Assembly (NCBI GenBank): GCA_035539175.1
Contig: DATLIY010000008.1
Span: 124,001-188,000, forward strand
DNA length: 64,000 nucleotides
Source of the DNA: Acidisarcina sp.
GTDB lineage: Bacteria; Acidobacteriota; Terriglobia; Terriglobales; Acidobacteriaceae
Direction: 5' to 3'
Positions 1 through 64,000 of the stretch are shown here, piece by piece. The notes beneath the pieces are model-generated. The model saw only the letters and a program-made list of their open reading frames with translations. It was not told the DNA's origin and ran no database searches. Made by a program: the position numbers and the translations under genes. Numbering within the stretch: position 1 is the stretch's first letter; every line of letters starts with the position of its first letter.

Positions 1-293
1 GCTGACAGGCCCATCTTCCCCAGGGAAAGCGCCTCATAAAACAGCGCAACCGAGAGCCCGGCAACCAGACCACACAGAATGCCGAGCATCTTCCCTCGGG
101 CGGAAGGCAGGGGTGTCCCAAGCCAATACAGGAGGGCAAGCAGCATCAGCAGGCTCAGGCCATGCACCAGCGCGACCGTCACAAACGGGGAGGCGCGGCG
201 CACCGCCATCCCTCCGGCAAAGTCGCCGCCGCCCCACGCCGCTGCAGATAGAAGCCCGAGCGCAGTCGCGCCCAGGGTTGGCCCACCCGGCAT
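1..293 (-). CDS. EamA/DMT-family transporter, N-terminal part (runs off left edge)
   Basis: The visible 97 residues are very hydrophobic and begin MPGGPTLGATALGLLSAAAW, followed by GGGDFAGGMAVRRASPF. This is the typical first half-repeat of EamA (drug/metabolite transporter) permeases, with about three membrane helices in view. The start ATG overlaps the TGA of the upstream VWFA gene by one base (TGATG at 291-295), so the two are probably translationally coupled. The substrate cannot be told from this part. The family call is fairly safe because of the opening helix pattern, and the C-terminal repeat lies outside the window. Confidence 0.7.
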   Translation of the reverse strand, partial: MPGGPTLGATALGLLSAAAWGGGDFAGGMAVRRASPFVTVALVHGLSLLMLLALLYWLGTPLPSARGKMLGILCGLVAGLSVALFYEALSLGKMGLS

Positions 294-1594
294 CACCGGC
301 TTCTAGCGTCGGATGCCGAGGGGTAGTAGCCGTCGCGTGCGATCACTTCCAGATTCGGGCGTGCTACATCGACGCGAATCTTGCGATACTTGCCGTCGAT
401 GACCGGCTGATGGCTGATGTAGCCCAGCGTGTATTGCGTGCGGATCGACTCCGTCAGATTCGCAATCGATTTCTCGATTCCACTCACCGAGTTTTCCGAG
501 TCCAGCGTTCCGCCCGTCGTCAGCGCATACTTCGGAAGAATGTTGTTTGTCGGCAATCCCCAGATGTGGAACTTGTCCAGATAGCCGACGCCCCAGGTGG
601 CCGAATCTCCCACCAGAGTGCCGTATACCGCGATCTTGTTGGTCAGCAGGTAGCGAACCACTTCCCGGTAGGAGGCCTTGCTCCCCGCCTCTTTCCCATC
701 GCTGATCACGTAGATCACGCGGCGGCGTCCTTTTTCGCGCCCGGCCGTTTCCTGCGCTGCTCGCAGAATCGCATCGTTGAGCGTATGAACTTCCTTCGGA
801 ATCGTAAGCACCCCGGCGCTATTGCGCTGCGGCGTCAGGTTCGGATCGACCGAGTGTCCGTTAATCATCGGACCGCTGGCCAGGGGACCGGAATTCACCG
901 GCACACCCATATCGCGACCCGGCTTTTTGGAGCGTTCAATCGCCATCGCCAGCCGCCCGCTCTGGGACGCGGTAAACTCCGTCGCCTGCTCCACCCCATT
1001 GCTATAGGTGAACAGAGAGACCTCATCCTGCGGAGTCAGCGCGCCGGTAATCTCCGCCAGCGCGTCGTTCACCTTGCGCATCGTTTCGGTCGAAACAGAC
1101 TGGTCGATCACAAACGAAATCGAGAGCGGGAAAGGATCCACCGTGAAGAGTTGCAGCCGCTGGCGCTGGTCGTTCTCGTAGATCTTGAAATCCCGGTACG
1201 TGAGCCCTGCCACCAGGTGCCCCTTGGAGTCGCGAACCGTCACCGGCACTTCGACAAAGTTTACCGGTACGCGGATCACCGTCGCCGGGCCCTGACCCGG
1301 TTCAGGAAGCATCTCTGGCGGCGCTTCCTGCTGGGAATTTGAAGGCGCAATCTGTACGGATGGAGGTGCCGAGGGCGAAGCCACTCCTGTCGGCGAGTCC
1401 GGGGTCGCCGATTTGCCCGGTGCGATCTGATTCCGCAGATCCCCCAGTCCAGGAGCGCTCTGCGGCGCTGGCGTCTCCACCAGCCCACCCGTGCTGCTCT
1501 GGGGCGCAGGCGCGTCGGGAACATCCTGCTTTTGCTGTTGCGGCTGTCCTGATACAAGAAGGGCCAGCACTATGGACAAGAAACCTGCGGTCAC
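293..1594 (-). CDS. VWFA-related acidobacterial secreted protein
   Basis: A 433-residue protein with a GTG start behind a G-rich site, an N-terminal signal-like helix (MTAGFLSIVLALLVSG), and a low-complexity Pro/Gln/Ser region to about residue 110. Next comes the conserved lead-in VPVNFVEVPVTVRDSKGHLV and then a von Willebrand A domain. The MIDAS-like metal site reads DQSVS in FVIDQSVSTE, and a second conserved strand reads VIYVISDGKEAG. The ending VIARDGYYP is typical of the VWFA-related family that is abundant in Acidobacteriota. Function is unknown; export and protein-protein or matrix contacts are inferred. It is divergent from a second VWFA protein across a 145-bp gap and coupled to an EamA transporter downstream. 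Confidence 0.85.
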   Translation of the reverse strand: MTAGFLSIVLALLVSGQPQQQKQDVPDAPAPQSSTGGLVETPAPQSAPGLGDLRNQIAPGKSATPDSPTGVASPSAPPSVQIAPSNSQQEAPPEMLPEPGQGPATVIRVPVNFVEVPVTVRDSKGHLVAGLTYRDFKIYENDQRQRLQLFTVDPFPLSISFVIDQSVSTETMRKVNDALAEITGALTPQDEVSLFTYSNGVEQATEFTASQSGRLAMAIERSKKPGRDMGVPVNSGPLASGPMINGHSVDPNLTPQRNSAGVLTIPKEVHTLNDAILRAAQETAGREKGRRRVIYVISDGKEAGSKASYREVVRYLLTNKIAVYGTLVGDSATWGVGYLDKFHIWGLPTNNILPKYALTTGGTLDSENSVSGIEKSIANLTESIRTQYTLGYISHQPVIDGKYRKIRVDVARPNLEVIARDGYYPSASDARSR

Positions 1595-1739
1595 CAGAGA
1601 ACCCCCGAACCTGACAGAAATTAAGATGCGCCCGTGCCATTTGCCAGGCCGGGTATCGCCAACTGTCAGAGTACCAGATCTGAACCTTTTTCCTGTTGCT
1701 TACCAGCACCTTCGCAACTTTAGCCATAGGGTGGTTGCT

Positions 1740-2837
1740 ATGCTGACTTTAACCATGGATCTACGTCTAAAAAAGATGCCGAATCGTAAGCTGAGTCTCG
1801 TCCTGCTGCTGGCCTCGGCCACCCTTGGACTTCAGGCGCAGGTAGCCCCGTCTCCCGATGCACCACCCGTCAGCACCGCGCCGGATACCGAGAGCGTTGC
1901 GCAGGATGCTCCCATGGAGACCCTGAAGGTCAACGTCAACCTGGTCAGCCTCTACTTCACGGTGCGGGATCGGCGAAATGGCCTCATCTCCAACCTCACC
2001 CGGGACGACTGCAGCGTCTTCGAGGACAAAGCACCGCAGAAGCTCAAGAACTTCTCGGCAGAAGCCGACCAGCCCCTCACCCTCGGCATCCTGCTCGACA
2101 CCAGCGGCAGCCAGCAGAACGTCCTGCCTCTCGAGCAGCAGGTCGGCAGCCAGTTTCTCGAGCGGATTCTTCGCCCCAAGGATGAGGCCTTCCTCATCTC
2201 CTTCGACGTAGGCGTGGACTTGCTGCAGGACTACACCAGCAACGCGCACCAACTGCAGCGAGCCATGAACAAGGCGGTGATCAATACCGCTGGCGGAAAC
2301 GGAGCCGGGGGTGTTCCCGGCATCGGGCAGGGGCCCATCCCTCAACACGGAACCCCCAAGGGAACCCTGCTCTACGATGCCGTCTATCTCGCTGCAAATG
2401 AAAAGCTTCGCCAGGAGACTGGCCGCAAGGCCATGATCCTGCTCACGGACGGAGAAGACCAGGGCAGCCAGGAAAAGATCACCGGCGCGATTGAGGCGGC
2501 ACAGAAGGCGAATACCATCGCCTACGTACTGCTCATTGCCGATCGCGGCTTCTACTTCAATGGCATGATCGGTGGCTATACCGGCGATGCCGCCATGCGA
2601 AAGCTGGCAGAGGAAACCGGAGGACGCGTCATCGACGTGGGCAACAATGGCAAAAAACTGGAGGCGGCCTTCAAGCAAATAGAGGATGAGCTACGCACCC
2701 AGTACCTTGCCAATTACACGCCCACCAACAGCAAGCTGGATGGCAGCTACCGCCACATCGACATCCAATGCAAGGGCGACGGTCTCAAAGTGCAAGCCCG
2801 CAAAGGCTACTACGCCCAGAGGCCAGACGAACAATAA
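1740..2837 (+). CDS. VWFA-related acidobacterial secreted protein
   Basis: A 365-residue paralogue of the divergent upstream gene. I chose ATG 1740 because AGGGTGG lies five bases before it; ATG 1776 (MPNRKLSLVLLLASATLG) would give a cleaner signal peptide. The mature part has the family lead-in (LKVNVNLVSLYFTVRDRRNG), the MIDAS motif DTSGS in LGILLDTSGSQQN, a glycine-rich loop (NGAGGVPGIGQG), the strand MILLTDGEDQGSQ, and the ending LKVQARKGYYAQ. The reading frame extends upstream to 1491, but that part overlaps the opposite gene and is not signal-like. No enzymatic function can be claimed. Confidence 0.85.
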   Translation: MLTLTMDLRLKKMPNRKLSLVLLLASATLGLQAQVAPSPDAPPVSTAPDTESVAQDAPMETLKVNVNLVSLYFTVRDRRNGLISNLTRDDCSVFEDKAPQKLKNFSAEADQPLTLGILLDTSGSQQNVLPLEQQVGSQFLERILRPKDEAFLISFDVGVDLLQDYTSNAHQLQRAMNKAVINTAGGNGAGGVPGIGQGPIPQHGTPKGTLLYDAVYLAANEKLRQETGRKAMILLTDGEDQGSQEKITGAIEAAQKANTIAYVLLIADRGFYFNGMIGGYTGDAAMRKLAEETGGRVIDVGNNGKKLEAAFKQIEDELRTQYLANYTPTNSKLDGSYRHIDIQCKGDGLKVQARKGYYAQRPDEQ

Positions 2838-3022
2838 ACACGGCATTCGCTTCCCGTCGAAACGTTGCGGGCGGAGCGCTCTGCCAGCGCCCCCTGCAAC
2901 CTATAGCGCGCATCCCCCGGCGGCAGCCCTCGTCCCCAAGGGGCGTTAGATATGAGTTACTTGCCATTGAAATCGTTGAAGTTGTCATTACCTCTTTCCC
3001 TTTACGGTGCATCCTAGGATTT

Positions 3023-3059
3023 AGGAACTCTACCGCGGGAACCCTAAGCGGTAGTTCCT
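3023..3059 (+). promoter_or_regulatory. Hairpin in the leader of the DUF3011 gene
   Basis: Two stacked stems, AGGAACT with AGTTCCT (3023-3029/3053-3059) and ACCGC with GCGGT (3032-3036/3048-3052), are separated by a two-base bulge and close an 11-base loop. The structure ends just before the ribosome-binding stretch GAGAGG at 3064-3069 and the ATG at 3077. No T-run follows, so a translational or mRNA-stability element is more likely than a terminator. Function is inferred only. Confidence 0.4.
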
Positions 3060-3076
3060 GGAAGAGAGGTTTGACG

Positions 3077-4081
3077 ATGAAGCGTTTCATTTTGGGGAGC
3101 CTGCTGCTCGCTGCATTTTGCTGTGTAGTGCCGCGCGCTGCGCTGGCGCAGAATACAGTTCGCTGTAATTCGGATGATGGCGGGCGACATCACTGCGCCG
3201 CCAATGTTCGTGGTGGGGTGCAACTTTCCCGGCAGATCAGCGGCTCTCCCTGCATCCTGAATCGGACCTGGGGCACCGATTCGCGTAGCATCTGGGTGGA
3301 TAAGGGCTGCCGCGCCGAGTTTACCGTCGGGAATGCCAGCTACACACCAAATGCCTATGGCCAAACGGTGCGCTGCACCTCAGACGATGGCGGGCGCCAC
3401 TACTGCAATGCCAACGTAGCGAGCGGCGTGCAGCTTGCGCAGCAACTCAGCGGCTCCCCTTGTGTGGAGGGGCAGACTTGGGGCTATGATTCGCGGGGCA
3501 TCTGGGTGGATCAGGGCTGCCGCGCGGACTTCAGCGTCGGCACCGGAAACTATAACGGCGGGAACTACGGTGGAAATTACGGCGGCAATGGCTCGGGCCA
3601 GACGATCCGCTGCAGCTCCGACGATGGCGGTCGCCACTACTGCAACGCCAATGTAAACGGCGGCGTGCAGCTCTCCCAGCAGATCAGTGGCACTCCCTGC
3701 GTACAGGGGCAGACCTGGGGCTACGATCAACGCGGCATCTGGGTAGATAGAGGCTGCCGTGCCGACTTCGTCATCGGAAGCGGAAGCTATAACGGCGGGA
3801 ACTACGGGGGCAATTACGGCGGCAACTATGGCACAGGCCAGACGATCCGCTGCAGCTCCGATGATGGCAACCGTCACTATTGCAATACCAACGTAAACGG
3901 CGGCGTTCGGCTCTCGCAGCAGATCAGCGGCACTCCCTGCGTACAGGGAGAGTCCTGGGGCTACGATCAACGCGGTATCTGGGTGGATAAAGGTTGCCGT
4001 GCCGACTTCATCGTCGGTGGCGGAAGGTACAACAATGGTCGCCGCCACGATCGCGACGATGACCACGACGACAACCGCTGA
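3077..4081 (+). CDS. Secreted four-repeat DUF3011 protein
   Basis: A 334-residue protein with a clear signal peptide (MKRFILGSLLLAAFCCVVPRAALAQ) and GAGAGG ahead of the ATG. The mature protein is four copies of a roughly 60-residue DUF3011 unit of the form RCxSDDGxRHYC, then GVQLSQQISGxPC, then WGYDxRGIWVDxGCRADF. Each copy has four conserved cysteines, which could form two disulfides per repeat. Linkers between repeats 2, 3 and 4 are Gly/Asn/Tyr-rich (NYGGNYGGN), and the tail is Arg/Asp/His-rich (HDRDDDHDD). DUF3011 proteins are described as secreted or lectin-like, but no activity is established. The acidic/His tail could bind metal, which is inference. Confidence 0.85.
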   Translation: MKRFILGSLLLAAFCCVVPRAALAQNTVRCNSDDGGRHHCAANVRGGVQLSRQISGSPCILNRTWGTDSRSIWVDKGCRAEFTVGNASYTPNAYGQTVRCTSDDGGRHYCNANVASGVQLAQQLSGSPCVEGQTWGYDSRGIWVDQGCRADFSVGTGNYNGGNYGGNYGGNGSGQTIRCSSDDGGRHYCNANVNGGVQLSQQISGTPCVQGQTWGYDQRGIWVDRGCRADFVIGSGSYNGGNYGGNYGGNYGTGQTIRCSSDDGNRHYCNTNVNGGVRLSQQISGTPCVQGESWGYDQRGIWVDKGCRADFIVGGGRYNNGRRHDRDDDHDDNR

Positions 4082-4145
4082 TTTGGCGGCCATGCGTGTC
4101 CACGTTGGAGCACTGACAACAATGGCATCCTAGTGAGCACCCGGT

Positions 4146-4167
4146 TGCCATCCTAAGCGAAGCGAAG
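4146..4167 (-). repeat. Relic of a dispersed intergenic repeat
   Basis: Read on the minus strand, this has the core TTCGCTTCGCTTAGGATG. It matches, with one mismatch in 18 bases, the core at 37500-37517 that starts the tandem array there. It lies between the convergent DUF3011 and M23 genes, in a 201-bp gap that otherwise shows nothing recognisable. Confidence 0.45.
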
Positions 4168-4282
4168 AAGAGGGCTGCCGCTTACCTTCTTTGTCCGCTA
4201 ACAGCAAGGCGCAAAAACCGAGTGCAGTCATTCTCCCGTGGAATGGCTGCACTCGCTGCCATCCAGCCATCCAGGTCTATCC

Positions 4283-5266
4283 CTACTTCGCCGGAAACTC
4301 CGGCAGCTTCAACGAAAACAACTTGGCTGGATCGAGATAGGCTCCCTGCCACCGCACAGCCATATGCAAATGGGGCCCAGTCACGCGGCCGGTTGCACCG
4401 CTCAAACCAATTTCCTGCCCCTTCCGAACCTGTTCGCCTGCGGTTACCTCGATGCGGGAGAGGTGCATGTACAGAGTCATGAACTGCTGCCCGTGATCGA
4501 TCACCACCAGGCCACCTTCGTAAAAGAGATTCTTTGCCAGGACGACCTCCCCGGCGTTTGCCGCTCTCACACGCGTTCCCACCCTCGCGCGAAAATCCAT
4601 GCCGCGATGGATGCTTGCCGTCTCCCCGTTGAAGACGCGGCGGGTGCCAAACGAGTCGGTTGCAGGTGCATTTACCGGGAGCACAAAGTTGCTCCTCCAC
4701 TCGACCGCCGGCAGTTGGTGGGCAAAGGCTGCGTCCTTGACCTTCTTCTCCTCGGCAATTCGCACCAGCGTCGGAGCGTCCGGTTCGACGAACTGGCTGG
4801 GCACACGCAGCTCCACCGTCTTGTACGCCGATGGAACGATCTCGATTTCCCGGCTGGCCCGCGCCGTCTCTCCCCCCGGCAATGCGGCTTCGATCGAGAG
4901 CTCCTGCCTGCCCGGAGTCTCCTCCACGTCCACTCCCGCCAGCGCATACCATTTGCCGGGCTGGCTCGCCTGCGTAAATACCAGATCATGCCCCAGCCAA
5001 TGTCCCTTCACGCCAATCGCGGAGCCGCCCACCTCCACCGTAAAGACGCATGGCGAACCCACTGCCAGGGGCTGCGGTTCCCAATTGACCCTGCGGATCG
5101 CCGCGTCGCTCTGCGCCCTGGCCATACCCACGGCACCCGGCAAAATGGCAATCCCCAAGAGAATCCACAAGGCAGGCAGCAGTGCAGCGATTCTCCCGGC
5201 TCGCCTCATCCAGGCCCGGCTCCCATCAGCCCTCCCGTCCGGGCCCACCCCATATCCGCAGTTCAT
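4283..5266 (-). CDS. Secreted M23 (LytM-type) zinc metallopeptidase
   Basis: A 327-residue protein with an N-terminal hydrophobic signal segment (RIAALLPALWILLGIAILPG), a beta-rich linker, and a C-terminal M23 peptidase domain from about residue 205. The first zinc-site motif is HRGMDF (HxxxD) and the second is GPHLHMAV (HxH). The loop GGLVVIDHGQQFMTLYMHL is typical of LytM domains. It probably cuts peptidoglycan cross-bridges in the periplasm or controls amidases. All expected metal ligands are present, so it should be catalytically active rather than an EnvC-like decoy. The start may instead be ATG 5209 (MRRAGRIAALL), which gives a more usual signal peptide. It is convergent with the DUF3011 gene. 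Confidence 0.88.
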   Translation of the reverse strand: MNCGYGVGPDGRADGSRAWMRRAGRIAALLPALWILLGIAILPGAVGMARAQSDAAIRRVNWEPQPLAVGSPCVFTVEVGGSAIGVKGHWLGHDLVFTQASQPGKWYALAGVDVEETPGRQELSIEAALPGGETARASREIEIVPSAYKTVELRVPSQFVEPDAPTLVRIAEEKKVKDAAFAHQLPAVEWRSNFVLPVNAPATDSFGTRRVFNGETASIHRGMDFRARVGTRVRAANAGEVVLAKNLFYEGGLVVIDHGQQFMTLYMHLSRIEVTAGEQVRKGQEIGLSGATGRVTGPHLHMAVRWQGAYLDPAKLFSLKLPEFPAK

Positions 5267-5967
5267 ACCCTCACAGTAGCAAGATTCGCCGTTCTCTCTG
5301 GACGAACTCTAGCGAATCTCAGGCGAATCTCTCTGGGCTCAATCCACCATGGCGAAATTTCATGCTGAATCTGGCAGAAAAGGCAGCACCGTTCTTGTTG
5401 CAACCGACCCCCTTTTCCTTGAAGGATGCACATGCTTTCAACAGCTCGAAGGTCGCGCATCGCCAGCAACCAAGGCAGGATGACAGTTTTTGTGTAAACG
5501 CCAGAGTAAAATTCGTGCGCTCTTCGCCCCATATTCCCCGTTTACAGGTCGCTCCGCACTTCGTACTCTTGGCAAGCGTTCCGGAAATATTCGGAACACA
5601 ACTTTCGCCTATTTGAACCACAACTTGAGTTAGAGCAGAAGCTCGCAGGCATGCGCCCGGCTTCGATGGCTCGAAGATCTGCCATGTTCCGGCCCAACTG
5701 CCGTGAAGGGATGCGGATTCTTCCGGCTGTCGCCCGGTGCCTGGCAACCATCGCCCGCAGCTTCTGCTCTCCGCAACCCGGTCCGAAGCTGGGCAGAGCG
5801 GCACCGCGTGAGCGGACGGAGAAGCCTTTGCGCTTTTTCGCCTGTGCACGGGGAGCGGCGTTCTATTTCCTCCGGACCGGGTTGTGCCACCTATTGCATT
5901 TCCAGGTGCACGAAGACGTGCGCCTCGAAACCGCCCCGCTCACAACCTCCGGGGCAGTCAGGATGTC
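5267..5967. other. Long intergenic region with two small dyads
   Basis: No convincing gene is seen in these 700 bases; open frames here lack ribosome sites and protein-like composition. Two inverted repeats are visible: GTTCCG-N8-CGGAAC at 5578-5597, and CTTCGA-N4-TCGAAG at 5661-5676. The first has the shape of a repressor site. The divergent M23 and receiver genes must have their promoters here. Confidence 0.4.
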
Positions 5968-6426
5968 ATGAGGCCCAAGAAAACTATTCTCTGCGTAGAC
6001 GACAATCAACAAGCACTCTCCGTACGTCAATTCATGCTGGAAACACGCGGCTATCGCGTGTTGAGCGCAACTACCCCAGAAGAAGCGCTGGATATATTCG
6101 CCCAGGGCGGCATTGATCTCGTTCTCAGCGATCTGCTGATGCCCCGCATGGATGGCAACGAACTCGTTCGCCGCATGAAGGAGCTCACCCCGGAAACCCC
6201 GATGATTCTCCTCAGCGGCAGCGTCAAGGCCTTTGATCGGGCCGACAGGGCCGATGCCTTCCTGCCCAAAGGAGCCTGCTCCGCGGCTGAGATCCTCGAT
6301 CGCATCCGTCTGCTGATCGCCCGCAAGCGTGGCCCCAAGCGCACCACCGTGCCGCACGTCTCCGCTCCCCGGCACCAGGACAGCTATGCCCCCGAGGCGC
6401 TGTCCGAGGTCGCCGTCGCATCCTGA
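5968..6426 (+). CDS. Single-domain response regulator (CheY-like receiver)
   Basis: A 152-residue protein that is a receiver domain plus a short basic tail. Motifs in order are the acidic pair in ILCVDDN, the phospho-acceptor aspartate in DLVLSDLLMPRMDG, the Ser switch residue in ILLSGSV, and the conserved lysine in FLPKG. The start ATG 5968 was chosen because the receiver fold begins within five residues and AGGA lies four to five bases upstream; the open frame extends to 5884. There is no output domain and no kinase beside it, so its partner is unknown. The tail (RKRGPKRTTVPHV) is likely disordered. Confidence 0.85.
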   Translation: MRPKKTILCVDDNQQALSVRQFMLETRGYRVLSATTPEEALDIFAQGGIDLVLSDLLMPRMDGNELVRRMKELTPETPMILLSGSVKAFDRADRADAFLPKGACSAAEILDRIRLLIARKRGPKRTTVPHVSAPRHQDSYAPEALSEVAVAS

Positions 6427-6517
6427 AGGTTCCTTTGCTGCATCATTGCGGGAGGGGAGCTCGCTTTCCGGGCTCCCCGGGCTATCTCCCTCCGCCATCC
6501 CCAGTTACAATCGGTGT

Positions 6518-7285
6518 GTGCAACCCATCATCGTCGCCGACAAACTGAGCAAGGTCTACCACGCTGGAAAAATCGAAGTCCCCGCGCTGCGCAACGTTTC
6601 CTTCTCTATCGAACCGGGAGAGTTCGTCAGCATTGTCGGCCCCTCCGGCAGCGGGAAATCGACGCTGTTCTATGTACTCGGCGGGCTCACGCACGCTACC
6701 TCCGGCAGCGTCAAGATCGATGGCGTGGACTTCGCTAGCCTTACCGATGCCGAGCGCACGAGCATGCGCAAGTCGAAGATCGGCTTCGTCTTCCAGAAGT
6801 TCAACTTGCTGCCCACGCTTTCCGCCCTCGATAACATCGAGATCGCCTATGACATCTCCGGCCGCAAGGATTCGATGGATCACGCCTTTCTGACTCAGCT
6901 GGCAGACCTGCTCGGCATCACTGGCAGGTTGCAGCATCGGCCGGCGGAGCTCTCCGGTGGCGAGCAGCAGCGCGTTGCCATTGCGCGGGCACTCATTACG
7001 CATCCGGCCATCGTGCTTGCGGATGAGCCGACCGGCAATCTCGATACCAGGAATTCGGAAATCGTCCTAAAGATGCTGCAGCAGTCCAATCGCGAGTTCA
7101 AGCAGACCGTCCTGATGATTACCCATAATCCCGAGGCTGCTGCCATCGCAGACCGCATCCTGCACATGCGCGATGGTGAGATTGTCAGCGTTGAACAGGG
7201 CGCCGGCGCGCTCACCCGTACCGCTCCGACCGCGCACCAGGCACAGCCAGGCTTCGATGGAGCGGCAGCCGGAGAAGTGTTTTAA
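6518..7285 (+). CDS. LolD/MacB-type ABC transporter ATPase
   Basis: A 255-residue ATPase. It has Walker A GPSGSGKST, Q-loop FQKFNLLPT, signature LSGGEQQRVAIARAL, Walker B VLADEPTGNLD and the switch histidine in MITHN, all intact. The EPTGNLD form and the start IIVADKLSKVYHAG put it in the LolD/MacB/FtsE group, which powers lipoprotein sorting or efflux from the inner membrane. The start is taken as GTG 6518, where homology to the family begins; no strong ribosome site is seen. No permease is adjacent, but a MacB-like permease lies at 26540-27754 and could be its partner, which is inference. Confidence 0.88.
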   Translation: MQPIIVADKLSKVYHAGKIEVPALRNVSFSIEPGEFVSIVGPSGSGKSTLFYVLGGLTHATSGSVKIDGVDFASLTDAERTSMRKSKIGFVFQKFNLLPTLSALDNIEIAYDISGRKDSMDHAFLTQLADLLGITGRLQHRPAELSGGEQQRVAIARALITHPAIVLADEPTGNLDTRNSEIVLKMLQQSNREFKQTVLMITHNPEAAAIADRILHMRDGEIVSVEQGAGALTRTAPTAHQAQPGFDGAAAGEVF

Positions 7286-7315
7286 CGATAGCGCGGTCAG
7301 GCATAGCGGCCTTCG

Positions 7316-7345
7316 TTGACCTTTAGACTGCCTGACCGATATACT
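7316..7345 (+). promoter_or_regulatory. Sigma-70-type promoter of the tRNA-Gly gene
   Basis: TTGACC at 7316-7321 and TATACT at 7340-7345 are separated by 18 bases, and the tRNA begins 13 bases after the -10. The inverted pair CGGTCAGGC (7294-7302) and GCCTGACCG (7330-7338) brackets the -35. It may be the terminator stem of the preceding ABC gene or a control site. Confidence 0.65.
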
Positions 7346-7358
7346 CGATGAGTACCGA

Positions 7359-7433
<75 letters not shown>

Positions 7434-7545
7434 GTCAGCCGAGCCGCTCGGAACAGTAGTTCTCTTCTGCCCTGTATCATTAAGCCGAGAGATCTGCATG
7501 GCTGACAAAACACCGCAATGCGCCACTGATACGTCATTCCAACCC

Positions 7546-7620
7546 GGCGCGGTACCCAAGTGGTAAGGGAGAGGTCTGCAAAACCTTTATGCGTGGGTTC
7601 GATTCCCACCCGCGCCTCCA
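7546..7620 (+). tRNA. tRNA-Cys (anticodon GCA)
   Basis: Acceptor stem GGCGCGG/CCGCGCC, discriminator T73 as expected for tRNA-Cys, anticodon loop with GCA inside AGGTCTGCAAAACCT, T arm GTGGGTTCGATTCCCAC, and CCA encoded at 7618-7620. It lies 112 bases after tRNA-Gly in the same direction and is probably co-transcribed. Confidence 0.95.
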
Positions 7621-7673
7621 GTTTGTTCATAAGCCAGTTTGCTCAATCAGCTAGATCGATCCTGAGAGTTAAA

Positions 7674-7709
7674 CGCTCGCCGTAGTGAGCGAGTCTCGTG
7701 TGCTTTTTT
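7674..7709 (+). terminator. Probable terminator after the tRNA pair
   Basis: A short GC stem (CGCTC/GAGCG, 7674-7678 with 7687-7691, or the overlapping CTCGC/GCGAG) is followed after about a dozen bases by TTTTTT at 7704-7709. The stem is only five pairs, so this is a moderate call. Confidence 0.42.
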
Positions 7710-7798
7710 CCGCGAGCCCGCTGATTCTCGTAGATACTGGATGAGCACTTCAGTTAGCCAAATTCAGAGCAATCCCTTGCTTTAAGGGCCACTACATC

Positions 7799-8518
7799 AT
7801 GGCTGGAAAATCCTACTGGATTCGCCGATCGAAACGTCATCTGATACTGCTTGCGACCGCAGCCGGGATCACTTGTCTGGCCTACCTGGCGACGCCTCCA
7901 CCCGATGCTCGCCATCGCCTCAGCATGGCCACAGCGTATGCTGGCCTGATCTTTCTTGCAGCTTCTCTGTGGGTTGGACCGTGGAATGTCTTGCGGCGGC
8001 GGGCAAATCCCGTAAGCTTCGATCTGCGCCGCGACATCGGGATCTGGGCCGGAGTGCTCGCCATTCTGCATACCGCCATCGGCTTGACGGTGCATCTTCG
8101 CGGACGGATGTGGATGTACTTCTTCAAGCGGTTGCACCCTCTAAGGCTGCAAAATACCGAATTTGGCCTGGCAAACTATATCGGGCTTGGTGCAGCGATT
8201 CTATTCCTGATGCTCTTGGCAATATCGAATGACGTCTCCTTGCGATCCCTGGGAATGCGCCGATGGAAATCCCTGCAACGCTGGACCTACGTGGCCGCCG
8301 CTCTCACCGTGGCTCACGGCATCGCCTACCAGTTGATCGAAAAACGACGACTTCCCTGGGTCTTTGTCTTTGCGACGATTACCATGGCAATTTTTCTGAT
8401 TCAAACCCTGGGCTGCTTGCGAATCACGAGGGGCACCGGTTCACGTTCGACGGAGGAGACACTTGCCGGAATAACTCCTGTCGAGGTAAGGAACCATCGA
8501 GCGAACCCTCCCCAATAG
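7799..8518 (+). CDS. Ferric-reductase-like haem membrane protein (MsrQ/YedZ-like)
   Basis: A 239-residue inner-membrane protein with about six hydrophobic segments, of the ferric-reductase-like transmembrane domain type. Candidate haem-ligand histidines sit in IWAGVLAILHTAIGL (with the neighbouring TVHLRG) and VAAALTVAHGIAYQL, and SLQRWTYVA is the family loop. The family accepts electrons from quinol or flavin to feed periplasmic methionine-sulfoxide reductase (MsrP) or iron reduction. No msrP is seen beside it. The last 35 residues are polar and likely disordered. A membrane-bound haem role is well supported; the exact partner is unknown. Confidence 0.72.
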   Translation: MAGKSYWIRRSKRHLILLATAAGITCLAYLATPPPDARHRLSMATAYAGLIFLAASLWVGPWNVLRRRANPVSFDLRRDIGIWAGVLAILHTAIGLTVHLRGRMWMYFFKRLHPLRLQNTEFGLANYIGLGAAILFLMLLAISNDVSLRSLGMRRWKSLQRWTYVAAALTVAHGIAYQLIEKRRLPWVFVFATITMAIFLIQTLGCLRITRGTGSRSTEETLAGITPVEVRNHRANPPQ

Positions 8519-8682
8519 TGTCGTTTCTGGCCAGCGTCCTGCGGGATTGCCGCGATGCATTGACAGTCCCTTTACTGGTCTTCACGTTGGCACGATCTGC
8601 ACCAATCGTTTTCTCTGCGACCACAAAATCGCCCCCCAGTGCGTCCTACTTGGTAAGCCACAATCCTGACTTTCTGGACAGA

Positions 8683-8704
8683 AACTCTTCAGGAACACTT
8701 CAGC
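8683..8704 (+). promoter_or_regulatory. Tandem 11-bp direct repeat, likely OmpR-type regulator site
   Basis: AACTCTTCAGG (8683-8693) is followed at once by AACACTTCAGC (8694-8704), matching at 9 of 11 positions. Head-to-tail 11-bp half-sites are what PhoB/OmpR-class dimers bind. The site lies 44 bases upstream of the response regulator start and just before a TATATAAG stretch, which suggests autoregulation. Confidence 0.5.
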
Positions 8705-8748
8705 AAGAAGCGGGATAATCAGGGCTTATATAAGAAGAGAGGTCCACG

Positions 8749-9432
8749 GTGCGGATTCTGCTGGTGGAAGACGAGATCAAAGTTGGCAGTGCGCTGAGCG
8801 AGGGCCTTGAGGCGCAGGGTTATGAGATTACATGGGCACAGACGGGAGAGGATGGCTTCTTTCATGCCAGTTCCAACTCTTACGACCTGCTCCTTCTGGA
8901 CATCATGCTGCCTGGCCGGGATGGACTCGAGATCCTGAATGCACTGCGGAAACAAGGTTTGAAGGCTCCCGTTCTCCTGCTCACTGCGAAAGATGCGATT
9001 GAAGACCGGGTTCTGGGTCTGGATATGGGCGCTGACGACTACCTGGTAAAGCCGTTTGCGTTTGCTGAGTTGAGTGCGCGCATCCGTGCGCTGCTGCGTC
9101 GCAATAAACCGGAGCCCACGGATGTTCTGCTGATTGCTTCGCTTGAGATTGATCCTGTCAGAAGAACGGTCAGCCGCGAGGGTCGCCGTCTTGATCTGAC
9201 GGCGCGGGAGTTCGAACTGCTCGAATACCTGGCGCGCAATCATGGCCGGGTGGTTTCGCGCCAGATGCTCGCGCGCGATGTGTGGCAGGAGACCGGCAGG
9301 GCAACGCCTCTCGACAACGTGATCGACGTACACGTCGCGCGGCTGCGCAGGAAAATGGACGAGCCGTTTGAACAGAAGCTTCTGCATACAGTAAGGGGCG
9401 TTGGATTCACGCTAAGCGAGGACGATGCATGA
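8749..9432 (+). CDS. OmpR/PhoB-family response regulator
   Basis: A 227-residue regulator with a GTG start behind AGAAGAGAGG. The receiver domain (1-120) has the acidic pair in LLVEDE, phospho-acceptor Asp near residue 51 in LLLLDIMLPGRDG, Thr in LLLTAKD and Lys in DDYLVKPF. The C-terminal winged helix (about 130-225) carries LTAREFELLEYLARNHG and DVHVARLRRKMD. It closely resembles CusR/CopR-type metal-response regulators, but the signal cannot be read from sequence. Its last codons overlap the kinase start by four bases (ATGA), so the two are translated together. Confidence 0.93.
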   Translation: MRILLVEDEIKVGSALSEGLEAQGYEITWAQTGEDGFFHASSNSYDLLLLDIMLPGRDGLEILNALRKQGLKAPVLLLTAKDAIEDRVLGLDMGADDYLVKPFAFAELSARIRALLRRNKPEPTDVLLIASLEIDPVRRTVSREGRRLDLTAREFELLEYLARNHGRVVSRQMLARDVWQETGRATPLDNVIDVHVARLRRKMDEPFEQKLLHTVRGVGFTLSEDDA

Positions 9433-10868
9433 GCAGCCTTCGTCGAGCAAACCTTCGGACGCGCCTGACCCTCTTGTACGCTTCGTTGCTGGCGGTGGGG
9501 CTTCTACTCTACGCAGTTGGCGTTTCTGCGTTCTTTCTTCGGAACTTGCGCGAAGAGCTGGACTCCAGCCTGCATCGCGATGTTGAGACGGTTGAAGGAG
9601 CGCTCTTAGCCGCTCCGGACGGAACCCTGCAGATCAGCTCGCGAGAAGGAGAGGCAGAGGAAGGCGAGCTTGAGCATGGCTACTTTCTAGAGGTCTGGTC
9701 CCAGCAGGGCTCGTTGATTTATCACAGTGCACAACTCCGGAACCAGGTTCTCGGCCTTCCCCCGGGAAAAGGTGCAGGCTTCAGCCGGCAAGACCCGCAT
9801 TCCATCCGCCTGCCCTCTGGCATGCGGCTGCGCACCATCAGCCGCCTCCACCATATGGCCGTTGGCAACCCTGTGGTGGTTCGGCTGGCTGTGAGCGAAG
9901 AGCCACTCTGGAGAGAGTTTTGGGAGATGGTCACGGTTCTGGGCTTCGGACTTCCGCTGACCGTAATCGCTGTCGCATTGACGGGATACCTGGTGGCCGC
10001 ACGAGCCCTGAAACCAGTGGACGCGATGGCGCAACACGCAGCGCAGATCACGGCAGAGCAACTGAACGAGCGCTTGCAGATCGAGAATCCGAATGATGAA
10101 TTAGGTCAATTGGGCGTTGCGTTCAACGCTACCCTGGCAAGGCTGGAGCGCTCCTTCGACCAATTGCGGAAGTTTACTGCTGACGCTTCTCATGAGCTGC
10201 GAACTCCACTGACCGCGATCCAAAGCGTTGGCGAAGTCTCTCTGCAAATGCACGGCGATGTGAGGTACTACCGAAACACGATCGGAAGCATGCTGGAAGA
10301 AACGAACCGGCTGGCGGCGCTGGTCGATAATCTTCTGACCATGGCTCGTGCCGATGCTGGCCGGATGCAATTGCAGCGAGCACAGGTAAATCTCCTGGAT
10401 CTTGCGACCGAGACGGTGAAGTTTCTCGAAGTGCTGGCGGAGGAACGACACCAGGCGATTCGAATCGATGGCACGGGCGAGCTGACCGTTGCTGCCGATC
10501 GCACCGTCCTGCGACAGGCGCTGGTGAACGTTGTACATAACGCCGTCAAGTATTCGCCCGATGGAGGAGAGGTTCGCGTTCGCATTCGAGAGACGGAGAG
10601 CGATGCAATTGTCGAAGTACAGGACAACGGGCCCGGCATCCCTATGGAGCATCGCGACCGCATCTTTGAGCGATTCTATCGGGTAGACAAATCGCGCACT
10701 CGCGCTGCAGGCGGCGCCGGCCTTGGCCTGTCGATTGCAGCATGGGCGGTCTCCATGCACGGAGGCAGAATAGAGGTCGTGTGTGAACCAGGCCCGGGTT
10801 CAACCTTTCGCATTCGCCTGCCAAAGATCCTTCCTGCCGTAGCCCCGGCAGGTTATTCGAATTCCTAA
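9429..10868 (+). CDS. Sensor histidine kinase (HAMP, HisKA, HATPase)
   Basis: A 479-residue kinase. One membrane helix lies at about residues 14-36, a periplasmic sensor at about 37-157, and a second helix at about 165-190. A HAMP linker follows, then HisKA with phospho-acceptor His near residue 255 in DASHELRTPL. The HATPase domain has its N box in VVHNAVKYSPDGG, G1 in VQDNGPGIP and G2 in GGAGLGLSI. The architecture matches CusS-type heavy-metal sensors. It is partner to the preceding regulator (ATGA overlap) and probably controls itself and the downstream receptor/YVTN genes. Confidence 0.92.
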   Translation: MSSLRRANLRTRLTLLYASLLAVGLLLYAVGVSAFFLRNLREELDSSLHRDVETVEGALLAAPDGTLQISSREGEAEEGELEHGYFLEVWSQQGSLIYHSAQLRNQVLGLPPGKGAGFSRQDPHSIRLPSGMRLRTISRLHHMAVGNPVVVRLAVSEEPLWREFWEMVTVLGFGLPLTVIAVALTGYLVAARALKPVDAMAQHAAQITAEQLNERLQIENPNDELGQLGVAFNATLARLERSFDQLRKFTADASHELRTPLTAIQSVGEVSLQMHGDVRYYRNTIGSMLEETNRLAALVDNLLTMARADAGRMQLQRAQVNLLDLATETVKFLEVLAEERHQAIRIDGTGELTVAADRTVLRQALVNVVHNAVKYSPDGGEVRVRIRETESDAIVEVQDNGPGIPMEHRDRIFERFYRVDKSRTRAAGGAGLGLSIAAWAVSMHGGRIEVVCEPGPGSTFRIRLPKILPAVAPAGYSNS

Positions 10869-10884
10869 CGCGTTGCGAGGTGAC

Positions 10885-13449
10885 ATGCAGCTCCGTTCTT
10901 ATTTCGCTCTTCTGCTGCTGAGTTGGATGGCAGTTCTTGCAGGCGCAGAACCTTCCACAAATTCACCGGTCCTGGCGGGAATCGTACAGGATTCGAGTGG
11001 AGCCGTAATCGTCGGCGCAAAGGTTGTCCTGACTGCACCGGACGGTAGAGTCATCACTCAGGAGGCAACGGATAAGGCTGGCAGCTTCCGCTTCGGCGGT
11101 ATCGCTCCCGGCAGCTATTCCATCGATGTGGCGCAGCCAGGATTTCGCGCGACAAAGCAGCAGGTCAAGGTCGGTGCGTCCACGCGTACACAACTACGGA
11201 TCGTTCTTCCAATCGCAGCGGTAAACGAAGAGATCACCGTAGCTGGCAGCGACCCATCCGCAGCAGTGTCGACTGAGACTGCACAGAATCAAAGCGCAAA
11301 TACCATCGATAGCCAGGCTCTCGATCGTCTTCCGACATTCGACAAGGATTACATCACGACGATGTCGCGGTTTCTCGACTCCGACGCGACAGGGACCAAC
11401 GGTGTGACGCTGGTCGTGAATGGCGCCGAAGCCAACGGACCTGGCGTGACGGCATCTGCGATCGAAAGCGTGAAGATCAATTAAAACCCATATACCGCAC
11501 TCTACTCAAGACCAGGGCGTGCACGGGTAGAAATTACGACTAAGGGTGGAACGCCACAACTTCACGGATCGGGTACTTTTCTATATCGCGATTCTCTGTT
11601 CGATGCGCGCAACACCTTCGCTCTAACCAAGGCATCGGAGCAGCGTACATACTTTGAGGGGTCACTTACCGGTCCTCTCAGTCATGACAAGAAGACTACT
11701 TTTCTCCTCGCGCTGGACAAGGACAACGACAATCAGCAGGCAATCGTCGTAGCAGCGGGGCCTTCCGGCATCATTACCGCTAACGTTCCTAACCCAACAC
11801 ATCATTACTTCCTTTCGGGTCGAGTCTTCCACGATTATGGTCAGGGAAATCAATTCTGGGTGGGCTACTCCTTCGAACACCGCGCGGTTAAGAACCAGGG
11901 CGTTGGTGGAACCGTGCTTCCCGAAGCTGGAATGAATACTGTGTTTTTAGAGCACGAGCTCCACTTTGGCTATGTGTACGTCTTCTCTCCAAAACTTCTT
12001 AACCAGCTTCACTTCTTTCTTGGCCATTTCGATAACCCGACACACAGCCTGAATGCGACGCCGCAATTGAACGTGTCCGGCGCCTTCACGGGCGGCGGGG
12101 CGCAGGCAGACTTCCGAAAAACGGAGTATCACTTTGATGGAACCGACATTGTTACGTATTCGACAGGCAGGCAGGAGATCAAGCTTGGAATTGATGTGCC
12201 AGATATCAGCCGCCGGGGATTTGACGAATTCAACAATCAGCAAGGCACGTACTCCTTTGCGAGCCTCTCCGATTATCAGAACTCTCATCCATTTTCCTAT
12301 CAGGTGCAACGTGGAAACGGGCATATCACCTTCCTGGAGACGACGTTTGCCGGCGTCTTCGAGGACAACATCCGAATCAGGACGAATCTTTCCTTCTCGA
12401 TAGGTGCCCGCTACTACTGGCAGAATCACTTTCACAACATCGCTCATAACCTTGCGCCAAGGGTAAGTTTTGCTTACGCCCCCTCCTCCAAGGGGAATAC
12501 GGTTCTGCGCGGTGGCGCGGGATTCTTCTTTGACCGCACAGGTCCAGCGCCGATAGCGGATGCCTTGCTCTTCAATGGAGTTCGTCTCAAACGATTGATC
12601 CTTGAGCAACCCACTTATCCGGTTGCGGACAGCGCACTCGTCAATCTTCCAACAAGTGTTGTCACTCTCGACCCGCGTCAGCGTATCCCCTACACTCTCC
12701 AATTTGGAGTTGGGATCGAGCAGCAGTTGAATCGAAAGAGTTCCGTGTCCGTGAACTACATCGGCTCAAGGGGAATCGATCTATTCCGCTCCGTCGATGC
12801 GAACGCCCCCGCTCCGCCTGACTATACCGCGCGACCAAACCCTAGGTTTGGACAGATACGGCAGATTCAATCGGAGGGCTATCAGAAAGCGAATGCGCTT
12901 GAGATCGCCTTTCGCGGACAACCAGTCAGGTTTTTCACCGGACAGGCTCAATACACACTGGGCAAGACCTACAACAATACGACGAACATTAGCTACTTCC
13001 CCGCAAACAGCAATTTTCCTCGTTCCGAGTGGGGTCGATCCGACAATGATCAGCGGAACAAATTTGACCTTTTAGGAAACTTGGAAGCGGGCAATTGGTT
13101 CAACTTCGGAACGGCTCTGTCGCTCTATTCCGGCAAACCTGTAAATGTCACAACCGGCAGCGATGACAATCATGACAGCCTTGCAGTGGATCGTCCTGCT
13201 GGAGTTCCGCGAAACTCCTTTCACGGCCCAGGCTACATCGACCTGGACTTTAACCTTGCACATGATTTCCTGCTGACAAAAGCGGGAAAGGAAGGGCCCG
13301 TTGCTACGATCTCCGTTAACTCCTTCAATGTCCTCAATCACGAAAATGACAAGACCTACGTCGGTGTAATTCGTTCGCCATTCTTCGGTCGTGCCGTTGC
13401 TGCGCAACCACCGCGGCGCATGCAGCTCGATCTGGAGTTCAGGTTCTAG
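10885..13449 (+). pseudogene. TonB-dependent receptor interrupted by one in-frame TAA
   Basis: The reading frame is continuous from ATG 10885 (after GAGG) to 13449 except for TAA at 11482-11484, codon 200; without it the product would be 854 residues. The first part has a signal peptide, a carboxypeptidase-regulatory-like domain (LAGIVQDSSGAVIVGAKVVLT) and the start of a plug. The frame after the stop reads NPYTALYSRPGRARVEITTKGG, where relatives have Gln-Asn-Pro-Tyr, so CAA to TAA is the simplest change. The barrel continues with YHFDGTDIVTYSTGRQEIKLG, LAPRVSFAYAP and VNYIGSRGIDLFR, and ends in LDLEFRF with the terminal aromatic of outer-membrane proteins. It is either a fresh pseudogene, a sequencing error or a read-through gene. 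Confidence 0.8.
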
Positions 13450-13494
13450 GCATAAACCAGCGGTGTAGCCATCCCAATGCGAGTGAGGATTCTC

Positions 13495-14529
13495 ATGAGA
13501 TCGAATTATCGAAGTTTGCGCAACATCGCCAGCCATATGGCTGTGAGCCTATTACTGATCCCCTCCATTGCCTGCTCCCAGCAAAAACCCGGCGAGGCTG
13601 AACCCGCACCGATACTCAAGAAAGTGACCGACATCGCCATGCCGGGACCTGCAGTTCGTTTCGACTATCAAAGCCTGGACCTGCAGAGCGGCCGGCTCTA
13701 CATCTCGCACATGAATGCAGATCAAATGGTCGTGTTCGATTTGGCAAAGCGGGAGGTCGTTGCAAACCTAGACGGGTTCAAGCGTGTCCACGGAGTATGG
13801 GCGGTTCCTGAGCTGACACGGGTCTATGCTTCCGTAACCGGAGAGCATTCCGTGGCAGTGGTCGATAGCAAGACTCTGAAGACTCTCGCCAAAGTTGGAC
13901 CGATAACCTACCCCGATGGATTGGCCTACGCGCCCCAGGCAAAGCGGGTATTTGTCTCCGATGAGCGTGGCAATACCGATGCCGTAATCGACGCGACCAA
14001 CAATACATTGCTGACAAGTATTCCGCTTCGCGGCGGTGCGGGGAATACGATTTACGATCCGAATTCTGGACACATCCTGGTTGCAGTCCACGGTGTGAAC
14101 GAACTCGCCGTCATCGATCCAGCATCTGCAAAAATAATCGGGGAGTATCCGCTTGCTGGGATCAAGAACCCCCATGGCATTGCACTGGATATAGCGAAGC
14201 ATCTCGCGTTCGTCGCAGGAGAGGAGAATCACTCCCTTGCCGTGGTAAGCCTCGACACAATGAAGGTGCTCTCGACCTACCAGGTCGGCGAAGATCCGGA
14301 TGTACTCGCCTTTGATCCAGGATTAAAGCGGCTTTATGTCTCTGCTGAGTCAGGCACTGTCACCGTGTTTCAGGAGGATGGCCAAAGCCTGAAATCGCTG
14401 GGCCAGTTCTCTATGCCGCACGCTCACACTGTGAGCGTGGATCCCAGGACTCACCTGGTCTACTTTCCGCTGGAGAACATCGATGGGCATCCGCTGCTGC
14501 GCATCATGAAGCCGGCCGATCTGCAGTAG
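13495..14529 (+). CDS. YVTN/YncE-type beta-propeller lipoprotein
   Basis: A 344-residue protein. The start is taken as ATG 13495, with GAGG six bases upstream; ATG 13477 is in frame. The signal segment ends LLLIPSIACSQQ, so lipidation at that Cys is possible although the lipobox is not perfect. The body is a seven-blade-like propeller with repeats such as LYISHMNADQMVVFDL, VYASVTGEHSVAVVDS, VFVSDERGNTDAVIDA and AFVAGEENHSLAVVSL. It lies 45 bases after the receptor gene and is probably in the same operon. YVTN proteins next to TonB receptors may help bind a substrate, but no activity is proven. Confidence 0.82.
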   Translation: MRSNYRSLRNIASHMAVSLLLIPSIACSQQKPGEAEPAPILKKVTDIAMPGPAVRFDYQSLDLQSGRLYISHMNADQMVVFDLAKREVVANLDGFKRVHGVWAVPELTRVYASVTGEHSVAVVDSKTLKTLAKVGPITYPDGLAYAPQAKRVFVSDERGNTDAVIDATNNTLLTSIPLRGGAGNTIYDPNSGHILVAVHGVNELAVIDPASAKIIGEYPLAGIKNPHGIALDIAKHLAFVAGEENHSLAVVSLDTMKVLSTYQVGEDPDVLAFDPGLKRLYVSAESGTVTVFQEDGQSLKSLGQFSMPHAHTVSVDPRTHLVYFPLENIDGHPLLRIMKPADLQ

Positions 14530-14569
14530 CGCTTGCGTGGTTTTTCCTTAAGCACACCACAAATGAAAG

Positions 14570-14618
14570 AGCCGCTTGCTGTGAGCCAACAGGAAATGTT
14601 GGTACACAGCAAGCGGCT
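14570..14618 (-). terminator. Strong hairpin terminator between convergent genes
   Basis: A perfect 14-bp stem, AGCCGCTTGCTGTG with CACAGCAAGCGGCT (14570-14583/14605-14618), encloses a second stem CCAACA/TGTTGG around GGAAA. On the minus strand the stem is followed by TCTTTCATTT, so it best terminates the phosphoesterase transcript. The plus-strand side lacks a T-run. Confidence 0.72.
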
Positions 14619-14679
14619 GCGGTACTTACCACGATTGCTCCATCCTCGACGAGAGGATGACGGAGCGGGATAGATTCGG

Positions 14680-15966
14680 CTACTGCTCGTCGCCAACTTC
14701 TGTATCGCCGCCGTTCTGCTTTGCAAACAGGTCAGACATTACGTTGACCTGGTCATCGCAGGCGTGGTTCAGGCAAGGCAGATTCAGGCCAGACTCAATC
14801 GACTTCAGCAGCGAAAAGTGATTGTAGCGTTTGCCACTCTGCATTCCACGCACGCCATAGTTGGTGTCGACGATCAACAGTACTTGATTGGTATTTGGAG
14901 CGAGGCTGTAGTCATTCTCATCCCAAAGCACGACGATCGCGTTCCTCCCCTGCTTCCAGGCTGGGGAAGTATGGATCGCATGCACCAGCTTCTGCACCGT
15001 GACGTCGCCACGATAGATCAGCGCAGGATTCAGGCCAGCCTGGGTGCCATCGCTGGTGGGATCATAATTGCAGAATGCTCCAGCGTTGCCGCGCCCATGC
15101 TGATCGTTGCACTGGTTCGGCGCGATGAACGAATAGGTGGGCACTTTGCCGCTACCGAGATCGGCATAGAGTCCGCGCGCTCCGTCAAAGTCAACGACCT
15201 GATTCAAGCTCAATTGCGGATCGTCCCCCGCCTGCACAGCCCTGAAGTATGCGAAGGGATTGTGCTTGACGGCATACAGAGAGACCAGGCTGCTCGACGT
15301 CAGCGGAGGATTCAGCGTGGGCGTGATCTTGCTGAAGTTCGTGAGATTGGTAAACGCGCCATCGCTCACGTTCACCTTATAAGCGCCCATCAGCGGCAGG
15401 TTTTCCTGATAGCTCTTCCAACTCAGGCCGGCAGCTACAAGCTGATCTGCAATCGTCTTTCCGACGATGTATTTATCCGCTGGAATGGACTGCGTGCCAT
15501 CGATGTTGATCGTTCCCGGAAGCCCTTGCGTCTCATTGGTGAAGTCGATTGCCGGTGTGGCCGCATCCGTTCCGCTTCCAGAGATGGGGCAAATCGCGGG
15601 CGACGACGGATTGTCGGTTGCAGGGATTCCCGACGCAAGATTCGTGGTGCAGGAGGTGCTGCCCCAATCGGGATTGTTGTCCGTCTGCACGCCAAAATTC
15701 GAACCGCCAACGGTCTCCAGATAATTCGTCAGGCTAGGATGACCAATAGCGAAGTAATTCGTCGCAGCGTTTGCCTTTTTTGCATAGCTGTTCAGGAAGG
15801 GTGCGTTCGGATTGCCGACAATCTGGCTGAATCCGTGGTTCTCCATCATGATGACAAAGACGTGGTCAAGGTGCGGTACACCTTGAGGGACGGGGCCCTC
15901 CTGTGCGAACACTGTGCCCGCCAGTGCCGTTGCGACCAGACCGATTGCTGCCGCCATTTTCTTCAT
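14680..15966 (-). CDS. Secreted phosphoesterase (acid phosphatase / phospholipase C family)
   Basis: A 428-residue protein from ATG 15966 (AAAGGA eight bases upstream), with signal peptide MKKMAAAIGLVATALAGTVFA. The mature protein starts with the family hallmark HLDHVFVIMMENHGFSQI, where Glu-Asn-His contribute to the metal site and nucleophile region. It continues with IGHPSLTNYLETVGG, YSFIAPNQCNDQHG and VVLWDENDYS. This fits the bacterial phosphoesterase (PF04185-type) group of AcpA-like acid phosphatases and non-specific phospholipases C, acting outside the inner membrane on phosphate esters. Several cysteine pairs suggest disulfides. It stands alone as a transcription unit with a strong terminator. 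Confidence 0.88.
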   Translation of the reverse strand: MKKMAAAIGLVATALAGTVFAQEGPVPQGVPHLDHVFVIMMENHGFSQIVGNPNAPFLNSYAKKANAATNYFAIGHPSLTNYLETVGGSNFGVQTDNNPDWGSTSCTTNLASGIPATDNPSSPAICPISGSGTDAATPAIDFTNETQGLPGTINIDGTQSIPADKYIVGKTIADQLVAAGLSWKSYQENLPLMGAYKVNVSDGAFTNLTNFSKITPTLNPPLTSSSLVSLYAVKHNPFAYFRAVQAGDDPQLSLNQVVDFDGARGLYADLGSGKVPTYSFIAPNQCNDQHGRGNAGAFCNYDPTSDGTQAGLNPALIYRGDVTVQKLVHAIHTSPAWKQGRNAIVVLWDENDYSLAPNTNQVLLIVDTNYGVRGMQSGKRYNHFSLLKSIESGLNLPCLNHACDDQVNVMSDLFAKQNGGDTEVGDEQ

Positions 15967-16151
15967 ACGGGTATTCCTTTCGGGGAAAGAAGTGCCGAGC
16001 TCTTCTGAACTCCTTCGCACGCGCAGACCCGGCTGCTTGGACCCTATTGGTGGATTATTTCGGTTGCGTTACAGCAGAGTTAAGAATTTCTTAGCAACAA
16101 TGCGAATGTTGTGGCCATCGACATGCGTCCTTTCACGGAACGGAGGGAAGA

Positions 16152-17522
16152 ATGCCTACTGTTGGCCTCTCGATGATCGTAAAAAACGGCGGTGACGACT
16201 TACGCCATTGTCTGGCCAGCGCCCGCCCTATAGTCGATCAAATCGTTATCGTGGACACTGGGTCGACGGACGACACACGAACAATTGCCCAGGAATTCGG
16301 TGCCATGGTTGTTGAGTACGCCTGGAGCAATCACTATGCGAATGCCCGTAATGAATCGCTAAAGCACCTCACGACGGATTGGATTCTGGTACTCGATGCC
16401 GATGAGGAACTCTCGGCTGAAGCCATTTCCGAAATTCCAAAACTTTTGAATTGCGACGCGGGGGTCGGCGGCTTTGCGCTGCTTCAGCGGAACTACATGA
16501 AAGATCGCTTCCAGCACTCCCTGGGGAGCGTTTCCCTTGAATTCAAAGGGGAGTCGAAGCGCGCAGCTGAACTTAAGGCTAAATCCTATTTGGATAATCC
16601 TCTGTGCCGACTCTTTAGAAAGCACCCGCAACTGTATTTCACTGGCCGTATCCATGAGGGCGTAGAACTGCAGCTTCTAGCAGCACATAGGACCCTCACT
16701 CACACCCGCCTCATCATCCACCATTTCGGTCATTTAGCACAAACAAAGCCGCAACTCGAAAAACAGGAAAAGTACCGCGACATCCTGCGGCTCGCATTAG
16801 AAGAGGACCCGAATGACGCGAGGCTTTGGCTGCAGCTCGGCACCACTCACCAAGTCTACTTCCAGCAAACAGACGAGGCTTTACAGTGCTATCTGAAAGC
16901 CACCGAACTGAACTACCCTAAAGCCGACCCCTGGATAAGCCTGGCTCAGATCTGTTTAGAGAAGGACCAACCGCAAAATGTGCTAGACGCTGTTCGTCAT
17001 CTGAAAGACACGGGAGATGAAGGAATCCTGAAGCTGGAATATAGCGGCGACGCTCTGCACAATCTAGGCAGGCTGAAGGAAGCACGGGCCGCGTACGCCT
17101 CAGCTCTGAAGATGGCACGCAGAAATCCGAATTACCGTGCTACTGGATGGGATGGACAGTTAGAGAGCAAGCTCGGATATACCGAGGTGCGGCTTGGCAT
17201 GCACCGCGCCGGCATTAGAAAGATGCGTGCATCCATGGTGGACTTTCCTGCTAGTCTGCCGCAGCATGAACGGCTGGTCAAGGCGCTGGTGCTGTTGGGG
17301 CGTGATGTAGAAGCTGCAGATGCCGCCGACAACTCTCTGAACCACTTCGTAAGCGAAAAAATTGTTGCCCGCTCCATAGCCCTGAACATCAGGGTAAATC
17401 GGATGGATCGTGTCAATCATGCACTCGAAGTCGGCATGAGGCTTTTCCCGGAATCGGAACTACTGCGAAGGATGCAATCCCCTCAAACAAACCAGGAGCC
17501 GAGACCATGGCTGATGTCCTAA
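16152..17522 (+). CDS. Family-2 glycosyltransferase with C-terminal TPR region
   Basis: A 456-residue protein with GGAGGGA ahead of the ATG. It begins PTVGLSMIVKNGGDDLRHCL, then VDQIVIVDTGSTDDT (nucleotide-sugar binding) and WILVLDADEEL (the DxD metal motif), the pattern of GT2 enzymes related to SunS. Residues 220-440 look like TPR helices (DARLWLQLGTTHQVYFQQTDEALQCYLKATEL). The protein may glycosylate a peptide or glycan; the acceptor is unknown. Its 3' end overlaps the next gene by 16 bases. Its base composition appears less GC-rich than nearby housekeeping genes (judged by eye), which could mean transfer. Confidence 0.85.
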   Translation: MPTVGLSMIVKNGGDDLRHCLASARPIVDQIVIVDTGSTDDTRTIAQEFGAMVVEYAWSNHYANARNESLKHLTTDWILVLDADEELSAEAISEIPKLLNCDAGVGGFALLQRNYMKDRFQHSLGSVSLEFKGESKRAAELKAKSYLDNPLCRLFRKHPQLYFTGRIHEGVELQLLAAHRTLTHTRLIIHHFGHLAQTKPQLEKQEKYRDILRLALEEDPNDARLWLQLGTTHQVYFQQTDEALQCYLKATELNYPKADPWISLAQICLEKDQPQNVLDAVRHLKDTGDEGILKLEYSGDALHNLGRLKEARAAYASALKMARRNPNYRATGWDGQLESKLGYTEVRLGMHRAGIRKMRASMVDFPASLPQHERLVKALVLLGRDVEAADAADNSLNHFVSEKIVARSIALNIRVNRMDRVNHALEVGMRLFPESELLRRMQSPQTNQEPRPWLMS

Positions 17523-19144
17523 TCTCAATCATTCGCCCTAAGGGGTATGTGCATAGTGACGCCTTCCATGAGGTGGCAGAGACTATGATGTACAGCCTGC
17601 GAAGTCTTGGTCACCAGAGCGCAATTCTAGAAAATACGGTTGACCCTCAGGTCACAAATATTGTCTTGGGAGCAGATCTGCTTAGTGAGCGAGACATGCT
17701 TGCGCTTCCCCCAGGAACAATCGTTTACAACCTGGAACAGCTCGGATCAACACATTTGTCGGATGCATATTACCGCCTTGCCGAGCACTACCAAATCTGG
17801 GACTACAGCCCGATCAATATTGCGCGATGGAGCGAACGCACATGTAGATTTCTTCCGAAGCTGGTCGAGATCGGATACGCTCCCGAATTGCGCAGAATCA
17901 CTTCCGCCTCCGAACAGGATATCGATGTCCTGTTTTATGGCTCCATCAATGAGCATCGACTGACGGTCCTGCGCCAGCTTGAGGCTGCTGGTGTTCGCGT
18001 TCATGCGGTTTTTGGCGTGTACGGCAAGGAACGCGACTCGCTCATCGCTCGATCAAAACTCGTACTCAACCTGCACTGCTATGAGGCAAAACTGTTTGAG
18101 ATCGTTCGCGTGTCTTACCTGCTCGCAAACTCAAAAGCGGTTGTGACTGAGGACTCGCCTGATATCGGCGCGATTCGTTCTGGCGTAGCTGTATTCGAAT
18201 ACGACGCGATTGTCGAGGGCTGCCTGGCATTATTGCGGGATGACGCAAAACGATTATCGCTAGAAGCAAAAGGCTTTGCCGTCTTTTCACAGAGAAATGC
18301 TGCCCGCATCCTGAGCCAGGCGCTACCAGCAAAGCAGGAAGCCATTGGAGTGGACCAACTTCGCACACTGTACCTCGATATCGTCCAGAAGTGCCTCATC
18401 AACATCATCTACGAAGATCCAAACCAGGACCGCTGGTCGCCTCATCTGTTCAATGAACAGTTGAGGGAGCTAGGTCGGGACTGGCCATCGCAAGCTCACA
18501 GCATGATCGGCAACGCACGCATGACGAATCTGCGGAAGATCGTTGAGCGCGTGATTGAAGAACAGATTCCAGGGGATCTGATTGAGACTGGGGTATGGCG
18601 CGGCGGCGCTTGCATTATGATGCGTGCCGTTCTAAAGGCCTACGGTGTTTATGACCGTCGAGTCTGGGTCGCTGATTCCTTTTGCGGTCTTCCCCAGCCG
18701 AAAGCTGGTGTTGAGGCGGATACGGGAGACATACACCACACATTCAAAGAGCTGGCCGTATCTATCGAAGACGTAAAGGCCAACTTCGCGAAATATGAAC
18801 TACTAGACGAGCAGGTTCAGTTTCTTCAAGGATGGTTCTGCGATACGTTACCCAATGCGCCAATTCGTGAACTGGCGGTCCTACGGCTCGATGGAGACAT
18901 GTATTCATCGACGATGGATGCCCTGGTCAGCCTGTATGACAAGGTTTCGATCGGGGGATTTGTCATCGTGGATGATTTCGGAGCGGTAGCCGGCTGCCAA
19001 AAGGCCATTCTCGAGTTTCGAGCCAGCCGGGGGATCTCGGATCCAATGATGAATATCGACGGATTAGGTGTGTTCTGGCAAAAGAACAGCCACGCTAAGC
19101 TGGAGCAAGCTACTGGAGTCGAACCAGCAACGAACTGTCTCTAA
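17507..19144 (+). CDS. Glycosyltransferase fused to TylF-type methyltransferase
   Basis: A 545-residue two-domain protein. Residues 1-275 look like a CgeB/group-1 glycosyltransferase-like domain (IDVLFYGSINEHRLTVLRQL, LVLNLHCYEAKLFEIVRVSY, LANSKAVVTEDSPD). Residues 290-535 are a TylF/MycF macrocin-O-methyltransferase-like domain: DLIETGVWRGGACIMMRAV (SAM site), VWVADSFCGLPQP, LRLDGDMYSSTMDAL and GGFVIVDDFGA (metal-ligand acidic residues). The family normally ends near GLGVFWQK. Here another 17 residues follow that are the antisense translation of a tRNA-like sequence, so the natural stop appears lost. It overlaps the GT2 gene by 16 bases. It probably adds and methylates a sugar in a surface glycan or glycopeptide; the substrate is unknown. 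Confidence 0.82.
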   Translation: MADVLISIIRPKGYVHSDAFHEVAETMMYSLRSLGHQSAILENTVDPQVTNIVLGADLLSERDMLALPPGTIVYNLEQLGSTHLSDAYYRLAEHYQIWDYSPINIARWSERTCRFLPKLVEIGYAPELRRITSASEQDIDVLFYGSINEHRLTVLRQLEAAGVRVHAVFGVYGKERDSLIARSKLVLNLHCYEAKLFEIVRVSYLLANSKAVVTEDSPDIGAIRSGVAVFEYDAIVEGCLALLRDDAKRLSLEAKGFAVFSQRNAARILSQALPAKQEAIGVDQLRTLYLDIVQKCLINIIYEDPNQDRWSPHLFNEQLRELGRDWPSQAHSMIGNARMTNLRKIVERVIEEQIPGDLIETGVWRGGACIMMRAVLKAYGVYDRRVWVADSFCGLPQPKAGVEADTGDIHHTFKELAVSIEDVKANFAKYELLDEQVQFLQGWFCDTLPNAPIRELAVLRLDGDMYSSTMDALVSLYDKVSIGGFVIVDDFGAVAGCQKAILEFRASRGISDPMMNIDGLGVFWQKNSHAKLEQATGVEPATNCL

Positions 19145-19175
19145 GGCAGTCATTCGACCGTTGAACTAAGTCCGC
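19101..19175 (-). tRNA. tRNA-like sequence, apparent anticodon UAG, possibly degenerate
   Basis: The minus strand folds as a type-I cloverleaf: D arm GTTC/GAAT, anticodon stem ACTGC/ACAGT with a C-A mismatch, loop CTTAGAG (anticodon TAG), T arm GCTGG-TTCGACT-CCAGT, discriminator T and encoded CCA. The acceptor stem GCGGACT/AGCTTGC has two G-U pairs and one A-C mismatch. UAG should be tRNA-Leu, which is a type-II tRNA with a long variable arm; this one has only five bases there. It may be a decayed tRNA or an element-borne odd tRNA. It overlaps the 3' end of the methyltransferase gene antisense. Confidence 0.5.
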
Positions 19176-19336
19176 ATGGACACGGAAAGCGAAGCTTCCT
19201 GGAGCAGCTCGGATGTAGGGGGAAAAGTTCTCTGCGAGTGGGGGGCACGGATCACGATTCTTGCCAGGGTTCTGCACCAGAGAATCTGGCGGGAACGAAG
19301 CTGCCCTCAGAAAAGAGGACGCTTTCCATGTCTATA

Positions 19337-19383
19337 GAAAACGGGAAACCAACGAATCTCCCGTTTTCGCTGGTTCTTTTTGA
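19337..19383 (+). terminator. Hairpin with T-run after the glycan genes
   Basis: A perfect 10-bp stem, GAAAACGGGA with TCCCGTTTTC (19337-19346/19359-19368), has a 12-base loop and is followed by GCTGGTTCTTTTTG. A competing pair AACCA/TGGTT between loop and tail could form. It fits termination of rightward transcription from the glycan genes. Confidence 0.6.
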
Positions 19384-19414
19384 AGTTGGATAGTGCCGGG
19401 GGCGGGAGCCTTAG

Positions 19415-19504
19415 TGGCGGAGGGAGAGGGATTCGAACCCCCGTAGCCCTTTCGGGCTAAGCGGTTTTCAAGACCGCCTGTTTCAACCGCTCACACATCC
19501 CTCC
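19415..19504 (-). tRNA. tRNA-Ser (anticodon TGA)
   Basis: A 90-base type-II tRNA with acceptor stem GGAGGGA/TCCCTCC, anticodon stem-loop GCGGTCTTGAAAACCGC (anticodon TGA), long variable arm TAGCCCGAAAGGGCTA, T arm GGGGGTTCGAATCCCTC and encoded CCA. All features agree with tRNA-Ser reading UCA codons. It lies 240 bases from the tRNA-like sequence on the same strand. Confidence 0.96.
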
Positions 19505-19725
19505 GCGTGAGACGTGGCATTAGTTTATCAGCACCGAACCCGGCTGCGAATCCGCGGCATCCTGACGCGCCTGGCATCCCGGCCCCCGCCCTGTTCCACC
19601 TCCACCAGCGCTAGGCCAGCAACTATACCGGCAGGTAGACCCAGCAGCTGGACCATCCGGTACAGCTGCCGTCCGGCAGACGGCACCCCCATAACCGATG
19701 CAGCCTGCCAGCTCTCTAGCCTCTA

Positions 19726-20250
19726 CTAGGTGAAGATGATCTGCGCGCCCGCCGCCTTCTCATAGAACTGACCTACGGAGATCACATCGTCGACCTCGGG
19801 GCAGAAGTCTTCGCGCTTCAGGTGGAACATGTCCACCGTCGCGCGGCAGGCGTAAATCTCACCACCCGAGTCGTGGATCATGGTCAGGAACTCGCCGACC
19901 GGGGGAATGTCGATCTTTTCCATCTCCTTTTTCATCATCGACGTTGCGAAGGAGGACATACCCGGCAGTGCGCCCAGCAGCGTCGGAATGTGCATGCCGG
20001 GGTTTCCCACGGTCGCTACTTTGAGGTCGTTCATCCGCTTCTTAACGATCGCGTCGAGCCCGAAGAAGGTGAAGAAGATCGATGCTTCAATCCCTTCCAT
20101 GCGCGCGCCGTTCGCCATGATCAGTCCAGGATAGACGCCCTCCAGCGATCCCCGCGAGATAATGATCGACACTCGTTGTATAGGCTCGGGCGCATCTGTT
20201 TTCGCAGCGTCCGCGCTCTGTATAGGTTGAACTGATGCTGTCTCTGCCAT
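19726..20250 (-). CDS. DsrE2-like sulfur carrier protein
   Basis: A 174-residue protein with a 25-residue polar N-terminus and then a DsrE/DsrF/DsrH-type fold: VSIIISRGSLEGVYPGLIMANGA, ASIFFTFFGLDAIVKK, and MIHDSGGEIYACRATVDMF with the likely persulfide-carrying Cys135. A second Cys150 lies in EDFCPEV. A hydrophobic stretch (IHIPTLLGALPGMSSFATSMM-like segment in the middle) is typical of DsrE2, which is often membrane-associated. DsrE2 proteins take sulfane sulfur and pass it to TusA or DsrC. It is the last gene of the SQR operon, 16 bases after the tusE-like gene. Confidence 0.84.
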   Translation of the reverse strand: MAETASVQPIQSADAAKTDAPEPIQRVSIIISRGSLEGVYPGLIMANGARMEGIEASIFFTFFGLDAIVKKRMNDLKVATVGNPGMHIPTLLGALPGMSSFATSMMKKEMEKIDIPPVGEFLTMIHDSGGEIYACRATVDMFHLKREDFCPEVDDVISVGQFYEKAAGAQIIFT

Positions 20251-20266
20251 GGTGCCTGCTCTCCTT

Positions 20267-20584
20267 TTAAATGCAACCTTTAGGTTTTGGAAGCCCTGCG
20301 ATTTTGGCCGCGCGCTTTGCAGGGCCCTTGGGAAAGAGTTGATAGAGCGACTTGGTGTCCACTCCGCTCTCCTTGGTCAGGCGGCGGATCGATGGCGCGT
20401 CTCCTTCCTTTTCGAAGACGTTGCGCATGTAGTGGATGACCGCCCAGTGCTGAGGCGTCAGCTGAGAAATTCCTTCTTGAGCCGCTATCTCCCGTGCGAT
20501 GTCCTCGTTCCAGTCGCTACGGTTGGCAAGGTGGCCGTCAGCGTCCAGAGCAAGTGCTTTTCCAGCTATAGTCATTGTTCCCAT
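20267..20584 (-). CDS. TusE/DsrC-family sulfur relay protein
   Basis: A 105-residue protein with the typical DsrC layout: LDADGHLANRSDWNEDIAREIA, LTPQHWAVIHYMRNVFEKEG, APSIRRLTKESGV, and the flexible C-terminal arm LPKPKGCI. The penultimate Cys104 (CysA) is present. The second arm cysteine of true DsrC (eleven residues before) is replaced by Ala, so it should act as a TusE-like single-Cys persulfide carrier rather than as a co-substrate of sulfite reductase. It is placed between DUF1641 (four-base gap) and DsrE2. Confidence 0.92.
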   Translation of the reverse strand: MGTMTIAGKALALDADGHLANRSDWNEDIAREIAAQEGISQLTPQHWAVIHYMRNVFEKEGDAPSIRRLTKESGVDTKSLYQLFPKGPAKRAAKIAGLPKPKGCI

Positions 20585-20587
20585 GAT

Positions 20588-21286
20588 TCACCTTTCTGAG
20601 GTCGATGCTCCGGCTGAGCCGGTGTTGCTTGATCCCACTACCTTGAGAAACTCAACGAGGATGGCGATCCCGCGCCGGGCATCCGGCGAGTTCAGATCGC
20701 GCACAATCTTGAAGAGCGATTTGTGAATGTCCATTGTCGCCTGCACTTTCGCAAAGCCGTGGAGAATGGCCTCGAGCGCCTGAAGAGCGTCCGGCCTCGT
20801 CAACTCGCGGAGGAAGCCGACGAATTGCGGAACGCTTGCCTCCATCTGCTTGAGATCTTCGGCGGAGTGCGCCTTCACCAGCGCGTCTCCGATCCTCATC
20901 CCCGTTTGCACCACACCAAAGTAGCCCTTCTCCTGCAGCGTGCCGCATCCCGTCACCGCCTGCTGGTAGAGGTCGCGAGCGATGGGCTGCATATCCTGGA
21001 TAAGGTCCGCCGCGCTCTCCAGTTGCTGCAATGCTGCAGTCAGCAGATTTGCATCGCGCAGAGCGGCTTTGAAGAGATGGACAATTTCCTGCGGACGAAG
21101 GTTCATGCTTTCGCAGGCAGTGGTCGCTTCTCCAAACGCGTCTCTGGCTACAAGCGTCAGATCCGCCATCAGGTCTTCGGCTTCGTTTCTTACGCGCTTC
21201 ATGTGGCCCAACTCTTCCACGATGAAGTCGAGCCGGCTCTCGATTCCGGCAATACGATCTTCGGCAGTGATGGCTGACATCGTCAT
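20588..21286 (-). CDS. DUF1641 protein
   Basis: A 232-residue protein from ATG 21286, whose start overlaps the SQR stop (ATGA). It is mostly alpha-helical, with an N-terminal coiled coil (EDRIAGIESRLDFIVEELGHMKRVRNEAEDL). A second half (FVGFLRELTRPDALQALEAILHGFAKVQ) matches the DUF1641 core. DUF1641 proteins occur beside SQR-like flavoproteins and formate dehydrogenases and may be membrane-side partners, but no function is proven. Translational coupling to the SQR suggests they form a complex. Confidence 0.85.
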   Translation of the reverse strand: MTMSAITAEDRIAGIESRLDFIVEELGHMKRVRNEAEDLMADLTLVARDAFGEATTACESMNLRPQEIVHLFKAALRDANLLTAALQQLESAADLIQDMQPIARDLYQQAVTGCGTLQEKGYFGVVQTGMRIGDALVKAHSAEDLKQMEASVPQFVGFLRELTRPDALQALEAILHGFAKVQATMDIHKSLFKIVRDLNSPDARRGIAILVEFLKVVGSSNTGSAGASTSER

Positions 21287-22512
21287 GCTCGCTTTCCCGC
21301 CATGGACATGGCGGAGCCTATCGGCAGTTCGACACCGCGAAGCAGCATATTCCAATAGACCCAGCGGAACATGAGCTTGCCGTAGTGGTTGATGCTGCTT
21401 TCGCCGAGTAATGTGAATGGGCCAGCGCCAGGAAGCGGAAATTCTCCCGGGAGCGGCTCCGTCTTATAGTTGAAGTCGATCAGAAGCCCCTTACCGAAGC
21501 CCGACTCTATAAAGCAGTTGGTGTGACCATCGAAGCGCGCGGGCATCGGGCGTCCCTCGGCGCGTTCGACAAAGTTCTCGCAGAGAACATCCGCCTGGAA
21601 GTGAACCACCGAGCCGGCCTTGGAGCTGGGAAGGTTGGTGGCATCTCCCAGAACAAAGACATTCTCCAATCCCTCGGCCAGCAGCGTTTCCTTATCCGTG
21701 GGAATAAAGTTCAGCTCGTTACCGAGGCCGCTACGCTCGATGCAGGCGTCGCCCATGTTAGTCGGAATCGAGACGAGCAGGTCATAGCTCACCTCGGTGT
21801 CGTCCCAGGAAACAATCTTCTTTTCTACGCTGTCCACCCGCGCCAGGCCAAAGTCGGGAGTCACCGAAATCTTCTTCCGCTCCAGAAAGTCTCCCAGGAC
21901 CTGCGAGGCCTTCGGCTTGGTGAACGCGCCGGAGAGTGGCGTTACGAGGTGCAGATCCACCTTGTCGCGCATGCCTCGTTCGGTAAAGTACGCATCGGCG
22001 AGAAAGAGAAATTCCAGCGGAGCCACCGGACACTTGATGGGCATCTCGGTAAAGTTCAGCACGAGCTTGCCGCCCTGCCATCCCTTCAGGAACTGGCCCA
22101 GCCGTTCGGTGCCCTTCGGAGTATAAAAGTCAAACTTGCTTCTGCCCCACTCGTCATCCAACAGGCCTTCGGTCTGCTCGGGATGAATATCCGCTCCGGT
22201 AGCAAGGATCAGATAGTCGTACTTGAGAATGGAGTGATCCTCGAGAATCACCGTATTCTTGTCCGGCTCGATATGATCGATACCGGAGATCACCAGCTTC
22301 ACTCCCGCAGGCAGGTACTGGCGGCGGGGCTTCACAGTATCCCGCAGTTGGTAGGTGCCAAAGGGAACGAAGAGAAAGCCCGGCTGGTAATAGTGCGTTT
22401 CGGTGCTGTCCACGATGGTGATCTGCCACTCCTGCTCATCGAGTACAGACGCCAGCTTGTTCGCCATAATGGTGCCGCCGGTGCCACCACCGAGAATCAG
22501 CAGATGCCGCAT
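21283..22512 (-). CDS. sqr: Sulfide:quinone oxidoreductase-type flavoprotein
   Basis: A 409-residue FAD enzyme. The start ATG 22512 has AAGGAG at a good distance; the open frame extends to 22620. The Rossmann motif is LLILGGGTGGTIMANKL, with the second FAD site LENVFVLGDATNLPSSKAG. The redox cysteine pair expected of SQR is at Cys161 (MPIKCPVAPLE) and Cys333 (GHTNCFIES). The C-terminus (GKLMFRWVYWNMLLRGVELP) has amphipathic helices for membrane anchoring. It would oxidise sulfide to polysulfide or sulfane sulfur and reduce quinone at the inner membrane. It is coupled to DUF1641 downstream and 109 bases after the FadL gene. Confidence 0.9.
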   Translation of the reverse strand: MRHLLILGGGTGGTIMANKLASVLDEQEWQITIVDSTETHYYQPGFLFVPFGTYQLRDTVKPRRQYLPAGVKLVISGIDHIEPDKNTVILEDHSILKYDYLILATGADIHPEQTEGLLDDEWGRSKFDFYTPKGTERLGQFLKGWQGGKLVLNFTEMPIKCPVAPLEFLFLADAYFTERGMRDKVDLHLVTPLSGAFTKPKASQVLGDFLERKKISVTPDFGLARVDSVEKKIVSWDDTEVSYDLLVSIPTNMGDACIERSGLGNELNFIPTDKETLLAEGLENVFVLGDATNLPSSKAGSVVHFQADVLCENFVERAEGRPMPARFDGHTNCFIESGFGKGLLIDFNYKTEPLPGEFPLPGAGPFTLLGESSINHYGKLMFRWVYWNMLLRGVELPIGSAMSMAGKRA

Positions 22513-22621
22513 AAAGTCTCCTTGTTCCGCGTTTGCTGTTAAGTTTGCTATTCGAATAAAGACAACCGGCGCGATGCTGTTACAGGGCGGAGATATATTC
22601 TTTCCGCCCCGCGCATGCACG

Positions 22622-23965
22622 CTAGAAGCTTCGCGCCAATCCCACAGTGATCGAGTTTTCCGACATCCGGTTGGTAACCGAGGTTCCCGGCACTGGCCCC
22701 CGCACGGAAAGCCATTGCCCCGTCAACGAATTGCGGAAGGCGTGATAGTAGGTGACATTCAAATCCCAGCCGCCGTGCAAGGACTGCACGATTCCGCCGG
22801 AGATGTGATGCTGCACAATGGCTGGGGCCGGGGTATTCACAAAGGAGTACTTCGAGGGGATCGGGTTTTGCGAGTAGTTGTATCCGCCGATCACCTTGGT
22901 GGTGGAGGTCACGTTCTGCTGCACTCCGCCGCCAACCACCCAGATGTTGTTCCACCCAAAGCCGGCCACTGCGTCATCGGGATCGAATCCGGCCTCGTCA
23001 AAGCCGGAAGCACTGTGGTAATTGAACCAGCGCGCGTCCACGCCGATGCGGGTTCCCTTCGCCGGGGAGATGCCGACTCCCATCGTAACGAACTGCGGCA
23101 GGTCCATCTGGAACTTCAGGGTGTGCATGGCCCCCGTCAGGTCTGGGCTCTTCCAGTGGAACTCCTGGAACCATACGGGTGAGTGATAGGCCAAACCGAC
23201 GCTGACGACATTGTTGATCTGATATTGCAGGCCCGCCGCGGCACCGACCCCGAAAGACTTCGCGTTGCTGGAGGCCGACAAGTAATAGGGCATCACGCTG
23301 CCGGCCGTGACCGGAGCGGCAAACGGAGCCGGAATCACCTTAAGCATGGAGAATGCGGGCGCGATCGATATTCCCGCGGAGAGCTTGTTGGTGATGGTGC
23401 GTGACATTCCAATCGGCACCTCCAACAACACGTAGTTGGAACGAATCTTGCCGAAGCCAAAACCGTTTGGTGGCTGAGCGGTAAGGATGGGATTGGAGAA
23501 ATTCGTGTTCGCGTCGTAGTGCACACCGAAGCCACTGACCGCGATCATCGCGAAGTGATACGCATTTCGGCTTGACTGCGGGTGGTAGATGAGGGCCAGC
23601 CCCGGCATCATGGAGGCATCCCGATGGCTCCGCGTGGTTCCTTGCAGCGTCATCGCCGGAACTCCCGGACCGAATGCACCTGCATTGACGCTGCTGGAGA
23701 GGTCTCTCCAGGGAAAGAAGCCGGTGGCGTGGAACTCCAACCGCATGCCCTGAAAGCGGGAGGTGCAAGCCGGGTTCCACGCGATCGAGCCAGTTGCATC
23801 CAGACAGATTCCCGTATCCGCGCCACCCATTGCCTCGTTCACAGGCCCCGCACCATGCAGGAAGTGACCGTCTGTCGCCATCAGGCAAGACGCCCCCAAA
23901 AATGGCAACGAAACAAGCAGCAAATTTCTAAAGAGCTTTCGCCCAATCCAATTCATTCCGTCCAT
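22622..23965 (-). CDS. FadL/TodX-type outer-membrane channel (OMPP1 family)
   Basis: A 447-residue protein with GAGGAG just before ATG 23965 (MNW at 23956 is an alternative) and a signal peptide around LLLVSLPFLGASCLMA. The N-terminal hatch DGHFLHGAGPVNEAMGGADTGICLDATGSIAWNPA is the diagnostic start of FadL channels, where Asn-Pro-Ala plugs the barrel. Many beta strands follow, ending ITVGLARSF with the terminal Phe. FadL proteins pass hydrophobic molecules across the outer membrane by lateral diffusion. As the first gene of the SQR operon it may bring in a hydrophobic sulfur compound such as elemental sulfur or organic polysulfide, which is inference. Confidence 0.85.
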   Translation of the reverse strand: MDGMNWIGRKLFRNLLLVSLPFLGASCLMATDGHFLHGAGPVNEAMGGADTGICLDATGSIAWNPACTSRFQGMRLEFHATGFFPWRDLSSSVNAGAFGPGVPAMTLQGTTRSHRDASMMPGLALIYHPQSSRNAYHFAMIAVSGFGVHYDANTNFSNPILTAQPPNGFGFGKIRSNYVLLEVPIGMSRTITNKLSAGISIAPAFSMLKVIPAPFAAPVTAGSVMPYYLSASSNAKSFGVGAAAGLQYQINNVVSVGLAYHSPVWFQEFHWKSPDLTGAMHTLKFQMDLPQFVTMGVGISPAKGTRIGVDARWFNYHSASGFDEAGFDPDDAVAGFGWNNIWVVGGGVQQNVTSTTKVIGGYNYSQNPIPSKYSFVNTPAPAIVQHHISGGIVQSLHGGWDLNVTYYHAFRNSLTGQWLSVRGPVPGTSVTNRMSENSITVGLARSF

Positions 23966-24049
23966 AACTCCTCAGGTGAGAACGCCCGTACGGCTGCCTT
24001 ATCTTTTGAAATCCGCCGATACTGGGTTGTGATCTCTACTGCAGGAGAT

Positions 24050-24065
24050 GGCACGTTGCGTTCCA
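24050..24065 (-). promoter_or_regulatory. Sigma-54 (-24/-12) promoter of the sulfur operon
   Basis: On the minus strand the site reads TGGAACG-CAAC-GTGCC. The GG (-24) and GC (-12) are separated by exactly ten bases, and the block differs from TGGCACG-N4-TTGCW at only three positions. Transcription would start near 24040, about 75 bases before the FadL start. The only activator gene nearby, directly upstream, is of the sigma-54 type. Confidence 0.72.
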
Positions 24066-24115
24066 TGGTTAATATCCCATGGAATGAATAAGTTACATGC
24101 AAGATGCAAGCGCAG

Positions 24116-24132
24116 TGCAACATTGTGTTGCA
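24116..24132. promoter_or_regulatory. Palindromic activator site (UAS) of the sigma-54 regulator
   Basis: A perfect 7-bp inverted repeat, TGCAACA-TTG-TGTTGCA, is centred about 84 bases before the predicted start of transcription, the usual distance for sigma-54 enhancer sites. Additional half-like copies ATGCAAG ATGCAAG lie just downstream at 24097-24110. It sits between the regulator gene and the operon. Confidence 0.62.
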
Positions 24133-24170
24133 ACGTCGCGTCTCACCAGGGAAACGAAATGTATCAGGCG

Positions 24171-25580
24171 CTACTCCAGACGCAGCTCGCGCATCTTGCG
24201 CCAGAGCGTGGAGCGGCTGAGCCCAAGAGCCTTTGCGGCATCCGCGCGACGCCAGTGGTGAGCATCCAGAGTGGCGACCAGGTGCTCCGACTCCGGAGAA
24301 AGGTGCTGCGGCTCGCGAGATTCAGCCGCGGAGGGGCGCTCGGCGGCTCGCGGATGCTGGGTTGAAGGGTCGCGTATCTCTTGGGGCAGATCTTCCGGCA
24401 GGATTGTCTCGATCCTCGAAACCGCCACGGCATACTCCATGACGTTGGCCAATTCGCGCACATTGCCCGGCCAGGAATAGTCCAGCAGCAGGCGCGTTGC
24501 CTGCGGCGACAGGCGACGTATCAACCCATGCTGCGAAGTGACCCGGCTGAGCAGGTGAACCGCCAGCGGAGGAATATCCTCTCTTCGCTGCCGCAGCGGC
24601 GGCACTTCGATGGGAACAACACACAGTCGATAGTAGAGGTCTTCGCGCAGACGCCCCTGACGCAGGGCAGACGGAAGATCCACATTGGTGGCGGCAATGA
24701 TGCGCGCGCGCGTAGATCTGGCGACACTCTCGCCGACGCGCTCATATTGGCGCTCCTGCAGCACGCGCAACAACTTAACCTGCAGCAGAGTGGGCAGATC
24801 GCCGATCTCATCGAGAAAGAGCGTTCCCTGCGAGGCCAGTTCGAAGCGGCCGACGCGGTCCCGTACTGCTCCGGTAAAGGCTCCACGGACATGGCCGAAC
24901 AGCTCCGCCTCAAGGAGATCGGCGGGAATTGCGCCGCAGTTCACGGCAACAAAGGGTCCGCTGCATCGCTGCGAGTGCTGGTGAATGGCGCGGGCTACCA
25001 CTTCCTTTCCGGTGCCGCTTTCGCCGCTAATCAGCACCGCGGCTTCGCTCTGCTCCAGGTTCTCCACCAGCCGGAAGATGCGTTGCATCGCCGGAGAGCA
25101 GGCAATAGCGCCAGAGTAGAAAGTAGGGCCGTCCGGGCACATCTCCTCTTCTTCCGCAGGCCGAAGCAGCGCCAGATATTTCATCCGTGGATCGCAGATA
25201 CTTGTGGCATCCGGGGCCACAGGAGCGACGGTAATCGAGACCAGGTACGGCGCACAGGACCCAAATTGCAGAGTAGCACGCCAACCTTCGCGCTTATGGC
25301 CATCCTGCAGCGCCTCGCGCAGCGGCCCGCCCGGCCCCAGAAGATCCACCCCCAGCAGCTCTTCAATCCCGCGCCCGCGCAGAGCAGAGGAGGTTCCGCT
25401 CCCCAGCAGCGTATCCAGCAGATACGAGGCATGAACAATCCGGAAATCCGCATCCATGCAGACAAAGGCTCTCCCCACAGATGCGAGAGCGCGCGTCACG
25501 CCCTGCAATGCAATCTGGGTAGTCTCATCTAACGAGGGATCGACAGAGGGAAGACAGCGTAACCTGGCGCCAGAGTCCAT
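24171..25580 (-). CDS. Sigma-54-dependent activator (PAS-like, AAA+, Fis HTH)
   Basis: A 469-residue enhancer-binding protein. Residues 20-140 look like a PAS-type sensor (VGRAFVCMDADFRIVHASYLLDTLLG) containing several Cys, e.g. 109, 129 and 148. The AAA+ domain has Walker A GESGTGKE (186-193), the sigma-54 loop GAFTGA (233-238) and Walker B TLFLDEIGDL, followed by the R-finger region. The C-terminal Fis-type helix-turn-helix reads WRRADAAKALGLSRSTLWRKM. It is encoded directly before the sulfur operon on the same strand. Likely ligand classes are sulfide/persulfide (through cysteines) or a hydrophobic compound; neither is proven. Confidence 0.92.
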   Translation of the reverse strand: MDSGARLRCLPSVDPSLDETTQIALQGVTRALASVGRAFVCMDADFRIVHASYLLDTLLGSGTSSALRGRGIEELLGVDLLGPGGPLREALQDGHKREGWRATLQFGSCAPYLVSITVAPVAPDATSICDPRMKYLALLRPAEEEEMCPDGPTFYSGAIACSPAMQRIFRLVENLEQSEAAVLISGESGTGKEVVARAIHQHSQRCSGPFVAVNCGAIPADLLEAELFGHVRGAFTGAVRDRVGRFELASQGTLFLDEIGDLPTLLQVKLLRVLQERQYERVGESVARSTRARIIAATNVDLPSALRQGRLREDLYYRLCVVPIEVPPLRQRREDIPPLAVHLLSRVTSQHGLIRRLSPQATRLLLDYSWPGNVRELANVMEYAVAVSRIETILPEDLPQEIRDPSTQHPRAAERPSAAESREPQHLSPESEHLVATLDAHHWRRADAAKALGLSRSTLWRKMRELRLE

Positions 25581-25908
25581 GAACGAACGCTCCTATTCCT
25601 TGCTTTGCAACCGCCCTCGTAAACCGGATTGCAGGTGTTTACCAGGGGCAGCCTATTCCCGGGGCTTAAGTCGAATAAATACCCCTGAGCGGAGAGCGTT
25701 ACAGATAACGAGATTATTTTTGTCCCCCAATTCTGAATAAAAGCCTGGATAGTGTTCGACGTGTGTCCCAGCTCACACCAAACCTGGGCAATAGACTCCC
25801 ATGCCCCTTCCCGGATGAAATACAGGGAGGCGTATAGGGGAAAGACGATGGGGTCGGCGACGTCACCAACATGCCTGGGTGATACGCGACCCCGATGGGA
25901 GGAGCGAC
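25581..25908. other. Intergenic region upstream of the sigma-54 activator
   Basis: These 328 bases hold the leader of the activator gene and the end of the GYD gene. I see no gene and no clear -24/-12 element. Two loose half-sites, TTTGCAACC and GGATTGCAGG (25617-25635 area), resemble the TGCAACA half-site of the downstream palindrome and could give autoregulation, but the match is weak. Confidence 0.35.
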
Positions 25909-26202
25909 TCAGGCAATGCCGGAAAAGATCTTTCTGTATTCGTCCTCGGTAAAGGCGCGAAGTGTCTCGGTTTGGATCCTGCCTTGTGAGGCGAGTGTGA
26001 GTGCAGCTTTGGCCAGAGCCGCGTCATCGGGAGCCTCAATGACGAGCAACATGTCATATTGCCCCATCAGCATATAGAACTCTTTCAACTTCACCCCGGC
26101 GTCCGCAAATGCCTTTCTGCCGGCATCGAGGCGTTTGGGGCTATCCTTAAGCTGCTGCAGGCCCGTTGCTGTCCATTTGGCCAGTGCAATATACGTGGGC
26201 AT
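25909..26202 (-). CDS. GYD-domain protein
   Basis: A 97-residue protein: MPTYIALAKWTATGLQQLKDSPKRLDAGRKAFADAGVKLKEFYMLMGQYDMLLVIEAPDD is cut here for length, but the GQYDMLLVIEAPDD block is the name-giving GYD core (here QYD). It is a small ferredoxin-like dimeric alpha/beta barrel family with no established activity, often seen near redox or sulfur genes. Its start follows CCGGCGGAGGGAATCCC. It is transcribed toward the sigma-54 activator and could belong to the same transcription unit or regulon, though the 328-bp gap argues against an operon. Confidence 0.75.
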   Translation of the reverse strand: MPTYIALAKWTATGLQQLKDSPKRLDAGRKAFADAGVKLKEFYMLMGQYDMLLVIEAPDDAALAKAALTLASQGRIQTETLRAFTEDEYRKIFSGIA

Positions 26203-26347
26203 GGGATTCCCTCCGCCGGGAAGTATATGCCGCTGCCAACCCTCCGAGGGGGAAAATCAGGGATTTTCGGCTGGTGGAAACGGGAGAAGAATGCCGTATC
26301 GGCGGGTGGTCCTGGTCCAAGGTATTTTCACAATTCCTGCGTGCATC

Positions 26348-26387
26348 GTAGGATGAAGGGACGCGCAGTAGGATGAAGAGACGCGCA
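26348..26387. repeat. Tandem duplication of a 20-bp unit
   Basis: Two adjacent copies, 26348-26367 and 26368-26387, are identical at 19 of 20 positions (unit begins GTAGGATGAAG). They lie 150 bases upstream of the ABC permease in an otherwise featureless stretch. No function is evident. Confidence 0.6.
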
Positions 26388-26539
26388 GAACGTCCGAGAG
26401 TCAGGGACGTCTAACGCATAGATTATGAGATTCCTGAAGCTGACGCAGCCTCTGGGACATCTGAATAGGTAGCCTCTTGCCCGTGATCGGTTACAAATCG
26501 GCGTCGTTCGAGCGCACCCTGGCGAGCGCAAAGACCACT

Positions 26540-27754
26540 ATGGTCTTCAGCGAAATCGTGCGGATTGCGGTCGATAGTTTTCGCGCCAGCAAGGTACGTT
26601 TTGCGCTGACGGCACTTGGCATGGTGATCGGGTCAGCGTCCCTGATTTTCGTGGTCACCATCGGCCTTACGGGCAAGGCGTATGTTCTGAACCTGCTCCA
26701 GAGTATCGGCACCAATATGGTGGTGGTGGATTACCAGGGCGGAGGCAATGCCGAATCGGGCATCGGAAAAGAATTTCACAGTGACTTCCTGACCCGTGAC
26801 GATGAAGCCGCGGTGCTGGAGCAGGTGCCGGCCGTAGCGTACTCCTCGCCCATGCTGGAGATGCATGATCGCATCAGCTTTGGCGGCGGCGTAGTCAAAG
26901 ATATTCTCGTGCTCGGGGTCTCCCCGGAATACCGCCAGGTTCGCAATCTGGTCGTTCTATCGGGGCGCTTCTTTGACGACGAAGACGAGCAGACGCACAC
27001 CAAGGCGGCGGTGGTAACGGAGCCCTTCGCGCGGCAGATGTTCGGGAGCGCCGATGCGGCGATCAACCGGAGCTTTGCGATCAGCGGAATTCCCTTCACC
27101 ATTATCGGGACGTTCAAAGAGCGCGTAGACACCTTTGGCCAGTCGGAGGTTGCCGATCAGACAATCCTGATTCCCTACTCCGTGGCGCGTTACTTCACTG
27201 GAACGAACCGGGTGAAGCAGATCTTCTTTTCCATTCGCGATCAGAACGACGTGATCGAAGGCACGCAGGAGATCAAGCGAGTCATTCAGTCCCGGCACCG
27301 GCCCAACTCCGTCTACAACGCACAAAACCTGACACAACTGCTGACCGTCGCGGCGCAGATCATGGACGCGCTCACGGTAGGGCTTCTGCTCATCTCCGCA
27401 GTCACGCTGGCTGTGAGCGGCATCGGCATTATGAACATCATGCTGGCTTCGGTGCGCTCCAGAATTCGCGAAATCGGCATTCGCAAGGCCCTGGGGGCCA
27501 CCTATCGCGAGATTCAGTTGCAGTTTCTGGTCGAAGCAGTGTTTATCTCGCTCAGCGGAGGAATTGTGGGCACGATTCTGGGCCTGGCGGTTCCCTTCTC
27601 GGTGCGCTTCTTGACCGATTACAAGCTGCCGGTTTCCGTATGGTCCGTTATCATTGCGCTGGTAACTGCCACGGGCGTGGGCGTTATATTCGGGACGCTG
27701 CCAGCCACACGCGCAGCACAACTCGATCCTGTCGAATCTCTGAAATACGAATAA
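26540..27754 (+). CDS. MacB/FtsX-like ABC transporter permease
   Basis: A 404-residue permease from ATG 26540 (the frame opens at TTG 26477). It starts VRIAVDSFRASKVRFALTALGMVIGSASLIFVV, the typical first helix of MacB-type permeases. A large periplasmic MacB_PCD domain follows (VVVDYQGGGNAESG, VVTEPFARQMFG), then three C-terminal helices with the FtsX motif IMLASVRSRIREIGIRKALGATYREI and the ending ATRAAQLDPVESLKYE. It needs a LolD-type ATPase; the only one in the window is 19 kb away at 6518-7285. The substrate could be a lipoprotein, peptide or drug. Confidence 0.88.
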   Translation: MVFSEIVRIAVDSFRASKVRFALTALGMVIGSASLIFVVTIGLTGKAYVLNLLQSIGTNMVVVDYQGGGNAESGIGKEFHSDFLTRDDEAAVLEQVPAVAYSSPMLEMHDRISFGGGVVKDILVLGVSPEYRQVRNLVVLSGRFFDDEDEQTHTKAAVVTEPFARQMFGSADAAINRSFAISGIPFTIIGTFKERVDTFGQSEVADQTILIPYSVARYFTGTNRVKQIFFSIRDQNDVIEGTQEIKRVIQSRHRPNSVYNAQNLTQLLTVAAQIMDALTVGLLLISAVTLAVSGIGIMNIMLASVRSRIREIGIRKALGATYREIQLQFLVEAVFISLSGGIVGTILGLAVPFSVRFLTDYKLPVSVWSVIIALVTATGVGVIFGTLPATRAAQLDPVESLKYE

Positions 27755-27761
27755 GGATTCT

Positions 27762-28022
27762 CTACATCACCCAGGCTAGTTTTTCTATTTCCGCCTGCAT
27801 GCAGTCGTAATTGCAGCGGCCACCTTCCAGGCGGCTGATGATGCTGCGAGCGTTCTCCGGATTGACTCCATAGCCGCGACCGACAAGGAAGACGGAGAGA
27901 ACCTCGGCAGCCTGCCAGCTATCAAGCCCTTCCTTGGACAATTCATTCCGCAGGGTGGAGAGCTCCATCTCCGTAAACTTCTCAACCAATCTGGCTTCAT
28001 TCGATTTCAAATCGGTTCTCAA
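27762..28022 (-). CDS. Conserved-looking small protein of unknown function
   Basis: An 86-residue protein. I chose TTG 28022 as start because AGGAGAAGGAG ends seven bases before it; a GTG at 28052 is also in frame. The product is helical and charged (LVEKFTEMELSTLRNELSKEGLDSWQAAEVLSVFLVGRGYG, then NPENARSIISRLE) and has two cysteines (CNYDC) near the end. I do not recognise the family. It is convergent with the ABC permease, seven bases apart. Confidence 0.55.
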   Translation of the reverse strand: MRTDLKSNEARLVEKFTEMELSTLRNELSKEGLDSWQAAEVLSVFLVGRGYGVNPENARSIISRLEGGRCNYDCMQAEIEKLAWVM

Positions 28023-28247
28023 GGGGCGGCTCCTTCTCCTGCGGCACCGCACTGCTCCAATGCAGGCGTTATCTAATTAGACACGGCCCACAGGAATTCG
28101 TTGCAAATCGATTTCGATGCTCTACTGCCACGGCAGGCTTAGCGGCAAAAGCGAAAGCCAGCGCGGTTCAACGATGAGCCCGGCCCTCAAAGCAGCCGTT
28201 GCGGATGCAGCCCTTGCACGGTCTGAAGGCTCTAGAATAGGAGAGGT

Positions 28248-28460
28248 ATGAGCGAACAACCGATGAGCGGCGGCCTCTCACTCAAAATAATGATGCTGGT
28301 ATTGTTCCTGGTGTTGGCCGTTGCAGGGGGAATTGCATACTTGCTGGTGTACCCGTCTTTCCACCGCCAGCACATTCCCTTCACAACCGGAGCGATGCGC
28401 TACTTCTCCGGTGGCGTAACGGTCGCCCGCTCGGCAATCATAACGGGGATGTCATCCTGA
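28248..28460 (+). CDS. Small single-helix membrane protein
   Basis: A 70-residue protein with a very good ribosome site (AGGAGAGGT directly before ATG). One transmembrane helix (IMMLVLFLVLAVAGGIAYLLV) is followed by a short basic tail. The last 20 residues (GGVTVARSAIITGMSS) are encoded antisense to the 3' end of the Trm112-like gene, a 61-base convergent overlap. Unknown function. The start signal makes it likely real despite its size. Confidence 0.55.
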   Translation: MSEQPMSGGLSLKIMMLVLFLVLAVAGGIAYLLVYPSFHRQHIPFTTGAMRYFSGGVTVARSAIITGMSS

Positions 28461-28591
28461 ACAGGGTAATATCGACCGCAGGCAGCGCAATGCAGCCAAC
28501 GATGCTCGTTTGCGGAGGGGCCCGGCTGTACCGGCCCATGGCAGGAAGGACAGACGAGCATTGCAAGAAGATGGTCGGGAAGCAGCGTCAT
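28400..28591 (-). CDS. Trm112-like zinc-ribbon protein
   Basis: A 63-residue protein: MTLLPDHLLAMLVCPSCHGPV, then WLHCAACGRYYPVQDDIPVMI. The two CxxC pairs form a zinc knuckle as in Trm112/UPF0434 (YcaR). The family supports methyltransferases in other organisms; its bacterial role is not settled. ATG 28591 gives the usual length; the frame opens at 28696 but would overlap folD. Its 3' end overlaps the small membrane protein gene. Confidence 0.82.
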   Translation of the reverse strand: MTLLPDHLLAMLVCPSCHGPVQPGPSANEHRWLHCAACGRYYPVQDDIPVMIAERATVTPPEK

Positions 28592-28650
28592 AGCTATCAG
28601 TCTATTATCAGCGGCGGCTGCATTGCGCCGCGAAAGGATATGCAAGAGGA

Positions 28651-29577
28651 ATGACAAAGGGTCGAATTCTGGATGGAACAGCGATTGCCGCCGCAATCAA
28701 AGAGGACGTGGCCAGGGAAGTGACCAGCCTGGCTGCTCAAGGCATACGGCCCGCTCTTGCCGCAGTGCTGGTGGGCAATGTGCCGGCGTCGCAGATTTAT
28801 GTTCGCAACAAGGTAAAGACCTGCGAAAGCCTGGGCATCGCGAGTGAGCTCATCACCCCTCCGGAGACGGTGACGACCGAGGAGATGCTGGCTCTGGTGG
28901 CGGATCTGAATGCCCGCGACGACATCGACGGCATCCTGCTGCAACTCCCTCTGCCGCAGCAGGTCAATGCGAAGGCGTTGCTGGAGGCGGTGGCCCCGGA
29001 CAAGGATGTGGACGGCTTCCACCCGGTGAATGTGGGGCGCCTGCAGACGGGACAGCCTGCGCTTGCACCCTGCACTCCCTCGGGCATCATTGAGATGCTG
29101 AAGCGCAGCGGGATTGCGATGTCCGGGCAGAACGCAGTTGTGATAGGACGCAGCGACATTGTCGGCAAGCCGATGGCGATCCTTCTGCTGCAGCAGAACG
29201 CGACGGTGACGGTATGCCACAGCAAGACGCGCGATCTGGGCGAGTTCACCCGCAACGCCGATATTCTTGTGGCTGCCATCGGCCGTGCGGGATTTGTAAC
29301 CGCGGAGATGATAAAGCCGGGTTCGACGGTAATCGATGTAGGCATGAACCGGATCACTTCGCAGGCAGACTTCGACCGCTTCTTCGCAGGAGATGCGCGC
29401 CGCGAGAAGACCTTCCGCGAGAAGGGCTCCACGCTGATCGGCGATGTCGATCCCAAGGCGTTTGCACTGGCAGGCGCTTACACGCCAGTACCCGGCGGCG
29501 TGGGGCCGCTGACGATCGCGATGCTGATGGCCAACACGGTTCGCGCGGCCCGGTTGCGCCGCGGTCTGAAGGTCTGA
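28651..29577 (+). CDS. folD: Bifunctional methylene-THF dehydrogenase / cyclohydrolase
   Basis: A 308-residue enzyme of C1 metabolism that interconverts 5,10-methylene-, methenyl- and 10-formyl-tetrahydrofolate in the cytoplasm. Motifs are YVRNKVKTCESLGI (catalytic Lys), GILLQLPLPQQ, DKDVDGFHPVNVG, the NAD(P) motif VVIGRSDIVGKPMA and the C-terminal PVPGGVGPLTIAMLM. Length is normal for FolD, with AAGAGGA before the ATG. It is followed seven bases on by coaE, so the two are probably co-transcribed. It supplies formyl-THF for PurN, encoded nearby. Confidence 0.97.
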   Translation: MTKGRILDGTAIAAAIKEDVAREVTSLAAQGIRPALAAVLVGNVPASQIYVRNKVKTCESLGIASELITPPETVTTEEMLALVADLNARDDIDGILLQLPLPQQVNAKALLEAVAPDKDVDGFHPVNVGRLQTGQPALAPCTPSGIIEMLKRSGIAMSGQNAVVIGRSDIVGKPMAILLLQQNATVTVCHSKTRDLGEFTRNADILVAAIGRAGFVTAEMIKPGSTVIDVGMNRITSQADFDRFFAGDARREKTFREKGSTLIGDVDPKAFALAGAYTPVPGGVGPLTIAMLMANTVRAARLRRGLKV

Positions 29578-29583
29578 CGGCAG

Positions 29584-30243
29584 ATGCTGCGCGTAGGGCT
29601 GACAGGCGGACTGGGGAGCGGCAAGAGCACGGTGGCGCAGATGTTCCGCGCCCTGGGAGCTCACGTGATCGAAGCGGACGCAGTAGGCCGCGAGTTGATG
29701 CAGCCCGGACAAGCGGTCTATGAAGCCGTAGCAGAGCATTTTGGCCGCGGCATTCTGAAGGCGGATGGCACGATCGATCGCCGGAAGCTGTCGATGCTGG
29801 CATTCGAGGGCGGCCGGATCGAGGAGTTGAATCGCCTCGTGCATCCTGCGGTGATAGCGGCGCAGGAGGAGTGGGCAAACCGGCTCTTTGCCCGCCAGCC
29901 GAATGCGGTGGCGATGGTGGAGTCTGCTTTGATCTTCGAAGCGGAGCGCTCCGGCACGGCCCCCGGCTGGCGCGACCGCTTTGATCGAGTCATCCTGGTC
30001 TCTGCACCCGACGACGTGAAGATTGCCCGCTATGTGGAGCGCATTTCGCCGGGGCATTGGAATGAATCCGTGGCGGCAGACGCCAGGGCGCGGCTGGCGC
30101 AACAGATTCCCGACAGCGAGAAGGCTCCCCGCTGCGATTACGTCATCGAAAATACTGGAACGCTGGAGGATCTGGGCAGCCGGGTTCGCGAGATTTACCG
30201 GGAGCTTAGCGCCCTGGCGCAACGGAATCCATCCGTTTGCTGA
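29584..30243 (+). CDS. coaE: Dephospho-CoA kinase
   Basis: A 219-residue kinase with P-loop GGLGSGKST at residues 8-16, IEADAVGRELMQPG (substrate-binding acidic residue), RIEELNRLVHPAVI and lid CDYVIENTGTLEDL. It phosphorylates dephospho-CoA in the last step of coenzyme A synthesis. The window also has panB and panC of the same pathway at 43.9-45.7 kb. It starts seven bases after folD. Confidence 0.95.
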   Translation: MLRVGLTGGLGSGKSTVAQMFRALGAHVIEADAVGRELMQPGQAVYEAVAEHFGRGILKADGTIDRRKLSMLAFEGGRIEELNRLVHPAVIAAQEEWANRLFARQPNAVAMVESALIFEAERSGTAPGWRDRFDRVILVSAPDDVKIARYVERISPGHWNESVAADARARLAQQIPDSEKAPRCDYVIENTGTLEDLGSRVREIYRELSALAQRNPSVC

Positions 30244-30338
30244 AGCTGACAGCCTTCTCCCGCTACAATCCAGATAGGACGGCTGCCGCGGGTGGCTGTT
30301 CCTGGAATTGCAATGAGAGATTACACAGGTAGCAGGCC

Positions 30339-31493
30339 ATGAAAATTCGCCGCATTCTTCTCGTCGTGTTAATGGTCGCCGGGTTCTGGTATGTCACCAG
30401 TACCCTGACCGGTCGCATTCCCTGGCTTGGGAAGTGGTTTGGCAAAGTGGTACCCGTGGCTGGGCTGAATCTGACCGAAGCCAATGCACAGCCCGCCTAC
30501 GATTCAGAAGAGTTGAATAACATCGCGGTCTATAAGAAGGTTCTGCCGTCGGTGGTCAACATCACTTCGTCGGCGATGTCCTTTGATTTTTTCTACGGTA
30601 TGGTGCCGCAGCAGGGCCAGGGATCTGGCTTCGTCCTGGATACGACCGGGCATGTGCTGACGAACTATCACGTCATCGCCGATGCCAATCGCATTGAAGT
30701 GACGCTGAGCGACAAGCGCAAATTCAAGGCGCGCGTGGCGGGCTTTGACAAGTCTCACGATCTGGCACTGCTGCAGATCACCGCTCCGAATCTCACCCCC
30801 GCCGTTCTCTCCAATTCGCAGGGTTTGGTGGTGGGACAGAAGGTGTATGCGATCGGCAATCCGTTCGGCTTGAGCGGGACGATGACGCGCGGTATTATCA
30901 GCGCGATCCGGCCCATCCGCACCCCATCAGGAGAAGCCATTGACGACGCCATTCAAACCGATGCCGCCATCAACCCCGGCAACTCTGGCGGCCCGCTGTT
31001 GAACTCGCGCGGCGAGGTAATCGGCATCAATACGCTGATTGCCAGCAATGGCGCGGATCAGAGCTCGGGTATCGGCTTCGCGATTCCCATCAACTCGGCA
31101 AAGGCGGTCCTGGCCGATCTGGCCAAGTATGGCCGCGTACGCAGACCGACCATAGGGATCGTCTCCCTGCCCATCGGGCCGGACCTGGCGCAACAGATGG
31201 GACTCGCAGCAGACTCGGGAGTGCTGATCCAGCGCGTATTGCCGGGCGGCGCAGCAGAGCGGGCCGGATTGCGCGGCGGTAAGCAGGAAGCATACCTGGG
31301 AAATACGCCGATCTATCTTGGCGGAGACCTGATCGTCGGCATCGATGGAGAAGAGGTGACCAGCACCCAGGACATCGCGGCCATCATGGACAAACACCAG
31401 ATAGGGGACACGATCACGGTGACCTATTTCCGCGGCCGCAGCAAGATGTCCGTTCGGCTGACATTAGGGGAAGCTCGCGACGTAGCCGCCTGA
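30339..31493 (+). CDS. HtrA/DegP-type periplasmic serine protease (S1C, one PDZ)
   Basis: A 384-residue protease. It has an N-terminal membrane anchor (ILLVVLMVAGFWYVTSTL), and the catalytic triad is visible: His in TNYHVIADAN, Asp in SHDLALLQI, Ser in INPGNSGGPLL. The single C-terminal PDZ domain (about 270-375) contains GVLIQRVLPGGAAERAGL and GGDLIVGIDGEEV. One PDZ and an N-terminal anchor fit the DegS/HtrA-like subgroup, which handles misfolded envelope proteins or triggers stress signalling. It stands 95 bases after coaE with its own leader. Confidence 0.92.
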   Translation: MKIRRILLVVLMVAGFWYVTSTLTGRIPWLGKWFGKVVPVAGLNLTEANAQPAYDSEELNNIAVYKKVLPSVVNITSSAMSFDFFYGMVPQQGQGSGFVLDTTGHVLTNYHVIADANRIEVTLSDKRKFKARVAGFDKSHDLALLQITAPNLTPAVLSNSQGLVVGQKVYAIGNPFGLSGTMTRGIISAIRPIRTPSGEAIDDAIQTDAAINPGNSGGPLLNSRGEVIGINTLIASNGADQSSGIGFAIPINSAKAVLADLAKYGRVRRPTIGIVSLPIGPDLAQQMGLAADSGVLIQRVLPGGAAERAGLRGGKQEAYLGNTPIYLGGDLIVGIDGEEVTSTQDIAAIMDKHQIGDTITVTYFRGRSKMSVRLTLGEARDVAA

Positions 31494-31536
31494 CCGCACT
31501 GCATTCCATAGCCCCACAGAGCCGGGAGGCCGCGCC

Positions 31537-32472
31537 ATGAGCAGATGGACCACAGCAAACATTCCGCGGCTGGACGGCAAGCTGGCTATCGTGACCGGCG
31601 CGAACAGTGGCATTGGGCTGCACACAGCGCGGGCGCTGGCGCGAGCCGGATGCGCGGTGATTCTGGCGTGCCGCAACGCGGATAAGGCCGCAGCAACGAA
31701 GCTGCTTATCGAGCGGGAGACGCCGGATGCAAGGTTGCAACCGGCCATGCTGAATCTGGCGGATCTGGCCTCGGTGCGCAATTTTACCGCTTCATTCCTT
31801 GCCAGCGGCCTTCGGCTGGATCTACTGATCAACAACGCCGGTGTAATGGCTCTGCCGACGCGGCAAACCACTGCAGACGGCTTTGAGCTGCAATTCGGCA
31901 CGAATCACCTGGGCCACTTTGCCTTGACCGGGCCACTGCTCCCCTGCCTGCTGGCGGCTCCAGCGGCGCGAGTCGTGACCGTCAGCTCCCTTGCGCATCG
32001 CGGAGGCAGAATTGACTTTGACAATCTGCAATGGGTGCACGACTACAAACCCTGGCCTGCCTATCGCCAATCGAAGCTGGCTAACCTGCTGTTCGGCTTT
32101 GAGCTGGAGCGCAGGTTCGAGCAGGCGGGAGTCACGGTAAGAAGCATGGTTGTGCATCCAGGAGTGGCCAACACCAGTCTCTTCGCGAATGGGCCGGGCA
32201 AAGGCAAGGGGATGGTCAACGCGCTGATTCCCAAGGTGATTGGCTGGTTTGCGCAGTCTGAAGAACAGGGTGCCCTGCCGACGCTCTATGCGGCGACCGC
32301 TCCCGAGGCGCAAGGCGGCCACTTCTATGGCCCGGATGGCTTCCGGCAGATAAAGGGCTACCCCGTAGAGGTTGAGCCCGAGGCGCAGGCAAAGGATGCG
32401 GCACTGGCAGCCAGGCTCTGGGATGTCTCCGAACAGCTCACCGGCAGGCAGTACAACTTCTCCGCACGCTAA
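31537..32472 (+). CDS. Short-chain dehydrogenase (retinol-dehydrogenase-like)
   Basis: A 311-residue SDR. It has nucleotide motif TGANSGIG, LLINNAGVM, active-site Ser in VVTVSSLAH and YRQSK (YxxxK). It is of the larger RDH/WWOX-like type, with an active-site extension. The substrate is unknown. Its stop overlaps the convergent purN stop by four bases. Confidence 0.88.
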   Translation: MSRWTTANIPRLDGKLAIVTGANSGIGLHTARALARAGCAVILACRNADKAAATKLLIERETPDARLQPAMLNLADLASVRNFTASFLASGLRLDLLINNAGVMALPTRQTTADGFELQFGTNHLGHFALTGPLLPCLLAAPAARVVTVSSLAHRGGRIDFDNLQWVHDYKPWPAYRQSKLANLLFGFELERRFEQAGVTVRSMVVHPGVANTSLFANGPGKGKGMVNALIPKVIGWFAQSEEQGALPTLYAATAPEAQGGHFYGPDGFRQIKGYPVEVEPEAQAKDAALAARLWDVSEQLTGRQYNFSAR

Positions 32473-33086
32473 ACGCGGGCAGGCTGCTTGCGGCGGAGGT
32501 AGCGGCGGCCTGCGACCTCGTATTCACCGGAGAGAACGAGGGCAATCGCTTCGGTATAGGCGACGTGTTCCTGCTCCAGGATGCGGGCGGACAGGGCGTG
32601 CGCATCATCGTCGTCCAACACCGGAACCACTTTCTGCAGCACAATCACTCCGTGGTCCAGGTCCTCATCGACAAAGTGGACGGTGCATCCGCTCACCTTG
32701 GCTCCGTACTCCAGCGCCTGATGCTGCGCGTCGAGGCCCGGAAATGCCGGCAGCAGCGAGGGATGGATGTTCAGGATGCGATGCGGAAAAGCCTGCACAA
32801 AGCCGGGCGAGAGCAGACGCATATATCCGGCGAGGCAGACGAGATCCACGTCATGCGCGCGCAGGCATTCGATCATCTCCGCGTCATGCTCGGCACGCTT
32901 GCGCCCCCGCGCCTCAACAACAATGGCGGGGAGTCCGCGCTCGCGGGCAGCAGCGATTCCCGGAGCATCGGCGACATTGGAGAGAACGACGGCGATTTCC
33001 GCGCCGGGGAGCCTGCCTTGCTGGATGCTGTCGGCGATGGCGAGGAAGTTGGATCCTCGCCCCGACAGCAGAATGCCTAATTTCAT
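32469..33086 (-). CDS. purN: Phosphoribosylglycinamide formyltransferase
   Basis: A 205-residue enzyme that transfers formyl from 10-formyl-THF to GAR (purine pathway, step 3). Motifs are GILLSGRGSN (phosphate binding), LAGYMRLLSPGF, the catalytic ILNIHPSLLPAFPG (Asn, His) and CTVHFVDEDLDHG (Asp). It lies 15 bases after purM on the same strand, the usual purM-purN pair. Confidence 0.95.
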   Translation of the reverse strand: MKLGILLSGRGSNFLAIADSIQQGRLPGAEIAVVLSNVADAPGIAAARERGLPAIVVEARGRKRAEHDAEMIECLRAHDVDLVCLAGYMRLLSPGFVQAFPHRILNIHPSLLPAFPGLDAQHQALEYGAKVSGCTVHFVDEDLDHGVIVLQKVVPVLDDDDAHALSARILEQEHVAYTEAIALVLSGEYEVAGRRYLRRKQPARV

Positions 33087-33101
33087 CGTGTGTCCTTCAA
33101 A

Positions 33102-34211
33102 TCAGGCATAGATGACTTTGCGGTCGCCCTTGACGGTGCGCCCGATGACGAAAAATTTCTCGCCGGAGCGGTCGAACTGCGCCTTGACACGCTTGAATTT
33201 TTCCGCCGGAATGACCGCAATCAGGCCGACGCCCATGTTGAAGGTGCGCAGCATTTCCTCCTGCGCCACGCTGCCAAGTTGCTGCAGATGCTCAAAGATA
33301 GCCGGTACGGGCCAGCTTCCCAGTTCCACGACCGCGGAGATTCCCTTGGGCAGGATGCGCGGCAGATTCTCCGTGATTCCGCCGCCGGTAATATGCGCCA
33401 TGCCCACAGTGGAGTCCGAGGCGGTCAGCTTGCGGATGACCGGCAGGTAGCTGCGATGCACCTTCATCAGCGCGGCTCCGGCCTTCTCCTTAAGGGCATT
33501 CACGTACTGATCCGGCTTGTAGCCCGCGACTTCAAAGAACAGCTTGCGGGCCAGCGAATAGCCATTGGTATGCAGCCCGGTGGAGGGCAATCCGATTAGG
33601 ACTTCGCCGACCTTGATTCCCGCACCGGTGATGACCTTTTCCTTGTCCACACAGCCCACGATAAAGCCGGCAAGATCGTATTCGCCATCGGCATAGAAGC
33701 CGGGCATCTGGGCAGTTTCGCCGCCGATAAGGGCGCAGCCGTTGGCGTGGCATGCCTCGGCGAGCCCGGTGACCACCTTCTCCGTAACCTCGGGATCGAG
33801 GCGGCCGCTGGCGAGGTAATCCATAAAGAACAGCGGCGTGGCGCCCTGCACGGCGATGTCGTTGACGCAGTGGTTCACTAGGTCAGAGCCCACCGTGTGG
33901 TGCATGTTGAGATCGAAGGCGACCTTGAGCTTGGTACCGACGCCGTCGGCACTGGATACGAGAACAGGATTCTTGTAGCGCACCAGGTCGAGCTTGAACA
34001 GGCCGCCGAATCCGCCGATTTCGCTCAAGACCTGCTTGTTGAAGGTTCTCTGGGCAAGGTACTTAATGCGTTGTTTGGCACGATCGCCGCTGCTGATGTC
34101 CACTCCGGCGTCGGCGTACGTAATCGGCGATTTGGCTTTCTTTGGCTTCGGTTCTGGCAAGGCATTTCCGTGGAGCAGGGTAAGATACCGGCCGTCGAAA
34201 TGACCTCGCAA
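33102..34211 (-). CDS. purM: Phosphoribosylformylglycinamidine cyclo-ligase
   Basis: A 369-residue AIR synthetase (purine step 5). Motifs are ITYADAGVDISSGD, SSADGVGTKLKVAF, GSDLVNHCVNDIAVQGA, GGETAQMPGFY, GLPSTGLHTNGYSLAR and GMAHITGGGITENLPRIL. The TTG at 34211 has GGGAG seven bases before it; a second TTG at 34160 is possible. The N-terminal 25 residues are extra relative to the family core. Co-transcribed with purN. Confidence 0.94.
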   Translation of the reverse strand: MRGHFDGRYLTLLHGNALPEPKPKKAKSPITYADAGVDISSGDRAKQRIKYLAQRTFNKQVLSEIGGFGGLFKLDLVRYKNPVLVSSADGVGTKLKVAFDLNMHHTVGSDLVNHCVNDIAVQGATPLFFMDYLASGRLDPEVTEKVVTGLAEACHANGCALIGGETAQMPGFYADGEYDLAGFIVGCVDKEKVITGAGIKVGEVLIGLPSTGLHTNGYSLARKLFFEVAGYKPDQYVNALKEKAGAALMKVHRSYLPVIRKLTASDSTVGMAHITGGGITENLPRILPKGISAVVELGSWPVPAIFEHLQQLGSVAQEEMLRTFNMGVGLIAVIPAEKFKRVKAQFDRSGEKFFVIGRTVKGDRKVIYA

Positions 34212-34300
34212 AAGGCCGCTCCCAAGGGAGACAGACCGTGCTGGGATTTTGTAGGCCGAAGCGTAAGTTTAACACCGAGAGCACCCCAAATGCGTCAGCG

Positions 34301-34759
34301 TCAGTCAAAGGGAAGAAATCGGTGGCTCTCGGCGGGCGCCGGCAGCGGGCATGAGCCCAGGCGGCCAAAGAGGCTGTAACGGGTTCGGGCGACGATTCCA
34401 TAGGCAAAATTTCGCAGCGAACGGGGCGCCAGCCGGAAAAGGCGAGCCAGCAGGAGCCAGCCGCCGCCAAGCCGGGCAAGCACCGCGAGCGCGGCATCCG
34501 ACCGCTGCAGCAGCCGCTCTCCGGGCGAGAAGGGCTCGGTCACCAGGTACACCGTGTCGAGAATGGAGGGGTTCAAGCCGTGGCGGGCGAGGATATTGGC
34601 AGCCAGCGGGTTCTGCAGCGCGCAGAAGCGGTAATGGTCTTGCCGGTCATGACGGAGGACAAACTGAACCAGGCGGTTGCAGAGGCCGCAAACTCCGTCA
34701 TACAGGATCAATGAGTGGCCGGCGAGTTGGGGGGGCGCAAGGTTCATTCCGACTGACAA
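34301..34759 (-). CDS. DCC-family thiol-disulfide oxidoreductase-like protein
   Basis: A 152-residue protein with the diagnostic start LILYDGVCGLCNRLVQFVLRHD, in which DGVCGLCN is the DxxCxxC motif of the DCC1/YuxK family. It continues RFCALQNPLAANILARHG and VYLVTEPFSPGERLLQRSDAAL. The family has a thioredoxin-like fold and a predicted role in disulfide or redox handling; no substrate is known. It is encoded 90 bases before purM on the same strand. Confidence 0.86.
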   Translation of the reverse strand: MSVGMNLAPPQLAGHSLILYDGVCGLCNRLVQFVLRHDRQDHYRFCALQNPLAANILARHGLNPSILDTVYLVTEPFSPGERLLQRSDAALAVLARLGGGWLLLARLFRLAPRSLRNFAYGIVARTRYSLFGRLGSCPLPAPAESHRFLPFD

Positions 34760-34994
34760 GATTCGCGGCGAAGAGAAAAGAATTCAGAGATTTGGCGAGA
34801 GCTTCAAAATGCGATGGGAAGCCGCCTGCCATAAGGACCGTAAAACTGAAGTCCGCTTCCTCCGCAGAGTTCCGCAAGAACGAGATCGGTGCGCCGCCTG
34901 CCCCCGATTCCGCCGTCTCTTTTTCCGGGCCATCGTTCCATTCGCTTTCGCCTGCGAAATGGTTTCGATATTTATCAAATCCGAATAGCTACAT

Positions 34995-35014
34995 ACTATA
35001 TACTTGCGTATAGT
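34995..35014. promoter_or_regulatory. Palindromic operator candidate before the SIS gene
   Basis: ACTATA-N8-TATAGT (34995-35000/35009-35014) contains a nested TATAC-N4-GTATA. It lies in an AT-rich promoter-like stretch 66 bases before the start of the SIS-domain gene, whose ribosome site AAGGAG is strong. It looks like a repressor site, perhaps of a GntR- or LacI-type regulator; no regulator is adjacent. Confidence 0.38.
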
Positions 35015-35079
35015 TTCCTATTATATCGTTTTGGTCCAAATTCAATACTCGTCTTATTTTCTTAAGGAGCGGAGATTAC

Positions 35080-36213
35080 ATGTCAGATTATCGGGGAGTG
35101 CCCTCCCAGGCCGGCCTCCAAGCCGCCTCCGGATACACCTTGCAGGAGATCCTCCGGCAGCCTGTTCTCTGGCCTACGACAGTGGGAAACGTACGCATCG
35201 CAGCGGAGCGCTTGCAACTGACTGCCAAGCTTGAAGGGGCTCGTGTTCTGTTGACCGGAGCTGGTACCTCAGCCTACGCCGCGAGCGCCGTCGCATCTGC
35301 GTGGCCCATGGCGCTCGCTGTTCCTACTACCGACCTGCTTATCGACACGGAACGGTATCTGCTCGACGTAGACGTTGTGATCTCACTGGCCAGATCAGGC
35401 GACAGCCCGGAGAGTGCAGCGGTTGTCGAACGGGTTCGCGCCCTCCGGCCAGAAATCCGGCAGTTGGCCATCGTCTGCAATGAAGACAGCGCATTGGCCC
35501 GCTCCGGCTTGGACGGTCTCATCGTTCTTGACCCGCGCACCAACGACCACAGCCTGGTGATGACCAGTTCCTTTTCGAATCTGGTGCTCGCCGCGCTTCT
35601 TCTGGCACAGCCGGATGCGGTAGCGCCCACGGTGGAGGAATTCAGCAAGCGTGCAGCCGAACTGCTGCCCGAGATCGATCGAGCCTGCCAGGATACAGCG
35701 GCCCACATCCAGGACCGGGTTGTCGTTCTCTCCTCATCGCCGCTGCTCGGATGGGCACGGGAAGCTGGACTGAAGATGCTGGAGATGACCGCCGGACACT
35801 ACCCTCTGATAACGGAAACATTCCTGGGACTCCGCCATGGCCCCATGTCCTTCGTCAAACCTGACACCCTTGTTCTGTGCCTGGTATCAAGCGATCCGGT
35901 TCGCCGTCTCTACGAAGTGGATCTGCTCCGCGAGTTGCGGGAGAAGAAGCTCGGTTACCTGGTCGGCGTTGTTGATCCTGCCGAAGCGGAAGACGTGTTC
36001 GATGGGATCATTCCCGCCGTCGCGCCGATGGCGGACGACGCCCTGCGCACACCGTTTGAGATTCTGGGGCCGCAGTTGCTTGGATACCATTTGAGCCTGG
36101 GCCTTGGATTGAATCCCGATAGCCCCAGCCCCGACGGGGTGATCAACCGCGTCGTTCAAGGCGTCAGGATTCATCCAGCACAACCAGTCGTTGCCGCCTC
36201 TGTAACGCGGTAA
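35080..36213 (+). CDS. SIS-domain sugar-phosphate isomerase/deaminase (AgaS-like)
   Basis: A 377-residue protein with two SIS domains. The first has VLLTGAGTSAYAAS and VISLARSGDSPESAAVV, typical of binding phosphorylated sugars. The second has VVVLSSSPLLGWAREAGLKMLEMT and ETFLGLRHGPMSFVKPDT, the block shared with GlmS and AgaS. Length and layout fit AgaS-type galactosamine-6-phosphate or tagatose-6-phosphate ketose/aldose isomerases. It stands alone, without PTS or kinase genes, so the substrate is unknown. A hairpin terminator follows. Confidence 0.85.
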   Translation: MSDYRGVPSQAGLQAASGYTLQEILRQPVLWPTTVGNVRIAAERLQLTAKLEGARVLLTGAGTSAYAASAVASAWPMALAVPTTDLLIDTERYLLDVDVVISLARSGDSPESAAVVERVRALRPEIRQLAIVCNEDSALARSGLDGLIVLDPRTNDHSLVMTSSFSNLVLAALLLAQPDAVAPTVEEFSKRAAELLPEIDRACQDTAAHIQDRVVVLSSSPLLGWAREAGLKMLEMTAGHYPLITETFLGLRHGPMSFVKPDTLVLCLVSSDPVRRLYEVDLLRELREKKLGYLVGVVDPAEAEDVFDGIIPAVAPMADDALRTPFEILGPQLLGYHLSLGLGLNPDSPSPDGVINRVVQGVRIHPAQPVVAASVTR

Positions 36214-36261
36214 GAGTGTGCTGGCACCTCCGGGTGCTCGCAGAGACAGTGCAACAGCAGA

Positions 36262-36291
36262 AATGGCATGCTCCGCTCGGAGCATGCCATT
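36262..36291 (+). terminator. Hairpin after the SIS gene
   Basis: A perfect 13-bp stem, AATGGCATGCTCC with GGAGCATGCCATT, surrounds the loop GCTC, 49 bases after the stop codon. No T-run follows on the plus strand (AGGAACTG), so it may be a weak terminator or an mRNA-end stabiliser. Confidence 0.55.
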
Positions 36292-36413
36292 AGGAACTGA
36301 ACGACATTCAGGCCACCCGGAACGAAACCCGCCGAATCATCACCCCAATTACTACTTCAGAGTGGAGTACGCGCCACATCGGGCTCGTCTTTTATAAAGA
36401 AAGACATAGAGGG

Positions 36414-36851
36414 CTATAAATACCGCTCCCTGGCCGGATCCCAGTTATACATCAGGTGATCTCCAGCGGAGGGCGTGCCATATAAATCCCACCGCACTCC
36501 ATAGCTCAAGTTCAGCCTGCGGGAAACCTTGAAGGAATCCTCCGCATAAAGTCCATATTCGATCAGCGACATTTCGCGGTTCGCAAGCGGACTCACACGC
36601 TGGCTTGTATGCGGCAGGCCGAGCAGGAAATCAGCATAGGGGCTGCCGGTGATCGATCCATCGAGCGAAAATGTCCCATAGTTCGGCACAACTCCATAGA
36701 AGTTCCGGTAGTGCTGAGCGCTGCCACCAAACTTCAATACATGCCTGCCCATCTGCCAGTCGACACTGTCATTGAAAGTCAGTATGCGGTTATCTGACTT
36801 CACGCCGCCTGAGACGCCGCTGAGCGATGTCAGACCGGCGATGGTGTACTT
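36414..36851 (-). pseudogene. Fragment of a TonB-dependent receptor barrel
   Basis: About 146 codons without a start of their own: an in-frame TAA at 36852-36854 precedes KYTIAGLTSLSGVSGG. The rest contains NDSVDWQMGRHVLKFGGSAQHYR, GSPYADFLLGLPHTSQR, YGLYAEDSFKVSRRLNLSYGVRWDLY and MYNWDPARER. This is the middle of the barrel of an acidobacterial Oar-like receptor; both the plug and the C-terminal half are missing. A remnant of a deleted gene is the best reading. No insertion sequence is visible beside it. Confidence 0.72.
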
Positions 36852-36934
36852 TTATGCTTTTGAATGCGTGCCACTACACCGGCGAAGAGGGAACACAGAA
36901 TCGACCGGGCCGCGATTCAGAGCCCATCCAGCAA

Positions 36935-37330
36935 TCACAAGCGGTATTGATCGTCGCTCACCTTTTCCATCCAGTCGACGACCTTTCCATTGAGCGTTTC
37001 GGCGATTGCTATATGCGTCATGCTGGTCGTCGGCGTTGCGCCGTGCCAGTGCTTCTCGCCCGGCGAGAACCAGACCACGTCCCCAGGCCGAATCTGCTCA
37101 ACAGGCCCGCCTTCTCGCTGAGCCCATCCGCAGCCAGCCGTTACGATGAGGGTCTGGCCTAGCGGATGCGTGTGCCATGCCGTCCGCGCTCCCGGCTCGA
37201 ATGTGACGCTGGCCCCTCCGACACGGGCTGGGTCAGCCGCCTGAAACGGCTGATCGATTCTTACTGTACCCGTGAACCAGTCGGATGGCCCTCTGCTCGA
37301 TGGCTGCGAACCAATGCGTTTGATTTCCAT
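36935..37330 (-). CDS. Small cupin-domain protein
   Basis: A 131-residue protein from ATG 37330 (AGAGGG before it). The cupin motif 1 reads [23 protein letters not shown], and motif 2 reads [17 protein letters not shown]. His residues in WHTHP, Gln and His in EKHWHG should bind a metal. Similar stand-alone cupins accompany oxidoreductases or carboxymuconolactone decarboxylase-like proteins. It is on the same strand as the aldo/keto reductase cluster but separated from it by the tandem repeat. Confidence 0.85.
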
Positions 37331-37499
37331 ACTTCCCTCTCTCCAAAGTGACTGTAAATGCAGGCTCGAAGGGCCCTTCTTCAAAAGATGCCCTTCGAGC
37401 AGATGGCGTTATGAGCAAAAATCGCGCCGGACGAGGCGGAGGACGACGGCTGTCCACCGCCTGGGATGCATGGCGCGATTCGCGTTATGAAGCAGATCC

Positions 37500-37622
37500 T
37501 TCGCTTCGCTCAGGATGACAAATTAAACGAGGCTCAGGATGACAAATTAAACGAGGCTCAGGGTGACAAAATTAAACGAGGCTCAGGGTGACAAAGCTAA
37601 ATGAGGCTCAAAGCTAGATGAG
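37500..37622. repeat. Tandem repeat array of a 24-25-bp unit
   Basis: Four units, 37509-37532, 37533-37556, 37557-37581 and 37582-37606, are followed by a decayed fifth to 37622. Units 1 and 2 are identical; 3 and 4 carry GGG for GGA and small changes. The unit holds CTCAGGATGACAAATTAAAC. The left edge (37500-37520) is the palindrome-like TTCGCTTCGCTCAGGATGAC, which recurs at 4146-4167 in reverse. The array separates the aldo/keto reductase from the cupin. Confidence 0.85.
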
Positions 37623-37642
37623 ACTCGTAGTGCTGACCGGCA

Positions 37643-38671
<1,029 letters not shown>

Positions 38672-39679
38672 CTAGGAGACTGCGGCTATGCGGTGCACTT
38701 CGCGCCAGTGCCCGGGGGGCATGCCCTCCCAGCTACGGAAGGCGCGAGCGAAAGAGTTGGCATCTTCATATCCCAGAAGATAGGCAGCCTCATTCAGTTC
38801 CAGTACGGAGTTGGTGAGGTAGTACCGAGCCATCTGGTGACGCGCTTCATCGAGGACGTGCTTGAAGCTGGAGCCCACCTCCTGCAGCCGACGCTGCAGC
38901 GTTCGCGAACTCATGTGCAGCCCTCGCGCAACCTCCTCGATGGTGGGGCGGCTCCCGGTGAATCTCTCCTGGATCGCGCCGCGCACCAGTTCCGTAAAGC
39001 TGTCGTTGCCGCTGCGGAGCTTGAGTTCTTTTTCAAACTGCGGAGCAAGCATCTCCAGCAGTTCTGCATTGCGGGTGACGAACGGGCATGCCGCATCCCC
39101 GGCGCGAAACACCATGGAGTTACGAGATGCCCCGAGTACCACCGGACAGCCGAAATGCCGTTCAAGCGCCTTCAGGTGTGCGCGCGGCCGCACAAACTCC
39201 ACTCTTACTGGAGAGATGCGCGTACCGCTTCCCTGGCGTGCGATGTTGAGCACCCAGGCGAAGCAGTGTTCAATCAGCACCTGTGGCTCGACATCCATCG
39301 CCAGCGACCACCGGAACTGAATGCTCCACTCTTCGTCATCCATTTCCTGCAGAATCTCTTCCGGAGCGGACAACTTCTTGTAACGCGCCATGTGGCGAAC
39401 TGCTGCGCCAAAATTCTCCGTCGAGAGAGCGGCGATGCCCATAGGATGAAAGCGTTCGATCTTGGTCTCGATGCCGAGCTTGAGGCCGATTGCAGGATCG
39501 TTGCTCACATCGCCGATCGCGCGCCAAAGCGCAAACAGCTCTTCGGTGGTAACAAGGATGCGGGTTTGATGGAAAAGGTCCTGGGGGAGGCCGGCTCTGC
39601 GCAGGACTGCAGAGACGCCGACCCCCAGTTCTTCCAACTTTGCCTGCAACAGGCCGGAAACTCGAAAGTGCTTAACCAT
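38672..39679 (-). CDS. AraC-family transcription regulator (OruR/ArgR-type N-domain)
   Basis: A 335-residue regulator. The N-terminal about 200 residues match the arabinose-binding-like domain of OruR-type AraC proteins (LGVGVSAVLRRAGLPQDLF, GLKLG, RVEFVRPRAHLKALERHFGCPV). The C-terminal AraC HTH has VARGLHMSSRTLQRRLQEVGSSFKHVLDEAR and LGYEDANSFARAFRSWEGMPPGHWR. It is placed between the dehydrogenase (39-base gap) and the reductase (33-base gap) on one strand, so it probably controls them. A 21-bp-period direct repeat before the dehydrogenase is its likely site. Confidence 0.92.
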   Translation of the reverse strand: MVKHFRVSGLLQAKLEELGVGVSAVLRRAGLPQDLFHQTRILVTTEELFALWRAIGDVSNDPAIGLKLGIETKIERFHPMGIAALSTENFGAAVRHMARYKKLSAPEEILQEMDDEEWSIQFRWSLAMDVEPQVLIEHCFAWVLNIARQGSGTRISPVRVEFVRPRAHLKALERHFGCPVVLGASRNSMVFRAGDAACPFVTRNAELLEMLAPQFEKELKLRSGNDSFTELVRGAIQERFTGSRPTIEEVARGLHMSSRTLQRRLQEVGSSFKHVLDEARHQMARYYLTNSVLELNEAAYLLGYEDANSFARAFRSWEGMPPGHWREVHRIAAVS

Positions 39680-39718
39680 TTCGTTTGACTCAAAGAAGTT
39701 TCTTTATCGGAGAGCAAT

Positions 39719-40777
39719 TTACTCAGATTTGAGAGAAGCCATATCAATCGAGAAGCGATACTTCACATCGGACTTGAGCAACCGCTTGTATGCCTCATTG
39801 ATCTGCTGGATAGCGATCATCTCTACGTCGGATGTGATGCTATGCGCGCCGCAGAAGTCCAGCATCTCCTGGGTTTCGGCAAGACCACCGATGGGCGAGC
39901 CGGAGACACTGCGACGGCCCATGATCAATCCAAAGGATTTTAAGCTTAGAGGCTTATCCGGCGCGCCAACCAGCGTCATGTTGCCATCGCGGGCAAGCAG
40001 GTTGATGTATGCGTTGATGTCGTGGTCAGCGGAAACCGCATCGAGGATGAAGTTGAAGCTGCCCGCATGCTTCTGCATTTGGTTGGCATCCCGCGAGAGA
40101 ACAACCTCATCCGCACCGAGGCGCAGCGCATCTTCCACCTTGCTGGGCGACGTGGTGAAGACAACCGTGTGGGCTCCCAGCGCATGAGCAAACTTCACTC
40201 CCATGTGACCCAATCCGCCTAGACCGATGATGCCGACCTTCTGGCCTTTTGTGACACCCCAGTGGCGCATCGGCGAGTAGGTCGTAATTCCCGCGCACAG
40301 CAGAGGCGCTGCTGCGCCGAGATTGAGATTGGAAGGAATACTCAGGACGAAGTGCTCATCCACGACGATGCTGTCGGAGTAGCCGCCATAGGTAACGCCG
40401 CCGAGATGCTTATCGGGAGAGCCGTAGGTGAGCACCTGATTGGGACAGAACTGCTCCAGGCCGGCTTTGCATTCGGGACAGGTTCCATCGGAGCCGACCA
40501 GACAGCCCACACCGGCCAGATCGCCAGCCTTGAATTTGGTCACCGCAGAACCGACCTTGGTGACGCGTCCGACGATCTCATGCCCGGGAACGCACGGATA
40601 GACCGTAGGCATGACATCGCTCCACTCATTCCGGGCGTAGTGGAGATCGGAGTGGCAAACTCCGCAGAACAGAATCTCGATCTGGACATCGCGTTCGGTT
40701 AGATCGCGCCGCGCGATCACAGTAGAGGCAAGCGGCGAAGTCGCACTAGCAGTCGAATATGCTTTCGCGTTGTACAT
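39719..40777 (-). CDS. Zinc-dependent alcohol dehydrogenase (CAD/YahK-like)
   Basis: A 352-residue enzyme. The catalytic zinc ligands are in CGVCHSDLH and GHEIVG. The structural zinc cysteines are in GTCPECKAGLEQFC, with the last partner nearby. The cofactor site is GIIGLGGLGHMGVKFAHALG, typical of NADP-dependent cinnamyl-alcohol-type dehydrogenases that reduce aldehydes. It is the first gene of the ADH-AraC-AKR unit. An aldehyde-stress role is an inference from the pairing of two aldehyde reductases. Confidence 0.93.
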   Translation of the reverse strand: MYNAKAYSTASATSPLASTVIARRDLTERDVQIEILFCGVCHSDLHYARNEWSDVMPTVYPCVPGHEIVGRVTKVGSAVTKFKAGDLAGVGCLVGSDGTCPECKAGLEQFCPNQVLTYGSPDKHLGGVTYGGYSDSIVVDEHFVLSIPSNLNLGAAAPLLCAGITTYSPMRHWGVTKGQKVGIIGLGGLGHMGVKFAHALGAHTVVFTTSPSKVEDALRLGADEVVLSRDANQMQKHAGSFNFILDAVSADHDINAYINLLARDGNMTLVGAPDKPLSLKSFGLIMGRRSVSGSPIGGLAETQEMLDFCGAHSITSDVEMIAIQQINEAYKRLLKSDVKYRFSIDMASLKSE

Positions 40778-40812
40778 GCCCTTACATTAGACGCTCGCCA
40801 ATCACCGCGATA

Positions 40813-40849
40813 TGCAAAGCACGCCATTCTGCCTGCAAAGCGCGCCATT
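40813..40849. promoter_or_regulatory. Direct repeat with 21-bp period, likely AraC-family site
   Basis: TGCAAAGCACGCCATT (40813-40828) and TGCAAAGCGCGCCATT (40834-40849) differ at one base and are spaced exactly two helical turns, as araI1-I2 half-sites are. The proximal copy ends 36 bases before the alcohol dehydrogenase start, so it should overlap the -35 region of its promoter. The hemL promoter lies on the other side. Confidence 0.6.
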
Positions 40850-40915
40850 TATTCCGGGGAAAACAAAGAGGAGCCTTCACGAATTGAATGCAAAGGCCGA
40901 CTATACTGGGGTTAA

Positions 40916-42220
40916 ATGTCCAGACATATGTCAGTTTCCAGCCAGATGCAGCAGCGTGCCGAGCGGGTTCTACCTGGCGGCGTCGATTCCCCGGTTCGCG
41001 CCTTTCGTGCCGTCGGGGGAGCCCCCCCGTTTCTGCTGCGGGCGGAAGGCCAGTATCTATGGGATGCGGACGGAAATCGCTACCTGGACTACTTCGGCTC
41101 GTGGGGCCCCATGATTCTGGGTCACGCATTTCCGCCGGTGGTTCGAGCCATCCAGCACGCAGCGGCTCTTGGGGCCAGCTTTGGGGCGTCCACTCCGACG
41201 GAAGCGGACCTGGCCGAGCGCGTGATCCGGGCCTGCCCCTCCATCGAGAAGCTGCGCTTCGTCAGCTCCGGGACGGAGGCCACGATGTCGGCGATCCGTC
41301 TGGCGCGTGCCTTTACGAATCGCAAGTACATCGTGAAGTTTGAGGGCTGCTACCACGGCCATGCGGATGGGCTGCTGGTGAAGGCGGGCTCCGGCGTGGC
41401 AACGTTTGGCATACCGGGATCGGCGGGCGTGCCGGAGGAAACGGCGCACTTTACGCTGGCTCTGCCATTTAACGATATAGAGGCGGTGGAAGAAGCCTTT
41501 GCCAAACATGCGGGCGAGATTGCCTGCGTGATTGTGGAGCCGGTTGTGGGTAACATGGGCTGCGTCCCTGCGAAGACGGGCTATCTCCAGTTTCTACGCG
41601 AGATTACGGCTCGCACCGGGGCGCTGTTGATCTTCGATGAAGTCATGACGGGCTTCCGCGTGGCATTTGGGGGAGCACAGGCGCTCTACGACATCACTCC
41701 CGACCTGACCACCCTGGGCAAGATTATCGGTGGCGGATTGCCCTGCGGAGCCTTCGGCGGCCGCGCGGAGATTATGAATCTGCTGGCACCGCTGGGGCCG
41801 GTATACCAGGCAGGAACGCTGAGCGGAAACCCGCTAGCCATGGCCGCCGGAATCGCGACGCTCGAGTATCTGGAAGCGCACGAAGCGGAGATCTACGCGC
41901 GGCTGGAAGCAGCCAGCGCGGCAGTGGTGGATGGGGTAGCCGCCGAAGCGAAGAAGTCTGGCCTCGCGGTGACCGCAAACCGCGTGGGAGCGATGTTTAC
42001 CTGGTTCTTTACCCCCGGCCCGGTGACCGACTTCGCAACCGCAGCCGCATCGGACACCGCGATTTTTGGGCGATTCCATCGCGCCATGCTGGATGCGGGT
42101 GTATGGCTGCCGCCCTCGCAGTTTGAAGCAGCGTTTCTCGGGACGGCGCACACGGATGCCGATATCGCATTCACCATCGAGGCGGCGAGAGAGGCATTCA
42201 AAGTGGTCCGGGAGGGGTAG
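40916..42220 (+). CDS. hemL: Glutamate-1-semialdehyde 2,1-aminomutase
   Basis: A 434-residue PLP enzyme that makes 5-aminolevulinate for haem in the C5 pathway. Motifs are [83 protein letters not shown] and the PLP lysine in [12 protein letters not shown]. The -10-like TATACT at 40902-40907 is only eight bases before ATG 40916, so the transcript may be nearly leaderless or start at ATG 40928. No other haem gene is beside it. Confidence 0.96.
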
Positions 42221-42247
42221 GCTCGCAGAACCTGGGGTCTGCTTCGC

Positions 42248-42991
42248 CTACGGCCTGGCGGACGGCTCGCCCACATGCCAGGCCTCTGGCGTGATGAAGC
42301 GGAAGCCCAGTGGCTTGTAGCGGGCCAGCAGCGCCTGTGTGGCGATGACGGAGGAGGAGCGGTTCTGGCCGATTCCCTGCTGGCCTCCGTCGTGCAACAG
42401 GATGTTGCTGCCGCGGTTGCGGCTTTGATTTGCAGCAACACCGCGGACGACACGCCGCTCGACGGATTCGGGGCTGGGCGCATCCCAATCGTGGCCCATC
42501 ACGTTCCACAGGACGGGCGTCAGGCCAAGCTTATGGGCAGTCGCGAGCACGTCTGGCCGACGGGCGCCGTGGGGAGGCCGAAAGTAGCGAACGGGCTGGC
42601 CGAGGGTATCCTCCAGCGCCTGATTGCACTCCTCGATCTCTTCGCGCACGTGGGCGGGCTTTTCAAAGAGCAACACGGGATGCGTCATGGTGTGATTGCC
42701 GATCAAGTGTCCGGCATTCGCCACGGCGCGGGCGATCTGCGGACGCTGGCGGACAAAGCGCCCGATGAAGAAGAAGGTGGCGCGCACATTGTTCTGCTCA
42801 AGGACTTCTAACAGCTTGTAAGTCCAGGGATCATTGGGGCCATCGTCGTAGGTCAAGGCGAGTTGGGAGGGATCGTGTCCCGCGACAATCGTGCGGCCGA
42901 AGATTTGCGAGGTTGGCCACATGGCGGCATAGGCATAGCCTCCCGCCGCAAGTCCAGCCGCCGCTCCCGTGATCGCCAGTTCAGGCAGCAT
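42248..42991 (-). CDS. Polysaccharide deacetylase (NodB domain, CE4)
   Basis: A 247-residue protein with an N-terminal hydrophobic anchor (AITGAAAGLAAGGYAYAAMW). The NodB motifs are all seen: TYDDGPN (catalytic Asp and metal Asp), GNHTMTHP (two metal His), FRPPHGARR, and the C-terminal NILLHDGG. It would remove N-acetyl groups from peptidoglycan or an exopolysaccharide on the periplasmic side. It is convergent with hemL, 27 bases apart. Confidence 0.92.
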   Translation of the reverse strand: MLPELAITGAAAGLAAGGYAYAAMWPTSQIFGRTIVAGHDPSQLALTYDDGPNDPWTYKLLEVLEQNNVRATFFFIGRFVRQRPQIARAVANAGHLIGNHTMTHPVLLFEKPAHVREEIEECNQALEDTLGQPVRYFRPPHGARRPDVLATAHKLGLTPVLWNVMGHDWDAPSPESVERRVVRGVAANQSRNRGSNILLHDGGQQGIGQNRSSSVIATQALLARYKPLGFRFITPEAWHVGEPSARP

Positions 42992-43170
42992 ATTGTTTAG
43001 TTTAGAGCATTCCGCTCCGGGACACGCGGCGACCTTCCGTGGGATGGATGCGGATGAGGAAGATTGATACGGTAGTTTTGCGGAGAAAACAGGTTTGTGT
43101 TACCTTCGTGTTTTCTTCGCTCAAGTTTGGAATGGTTGCAATATTGAGCATGGTTGAGGCGTAGAAAGTC

Positions 43171-43827
43171 ATGGCCAACTTGTTTGATCCGCCGCATTTT
43201 ATTGCCATCGAGGGTCCAATCCGCGTGGGGAAATCCACGCTGGCGGAGATCCTGGCAGATACGCTGCGGGCACGGCGCATCGTAGAGCCGGAGCACAATC
43301 CCTTTCTGGAAGAGTTTTATACCGGCAAAAAGTCGAGCGCGTTCGAAACGCAGATGTGGTTCCTGATGGAACGCTACGAGCAGATGCTGCGCGAAAGCAC
43401 TCTGGGCTTTGAAGGCACGGCGGTAGCGGACTACATCTTTGAGAAGGATAAGATCTTCGCCTACATCAACCTGACGGACGAAGAGCTGAATCTTTATAAC
43501 CGCTACTACAACATGTTCCGCGAGAAGATGCCGACGCCGGACCTGGTGATCTATCTGCAGGCTTCGCCGGAGATTTTGAAACAGCGGGTACGGCGTAAAG
43601 GTGTCAGCGGAGAACGGGCCATCAGCGACGACTATCTGGAGCAGGTGATCGCAGCGTATGAGCACTTCTTCTTTCATTACACATCGAGCGACCTGCTGGT
43701 GGTGAATACCTCGGACATCGACTTTGTGAACAACAATGCCGATCTCCAGATGCTACTGAAGCGGCTCTCCGAACCGATCAAGGGAACGCAATACTTTTTG
43801 CCCCTGGGGACAGAGAGGCAGATTTAA
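43171..43827 (+). CDS. Deoxynucleoside kinase (dNK/dGK-type)
   Basis: A 218-residue kinase. The P-loop GPIRVGKST has Arg where most have Gly. It has VEPEHNPFLEEFYTGKKSSAFETQMWFLMERYEQM (substrate Glu region), VADYIFEKDKIFA (DRS-like catalytic block) and PDLVIYLQASPEILKQRVRRKG (lid). It phosphorylates deoxynucleosides in nucleotide salvage; base preference cannot be told. It is followed by panB after 98 bases. Confidence 0.92.
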   Translation: MANLFDPPHFIAIEGPIRVGKSTLAEILADTLRARRIVEPEHNPFLEEFYTGKKSSAFETQMWFLMERYEQMLRESTLGFEGTAVADYIFEKDKIFAYINLTDEELNLYNRYYNMFREKMPTPDLVIYLQASPEILKQRVRRKGVSGERAISDDYLEQVIAAYEHFFFHYTSSDLLVVNTSDIDFVNNNADLQMLLKRLSEPIKGTQYFLPLGTERQI

Positions 43828-43925
43828 CGGTGAGCCTGCCTGTTTCGATCCTTCGCCATCGGGCGTATACTCAGCCTTGTTCGGGCAGTATCCCCGAGTG
43901 AGGGGAACTGCACCAGGAGAGCACG

Positions 43926-44840
43926 ATGAGTATCTCGCACTTCCGTGGGGCGGATGAAGCCGCTCCAGCCCTGGCGGAGATTCCTGCCAAAGTTACCAGC
44001 CAATCACTCAGAGAAAAGAAGCTCAACGGACAGCCGATCTCCGCGCTGACGGCGTATGACTACGCGACCGCGCGCCTGGTGGACGAGGCGGGAATCGATC
44101 TGATCCTGGTTGGCGATTCGCTGGCGATGGTGGTGATGGGCTACGACAGCACGCTTCCCGTTACCGTCGACGAAATGCTGCACCACACCAGGGCCGTACG
44201 CCGCGCGGTGAAGCGGGCCATGCTGGTCGCCGATATGCCTTACGGCTCCTATCACACAGATCTTGCCCATGGTATTGCCAACGCGATCCGTTTTGTGAAG
44301 GAAGGCGGAGCCGAGGCGGTGAAAATCGAGGGCGGCGAGAACCGCGTGGAGCTGATCGAGCGGCTTACCGACGCGGAGGTTCCCGTGGTCGGACACCTTG
44401 GGTTAACGCCGCAATCCGTGCACCGGATGGGCGGATACAAGGTGCAGGGCAAGTCCATTCCCGCGATCGAGAGGCTGATGAAGGATGCCCTGGCGCTGGA
44501 GCAGGCGGGCGTGATCGCCGTGGTGCTCGAAGGCATTCCGCGAGAAGTCGCACAGCAGATTACGGCCGAGCTGACGGTGCCGACGATTGGCATCGGCGCA
44601 GGGCCGGATACCGATGGGCAAATCCTGGTGCTGCATGACCTGGTGAACCTGACTTTCTCCGGGCGGGCGAAGTTTGTGCGCCAGTATGGCGATGCGGGGA
44701 CGCTCCTGCGCGAGGCATTTGCGGCCTATCGCCATGATGTGGAGACGCGTAGCTTCCCCAGCGAAGCAGAGAGCTATCACCTGACGAAAGAGACGCGGGC
44801 AATGCTGGATGCCGAAAAAGTCGCGCGTCGCAAGGCATAG
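43926..44840 (+). CDS. panB: Ketopantoate hydroxymethyltransferase
   Basis: A 304-residue enzyme of pantothenate synthesis that adds a hydroxymethyl group from methylene-THF to ketoisovalerate. Motifs are ISALTAYDYATARLVDEAGID, LILVGDSLAMVVMGYDSTLPVT (metal Asp), ADMPYGSY, AVKIEGGE, VVGHLGLTPQSVHRMGGYKVQG and TIGIGAGPDTDGQILVLHDL. The ATG follows CCAGGAGAGCACG. panC follows eight bases on. Confidence 0.97.
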   Translation: MSISHFRGADEAAPALAEIPAKVTSQSLREKKLNGQPISALTAYDYATARLVDEAGIDLILVGDSLAMVVMGYDSTLPVTVDEMLHHTRAVRRAVKRAMLVADMPYGSYHTDLAHGIANAIRFVKEGGAEAVKIEGGENRVELIERLTDAEVPVVGHLGLTPQSVHRMGGYKVQGKSIPAIERLMKDALALEQAGVIAVVLEGIPREVAQQITAELTVPTIGIGAGPDTDGQILVLHDLVNLTFSGRAKFVRQYGDAGTLLREAFAAYRHDVETRSFPSEAESYHLTKETRAMLDAEKVARRKA

Positions 44841-44848
44841 TTCGCTCG

Positions 44849-45700
44849 ATGAAGACCCTGAAGACACCGGAAGAAATGCAGGCAGCCTGCCGCGATTTAC
44901 GCAGGCAAGGCAAGCGAATTGGGCTGGTGCCGACGATGGGGGCCTTGCACGCGGGGCACCTCTCGCTGGTTCGCGCGGCGCGTGCGGCCTGCGATGTGGT
45001 TGCCGTGTCGATCTTCGTAAATCCCACGCAATTTGGCCCCAACGAAGACTTTTCGAACTATCCGCGCGACCTTGAGAGGGACAGCGCACTGCTTCTGGCG
45101 GAGGGCGTTGACCTGGTGTTCGCGCCTTCGGCCGAAGCGATGTATCCCGCGGGGGCGAGCACGTTTGTGACGGTGGAAGGGATAAGCGAGCGGCTGGATG
45201 GCGCTTCGCGGCCCGGCCATTTTCGCGGCGTGACAACAGTGGTGAGCAAGCTCCTGCACATCGTCATGCCGCAGCGAGCCTTCTTTGGCCAGAAGGACGC
45301 GGCACAGGTTGCAGTGCTGCGCTGGATGGTACGCGATCTGAATCTCGACGTGGAACTCGTGATCTGCCCCATCGTGCGCGAGGCGGATGGGCTGGCCCTG
45401 AGTTCGCGCAATGTGTATCTGGACCCGGAACATCGGCGGCAGGCGCTCGTGTTGAGCCGGGCCATGACTCGCGCACGCGAGGTTGCCGCAGCCGGGGAAC
45501 ACAGCAGCGCAAAGATTCTGCAGGAGGCGCGGGCAGTTCTCGCAAGCGAACCAGCGGTTCGCATCGACTACCTTGCCGCGGTGCATCCGGAGACGCTGGA
45601 AGACGTAGCGGATCTGCGGGAGGGCGCGCTGATCGCGGTCGCAGCCTATGTGGGGCCGACGCGGCTAATCGACAATGTAGTAATAGAAGAGAACAGTTGA
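44849..45700 (+). CDS. panC: Pantothenate synthetase
   Basis: A 283-residue enzyme that joins pantoate and beta-alanine using ATP. The nucleotidyl-transferase signatures are LVPTMGALHAGHLSLV (HxGH), IFVNPTQFGPNEDF, FGQKDAAQVAVLRWM, and LALSSRNVYLDPEHR (KMSKS-equivalent). It forms an operon with panB. Together with coaE in the same window it covers three of the CoA steps. Confidence 0.97.
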   Translation: MKTLKTPEEMQAACRDLRRQGKRIGLVPTMGALHAGHLSLVRAARAACDVVAVSIFVNPTQFGPNEDFSNYPRDLERDSALLLAEGVDLVFAPSAEAMYPAGASTFVTVEGISERLDGASRPGHFRGVTTVVSKLLHIVMPQRAFFGQKDAAQVAVLRWMVRDLNLDVELVICPIVREADGLALSSRNVYLDPEHRRQALVLSRAMTRAREVAAAGEHSSAKILQEARAVLASEPAVRIDYLAAVHPETLEDVADLREGALIAVAAYVGPTRLIDNVVIEENS

Positions 45701-45722
45701 TTCGCGAAGAGCAGACGAGATC

Positions 45723-46418
45723 TCAGCGCCGGCCAGACACTTTGCCGGACACGAAGGCGTTTCCAGCCAGATAGAAGCGTAGCGGATGCTCGACCGCTTT
45801 GCGGATCCCGATGCGGGGAGTGGCAACGATCTCCCCGGCGCGAAAATCGTCATCGACAATCTGTAGTGGTGAAGCTGGCGAAGTTAGATCCACGCCGTTG
45901 TGGCTGGCGCGGGTGATGCCGAATGCCTGGGACAAGCGGCCGGGCCCGGAGGCGATGAGCCGGGCGGGCGCTAAAGGAGCTAGCCCGCGGTTGCGCCGCA
46001 GAACTTCTTCTGCAGAAGGGTCGCCCGCATCTCCGTTCGACACGGAAAGATGCAGCGGCTCAAGCGCACGGAAAAGTACACAACCTGCCTTGCCCTGCGG
46101 CTCGCAGGAGACATTGAGGCAGGAGTACATGCCATAGATGAAGTATACGTAGGCATGACCCGGCTCGCCAAAGAGGACCGCGTTGCGTGGAGTGATGCCG
46201 GAGAATGCGTGAGCCGCGGGATCCGTGACGCCGAGGTAAGCTTCCACCTCTACGATGCGCCCGGCGAGTTGGAAACCGCCGCTCCTGGCGACGAGAATTC
46301 TGCCCAGCAGCTTACGTGCCACTACCTCAGGGGACGCGTTATAGAAACTTCGCGGCAGCGGCAGCGCCTCTTTCTCCCGCAGCATCTCCTTTTCCCGTGA
46401 AAGATGAGTCCTGTCCAT
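45723..46418 (-). CDS. mpg: 3-methyladenine DNA glycosylase (AAG/MPG family)
   Basis: A 231-residue base-excision repair enzyme. Motifs are ARKLLGRILV, GRIVEVEAYLGVTDPAAHAF (catalytic Glu), TPRNAVLFGEPGHAYVYFIYGM, CLNVSCEPQGKAGCVLFRALEP and GPGRLSQAFGI. It removes alkylated purines from DNA. The C-terminus DDFRAGEIVATPRIGIRKAVEHPLRFY is typical. It is convergent with panC, 22 bases apart. Confidence 0.95.
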   Translation of the reverse strand: MDRTHLSREKEMLREKEALPLPRSFYNASPEVVARKLLGRILVARSGGFQLAGRIVEVEAYLGVTDPAAHAFSGITPRNAVLFGEPGHAYVYFIYGMYSCLNVSCEPQGKAGCVLFRALEPLHLSVSNGDAGDPSAEEVLRRNRGLAPLAPARLIASGPGRLSQAFGITRASHNGVDLTSPASPLQIVDDDFRAGEIVATPRIGIRKAVEHPLRFYLAGNAFVSGKVSGRR

Positions 46419-46521
46419 GCTATGAGTTGGAATGCTTCGAGCTATCCTCTCCTGATTTGCCGCGCGGCCGTTCCGGGAACAGCCACGCGGTCTGTGTTTT
46501 CCTGTCTATAACAGGGTATGC

Positions 46522-46986
46522 TCAGGCGATCTTCTCTTCCTTGAGAGCCGCCAGAACCTCTTCGGCGTGCCCTTCCGGCTTAACCTTGGGGAAGATCTTG
46601 AGGATTCGCTGATCGGGGCCGATGAGGAACGTCGTGCGCTCGATGCCCATCACTTTTTTGCCATACATATTCTTTTCTTTCAAAACGCCAAACTGTTTGC
46701 AGACCACTTCGTCTACATCTGCAAGGAGTGGATAAGGGAGATCGTATTTCTCTTTGAACTTCTTCTGTGCCGCGGGCGTATCGCGCGAGATGCCGAGCAC
46801 GATTGCGCCGGCCTTCTGCAGCTTCTTGAAGGTATCGCGAAAGCCGCATGCCTCAATTGTGCAGCCGGGAGTGTCGGCCCTAGGATAGAAGAAGAGGATA
46901 ACTGGCTTTCCAGAGAAATCCGATAGATGGACGGTGTGTTCCTGCTCATCCTGTAGAGTGAACTCAACCTTGTCATGCACTTCCAT
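46522..46986 (-). CDS. bcp: Peroxiredoxin, BCP/PrxQ type
   Basis: A 154-residue thiol peroxidase. The active site DTPGCTIEACGF holds the peroxidatic Cys and a resolving Cys five residues on, the atypical 2-Cys pattern of BCP. The rest (VVLGISRDTPAAQKKFKEKYDLPYPLLAD in part, then GIERTTFLIG) matches. It reduces hydroperoxides with thioredoxin in the cytoplasm. Confidence 0.95.
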   Translation of the reverse strand: MEVHDKVEFTLQDEQEHTVHLSDFSGKPVILFFYPRADTPGCTIEACGFRDTFKKLQKAGAIVLGISRDTPAAQKKFKEKYDLPYPLLADVDEVVCKQFGVLKEKNMYGKKVMGIERTTFLIGPDQRILKIFPKVKPEGHAEEVLAALKEEKIA

Positions 46987-47071
46987 TTGAACTTTCCTTC
47001 CACGTGAGGAGTGACTGAAACGAATGCCGGGACATGCTTCATCACAGCGCCAGCCTGAATCGGATTATTGC

Positions 47072-48439
47072 ATGCAATCGAGGAGCGGCAGGAGCACAAG
47101 CCGCAGTGTGTTGATGCCATCGATGCTGGCGGTCGCGGCAATGTTGTGCATCGGCGGCCTGGTAAGCGTCCCCCTCAACGCGCAGACACGCGGCCCCAAA
47201 GTGGTTAAGGCGCAGGAACTGCGAGCCACTGGCGTGCTGGAGTGGACTGGCGAGGCAGGCAAGCCAAGCGCCAGCCGGCTGATTCCCGTAGCGGTGTTTA
47301 CCGGCGAACAGTATCAGGATGCGGGCGTTTACATGGCTCGTCCGGAGCCGATGGCCGTAGAAGGCGACACGGAATATGAGTTGCTGCAGGCGGGGATACC
47401 CAAGGGCCGCTTTGACATCTTCAGCGCTGGCAATACCCAGGGCTCGTGGTATGGATACGGCGTGTGGAAGCCGCTGGAAGAGGTAAAGGCGCCGAAGCTT
47501 TCCGTCTCAAAGGTGATGCCCGAGGTAGTGAAGGACGTCGATTCGGATCGCCCCCACTTGAGCAAGAAGGGAGACAAGCCCGACACCGGCTCCTCGCCGC
47601 AGCAGACCGCAGGCAAGGACTCGCCGCAGGCACGCGCTGGTACGGAGCCGCACGTGAGCAGCACGAGCGATGATCCGGACCGTCCGAAGCTCCGCAGGCG
47701 TCCCAAGACGGAGAGCAGTGGCGGCGACACGCCGGGAGAGGCTGTCTCTGGAGTCGAGGATACCGATCCTGACCGGCCAAAGATGCATCGCGGCATTCCA
47801 GCGGCGATGCGCGAGGAGAGCAAGCTGACGGGAACACCGCCAAGCCTGCACCAGATGGTGGCGCTCTCCACCACGGCGAACGATGAACCCCACTCCTACG
47901 TCTACCAATGGGCAGATGCAGCGGATGCCACGAAGATGCAGGCGTCGATGGAGAAGCTGGCCCGCGAAGCACTCGCCGGGCAGCGCACGCCGGAGCCGAT
48001 TGGAGCTGCACATTCGGCGACCCCGGCACGGACTGCGCGCCGGACGACTGCGCATACCGCGAAATCCGCAAGTCCAGCGAACGCCGCAGCCAGCATGACC
48101 GTGGACGATTTCCGCGCATTTGAACTGTCCTACGGCGGAGGAGCCACCCTCGTGCTCTCCTGCAGAACGGCGGGCGAAGGGAACGCCGCGAAGTACGTTA
48201 CATTGATTGCTCAGCCGGACTTCTATGGATCGCCACGGGTCATCTTTCAGCAGGTGACGGATGCCGGCCACCTGGACGTAACCCCGCGCATGAAGCTGAT
48301 CGACGCGGCCGACACCGACGGCGATCACCGCGCGGAGCTGCTCTTTGAGCTGCGGGGCCGAGGCGAGCGGCAGTTTGGCATCTACCGCATCGTGAGCGGA
48401 CGCGTCGAGCAGGTCTTTCTCACCAGCGAGCTTCCCTAG
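47072..48439 (+). CDS. Secreted acidobacterial protein with DPDRP motifs, unknown function
   Basis: A 455-residue protein from ATG 47072 (the frame opens at 47024). It has a signal peptide (VAAMLCIGGLVSVPLNAQ), a first domain with VLEWTGEAGKPSASRLIPVAVF and GRFDIFSAGNTQGSWYGYGVWKP, and a disordered middle. Three copies of a short motif lie there: DSDRPHL, DDPDRPKL and DPDRPKM. A C-terminal domain ends DAADTDGDHRAELLFELRGRG, which looks like an FG-GAP/calcium-loop strand. I do not recognise a named family. Proteins with repeated DPDRP are common in Acidobacteriota by my recollection. Envelope location is inferred. Confidence 0.68.
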   Translation: MQSRSGRSTSRSVLMPSMLAVAAMLCIGGLVSVPLNAQTRGPKVVKAQELRATGVLEWTGEAGKPSASRLIPVAVFTGEQYQDAGVYMARPEPMAVEGDTEYELLQAGIPKGRFDIFSAGNTQGSWYGYGVWKPLEEVKAPKLSVSKVMPEVVKDVDSDRPHLSKKGDKPDTGSSPQQTAGKDSPQARAGTEPHVSSTSDDPDRPKLRRRPKTESSGGDTPGEAVSGVEDTDPDRPKMHRGIPAAMREESKLTGTPPSLHQMVALSTTANDEPHSYVYQWADAADATKMQASMEKLAREALAGQRTPEPIGAAHSATPARTARRTTAHTAKSASPANAAASMTVDDFRAFELSYGGGATLVLSCRTAGEGNAAKYVTLIAQPDFYGSPRVIFQQVTDAGHLDVTPRMKLIDAADTDGDHRAELLFELRGRGERQFGIYRIVSGRVEQVFLTSELP

Positions 48440-48463
48440 CCATCAAGCCACCGACGCTGTTGC

Positions 48464-49915
48464 TTACGGCCTTGGCAACTGGCTCGCATCCCACCCACCA
48501 CCAATGGCGCGGATCAGGCGCACGCTGGCGGCAAACTGACGAGTGGTGATGTCCGCAGCGGAGCGCTGGTTGGTCAACTTCGCGGTTTGTGCCGTCAGCA
48601 CTTCAAGGTATCCGGTGACTCCACCTGTGTAGCGATTGTTGGAGATCGTCAGAGATCGTTCTGCCGAGGTGACTGCATCGCGCTCGCTGCGCGATTCCTC
48701 ATCGAGGAGTCGCAGGGCGGCGAGGCTATCTTCCACCTCCTGAAACGAATTGAGAACGCTCTCCCGGTAGTCAGAGGCGGTGGCCTCGTAGAGGTCACGC
48801 GACTGCTGCGTGAGGGCATGGCGGCGGCCAGCGTCGAAGAGCAACTCCGAGGCGGAGGCGCCCAACGACCATAGGGCTCCGGGGCCCTGGATCAATGTGC
48901 TGATGCCCCCGGACTCAAAACCGCCGTTGCCACCGAGGGTAATGTTGGGATAGTAGGCGGAGATGGCAAGCCCGATCTGCGCATTGGCGGCCTGTACACG
49001 GCGCTCGGCAGCAGCGACATCCGGCCGGCGCTCGAGCAACTGAGAAGGCAGACCGGCAGGAACGGCGGGAAGCGGTAGATTGAGCGGGGCCGCGGCCAGC
49101 GAAAAGCTCGATGCAGGCACTCCGACAAGGGTAGCGATAGCGTGCTCAAACTGTGCCCGCGCCACACCTACATCGATTGCCTGCGAGCGCGTGCTGCGCA
49201 GTTGCGTCTCGGCCTGAGCCACGTCGGAGTCGGAAGCGACGCCGCCATGAAAGCGGCGCTGCGTCAGCTCAAGAGACCCCTCGTAATCCGCGACCGTGGA
49301 ATCCAGCAACTGCTTTTGCAGGTCAAGACCGCGAAGCTGGAAGTAGTCCAGCGCAAGCTCGGATCGCAGGCTGAGTTCCACGCCGGCGAGATCGGCTGCA
49401 CTGGCCTGGGCATTGGCCTTTGCGGCTTCGACGCTGCGTCGTACGCGGCCCCACAAATCCGGTTCCCACGTGGCCTGCCCCTGGAGCACGAGGTCGCCGT
49501 AATTCGTCTTCGATCCGGGCACGTAGACCGCGCGCCGCTGCGACGGATGCAGCCGCTGCGCATCTGCTCCAACGGAGAGCGCGGGATAAGCATCGGCGCG
49601 AGCTACGCGAACCTGCTCCTGCGCGGCGAGGTAGCGCTCGGTTGCCGCACGCAGTGTCTGGTTGGAGACGACGACCTGCTCCTCAAGAGAATTGAGCTGT
49701 GGATCGCCATAAATCTCCCACCACTTGCCGCGATGGGCGGCGTCTTCCGGCTGCGCCTGCTTCCATGTTCCGTCCGGCGGATTGGGAGGGGGTTGCTGCT
49801 CTTTGAATGCTGGAGGCGCAGGGGCGGCAGGGCGATGATAGTTGGGGCCAACGGTGCAGCCCGCCAGCGCACACACCGCCAGGGATCCGATGGAGAGGAG
49901 AAAAGCCCTCATCAC
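48464..49915 (-). CDS. Outer-membrane efflux lipoprotein (NodT/OprM type)
   Basis: A 483-residue TolC-like channel. The lipobox is LAVCALAGCTVGPNYHRP, with the conserved post-Cys TVGPNYHRP of NodT proteins. Helical repeats include LDYFQLRGLDLQKQLLDSTV and LTQRRFHGGVASDSDVAQAETQL; GVPASSFSLA and ERRPDVAAAERRVQAANAQIGLAISAYYPNI follow. It is the last gene of the RND operon (order permease, adaptor, channel), with an ATGA overlap to the adaptor. Confidence 0.95.
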   Translation of the reverse strand: MMRAFLLSIGSLAVCALAGCTVGPNYHRPAAPAPPAFKEQQPPPNPPDGTWKQAQPEDAAHRGKWWEIYGDPQLNSLEEQVVVSNQTLRAATERYLAAQEQVRVARADAYPALSVGADAQRLHPSQRRAVYVPGSKTNYGDLVLQGQATWEPDLWGRVRRSVEAAKANAQASAADLAGVELSLRSELALDYFQLRGLDLQKQLLDSTVADYEGSLELTQRRFHGGVASDSDVAQAETQLRSTRSQAIDVGVARAQFEHAIATLVGVPASSFSLAAAPLNLPLPAVPAGLPSQLLERRPDVAAAERRVQAANAQIGLAISAYYPNITLGGNGGFESGGISTLIQGPGALWSLGASASELLFDAGRRHALTQQSRDLYEATASDYRESVLNSFQEVEDSLAALRLLDEESRSERDAVTSAERSLTISNNRYTGGVTGYLEVLTAQTAKLTNQRSAADITTRQFAASVRLIRAIGGGWDASQLPRP

Positions 49916-51135
49916 TTTTTCTCTCCTGCTGCGCTGGGTGCAGCCTCCTGAGACTTGGGACGCTCCACAACATTTACCTTTTCGCCTTCCACCAGAGAGT
50001 CGGGCGGATCCTGGACGACTCGGGCATTGCTGTCGAGCCCACCGATAATCTGCACGAATTTCCCGTCGTCTTCGCCCATGGTGATGGGTACGAGATGCAC
50101 GCGGTCGCCGTCTCCCACGACCGCGACGCGCAGGCCCTCGGAACGGAAGATGAGAGCGGAAACAGGAATGATCACGGATGGCCCATCCGGCTTCACTCTG
50201 AAGCGCACTTGCGCGAAGGCGCCAGGCATCAGCTCCCGCTTGCGATTCTCCACATCGAACTCAACCAGTAAGGTGCGGGAACTTGGATCGATTGCATTGG
50301 AGGTCCGGACCAGGTGCGCGGCGAACTTTCGATTGGGGTACTCGATGAGGGTGAGCTCCGCCGGCAGTTGCGGCTTCATGCTGAGCGAATAGACCTGGGG
50401 CACATTCACATAGACACGAAGCGTCTCAACGGCAGAAAGGTGGAAGAGCTCCTTCCCTGCACCGGCATCGACAAGTTCGCCCACATCTACATTGCGCGCG
50501 GTGATGACTCCATCAAAAGGGGCGTAGATACGCTCGAAGGACTGAAGCTCTTTCAGCCTCCGCACATTTGCCTGCAGGGAGCTGACCGTCGAACTGGTCG
50601 CCTTGGCCTGGCTCTCGAAGTTTTCCGTGTCCTGCACAGACACCGAATTGGTCTTCAGCAGGTCCCGGTAACGGGTGGCATTGGCCTGCGCAACGGTGGC
50701 GTTGGCTTGTGCCACAGCAAGCTCTCCCTGTGCCTGTTGAAGCTGCTGATCCAGCTCCGGTGTACTGAGAACCGCGAGCAACTGGCCCTTCTTCACATGG
50801 GCGCCGATGTCGAAGTACCACTTCTGCAGATAGCCGCTGGTACGCGCATTGATGGACGCGTCCGTGTAAGCGCTGAGGCTGCCGGGCAGCTGGACCTCCT
50901 GCTGAGGATATCCGGGCATCGGCGGAGCGATCAGAACGGTGGGTGCGGCAAGGGCAATCGTCTGGTCGCGGAGTACCGTTCTCGCGCGAAGGCGAGGCAC
51001 GATGCCTGAAATCGCCACAATGACTGCTACACATAGCAGGACAACAACCGCCCAGAGGGCGCGACGAGGGGAGAGGCTCTGTTGACTCGATGGCCGCTCG
51101 CTCATTTCGTGCTGGTTCATAGATTCGTCCTTCAA
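49912..51135 (-). CDS. RND efflux periplasmic adaptor (HlyD/MFP family)
   Basis: A 407-residue adaptor with an N-terminal membrane helix (LWAVVVLLCVAVIVAISGIV). It has lipoyl and hairpin domains (VQLPGSLSAYTDASINARTSGYLQKWYFDIGAHVKKGQLLAVL), a coiled-coil hairpin (AQGELAVAQANATVAQANATRYRDLL) and the second lipoyl half YAPFDGVITARNVDVGELV. It overlaps its neighbours by four bases on both sides. It links the permease with the outer-membrane channel. Confidence 0.95.
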   Translation of the reverse strand: MKDESMNQHEMSERPSSQQSLSPRRALWAVVVLLCVAVIVAISGIVPRLRARTVLRDQTIALAAPTVLIAPPMPGYPQQEVQLPGSLSAYTDASINARTSGYLQKWYFDIGAHVKKGQLLAVLSTPELDQQLQQAQGELAVAQANATVAQANATRYRDLLKTNSVSVQDTENFESQAKATSSTVSSLQANVRRLKELQSFERIYAPFDGVITARNVDVGELVDAGAGKELFHLSAVETLRVYVNVPQVYSLSMKPQLPAELTLIEYPNRKFAAHLVRTSNAIDPSSRTLLVEFDVENRKRELMPGAFAQVRFRVKPDGPSVIIPVSALIFRSEGLRVAVVGDGDRVHLVPITMGEDDGKFVQIIGGLDSNARVVQDPPDSLVEGEKVNVVERPKSQEAAPSAAGEKK

Positions 51136-54100
51136 CCGGTAACTATTGCCTGATCTGTTTTCTGAGCCGCTGCGCGTTGACGGCGCCTGCGCTCAATGGC
51201 GCCATGCACCGCACTGAAAAATGTCGGAACAAAGAGCAGTGTGGCGACAGTCGCGAAGAGCAACCCGCCAATGACCGCACGCCCCAGCGGTGCATTCTGT
51301 TCGCCGCCATCGCCCATACCAAGGGCCATCGGCACCATACCGATGATCATGGCCAGCGCGGTCATGATGACGGGGCGAAAGCGCGTGGAGCCGGCGACGA
51401 TCGCCGCGCGACGGGCATCCCCCACCATGACCTCCAATTGCTCGCGGGCAAAGCTGACCACGAGAATCGAATTGGCGGTGGCCACGCCCATGCACATAAT
51501 CGCGCCGGTAAGAGCCGGAACGCTGAGACGGGTGTGGGTAACAAAGAGAAACCACACGATACCGGCCAACGCAGCGGGCAACGCCCCAATAATAATGAGC
51601 GGATCCAGCCAGGACTGAAAGTTAACCACGATCAGCAGGTATACGAAGAGGATGGAAAATATCAATCCGGCGATGAGGCCCGTATACGCTGTGCGCATGG
51701 TCTCGACTTCGCCCCGCACGCTGATCTGCGAGCCACGCGGTAGCTCCTTCCGGTGGGCGTCGAGTATCTTCTCTATCTGCTTATCCACGCTGCCCAGATC
51801 GCTGTTGACCACGTTGGCATAGATATCGATCACGGGCTGGACGTCATAGTGGCTGACGGTCGCGAGTTCGGAGCCGCGTGTGATGGTAGCCAGGTTGCCG
51901 AGGATCTGGATCGGCTTCCCTCCCATGCTGGGTGTGGTGGCCTGACCGCCTGAGGTAGAAGTATTCGCACCCGACGCGGTGGTGCTGTTGCGTGTGATGG
52001 GGATGTTCTTGAGGTCCTGCAACGTATCGAGGCTGTATTGTGGCGCTTGCACCGCGATGTTGTAGCTAACGCCGTTCTGCGGATTGAGCCAGAACGATGG
52101 CGAGGTCTGGAAGCTTCCGCTGAGAGCCACCAGAAGATTTCCAGCGACATCGCGCTGCGCGAGTCCCATATCCTGCGCCTTGGTGCGGTCCACGTTCACA
52201 TAGAGCTTCGGACTGTCGAAGGGTTGCTGGATGCGAATGCCCGCCGTGCCGGGAACGAATTTAATTTCGTTCATCAACTTTTCGGCAAAGGCACGATTTG
52301 CCATCAGGTTCGGCCCAACCACCTGAATATCGATCGGCGAGGAGAGGCCGAAGTTGAGGATCTGGGTCACGATATCGACCGGCAGAGTATAGAAGATAAC
52401 TCCGGGGAACTCCTGCGCGAGGATGGTGCGGAGATGCGCGAGATGCTCGTCGGTGGGCTTGTGCTCCTTCGCAAGCGATACCAGGATGTCGGCATCCCCG
52501 GGACCAACCGGCGCCGAGTTGCTGTAGGAGAGATTCAGGCCGCTGTAGGGTATGCCTACGTTGTCGATGATGTTGTTGAGTTCGCTCGGCGGAATTTCGC
52601 GCCGAATCACCTGGTCGACGCGATCGCATAAGTTCGCAGTCTCTTCGATACGCGTACCAGTGCGGGCGCGCAGATGCAGCTTGAATTGCCCGCTATCTAC
52701 GGATGGAAAGAAGTCGCGCCCCAGCCAGGGAGCGAGCACCGCAGCCGAACCCAGGCAGAAGACCACGAAGAGCGTCAGAAAGACGGTGGCGTGCATAACG
52801 CATAGCTCCAGCAGACGGGTGTAGGAGTTGCGGATGCGCGCAAAGACATTCTCAAAGCCAAGCTGAAAACGCGTCCAGGGATTCCGGCTGTTTAATTTGC
52901 GCTCTTCTTCTTCGTCGTCATGCTCCTTAAGAAGAAAGAGCGCCATGGAGGGGACAAGAGTCCGCGAGAGCAGGTACGAGGCGAGCATGGCGAAGACTAC
53001 CGCTTCCGCCAGGGGCACGAAGAGGTATCGCGCCACGCCTCCAAGGAAAAACATGGGCACAAAGACGATGCAGATCGCGAGCGTAGAGACAAAGGCGGGG
53101 ATGGCGATCTCTGCGGAGCCATCGATGATCGCCTGTTCCAGAACCTTGCCCCCTTCGAGATTGCGATTGATGTTCTCGATGGCGACGGTGGCATCATCCA
53201 CCAGAATTCCTACGGCAAGCGCGAGGCCGCCCAGAGTCATGATATTGATGGTTTCGCCCAGCGCACTCAACACAATGATGGAGCTGAGGATGGAGAGCGG
53301 GATGGAGACGGCGATGATGATCGTGCTGCGCCAGCTTCCGAGGAAGAGCAGGATCATGACGCCGGTGAGACATGCGGCGATGATGCCCTCGCGGACCACT
53401 CCGCTAATTGCCGAACGCACGAAGATCGACTGATCGGACAGGAGATCAATCTTAAGCTGTGGAGGCAGCTGCGACTTAATCATCGGCAGCTTCTTCCGGA
53501 TGCTGCCAATAATGTCGAGCGTGGAGGCGCTGCCGGTCTTCTGGATCGTCATCAGGGCGGCCCGCTGCCCATCGACGCGAACGATGTTGGTCTGCGGCGG
53601 AGATCCGTCGCGAACGTGGGCGACATCGTGCACGTAGACCATGGAGCCGTCGATGGTACGGATGGGCAGGTCGTTGAGAGCCTGGATATTCGTAGAGCTG
53701 CTATTCGTCTCGACTGCATATTCGAGCTCGCTTAGCTTGAGCGTGCCCGCGGGCAAGATGATGTTCTGTGCAGAGATGGCGTTGACTACATCCGATGGCG
53801 AAAGCTTCTTGGCCTGCAGAGCGGTCAAGTCGAGATCCACCTGAACCTGACGCATCCGGCCGCCGTAGGGGAACGGAATGGATGCCCCCTGAACAGTGGC
53901 TAGCTGAGTACGAATGAAGTTAACGCCAAAATCGTTGAGTTGCTGCTCGTTCAGCCCCTGGCCGGAGAGCGCCAGTTGAAGGATCGGAACACTGGAAGCG
54001 CTATAGGTAATGATGAATGGAGGGTTGGTTCCCGGAGGGAACTGGCGCAACTGCGTTTGGGAGACTGCGGTAATTTGCGCGACAGCGTTCGCCACATTCA

Positions 54101-54398
54101 CATGAGGCTGGAAGTACACCTTGATGATCGCGAGCCCGCTGAGTGTTTGCGACTCGATATGCTCGATGTCGTTCACGGTCGTCGTCATCGAGCGTTCGCT
54201 GGGGGTCACCAGGCGGTTGGCCATCTCCTCTGCGGAGAGCCCGCCATAGTTCCATATCACCGTAACGATCGGGATATTGATATCGGGGAAGATATCAGTC
54301 GGGGTCCGGAGGATGGCGACAGGGCCGAGAATGAGCAGCAGAAGCGCAAAAACGACGAATGTATAGGGACGTCTCAGCGCGAGGCGAACAATCCACAT
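51132..54398 (-). CDS. RND multidrug efflux permease (HAE1-like)
   Basis: A 1,088-residue proton-driven permease with the usual twelve-helix, two-repeat plan. It starts MWIVRLALRRPYTFVVFALLLLILGPVAILRTPTDIFPDI. TM4 holds GILVDDATVAIENINR (the Asp relay of RND pumps). Both periplasmic porter domains are present, with an added Ser/Thr/Gly-rich loop TTASGANTSTSGGQATTPSMGG. The C-terminal helices include FARLVVG-like SFAREQLEVMVGDARRAAIVAGSTRFRPVIMT. It is first in an operon with adaptor and channel (ATGA overlap). The substrate is unknown. Confidence 0.95.
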   Translation of the reverse strand: MWIVRLALRRPYTFVVFALLLLILGPVAILRTPTDIFPDINIPIVTVIWNYGGLSAEEMANRLVTPSERSMTTTVNDIEHIESQTLSGLAIIKVYFQPHVNVANAVAQITAVSQTQLRQFPPGTNPPFIITYSASSVPILQLALSGQGLNEQQLNDFGVNFIRTQLATVQGASIPFPYGGRMRQVQVDLDLTALQAKKLSPSDVVNAISAQNIILPAGTLKLSELEYAVETNSSSTNIQALNDLPIRTIDGSMVYVHDVAHVRDGSPPQTNIVRVDGQRAALMTIQKTGSASTLDIIGSIRKKLPMIKSQLPPQLKIDLLSDQSIFVRSAISGVVREGIIAACLTGVMILLFLGSWRSTIIIAVSIPLSILSSIIVLSALGETINIMTLGGLALAVGILVDDATVAIENINRNLEGGKVLEQAIIDGSAEIAIPAFVSTLAICIVFVPMFFLGGVARYLFVPLAEAVVFAMLASYLLSRTLVPSMALFLLKEHDDEEEERKLNSRNPWTRFQLGFENVFARIRNSYTRLLELCVMHATVFLTLFVVFCLGSAAVLAPWLGRDFFPSVDSGQFKLHLRARTGTRIEETANLCDRVDQVIRREIPPSELNNIIDNVGIPYSGLNLSYSNSAPVGPGDADILVSLAKEHKPTDEHLAHLRTILAQEFPGVIFYTLPVDIVTQILNFGLSSPIDIQVVGPNLMANRAFAEKLMNEIKFVPGTAGIRIQQPFDSPKLYVNVDRTKAQDMGLAQRDVAGNLLVALSGSFQTSPSFWLNPQNGVSYNIAVQAPQYSLDTLQDLKNIPITRNSTTASGANTSTSGGQATTPSMGGKPIQILGNLATITRGSELATVSHYDVQPVIDIYANVVNSDLGSVDKQIEKILDAHRKELPRGSQISVRGEVETMRTAYTGLIAGLIFSILFVYLLIVVNFQSWLDPLIIIGALPAALAGIVWFLFVTHTRLSVPALTGAIMCMGVATANSILVVSFAREQLEVMVGDARRAAIVAGSTRFRPVIMTALAMIIGMVPMALGMGDGGEQNAPLGRAVIGGLLFATVATLLFVPTFFSAVHGAIERRRRQRAAAQKTDQAIVTG

Positions 54399-54716
54399 AA
54401 GGTTCTACTTCTCTCCTCGGGCGTTCGGGAATCCGCGCCCCATCAGCGACAGAACTGGAAATGGTTGGATATCAGATATTTTACGCACTGGCTCAGCAAA
54501 AGCACAGGCAGGAACCAAGGCCACGCTTGTCTATAGGTTACCGGCCAAAGCGGAACAGGGCCGGGTTCGCGGTTTTCAGGTGATGCCGTTAACGTACCGC
54601 ACTCTCAGGGAGAGCCGCAGGAAGAACCAAATATCTTCCTTAGTAGACGCGGAAGCGCGCCGCAAAGACGCAAAAGGCGTGCAAAAAGTTGCACCAGGCC
54701 ATGCGATCCACGCAGA
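54399..54716. other. Intergenic region upstream of the RND operon
   Basis: No gene seen in these 318 bases. It contains the promoter of the leftward RND operon. A short palindrome ATATC-A-GATAT at about 54468-54478 could be a TetR-type site, but it is too short to trust. The right end holds the leftover of the downstream side of the DprE2-like gene. Confidence 0.35.
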
Positions 54717-55484
54717 TTAATAATCCAGTTTCTTGAAGATAGCTTCCGGGATGCAGCGGACAACGAAGAGAATCGCCGCCCAGAACGGTGGGATGTAGGC
54801 GATGTCTTTTCGTTTCTCAATGGCTCGCAATATCAGCCGGGCGGCGCGCTCTGGCGTGGCGAAGAGCGGGTTGTGGTCAACGTGTGCGGTCATCTGCGTC
54901 GCAATATAGCCGGGGCGCAGGGTGAGCACGTGGACTCCGCTGCGGTCGACGCGGTTACGCACCCCATCCAGAAATGTATTAAGGCCAGCCTTCGACGCTC
55001 CGTATATGTAGTTACTCTTGCGTCCGCGATCGCCGGCCACAGAGGAAAGCACCGCGAGTGTGCCCTGTCCCGCGGCCTGGAAGTAATTGGCGAGCCAGGT
55101 AATCAGTGAAACGGCGGAGAGCAGGTTTGTCTGCAAGACATGGGCAGCAGCGGGATAGCTGGATTCTCCTTCCGCCTGGTTGCCGAGGACACCGTGCGCC
55201 AGAAAAGCAAGATCGATGGCACCCAGCGAGCTTGCGGCCTCGGTCAACACCTCCGGGTGACTCGCGGTATCGTTCAGGTCGAGCACCCGGCTCTCGACGG
55301 AGGCGGCCCCGCGAGTCCTCAGGTCCATTTCTACGGCGGCAAGTTTGAGAGGATCGCGGGCCACCAGAAAGAAGCTTGCACCGCGCGCCGCCAGCAGCCG
55401 CATGACGGCAGTGGCGATGCCCGAGGTCGCTCCGAGGACGAGAATCCGCGATGGGAGCACAGGTGCAGAACGAGGATCAGCCAC
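54717..55484 (-). CDS. Short-chain dehydrogenase, DprE2-like
   Basis: A 255-residue SDR: RILVLGATSGIATAVMRLLAARGA (TGxxxGIA-type site), LAFLAHGVLGNQ, VLSSVAGDRGRKSNYIYGASKAG (active-site Ser and YxxxK) and TLRPGYIATQMTA. The SVAGDRGRKSNYIYGASKA block is the one seen in DprE2, which completes epimerisation of decaprenylphosphoryl ribose to arabinose. It overlaps the DprE1-like gene by eight bases, so the two probably work together. The C-terminus has a hydrophobic membrane-side helix. Confidence 0.85.
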   Translation of the reverse strand: MADPRSAPVLPSRILVLGATSGIATAVMRLLAARGASFFLVARDPLKLAAVEMDLRTRGAASVESRVLDLNDTASHPEVLTEAASSLGAIDLAFLAHGVLGNQAEGESSYPAAAHVLQTNLLSAVSLITWLANYFQAAGQGTLAVLSSVAGDRGRKSNYIYGASKAGLNTFLDGVRNRVDRSGVHVLTLRPGYIATQMTAHVDHNPLFATPERAARLILRAIEKRKDIAYIPPFWAAILFVVRCIPEAIFKKLDY

Positions 55485-56832
55485 GCGCCGTCACCCTCTC
55501 CCAGAAGCTGGAGCGAAACGCAGGATCGACATACGCGGCAAACTGCTGCCACTGCGGATAGAAGCCTTGAAACTGAGTCGCGGTCATCTGCGTGTCCTTG
55601 GCGGGGTAGAGGCGGCCTCCGTGCTCCGCCGTAATTCGCGCCAGCTTGCCGAGCAGATCGAGGGTCTCTTCGCCGCGCATTGGAAAATCCAGCGCGAGGC
55701 TGATGCCGGGCATGGGGAAGGACATGATTCCGGGAGAGACCGCATCGCCGAAGACCTTCAGCACGGCCAGGAATGAGGTGAGGCGCGCAGCGGAGATGGC
55801 TTTGAATAACTGCAACATGGCAAGCGGATCCGCCGCCTGGGGAAGAACACACTGGAACTGGACAAAGCCGCGCTTGCCATACAGCCGATTCCAGTGCAGA
55901 AGGCGGTCCAGCGGATAGAAGAATCGGTCGTAGCTGAGCAGGCGTGGCTGTTGCCGCGTCCGATGCAGGTGGAAGTAGAGTGCATTGCATGCGGCGACGC
56001 TGCCTCGGTTGAGGACGAATCCGGGTAGATCCAACGGCAGGTTCCAGGAGCGGAGCGGCATCGGCGTGAGCGGCTCCACGACTTCGGAGTGAGTCGCTGC
56101 CATGAAAACACCGCGAGCAAAGTTGCGTCCCGTCGCGGTGGAATCCATCCACCCAAGCGAGTACTCCGTGGACTGGTGGGCGAGAGAGAGCGAGAGGAAC
56201 TCGTCGAGGCCGTGAAACTGACGGATCTCGCAACGGACGAGGGGTGAGACGATGCGCCGAAGCTGAATCTCTGCAGATAGGATGAGTCCGGTGAGCCCCA
56301 TGCCGGCGATCGTGGCGCGAAACCACTCCACATTCTGCTGCGGCGAGCAGGTGAACCGGGAGCCATCCGAACGAGCCAGCTCCAGACTGCGGACATAGCG
56401 CCCGAAGGTTCCGGCGGTGTGATGGTTTTTGCCGTGGACATCGTTGGCGATTGCGCCGCCCACGGTGACGTACCGGGTGCCGGGCGTAACCGGAAGAAAC
56501 CAGCCTCGCGGAACACAGAGGCGGAGGATTTCATCCAGCGTGACTCCCGCCTCACAGCGCAGGACGCCGGTCTGCTCATCCAGAGATTGAAAACGGTCGA
56601 GGCCGCGCGTATCGAGAAGCGTACCGTTCGCAATCAGGCAGACATCCCCATAACTGCGCCCCATCCCGACAGGAAGCATGCGCAGCGGAGAGGAAACGGT
56701 CCCCTCGGCAGCCCGTGGCGGAGGAAAATCCGAGGCCCAATACAGGGGAACAACCGTGGCGGCAAGCGATGGGTAACGACCCCAGGACTCGAATCTTGAC
56801 TCGAATTTTGGCGGATTATTCTTTCGCGCCAT
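55477..56832 (-). CDS. FAD-linked oxidase, DprE1-like
   Basis: A 451-residue flavoprotein of the DprE1 group. It has VGMGRSYGDVCLIANGT (FAD pyrophosphate site), LFLPVTPGTRYVTVGGAIANDVHGKNHHTAGTFGRYVRSLEL (only the parts RYVTVGGAIANDVHGKNHH need be cited) and GKRGFVQFQCVLP. DprE1 oxidises the 2'-OH of decaprenylphosphoryl ribose, to be reduced again by DprE2. Order and overlap with the DprE2-like gene and a UbiA gene upstream support this role in a polyprenyl-phosphoryl-pentose pathway. The active-site Cys387-type residue cannot be placed with certainty here. Confidence 0.86.
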   Translation of the reverse strand: MARKNNPPKFESRFESWGRYPSLAATVVPLYWASDFPPPRAAEGTVSSPLRMLPVGMGRSYGDVCLIANGTLLDTRGLDRFQSLDEQTGVLRCEAGVTLDEILRLCVPRGWFLPVTPGTRYVTVGGAIANDVHGKNHHTAGTFGRYVRSLELARSDGSRFTCSPQQNVEWFRATIAGMGLTGLILSAEIQLRRIVSPLVRCEIRQFHGLDEFLSLSLAHQSTEYSLGWMDSTATGRNFARGVFMAATHSEVVEPLTPMPLRSWNLPLDLPGFVLNRGSVAACNALYFHLHRTRQQPRLLSYDRFFYPLDRLLHWNRLYGKRGFVQFQCVLPQAADPLAMLQLFKAISAARLTSFLAVLKVFGDAVSPGIMSFPMPGISLALDFPMRGEETLDLLGKLARITAEHGGRLYPAKDTQMTATQFQGFYPQWQQFAAYVDPAFRSSFWERVTARG

Positions 56833-56891
56833 TCGGTATCAGCTTGTCCGTTCGGTAGGTGGAACAGTCGATAGGTGGAACAGCCTTCCTC

Positions 56892-58403
56892 TCAGAGAGC
56901 GAGAAGCGCAACGATCAGCACCGCAATGCCAATGAGTATACTCATGCGATCTGTCACGGCGAATACAACCGGATCCTCGTCCATCTCGCCGCGGGATGCC
57001 AGCAGCCAGACACGGCTTAACCATAGCAGCATCAAAGGATCGATCAGCCACATTCGCGCCGGGTGACGATAGAGAGCCTCCACCTCATGGCCGGTGATGT
57101 AGAGCGAAAAGATCACGACAGCCGAGTAGGCACTGGCGGTTCCGAAACTGCGCAACTGATCCATATCGACCAGCAGGTATCCACGGCCGTTGGCGGGTAC
57201 AGCACCGCGGGCGCGCAGGTTCTGGAGTTCGCTGTAGCGCTTGACCATGGCCAGGCTGAGGAAGAGAAACACAGACAGCCCGGCAAGCCAGTGAGAGATC
57301 GGGGTCTCGGTTGCCGCCGCTCCGGCAAGCATTCGCAGCGTGTAGAGGCCAGAGAGAACGAAGACGTCTACCAACGCTATCCGCTTCAAACCAAAGGAGT
57401 ATGCGTTCGTAACCAGCAGGTAGAAGAGAATCCAGAGGGTGAACTGGTGCGGCAGCTGCGTCAATCCCGCGAAGGCCAGCAGCAGCAGGCCCACCGCCGT
57501 TATAACCCCGGTGAGAACCGAAAGATCGCCGGCAGCGAATGGCCGAAAACGTTTCTGCGGATGGGCCCGGTCGGCCTCAATATCCAGCAGGTCATTGACG
57601 ATGTAAGTAGCCGAAGCGCAGAAGCTGAAGCTGAAGAACGCCAGCAGCGCGCTCACCACTCCCCGCAGGTTAAGGGTGTGGGCCAGCAGAAGAGGCAGAA
57701 AGATCAGCGTGTTCTTGGCCCACTGGTGCAGGCGTGCCGCCTTGATGAGCGCCTTCCAGAGCGGTGGCGAGTCGTTAAACTGCCGCGCAATCCTGAGTTT
57801 GCGAGCGCGCAGGCGCAGACGCAGTGTCAGTTGCGGGTTAGCCACCATTGCCTGGTGAGCATGCTGGAGCAGCGGAAGATCGGGCGTGGCATTGCCGATG
57901 TAGTCAAATCCCTCATCGGGAAACTGGTTTCGCAGCGATTCGAGCTTATTGGCGCCGGTGAGGTTGATCTCCCCGTCGCTGGCAAGAACGCCGGAAAAGA
58001 TATTGAGATGAGCCGCGACGCGCTGGGCCACATCACCGTCTGCCCCGGTAGCAAGGTGAATCTTTCTCCCCAGGCTGTGCTCGGTCTTCAGATACTCCAG
58101 CAGGGGCCGGTTGTAAGGAAGCCGCTTTACGTCCAGGGTAACCTGCGAGTTCACGAACTGCTTGAACCGCGCTTTGCCCTGGAATACGAGGCTAAACAGT
58201 CGGGGAAGCGCTGCCGGCTTCCTTCTCAGAAGGATGAGGAGAGAATCCGACAGAGTGTCGGATTTGACGAGAGTTCCGTCGAGATCAACGCAGAGTGGCC
58301 GGGGATCCGGCAGGCGCAGTGCTGTCCCCGGCGCGGCCGTAAGCGACGGCGTTTCATACGCCGGGTGGTCCGATGCTGCCGCGGATGTGGGGCCTTGCGT
58401 CAC
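56892..58403 (-). CDS. HAD phosphatase fused to UbiA prenyltransferase
   Basis: A 503-residue fusion. The N-terminal HAD domain (about 35-215) has CVDLDGTLVKSDTL (nucleophile Asp and DxD), the middle TGADGDVAQRVAAHL and the end DYIGNATPDLPLL. The C-terminal UbiA domain (about 220-500) has about eight helices. Its polar motif NDLLDIEADRAHPQKRFRP holds the DxxxD metal site, and GLKRIALVDVFVLSGLYTLRMLAG is the second. It resembles decaprenyl-phosphate phosphoribosyltransferase (DPPR synthase), and the HAD half could be the DPPR phosphatase, so one protein may carry two consecutive steps. It is first of the DprE-like operon, 59 bases before DprE1. Confidence 0.85.
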   Translation of the reverse strand: MTQGPTSAAASDHPAYETPSLTAAPGTALRLPDPRPLCVDLDGTLVKSDTLSDSLLILLRRKPAALPRLFSLVFQGKARFKQFVNSQVTLDVKRLPYNRPLLEYLKTEHSLGRKIHLATGADGDVAQRVAAHLNIFSGVLASDGEINLTGANKLESLRNQFPDEGFDYIGNATPDLPLLQHAHQAMVANPQLTLRLRLRARKLRIARQFNDSPPLWKALIKAARLHQWAKNTLIFLPLLLAHTLNLRGVVSALLAFFSFSFCASATYIVNDLLDIEADRAHPQKRFRPFAAGDLSVLTGVITAVGLLLLAFAGLTQLPHQFTLWILFYLLVTNAYSFGLKRIALVDVFVLSGLYTLRMLAGAAATETPISHWLAGLSVFLFLSLAMVKRYSELQNLRARGAVPANGRGYLLVDMDQLRSFGTASAYSAVVIFSLYITGHEVEALYRHPARMWLIDPLMLLWLSRVWLLASRGEMDEDPVVFAVTDRMSILIGIAVLIVALLAL

Positions 58404-58810
58404 TTAGAAAGTATAAATGGGGTCTCCATTTGCGCCTGTGACCATGATGCGCATACTTTGCCCCCTGATGGAGGGCGGCGGAAGCGGTCGGGTCCTCTTC
58501 ACCCCCCTGCATTCGCGCTCCTAATCTGAAAAGATCCTGTTCAACTTGCTGTCAGGGCATCTCAATATAGAGAATAGCTATAGGCTGGAAGAATCCCGTT
58601 GAAAGGCTGCCGTGACGGGGCAGATGCTGCTTAGATGATTTCCCCGAAACGGGGGCGATACCGGAGCAGCGAAATCCGGGCCAAAGATGTAGCGGAATCC
58701 AGAGTTGGAAACCTTTCTCCGCGCTGATTCGTCCGTCTTCTTATCCCTGTGCGCCGGGATACGCCATTTGAGTACGCCAAACTTTTTGATCGAAGTATCA
58801 GGAAAGACCA
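58404..58810. other. Divergent intergenic region between the HAD-UbiA and RND operons
   Basis: These 407 bases separate two divergent operons and must hold both promoters. Inspection shows no gene with a plausible start. An AT-rich stretch at 58560-58580 (CTCAATATAGAGAATAGCTATAGG) is a likely promoter area. No strong palindrome is seen. Confidence 0.4.
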
Positions 58811-60151
58811 TTGAACCCAATGCCTTCAGCACCAGCGTCCGAGAGCAGACAGCGTGAGGTTGGAGTCCTGCCCCCACCGCCCAACGTGCCGCCCGAAAAG
58901 AAGCGAAACATGGGAGTGCGCTACGTCGTATTCGCGCTCCTGATTCTTGCCGTAGGCTTCGGCGCGTGGCGCATTCGCAGCGGCCGTAAGCAGGCAGCGG
59001 CGGACGCCGCCCAGAAACAGGCTGCAATGGCCAACCGGCCCACGCCGGTGCAGGTGACCACCGTTCAGCAGCGGTCCATGCCGATATTTCTCAGCGCGCT
59101 GGGCAACGTAACGCCCTACAACACCGTGACGTTGAAGGCCAGGGTGACGGGAGAGTTGACCCAGGTGAACTTTACCGAGGGCCAGAAGGTCTACCAGGGG
59201 CAGACGCTGATGGTGATCGACCGGCGTCCCTTCCAGGCAGCGCTGGACCAGGCGCGGGGCCAGCTGGCCCATGATCAGGCGCTCCTGAAGAATGCTGCCG
59301 CGGAATTTGCACGCTACCAGGCTCTCTACAAAGCGGGCGTCATCTCCCGGGAGTCGCTCGACACGCAGGAATCGGCCTATGGGCAGTATCAGGGCGCGAT
59401 CACTTCCGACCAGGCAGCTATTGAAACGGCGGCGCTGCAACTGAGGTATTGCACGATCACTTCACCCATCAACGGCCGCATCGGCCTGCGACTGGTAGAC
59501 CGCGGCAATCTAATTACCGCGAACACCACGAACCTCATTGTCATCAACCAGGTGCAGCCGATCGCAGCGTACTTCACCCTGCCCGAGGATCAGCTTCCCC
59601 AGGTTCTCAAGAAGCTGTCTGCCTCGCAGCGGCTCAGCGTGGAGGCCTATGACCGGGCCGACGTGCAGCAACTGGCAACCGGATACCTGCTGACAGCCGA
59701 CAACCAGATCGACCCGACCACGGGCACAGGCAAACTGAAGGCTGTCTTCCAGAACGAAGATAATGCGCTTTTTCCGAACCAATTCATAAATATTCACCTG
59801 ATTCTGGAACAGAAGCCGGACGCGATTGTGGTTCCAGCGGTTGCCCTGCAACATGGAACACGCGGCGACTTTGTGTGGCTGCTGAAGGATGACAAGACCG
59901 TCACCATGCAGCCGGTTCAGGCATTGCTGACCGAAGGATCGCGAACCATCTTGCAGAGCGGCGTGACCGCTGGCCAGGTAGTGGTTGTGGATGGAGCCGA
60001 CCGTCTGCGGCAAGGCAGCAAGGTTGACGCGAGGCAGGCGAGGCCGGATCGAGCGGCTGGCGTTGCCAACCTGCAACCCGGAACTGCAACGGCGCCTGCC
60101 GGCGCCCAGGGCGCGAATCCGCAGCCTGCAAAGAGAATGAGACAGCAGTGA
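58811..60151 (+). CDS. RND efflux periplasmic adaptor (MdtA-like)
   Basis: A 446-residue adaptor. The TTG start has AGGA seven bases upstream; ATG 58820 is also possible. Features are an N-terminal membrane helix ([19 protein letters not shown]), the barrel/lipoyl part [42 protein letters not shown], hairpin [26 protein letters not shown], and [38 protein letters not shown] is the MdtA-type signature. A Pro/Ala-rich tail ends the protein. It overlaps the following permease gene by four bases (GTGA). Confidence 0.94.
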
Positions 60152-63100
60152 ACCCCTCCAAACCATTTATTCTCAGGCCGGTCGCTACCTCGCTTCTGAT
60201 GGCGGCGATTCTGCTTGCCGGCTTTGTTGCCTATCGGCAACTGCCCGTCTCCGCGCTGCCGGAAGTGGATTACCCCATCATTCAGGTAGTGACCTTCTAT
60301 CCCGGAGCGGGCCCGGTGGTGATGGCATCCTCGGTAACCGCGCCGCTGGAGCGGCAGTTTGGCCAGATGCCCGGATTGAAGCAGATGACCTCAACCAGTT
60401 CCGGTGGCGGCTCTGTCATCACGCTGGAGTTCGAGCTTGAGGAGAACATCGATGTAGCGGAGCAAGAGGTGCAGGCAGGGATCAACGCCGCGACCAGCTT
60501 CCTTCCGACCGATTTGCCGAATCCTCCGGTGTACAGCAAAGTCAATCCGGCAGATTCGCCGATCCTGACGCTCGCGCTGACCTCGGACACCATGCCACTG
60601 CAGCAGATCGAAGATGTAGCGGATACCAACCTGGCGCAGAAGATTTCTCAGGTTACCGGGGTCGGGCTGGTCTCGATCGCCGGAGGTCAGAAGCCGGCGG
60701 TGCGCATCCAGGCGAATCCGGCGCAGCTTTCGTCTTATGGATTGAGTCTTGAAGATCTGCGCATCTCGCTGGCAGCAAGCAATGTCGATCAGGCCAAGGG
60801 CAACCTGAATGGCACGCGCCAGGCCTACACAATCGGCGCGAACGATCAGTTGCTCACCAGCAGCGATTACAAACCTGTCGTGATCGCCTATCGCAACGGC
60901 GCACCGGTGCGCATGTCCGATGTTGCCAACGTAGTCGACGGCGCGGAGAACACCCGGCAGGCTGCATGGATGGACCAGATTCCGGCGGTCATCGTGAACA
61001 TTCAGCGGCAGCCGGGCGCCAACATCATCGGCGTAGTGGATCGCATTGAGAAGCTGATGCCGCAGTTGAAGGCAAGCCTGCCCGCTGCGGTCAAGGTGAC
61101 GGTCCTGACCGACCGCACGACAACAATCCGCGCCTCGGTCAAGGATGTACAGTTCACGCTGATCCTGACCATCGCGCTGGTCGTGATGGTGATTTTTCTC
61201 TTTCTGCGAAATCTCGCCGCAACGGTGATTCCCAGCGTGGCCGTTCCGCTGTCGCTGGTCGGCACCTTTGGCATCATGTACCTGCTGGGATACAGCCTGA
61301 ACAACCTGACGCTGATGGCGCTGACGATCTCGACGGGCTTTGTCGTCGACGACGCGATCGTGATGATCGAGAATATCTCGCGCTATATCGAAGAAGGCGA
61401 TTCCCCGCTGGAAGCGGCGCTGAAAGGCTCCGAGCAGATCGGCTTCACGATTGTATCGCTGACGGTTTCTCTGATTGCGGTATTGATTCCGCTGCTCTTC
61501 ATGGGAGATGTGGTCGGCAGGCTCTTCCGGGAATTTGCCATCACGCTGGCGGTCACCATCCTGGTTTCCGCCATAGTATCGCTGACGCTCACGCCGATGA
61601 TGTGCGCCAAGATCCTGCGGCACAAGCCGGTCGAGCAACAGGGCCGCATCTACCAGTTTTCCGAGCACTTCTTCAACACCGTCATCGCGAAGTATGCTTC
61701 CACCCTGCGCTTTGTGCTGCGCCATCAATTCGTAACACTGATGGTTACGATCAGCACATTGGTGCTGACCCTGGTTCTCTATATCGTGGTTCCCAAGGGG
61801 TTTTTCCCGGTGCAGGACACCGGAGTTCTGCTGGGCATCTCGGAAGCGCCGCAGACCGTATCCTTTTCCAATATGGCGGTGCGTCAGCAGCGGCTGGCAG
61901 ACCTCATCCTGAAGGATCCGGATGTAGAGAGCCTGTCTTCTTTTATCGGAGTAGACGGCACAAACACTACCCTGAACAGCGGCAGAATCCAGATCAACCT
62001 GAAGCCGCACGATCAGCGGAGCAGCAGCGCATCTGACGTCATCCGCAGGCTGCAGCCGCAGTTGGCGGCGGTGGAAGGAATCGTGTTGTACCTGCAACCG
62101 ATGCAGGACCTGACGGTGGAAGATCGCGTGAGCCGCACCCAGTATCAATATTCGCTGGAAGATCCGAACACGGCGGAGTTGATGGACTTCACCCCGAGGC
62201 TGATTGCAGAGCTGAGCAAGCAGCCTGAACTTCGCGATGTCGCCAGCGACCTGCAGGACCAGGGACTCGAAGCAAACCTGGTGATCGACCGCGATACCGC
62301 TTCGCGTCTCGGCGTTACTGTGCAGGCCATCGACAATACTCTGTACGATGCGTTTGGCCAGCGCCAGATCTCCACCATGTTCACGCAGTTGAACCAGTAC
62401 CACGTAGTGCTGGAGGTGCAGCCGGGATTTCAGGATCACCCGGACGACCTGAGCAAGATCTACGTGAAGTCAGCCTCAGGCGAACAGGTTCCGCTCAGCG
62501 CCTTTACGCATTTTGAGCCGCGTACCGCAGCACTTGCTATCAATCATCAGGGCCAGTTCCCTGCCGTCACTGTCTCCTTTAACCTCGCACCCAACACATC
62601 CCTGGGAGATGCGGTAAAGGCGATTCAGCGCGTGGAGCAGCAGATCGGGATGCCGGCTAGCATCAACGCCAGCTTCCAGGGAACAGCGCAGGCCTTCCAG
62701 TCTTCTCTGACGAACGAACCCCTGCTGATTCTGGCTGCGCTCATCACGGTTTACATTGTGCTTGGCGTCCTCTATGAGAGCTACATCCACCCCATCACGA
62801 TCATCTCCACGCTGCCTTCCGCTGGCGTGGGAGCGCTGCTGGCTCTGCTGATCTGCCACACGGACTTCGGCGTGATTGCGCTGATCGGCATTATTCTGCT
62901 GATCGGCATTGTGAAGAAGAATGCAATCATGATGATCGACTTTGCACTGGAGGCGGAGCGCAAACATGGGAAGTCTCCGGAGGAGTCGATCTACGAGGCG
63001 TGCCTTCTGCGCTTCCGTCCCATCATGATGACGACAATGGCGGCGCTGCTCGGCGGGCTTCCTCTTGCGCTGGGCACCGGTGTCGGCTCGGAGCTGCGGC

Positions 63101-63261
63101 GGCCGTTGGGCATCACCATCGTGGGCGGCCTGATTGTTTCCCAACTGTTGACGCTCTACACCACGCCGGTGGTCTATCTATACTTCAGCCGGCTGGCGGA
63201 ACGGCTATCGAAGAAGACAACTCACACACTCTACGAGGAGCCCGCGGTTTCCGCGGATTAG
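60148..63261 (+). CDS. RND efflux permease (MdtB-like)
   Basis: A 1,037-residue permease, GTG start overlapping the adaptor stop. It starts [42 protein letters not shown], the MdtB/MdtC opening. TM4 holds [23 protein letters not shown]. It ends with [25 protein letters not shown] and [35 protein letters not shown]. It is paired with a second permease gene 15 bases downstream, as in MdtABC where B and C form one heterotrimer. Confidence 0.95.
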
Positions 63262-63276
63262 GGCAGGCACAGGACA

Positions 63277-64000
63277 ATGCATCTTTCCGCGCCATTTATC
63301 CGCCGGCCCGTCGCCACCTCGCTGCTGAGCATGGCTCTGCTGCTGGCTGGATCGGTAGCATATAACCTGCTGCCGGTAGCCTCTCTGCCGGAGATTGAGT
63401 TTCCCACGATCGGCGTAGGCGCGGGCCTGCCTGGCGCCAGCCCCGAAACCATGGCGTCCGCGGTGGCCACTCCGCTGGAGCGGCAGTTTGGACGCATCGC
63501 AGGCGTTACGCAGATGACCTCTGCCAGCTCCCTGGGCGGCACGTCCGTAACCTTGCAGTTCGATCTGAACCGTAATATCGACGCGGCAGCGCGAGACGTG
63601 CAGGCCTCCATCAATGCAGCACGCGGACAACTGCCATCGAACCTTCCATCGAATCCCAACTACCGCAAGGTGAACCCGGCCGACGCGCCGATCATGATTC
63701 TAACCATGACTTCGGACACGGTGCCGAAGGCGAATATCTACGATCTCGCCGATTCGATCCTGGCACAGAAGATCAGCCAGATTGCGGGCATTGGACAGGT
63801 GTTTGTCGGAGGCAGCTCGAGTCCCGCCGTACGTGTGGAGCTGAATCCGCTGCAGTTGAGCTCGTATGGGATAGGACTGGAATCACTGCGCACCGCACTG
63901 GGCTCGGTGAACTTCGACACGCCGAAGGGTTCGTTCAACAATCCGTCCACACGCTGGACCATCACCAACAATGACCAGCTATTCGGGGCCAAGTCCTATG
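63277..64000 (+). CDS. RND efflux permease (MdtC-like), 5' part, cut by right edge
   Basis: The first 241 codons from ATG 63277 (AGGA just upstream): [95 protein letters not shown] in part, then ISQIAGIGQVFVGGSSSPAVRVELNP. The sequence matches the N-terminal porter domain of MdtC-type permeases and is similar to the preceding gene. The remaining about 800 codons lie beyond the window. An outer-membrane channel gene could follow. Confidence 0.92.
   Translation, partial: MHLSAPFIRRPVATSLLSMALLLAGSVAYNLLPVASLPEIEFPTIGVGAGLPGASPETMASAVATPLERQFGRIAGVTQMTSASSLGGTSVTLQFDLNRNIDAAARDVQASINAARGQLPSNLPSNPNYRKVNPADAPIMILTMTSDTVPKANIYDLADSILAQKISQIAGIGQVFVGGSSSPAVRVELNPLQLSSYGIGLESLRTALGSVNFDTPKGSFNNPSTRWTITNNDQLFGAKSY

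Follow-up and report, generated by a model that had tools for sequence, protein, structure and literature searches.

A predicted sigma-54 control region with a three-dyad array between an enhancer-binding activator gene and a sulfur operon in Acidisarcina

Positions 24050-24166 of the window, i.e. of the whole stretch of 64,000 nucleotides from Acidisarcina sp. that was analysed, probably are a working sigma-54 control region, at which the adjacent activator acts on three dyads and switches on a FadL-SQR-DUF1641-DsrC-DsrE2 operon, likely in response to a sulfur signal. The system is of a known sort, a sigma-54 one-component switch. The computational support comes from the conservation of promoter and dyads, their near-fixed spacing, the linkage of the motif to the regulator gene, the predicted PAS fold of the sensor domain, and the conservation of cysteines therein.

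On the minus strand, the activator gene is followed by a gap of 205 nt and then by genes for FadL-like, SQR, DUF1641, DsrC-like and DsrE2-like proteins (Table 1). The match to a curated model and two conserved cysteines, C161 and C333, which are kept in 16 of 16 homologues including that of the window, argue that the second operon gene encodes a type III SQR. The model in question represents the selenoprotein subtype of type III SQR; a selenocysteine was considered and rejected, as there is no in-frame stop in any of the 16 genes (the window and 15 homologues). Homologues of the FadL-like protein with 61-80% identity adjoin related activators, and the one of locus L099 scores above the Toluene_X cut-off. 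No Pfam or NCBIfam match to a persulfide dioxygenase was found among the five operon proteins. Upstream of the activator and codirectional with it lies a GYD-domain gene (25909-26202), for which the flanking DNA of the other 84 loci described below contains no match at E 1e-6.

Table 1. Predicted features of the control region, the activator gene and the operon, with coordinates in the window
Feature	Coordinates	Strand	Basis
One-component sigma-54 activator (bEBP): predicted PAS fold (C41, C129), AAA+ with GAFTGA, Fis-type HTH	24171..25580	-	Pfam, AlphaFold
Dyad 1, TGATACATTTCGTTTCC, degenerate, 3 mismatches	24150..24166	-	Offset -101, peak of the averaged profile (24 loci)
Dyad 2, TGAGACGCGACGTTGCA, degenerate, 3 mismatches	24129..24145	-	Offset -80, peak of the averaged profile (24 loci)
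Dyad 3, TGCAACACAATGTTGCA, perfect; palindrome of the preliminary description	24116..24132	-	Offset -67; held-out conservation; single exact genome site
Predicted -24/-12 sigma-54 promoter element, TGGAACGCAACGTGCC	24050..24065	-	TGG-N10-GC at a conserved position in orthologous loci
OmpP1/FadL-like outer-membrane protein (first operon gene)	22622..23965	-	Pfam Toluene_X 1.3e-6, 27.7 bits (cut-off 29.7)
Type III sulfide:quinone reductase (SQR), predicted	21283..22512	-	NCBIfam NF049943, 625.9 bits (cut-off 525)
DUF1641 protein	20588..21286	-	Pfam PF07849 7.6e-7
DsrC/TusE-like sulfur-carrier protein	20267..20584	-	Pfam DsrC 1.8e-36; TIGR03342 above cut-off
DsrE2-like sulfur-carrier protein	19726..20250	-	Pfam DrsE_2 3.1e-30; NCBIfam DsrE2 below cut-off

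The activator has 469 residues, with Pfam matches to Sigma54_activat (PF00158, 1.7e-68), AAA_lid_14 and HTH_8 (1.3e-12) and no receiver domain among these matches. The sigma-54-type AAA+ domain with GAFTGA, the Fis-type HTH and the predicted upstream enhancer sites argue for a bEBP, and rpoN is present in the genome. The GAFTGA loop is intact, as had been noted from the beginning, and it recurs in 75 of the 85 related activators, with GSFTGA in three and GAYTGA in one (counts that include the activator of the window and three fragments). One of two activator copies in genome G003 (locus L072) has a GALPGA loop and neither dyad nor box behind it; this activator is perhaps a decayed or repurposed paralogue.

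The gap between the activator and the FadL-like gene, the ATG of which is at 23965 and is preceded by GAGGAG, contains TGGAACGCAACGTGCC and TGCAACA-N3-TGTTGCA. On the minus strand, TGGAACGCAACGTGCC runs from 24065 to 24050 and has ten bases between its GG (24064-24063) and its GC (24052-24051), while 24116-24132 reads TGCAACA-TTG-TGTTGCA with both 7-bp arms being perfect, so that sequence, coordinates and spacing are as given in the preliminary description. If the C of the GC is taken as -12, the predicted +1 is at about 24039, which puts the palindrome centre (24124) at about -85, as compared to the 84 bases of the preliminary description. Only this palindrome had been named there, and not the two further, degenerate dyads; dyads 2 and 3 have four bases, TGCA, in common. 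Judged from the window alone, promoter box and palindrome are weak evidence. Relative to TGGCAYGNNNNTTGCW, the box differs at 3 positions, and as 169 boxes with up to 3 mismatches were found in the window versus 184 expected, the -24/-12 box alone is not significant. When the mononucleotides of the intergenic region were shuffled 300 times, 35 shuffles contained a perfect inverted repeat with arms of at least 7 and a spacer of 0-12. No sigma-70-like site was found in 23900-24300 or, where a promoter of the activator gene was sought, in 25540-25960, and the 86 nt from the predicted start give no indication of a structured leader RNA (z-score 0.16). Could palindrome and GG-N10-GC box then be products of chance, with the operon being expressed by read-through from upstream? 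The lack of significance in the window would agree with this, as would the fact that activator and operon are codirectional with no terminator found in 23900-24300, but the comparative results on box, dyad, spacing and regulator linkage that are described in the following make such a coincidence extremely improbable. It is because of these comparative tests across related loci that both elements stand far above chance, and with them the original observation of a sigma-54 promoter and a palindrome in front of the sulfur operon is confirmed and enlarged to a predicted array of three dyads.

A separate perfect inverted repeat, TTCCATGG-N8-CCATGGAA, at 24061-24084 overlaps the -24 element and could be a repressor site. 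Among 300 shuffles of the gap, 11 have inverted repeats with arms of at least 8. Judged by eye, L054 has only part of the repeat, and neither L054 nor L075 has an equivalent with arms of at least 6 at that place.

For the comparisons, 104 loci (the window, L054-L076 and L077-L156) were reduced to 85 after removal of 9 that run off their contig, 1 without match and 9 duplicates, and 82 of these 85 have activators of more than 400 residues. Of 396 genomes that were sampled from across the phylum, 19 have the sensor domain (E 1e-5). It was likewise found in 80 named loci, the best 80 of 85 relatives, which are titled mainly as Acidobacteria, followed by Anaeromyxobacter or Myxococcales, Gemmatimonadota, some Deltaproteobacteria and one Bacteroidetes bin; plasmid-borne relatives were not found at E 1e-5. 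We use “Terriglobia-like” as a label for a sensor-domain identity of at least 56.5%, which is no taxonomic classification. The sigma-54 box was counted in 31 Terriglobia-like loci and 50 others, with L153 being omitted as too short. Some loci are close relatives, such as those with activators of more than 85% identity (L054/L078, L085/L087/L088, L093/L096) or with identical boxes (L091/L092), and as all were counted without a tree, the counts given here are not independent events.

A 17-bp dyad, TGHAACA-N3-TGTTDCA, is found repeatedly just downstream of the genes for related activators, and in several relatives dyad 1 starts on the stop codon of the activator itself. As the consensus TGHAACANNNTGTTDCA derives from 20 regions that follow activator stop codons, only the test on held-out loci is independent of these regions, namely on the 63 loci from L078 onward that have activators of more than 400 residues. 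In the 203 nt that follow the activator stop, the dyad was found with at most one mismatch in 13 of 63 held-out loci versus 2 of 3990 control windows of equal size from elsewhere in the same loci, and with at most two mismatches in 25 of 63 versus 10 of 3990. When the palindrome of the window itself served as query with at most two mismatches, it was found in 16 of 63 loci versus 2 of 3990 control windows. The remaining 38 of the 63, above all from Anaeromyxobacter and Myxococcales, lack a dyad with at most two mismatches behind the activator, and the site or its arrangement is therefore not general in the family. The sigma-54 box, again with at most two mismatches, is present in forward orientation in 18 of 31 Terriglobia-like loci (window included) as compared to 5 in reverse and 1.47 in shuffles, and in 12 of the 50 remaining loci as compared to 1 in reverse and 1.06 in shuffles.

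Both elements occur together in 24 of 31 Terriglobia-like loci (window included), and in 20 of these 24 the dyad nearest to the box begins 65-69 nt before TGG-N10-GC; the other four spacings, 80, 81, 98 and 98 nt, are close to the positions of dyads 2 and 1. Such a tight spacing is unusual for enhancers. A dyad profile averaged over 24 Terriglobia-like loci that have a box with at most 3 mismatches (one base of slack, maximum 14) has its peaks at -67 (11.08 of 14), -80 (10.58) and -101 (9.58), the mean of all offsets being 6.22, and the window fits this profile with the perfect dyad 3 at -67 and the three-mismatch dyads 2 and 1 at -80 and -101. Outside the Terriglobia-like group, both elements were found in 7 of 51 loci, at scattered distances of 67, 75, 79, 81, 82, 90 and 101 nt, and the corresponding profile (18 loci with box) reaches a maximum of only 7.89 at -91 versus a mean of 5.89.

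A stimulus-dependent regulon had been predicted, and a genome scan for the palindrome had been proposed to reveal its other targets. For such other targets, the scan gave no support. In the genome of 3.9 Mb, the exact palindrome occurs once (a count that was made after the fact), and the relaxed pattern TGNNACANNNTGTNNCA likewise has one copy, so that a wide regulon is not supported, although degenerate dyad sites may exist elsewhere in the genome. With at most two mismatches, 17 palindrome sites were found versus 11 for the reversed pattern, and weaker copies are thus near background. Three further sites were examined, i.e. both one-mismatch sites and one of the fourteen two-mismatch sites; two of the three are within ORFs, none has a box at a distance of 65-69 nt, and none of the exact or one-mismatch sites supports another target. 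Only one of the three has a GG-N10-GC candidate, with 4 mismatches and 82 nt away; this is the one-mismatch copy within an ORF at 42393-42409, which probably arose by chance. Near-consensus sigma-54 boxes with at most one mismatch number 121 genome-wide versus 87 for the reversed pattern, and the three-mismatch box of the window is not among them.

In the sequences compared, the motif goes with the activator gene rather than with the target. Three of nine relatives searched have the perfect motif, once each and always beside the regulator, and it is absent in the other six. Among 396 genomes, 26 SQR genes were found, 21 of them away from the regulator and five beside it, where “away” means that the sensor domain was not found in the genome, except for G439 and G111, in which the regulator is on another contig. 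The region upstream of the SQR genes away from the regulator (about 900 nt, in one case 302 nt) has the dyad with at most two mismatches in 0 of 21 cases; a first test had covered 20 of the 26 genes, omitting the five linked ones and that of L186 (38% identical), and the recount comprises all 26, with no dyad upstream of the L186 gene either. Dyads are present upstream of the linked SQR genes in L164, L177 and L178, where no FadL gene is in between, and are lacking upstream of those in L161 and L165 because a FadL gene intervenes. In G439, the regulator, which is followed by FadL, has the motif, and the SQR gene on another contig does not. These data also bear on the idea that another protein, e.g. 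an ArsR-type regulator or another bEBP, binds the dyads, which then would be located behind the activator gene by coincidence. The genome encodes 13 matches to the activator protein, itself included, and because of these other bEBPs a different activator is possible; ArsR-type genes are found downstream in L085 and L099, and overlapping dyads could suit a repressor. We nevertheless regard this as very unlikely, as the motif tracks the activator gene rather than the target, is hardly found in the remainder of these loci, occurs in its perfect form at most once per genome in the nine genomes searched, and keeps its near-fixed distance to the sigma-54 box.

What could the activator sense? Its own N-terminal part has no Pfam match, but PAS_4 matches 17 of 22 homologous N-terminal domains at E<=1, and GAF is absent among the six families listed for these 22. 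The AlphaFold model of the N-terminal domain (63 sequences, pLDDT 85.5) shows two strands, helices and three strands, i.e. a predicted PAS fold, and every match listed by Foldseek and VIA-align is a PAS or LOV-type domain or a protein with such a domain. C129 is a cysteine in 61 of 62 rows of the alignment. C41 is a cysteine in 41 of 63 rows and C39 in 14 of 63, and the two never occur together. In six rows, C129 is the only one of the three; one row has none of them, and one has neither C39 nor C41 and is gapped at 129. As 13 of the 14 rows with C39 are titled Anaeromyxobacter or Myxococcales, with one from Deltaproteobacteria, the cysteine may have changed its position only once. Positions 39 and 41 belong to one predicted strand, on which they are separated by a single residue, and therefore would point the same way. 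L145 and L147, which have neither C39 nor C41, have a cysteine at 106. Of the cysteines originally put forward as sensors for sulfide or persulfide, 129 thus holds up very well, position 109 does not (cysteine in 2 of 63), and 148 is variable (19 of the 24 rows that reach this position, 7 of 21 in a wider full-length set), and C41, which had not been named, is the better-supported second cysteine. Cysteine-based sensing is thus possible from the alignment, and from cysteine conservation together with neighbouring genes for SQR-DsrC-DsrE2, polysulfide-reductase-like proteins and sulfur transport we infer that sulfur is sensed; sulfide or persulfide may be the signal.

A serious rival to this view is a cofactor-based redox PAS: the DNA part would be right, and the PAS domain would read redox state or a small ligand via a cofactor (flavin, haem) or a pocket rather than sulfur via its cysteines. 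In Foldseek, the best match is a PAS domain that contains FAD, namely that of NifL (2gj3, E 1.0e-6); Aer and flavin LOV domains come close to it, and multihaem cytochromes and molybdopterin enzymes are among the targets in relatives. This structure, however, is common to PAS folds whatever their ligand, as is also seen in the VIA-align comparison, in which PpsR has the highest score (Z 13.3), followed by many different PAS domains with Z 10.7-12.5, and the near-invariance of C129 would need another explanation. We regard a cofactor-based sensor as conceivable, if on the unlikely side.

The sulfur-sensing model finds its second line of support in the genes near the regulator in relatives. In 16 of 85 loci, which belong to several phyla and include distant ones, the neighbourhood of the regulator comprises an SQR gene, always together with those for DsrC and DsrE2; in L150 and L151, these three genes are not downstream of the activator but divergent and upstream. 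The flanking DNA of the other 69 loci has no SQR match, and several of these have only a FadL-like gene. HdrA- and MvhD-like proteins are encoded near the regulator in L086 and an MvhD-like protein in L099, an NrfD/polysulfide-reductase-like subunit in L059, a PhsA-like molybdoenzyme below the PhsA cut-off in L061, molybdopterin domains also in L121, and multihaem cytochromes in L060, L135 and L136. In L058, the first gene after the regulator encodes a Sulf_transp protein, and in L063 an octahaem cytochrome of the tetrathionate-reductase type (above cut-off). The neighbour loci annotated in such detail were hand-picked and are no random sample, and as no dyad with at most two mismatches is found behind the activator in L058, L059, L061, L063, L121, L135 and L136, adjacency is the sole link there. 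ArsR-type repressor genes lie behind the FadL-like gene at L085:13266-13682 and L099:12100-12495, with weak BigR matches under the cut-off, which suggests a two-layer control in some relatives. The first gene of L085 was considered as a DUF302 gene, which was rejected since no family matched.

With FadL-like genes in 37 of 85 loci, 32 of them downstream and on the same strand, versus SQR in 16, it may be asked whether a hydrophobic organic substrate of the porin is the true signal, the sulfur genes being passengers in some genomes; FadL indeed follows the regulator without SQR in G439 and others. We consider this unlikely, since FadL often is accompanied by SQR-DsrC-DsrE2, HdrA/MvhD-like, NrfD/polysulfide-reductase-like or PhsA-like genes, and since the first gene elsewhere is the sulfur-transport gene of L058 or the cytochrome gene of L063. 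FadL could also transport S8.

The closest known systems are FisR with respect to function, which was reportedly studied by Li in 2017, and NorR with respect to three enhancer sites. FisR of Cupriavidus pinatubonensis and Acinetobacter baumannii is likewise described as a sigma-54 activator (PMC7315123, PMC9774590, PMC12170894). According to these reports, the A. baumannii protein controls adjacent SQR genes and responds to sulfide or reactive sulfur (PMC7315123), and Cupriavidus FisR senses reactive sulfur by means of disulfide and tetrasulfide bonds between three of its cysteines (PMC9774590). There is thus a precedent for a sigma-54 activator that can sense reactive sulfur. As A. baumannii FisR is described as sulfide-responsive without the cysteines of its Cupriavidus counterpart, conserved cysteines do not prove a mechanism (PMC7315123). 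The differences to the window, insofar as descriptions can be compared, are the three conserved cysteines of Cupriavidus FisR as opposed to C129 with C41 or C39, a persulfide dioxygenase in the A. baumannii FisR operon, which the operon of the window lacks while it has SQR, and the partners of the system described here, i.e. type III SQR, DsrC, DsrE2, DUF1641 and FadL. In case of NorR, which controls norVW in E. coli, three enhancer sites are reported to be essential for activation and to serve as scaffold for the oligomer (PMC2941729). The likeness to this one-component bEBP with three enhancer sites before the promoter concerns the architecture only, with all three sites being predicted and two of them degenerate in the window; the sensor of NorR is a GAF domain and its signal NO, whereas the activator has a predicted PAS domain, and of the three copies of the dyad described here, TGHAACA-N3-TGTTDCA, two overlap by four bases. 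The activator lacks a GAF match, and the NorR model remains below its cut-off. A co-localisation of EBP genes with their own sigma-54 promoters, as in the window, is described for Desulfovibrio vulgaris, where regulons mostly comprise one to four operons and one sigma-54 promoter is downstream of its EBP gene (PMC4641369). Apart from the motif logos, which are figures, the main text of that study contains neither “sulfide”, and hence no sulfide regulon, nor any of four hexamers of the motif described here (PMC4641369).

From the above, we infer protein-DNA binding, hexamer assembly, and the signal with its chemistry as follows. Most likely, three dimers of the activator would bind the three 17-bp dyads, which begin just past its own stop codon, and as these are phased at -101, -80 and -67 from the box, they would assemble a hexamer. 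The hexamer would remodel the sigma-54 polymerase at about 24039, and the opening of the promoter would turn on the operon. Reactive or zero-valent sulfur would most likely be the signal, to which the PAS domain would respond via C129 and a second cysteine, here C41.

More broadly, and only tentatively, these activators may represent an unstudied family of Acidobacteriota, Myxococcota and Gemmatimonadota, the PAS domain of which senses zero-valent sulfur (polysulfide or S8) through a near-invariant cysteine and a relocated partner (41 or 39, perhaps 106), and in Terriglobia a rigidly phased three-dyad enhancer may drive the uptake and the oxidation or reduction of inorganic sulfur. A weak literature search, which was confined to open-licence papers and in which the colon spelling of “sulfide:quinone” was unsearchable, found no work on this regulator type with sulfide or SQR in Acidobacteria. 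The near-fixed spacing of 65-69 nt and the overlapping dyads make the system good material for studying enhancer geometry and the building of bEBP hexamers. As a regulator, its predicted DNA sites, a promoter and two candidate sensor residues can now be named, the sensing of inorganic sulfur in these Acidobacteriota becomes testable by a simple reporter.
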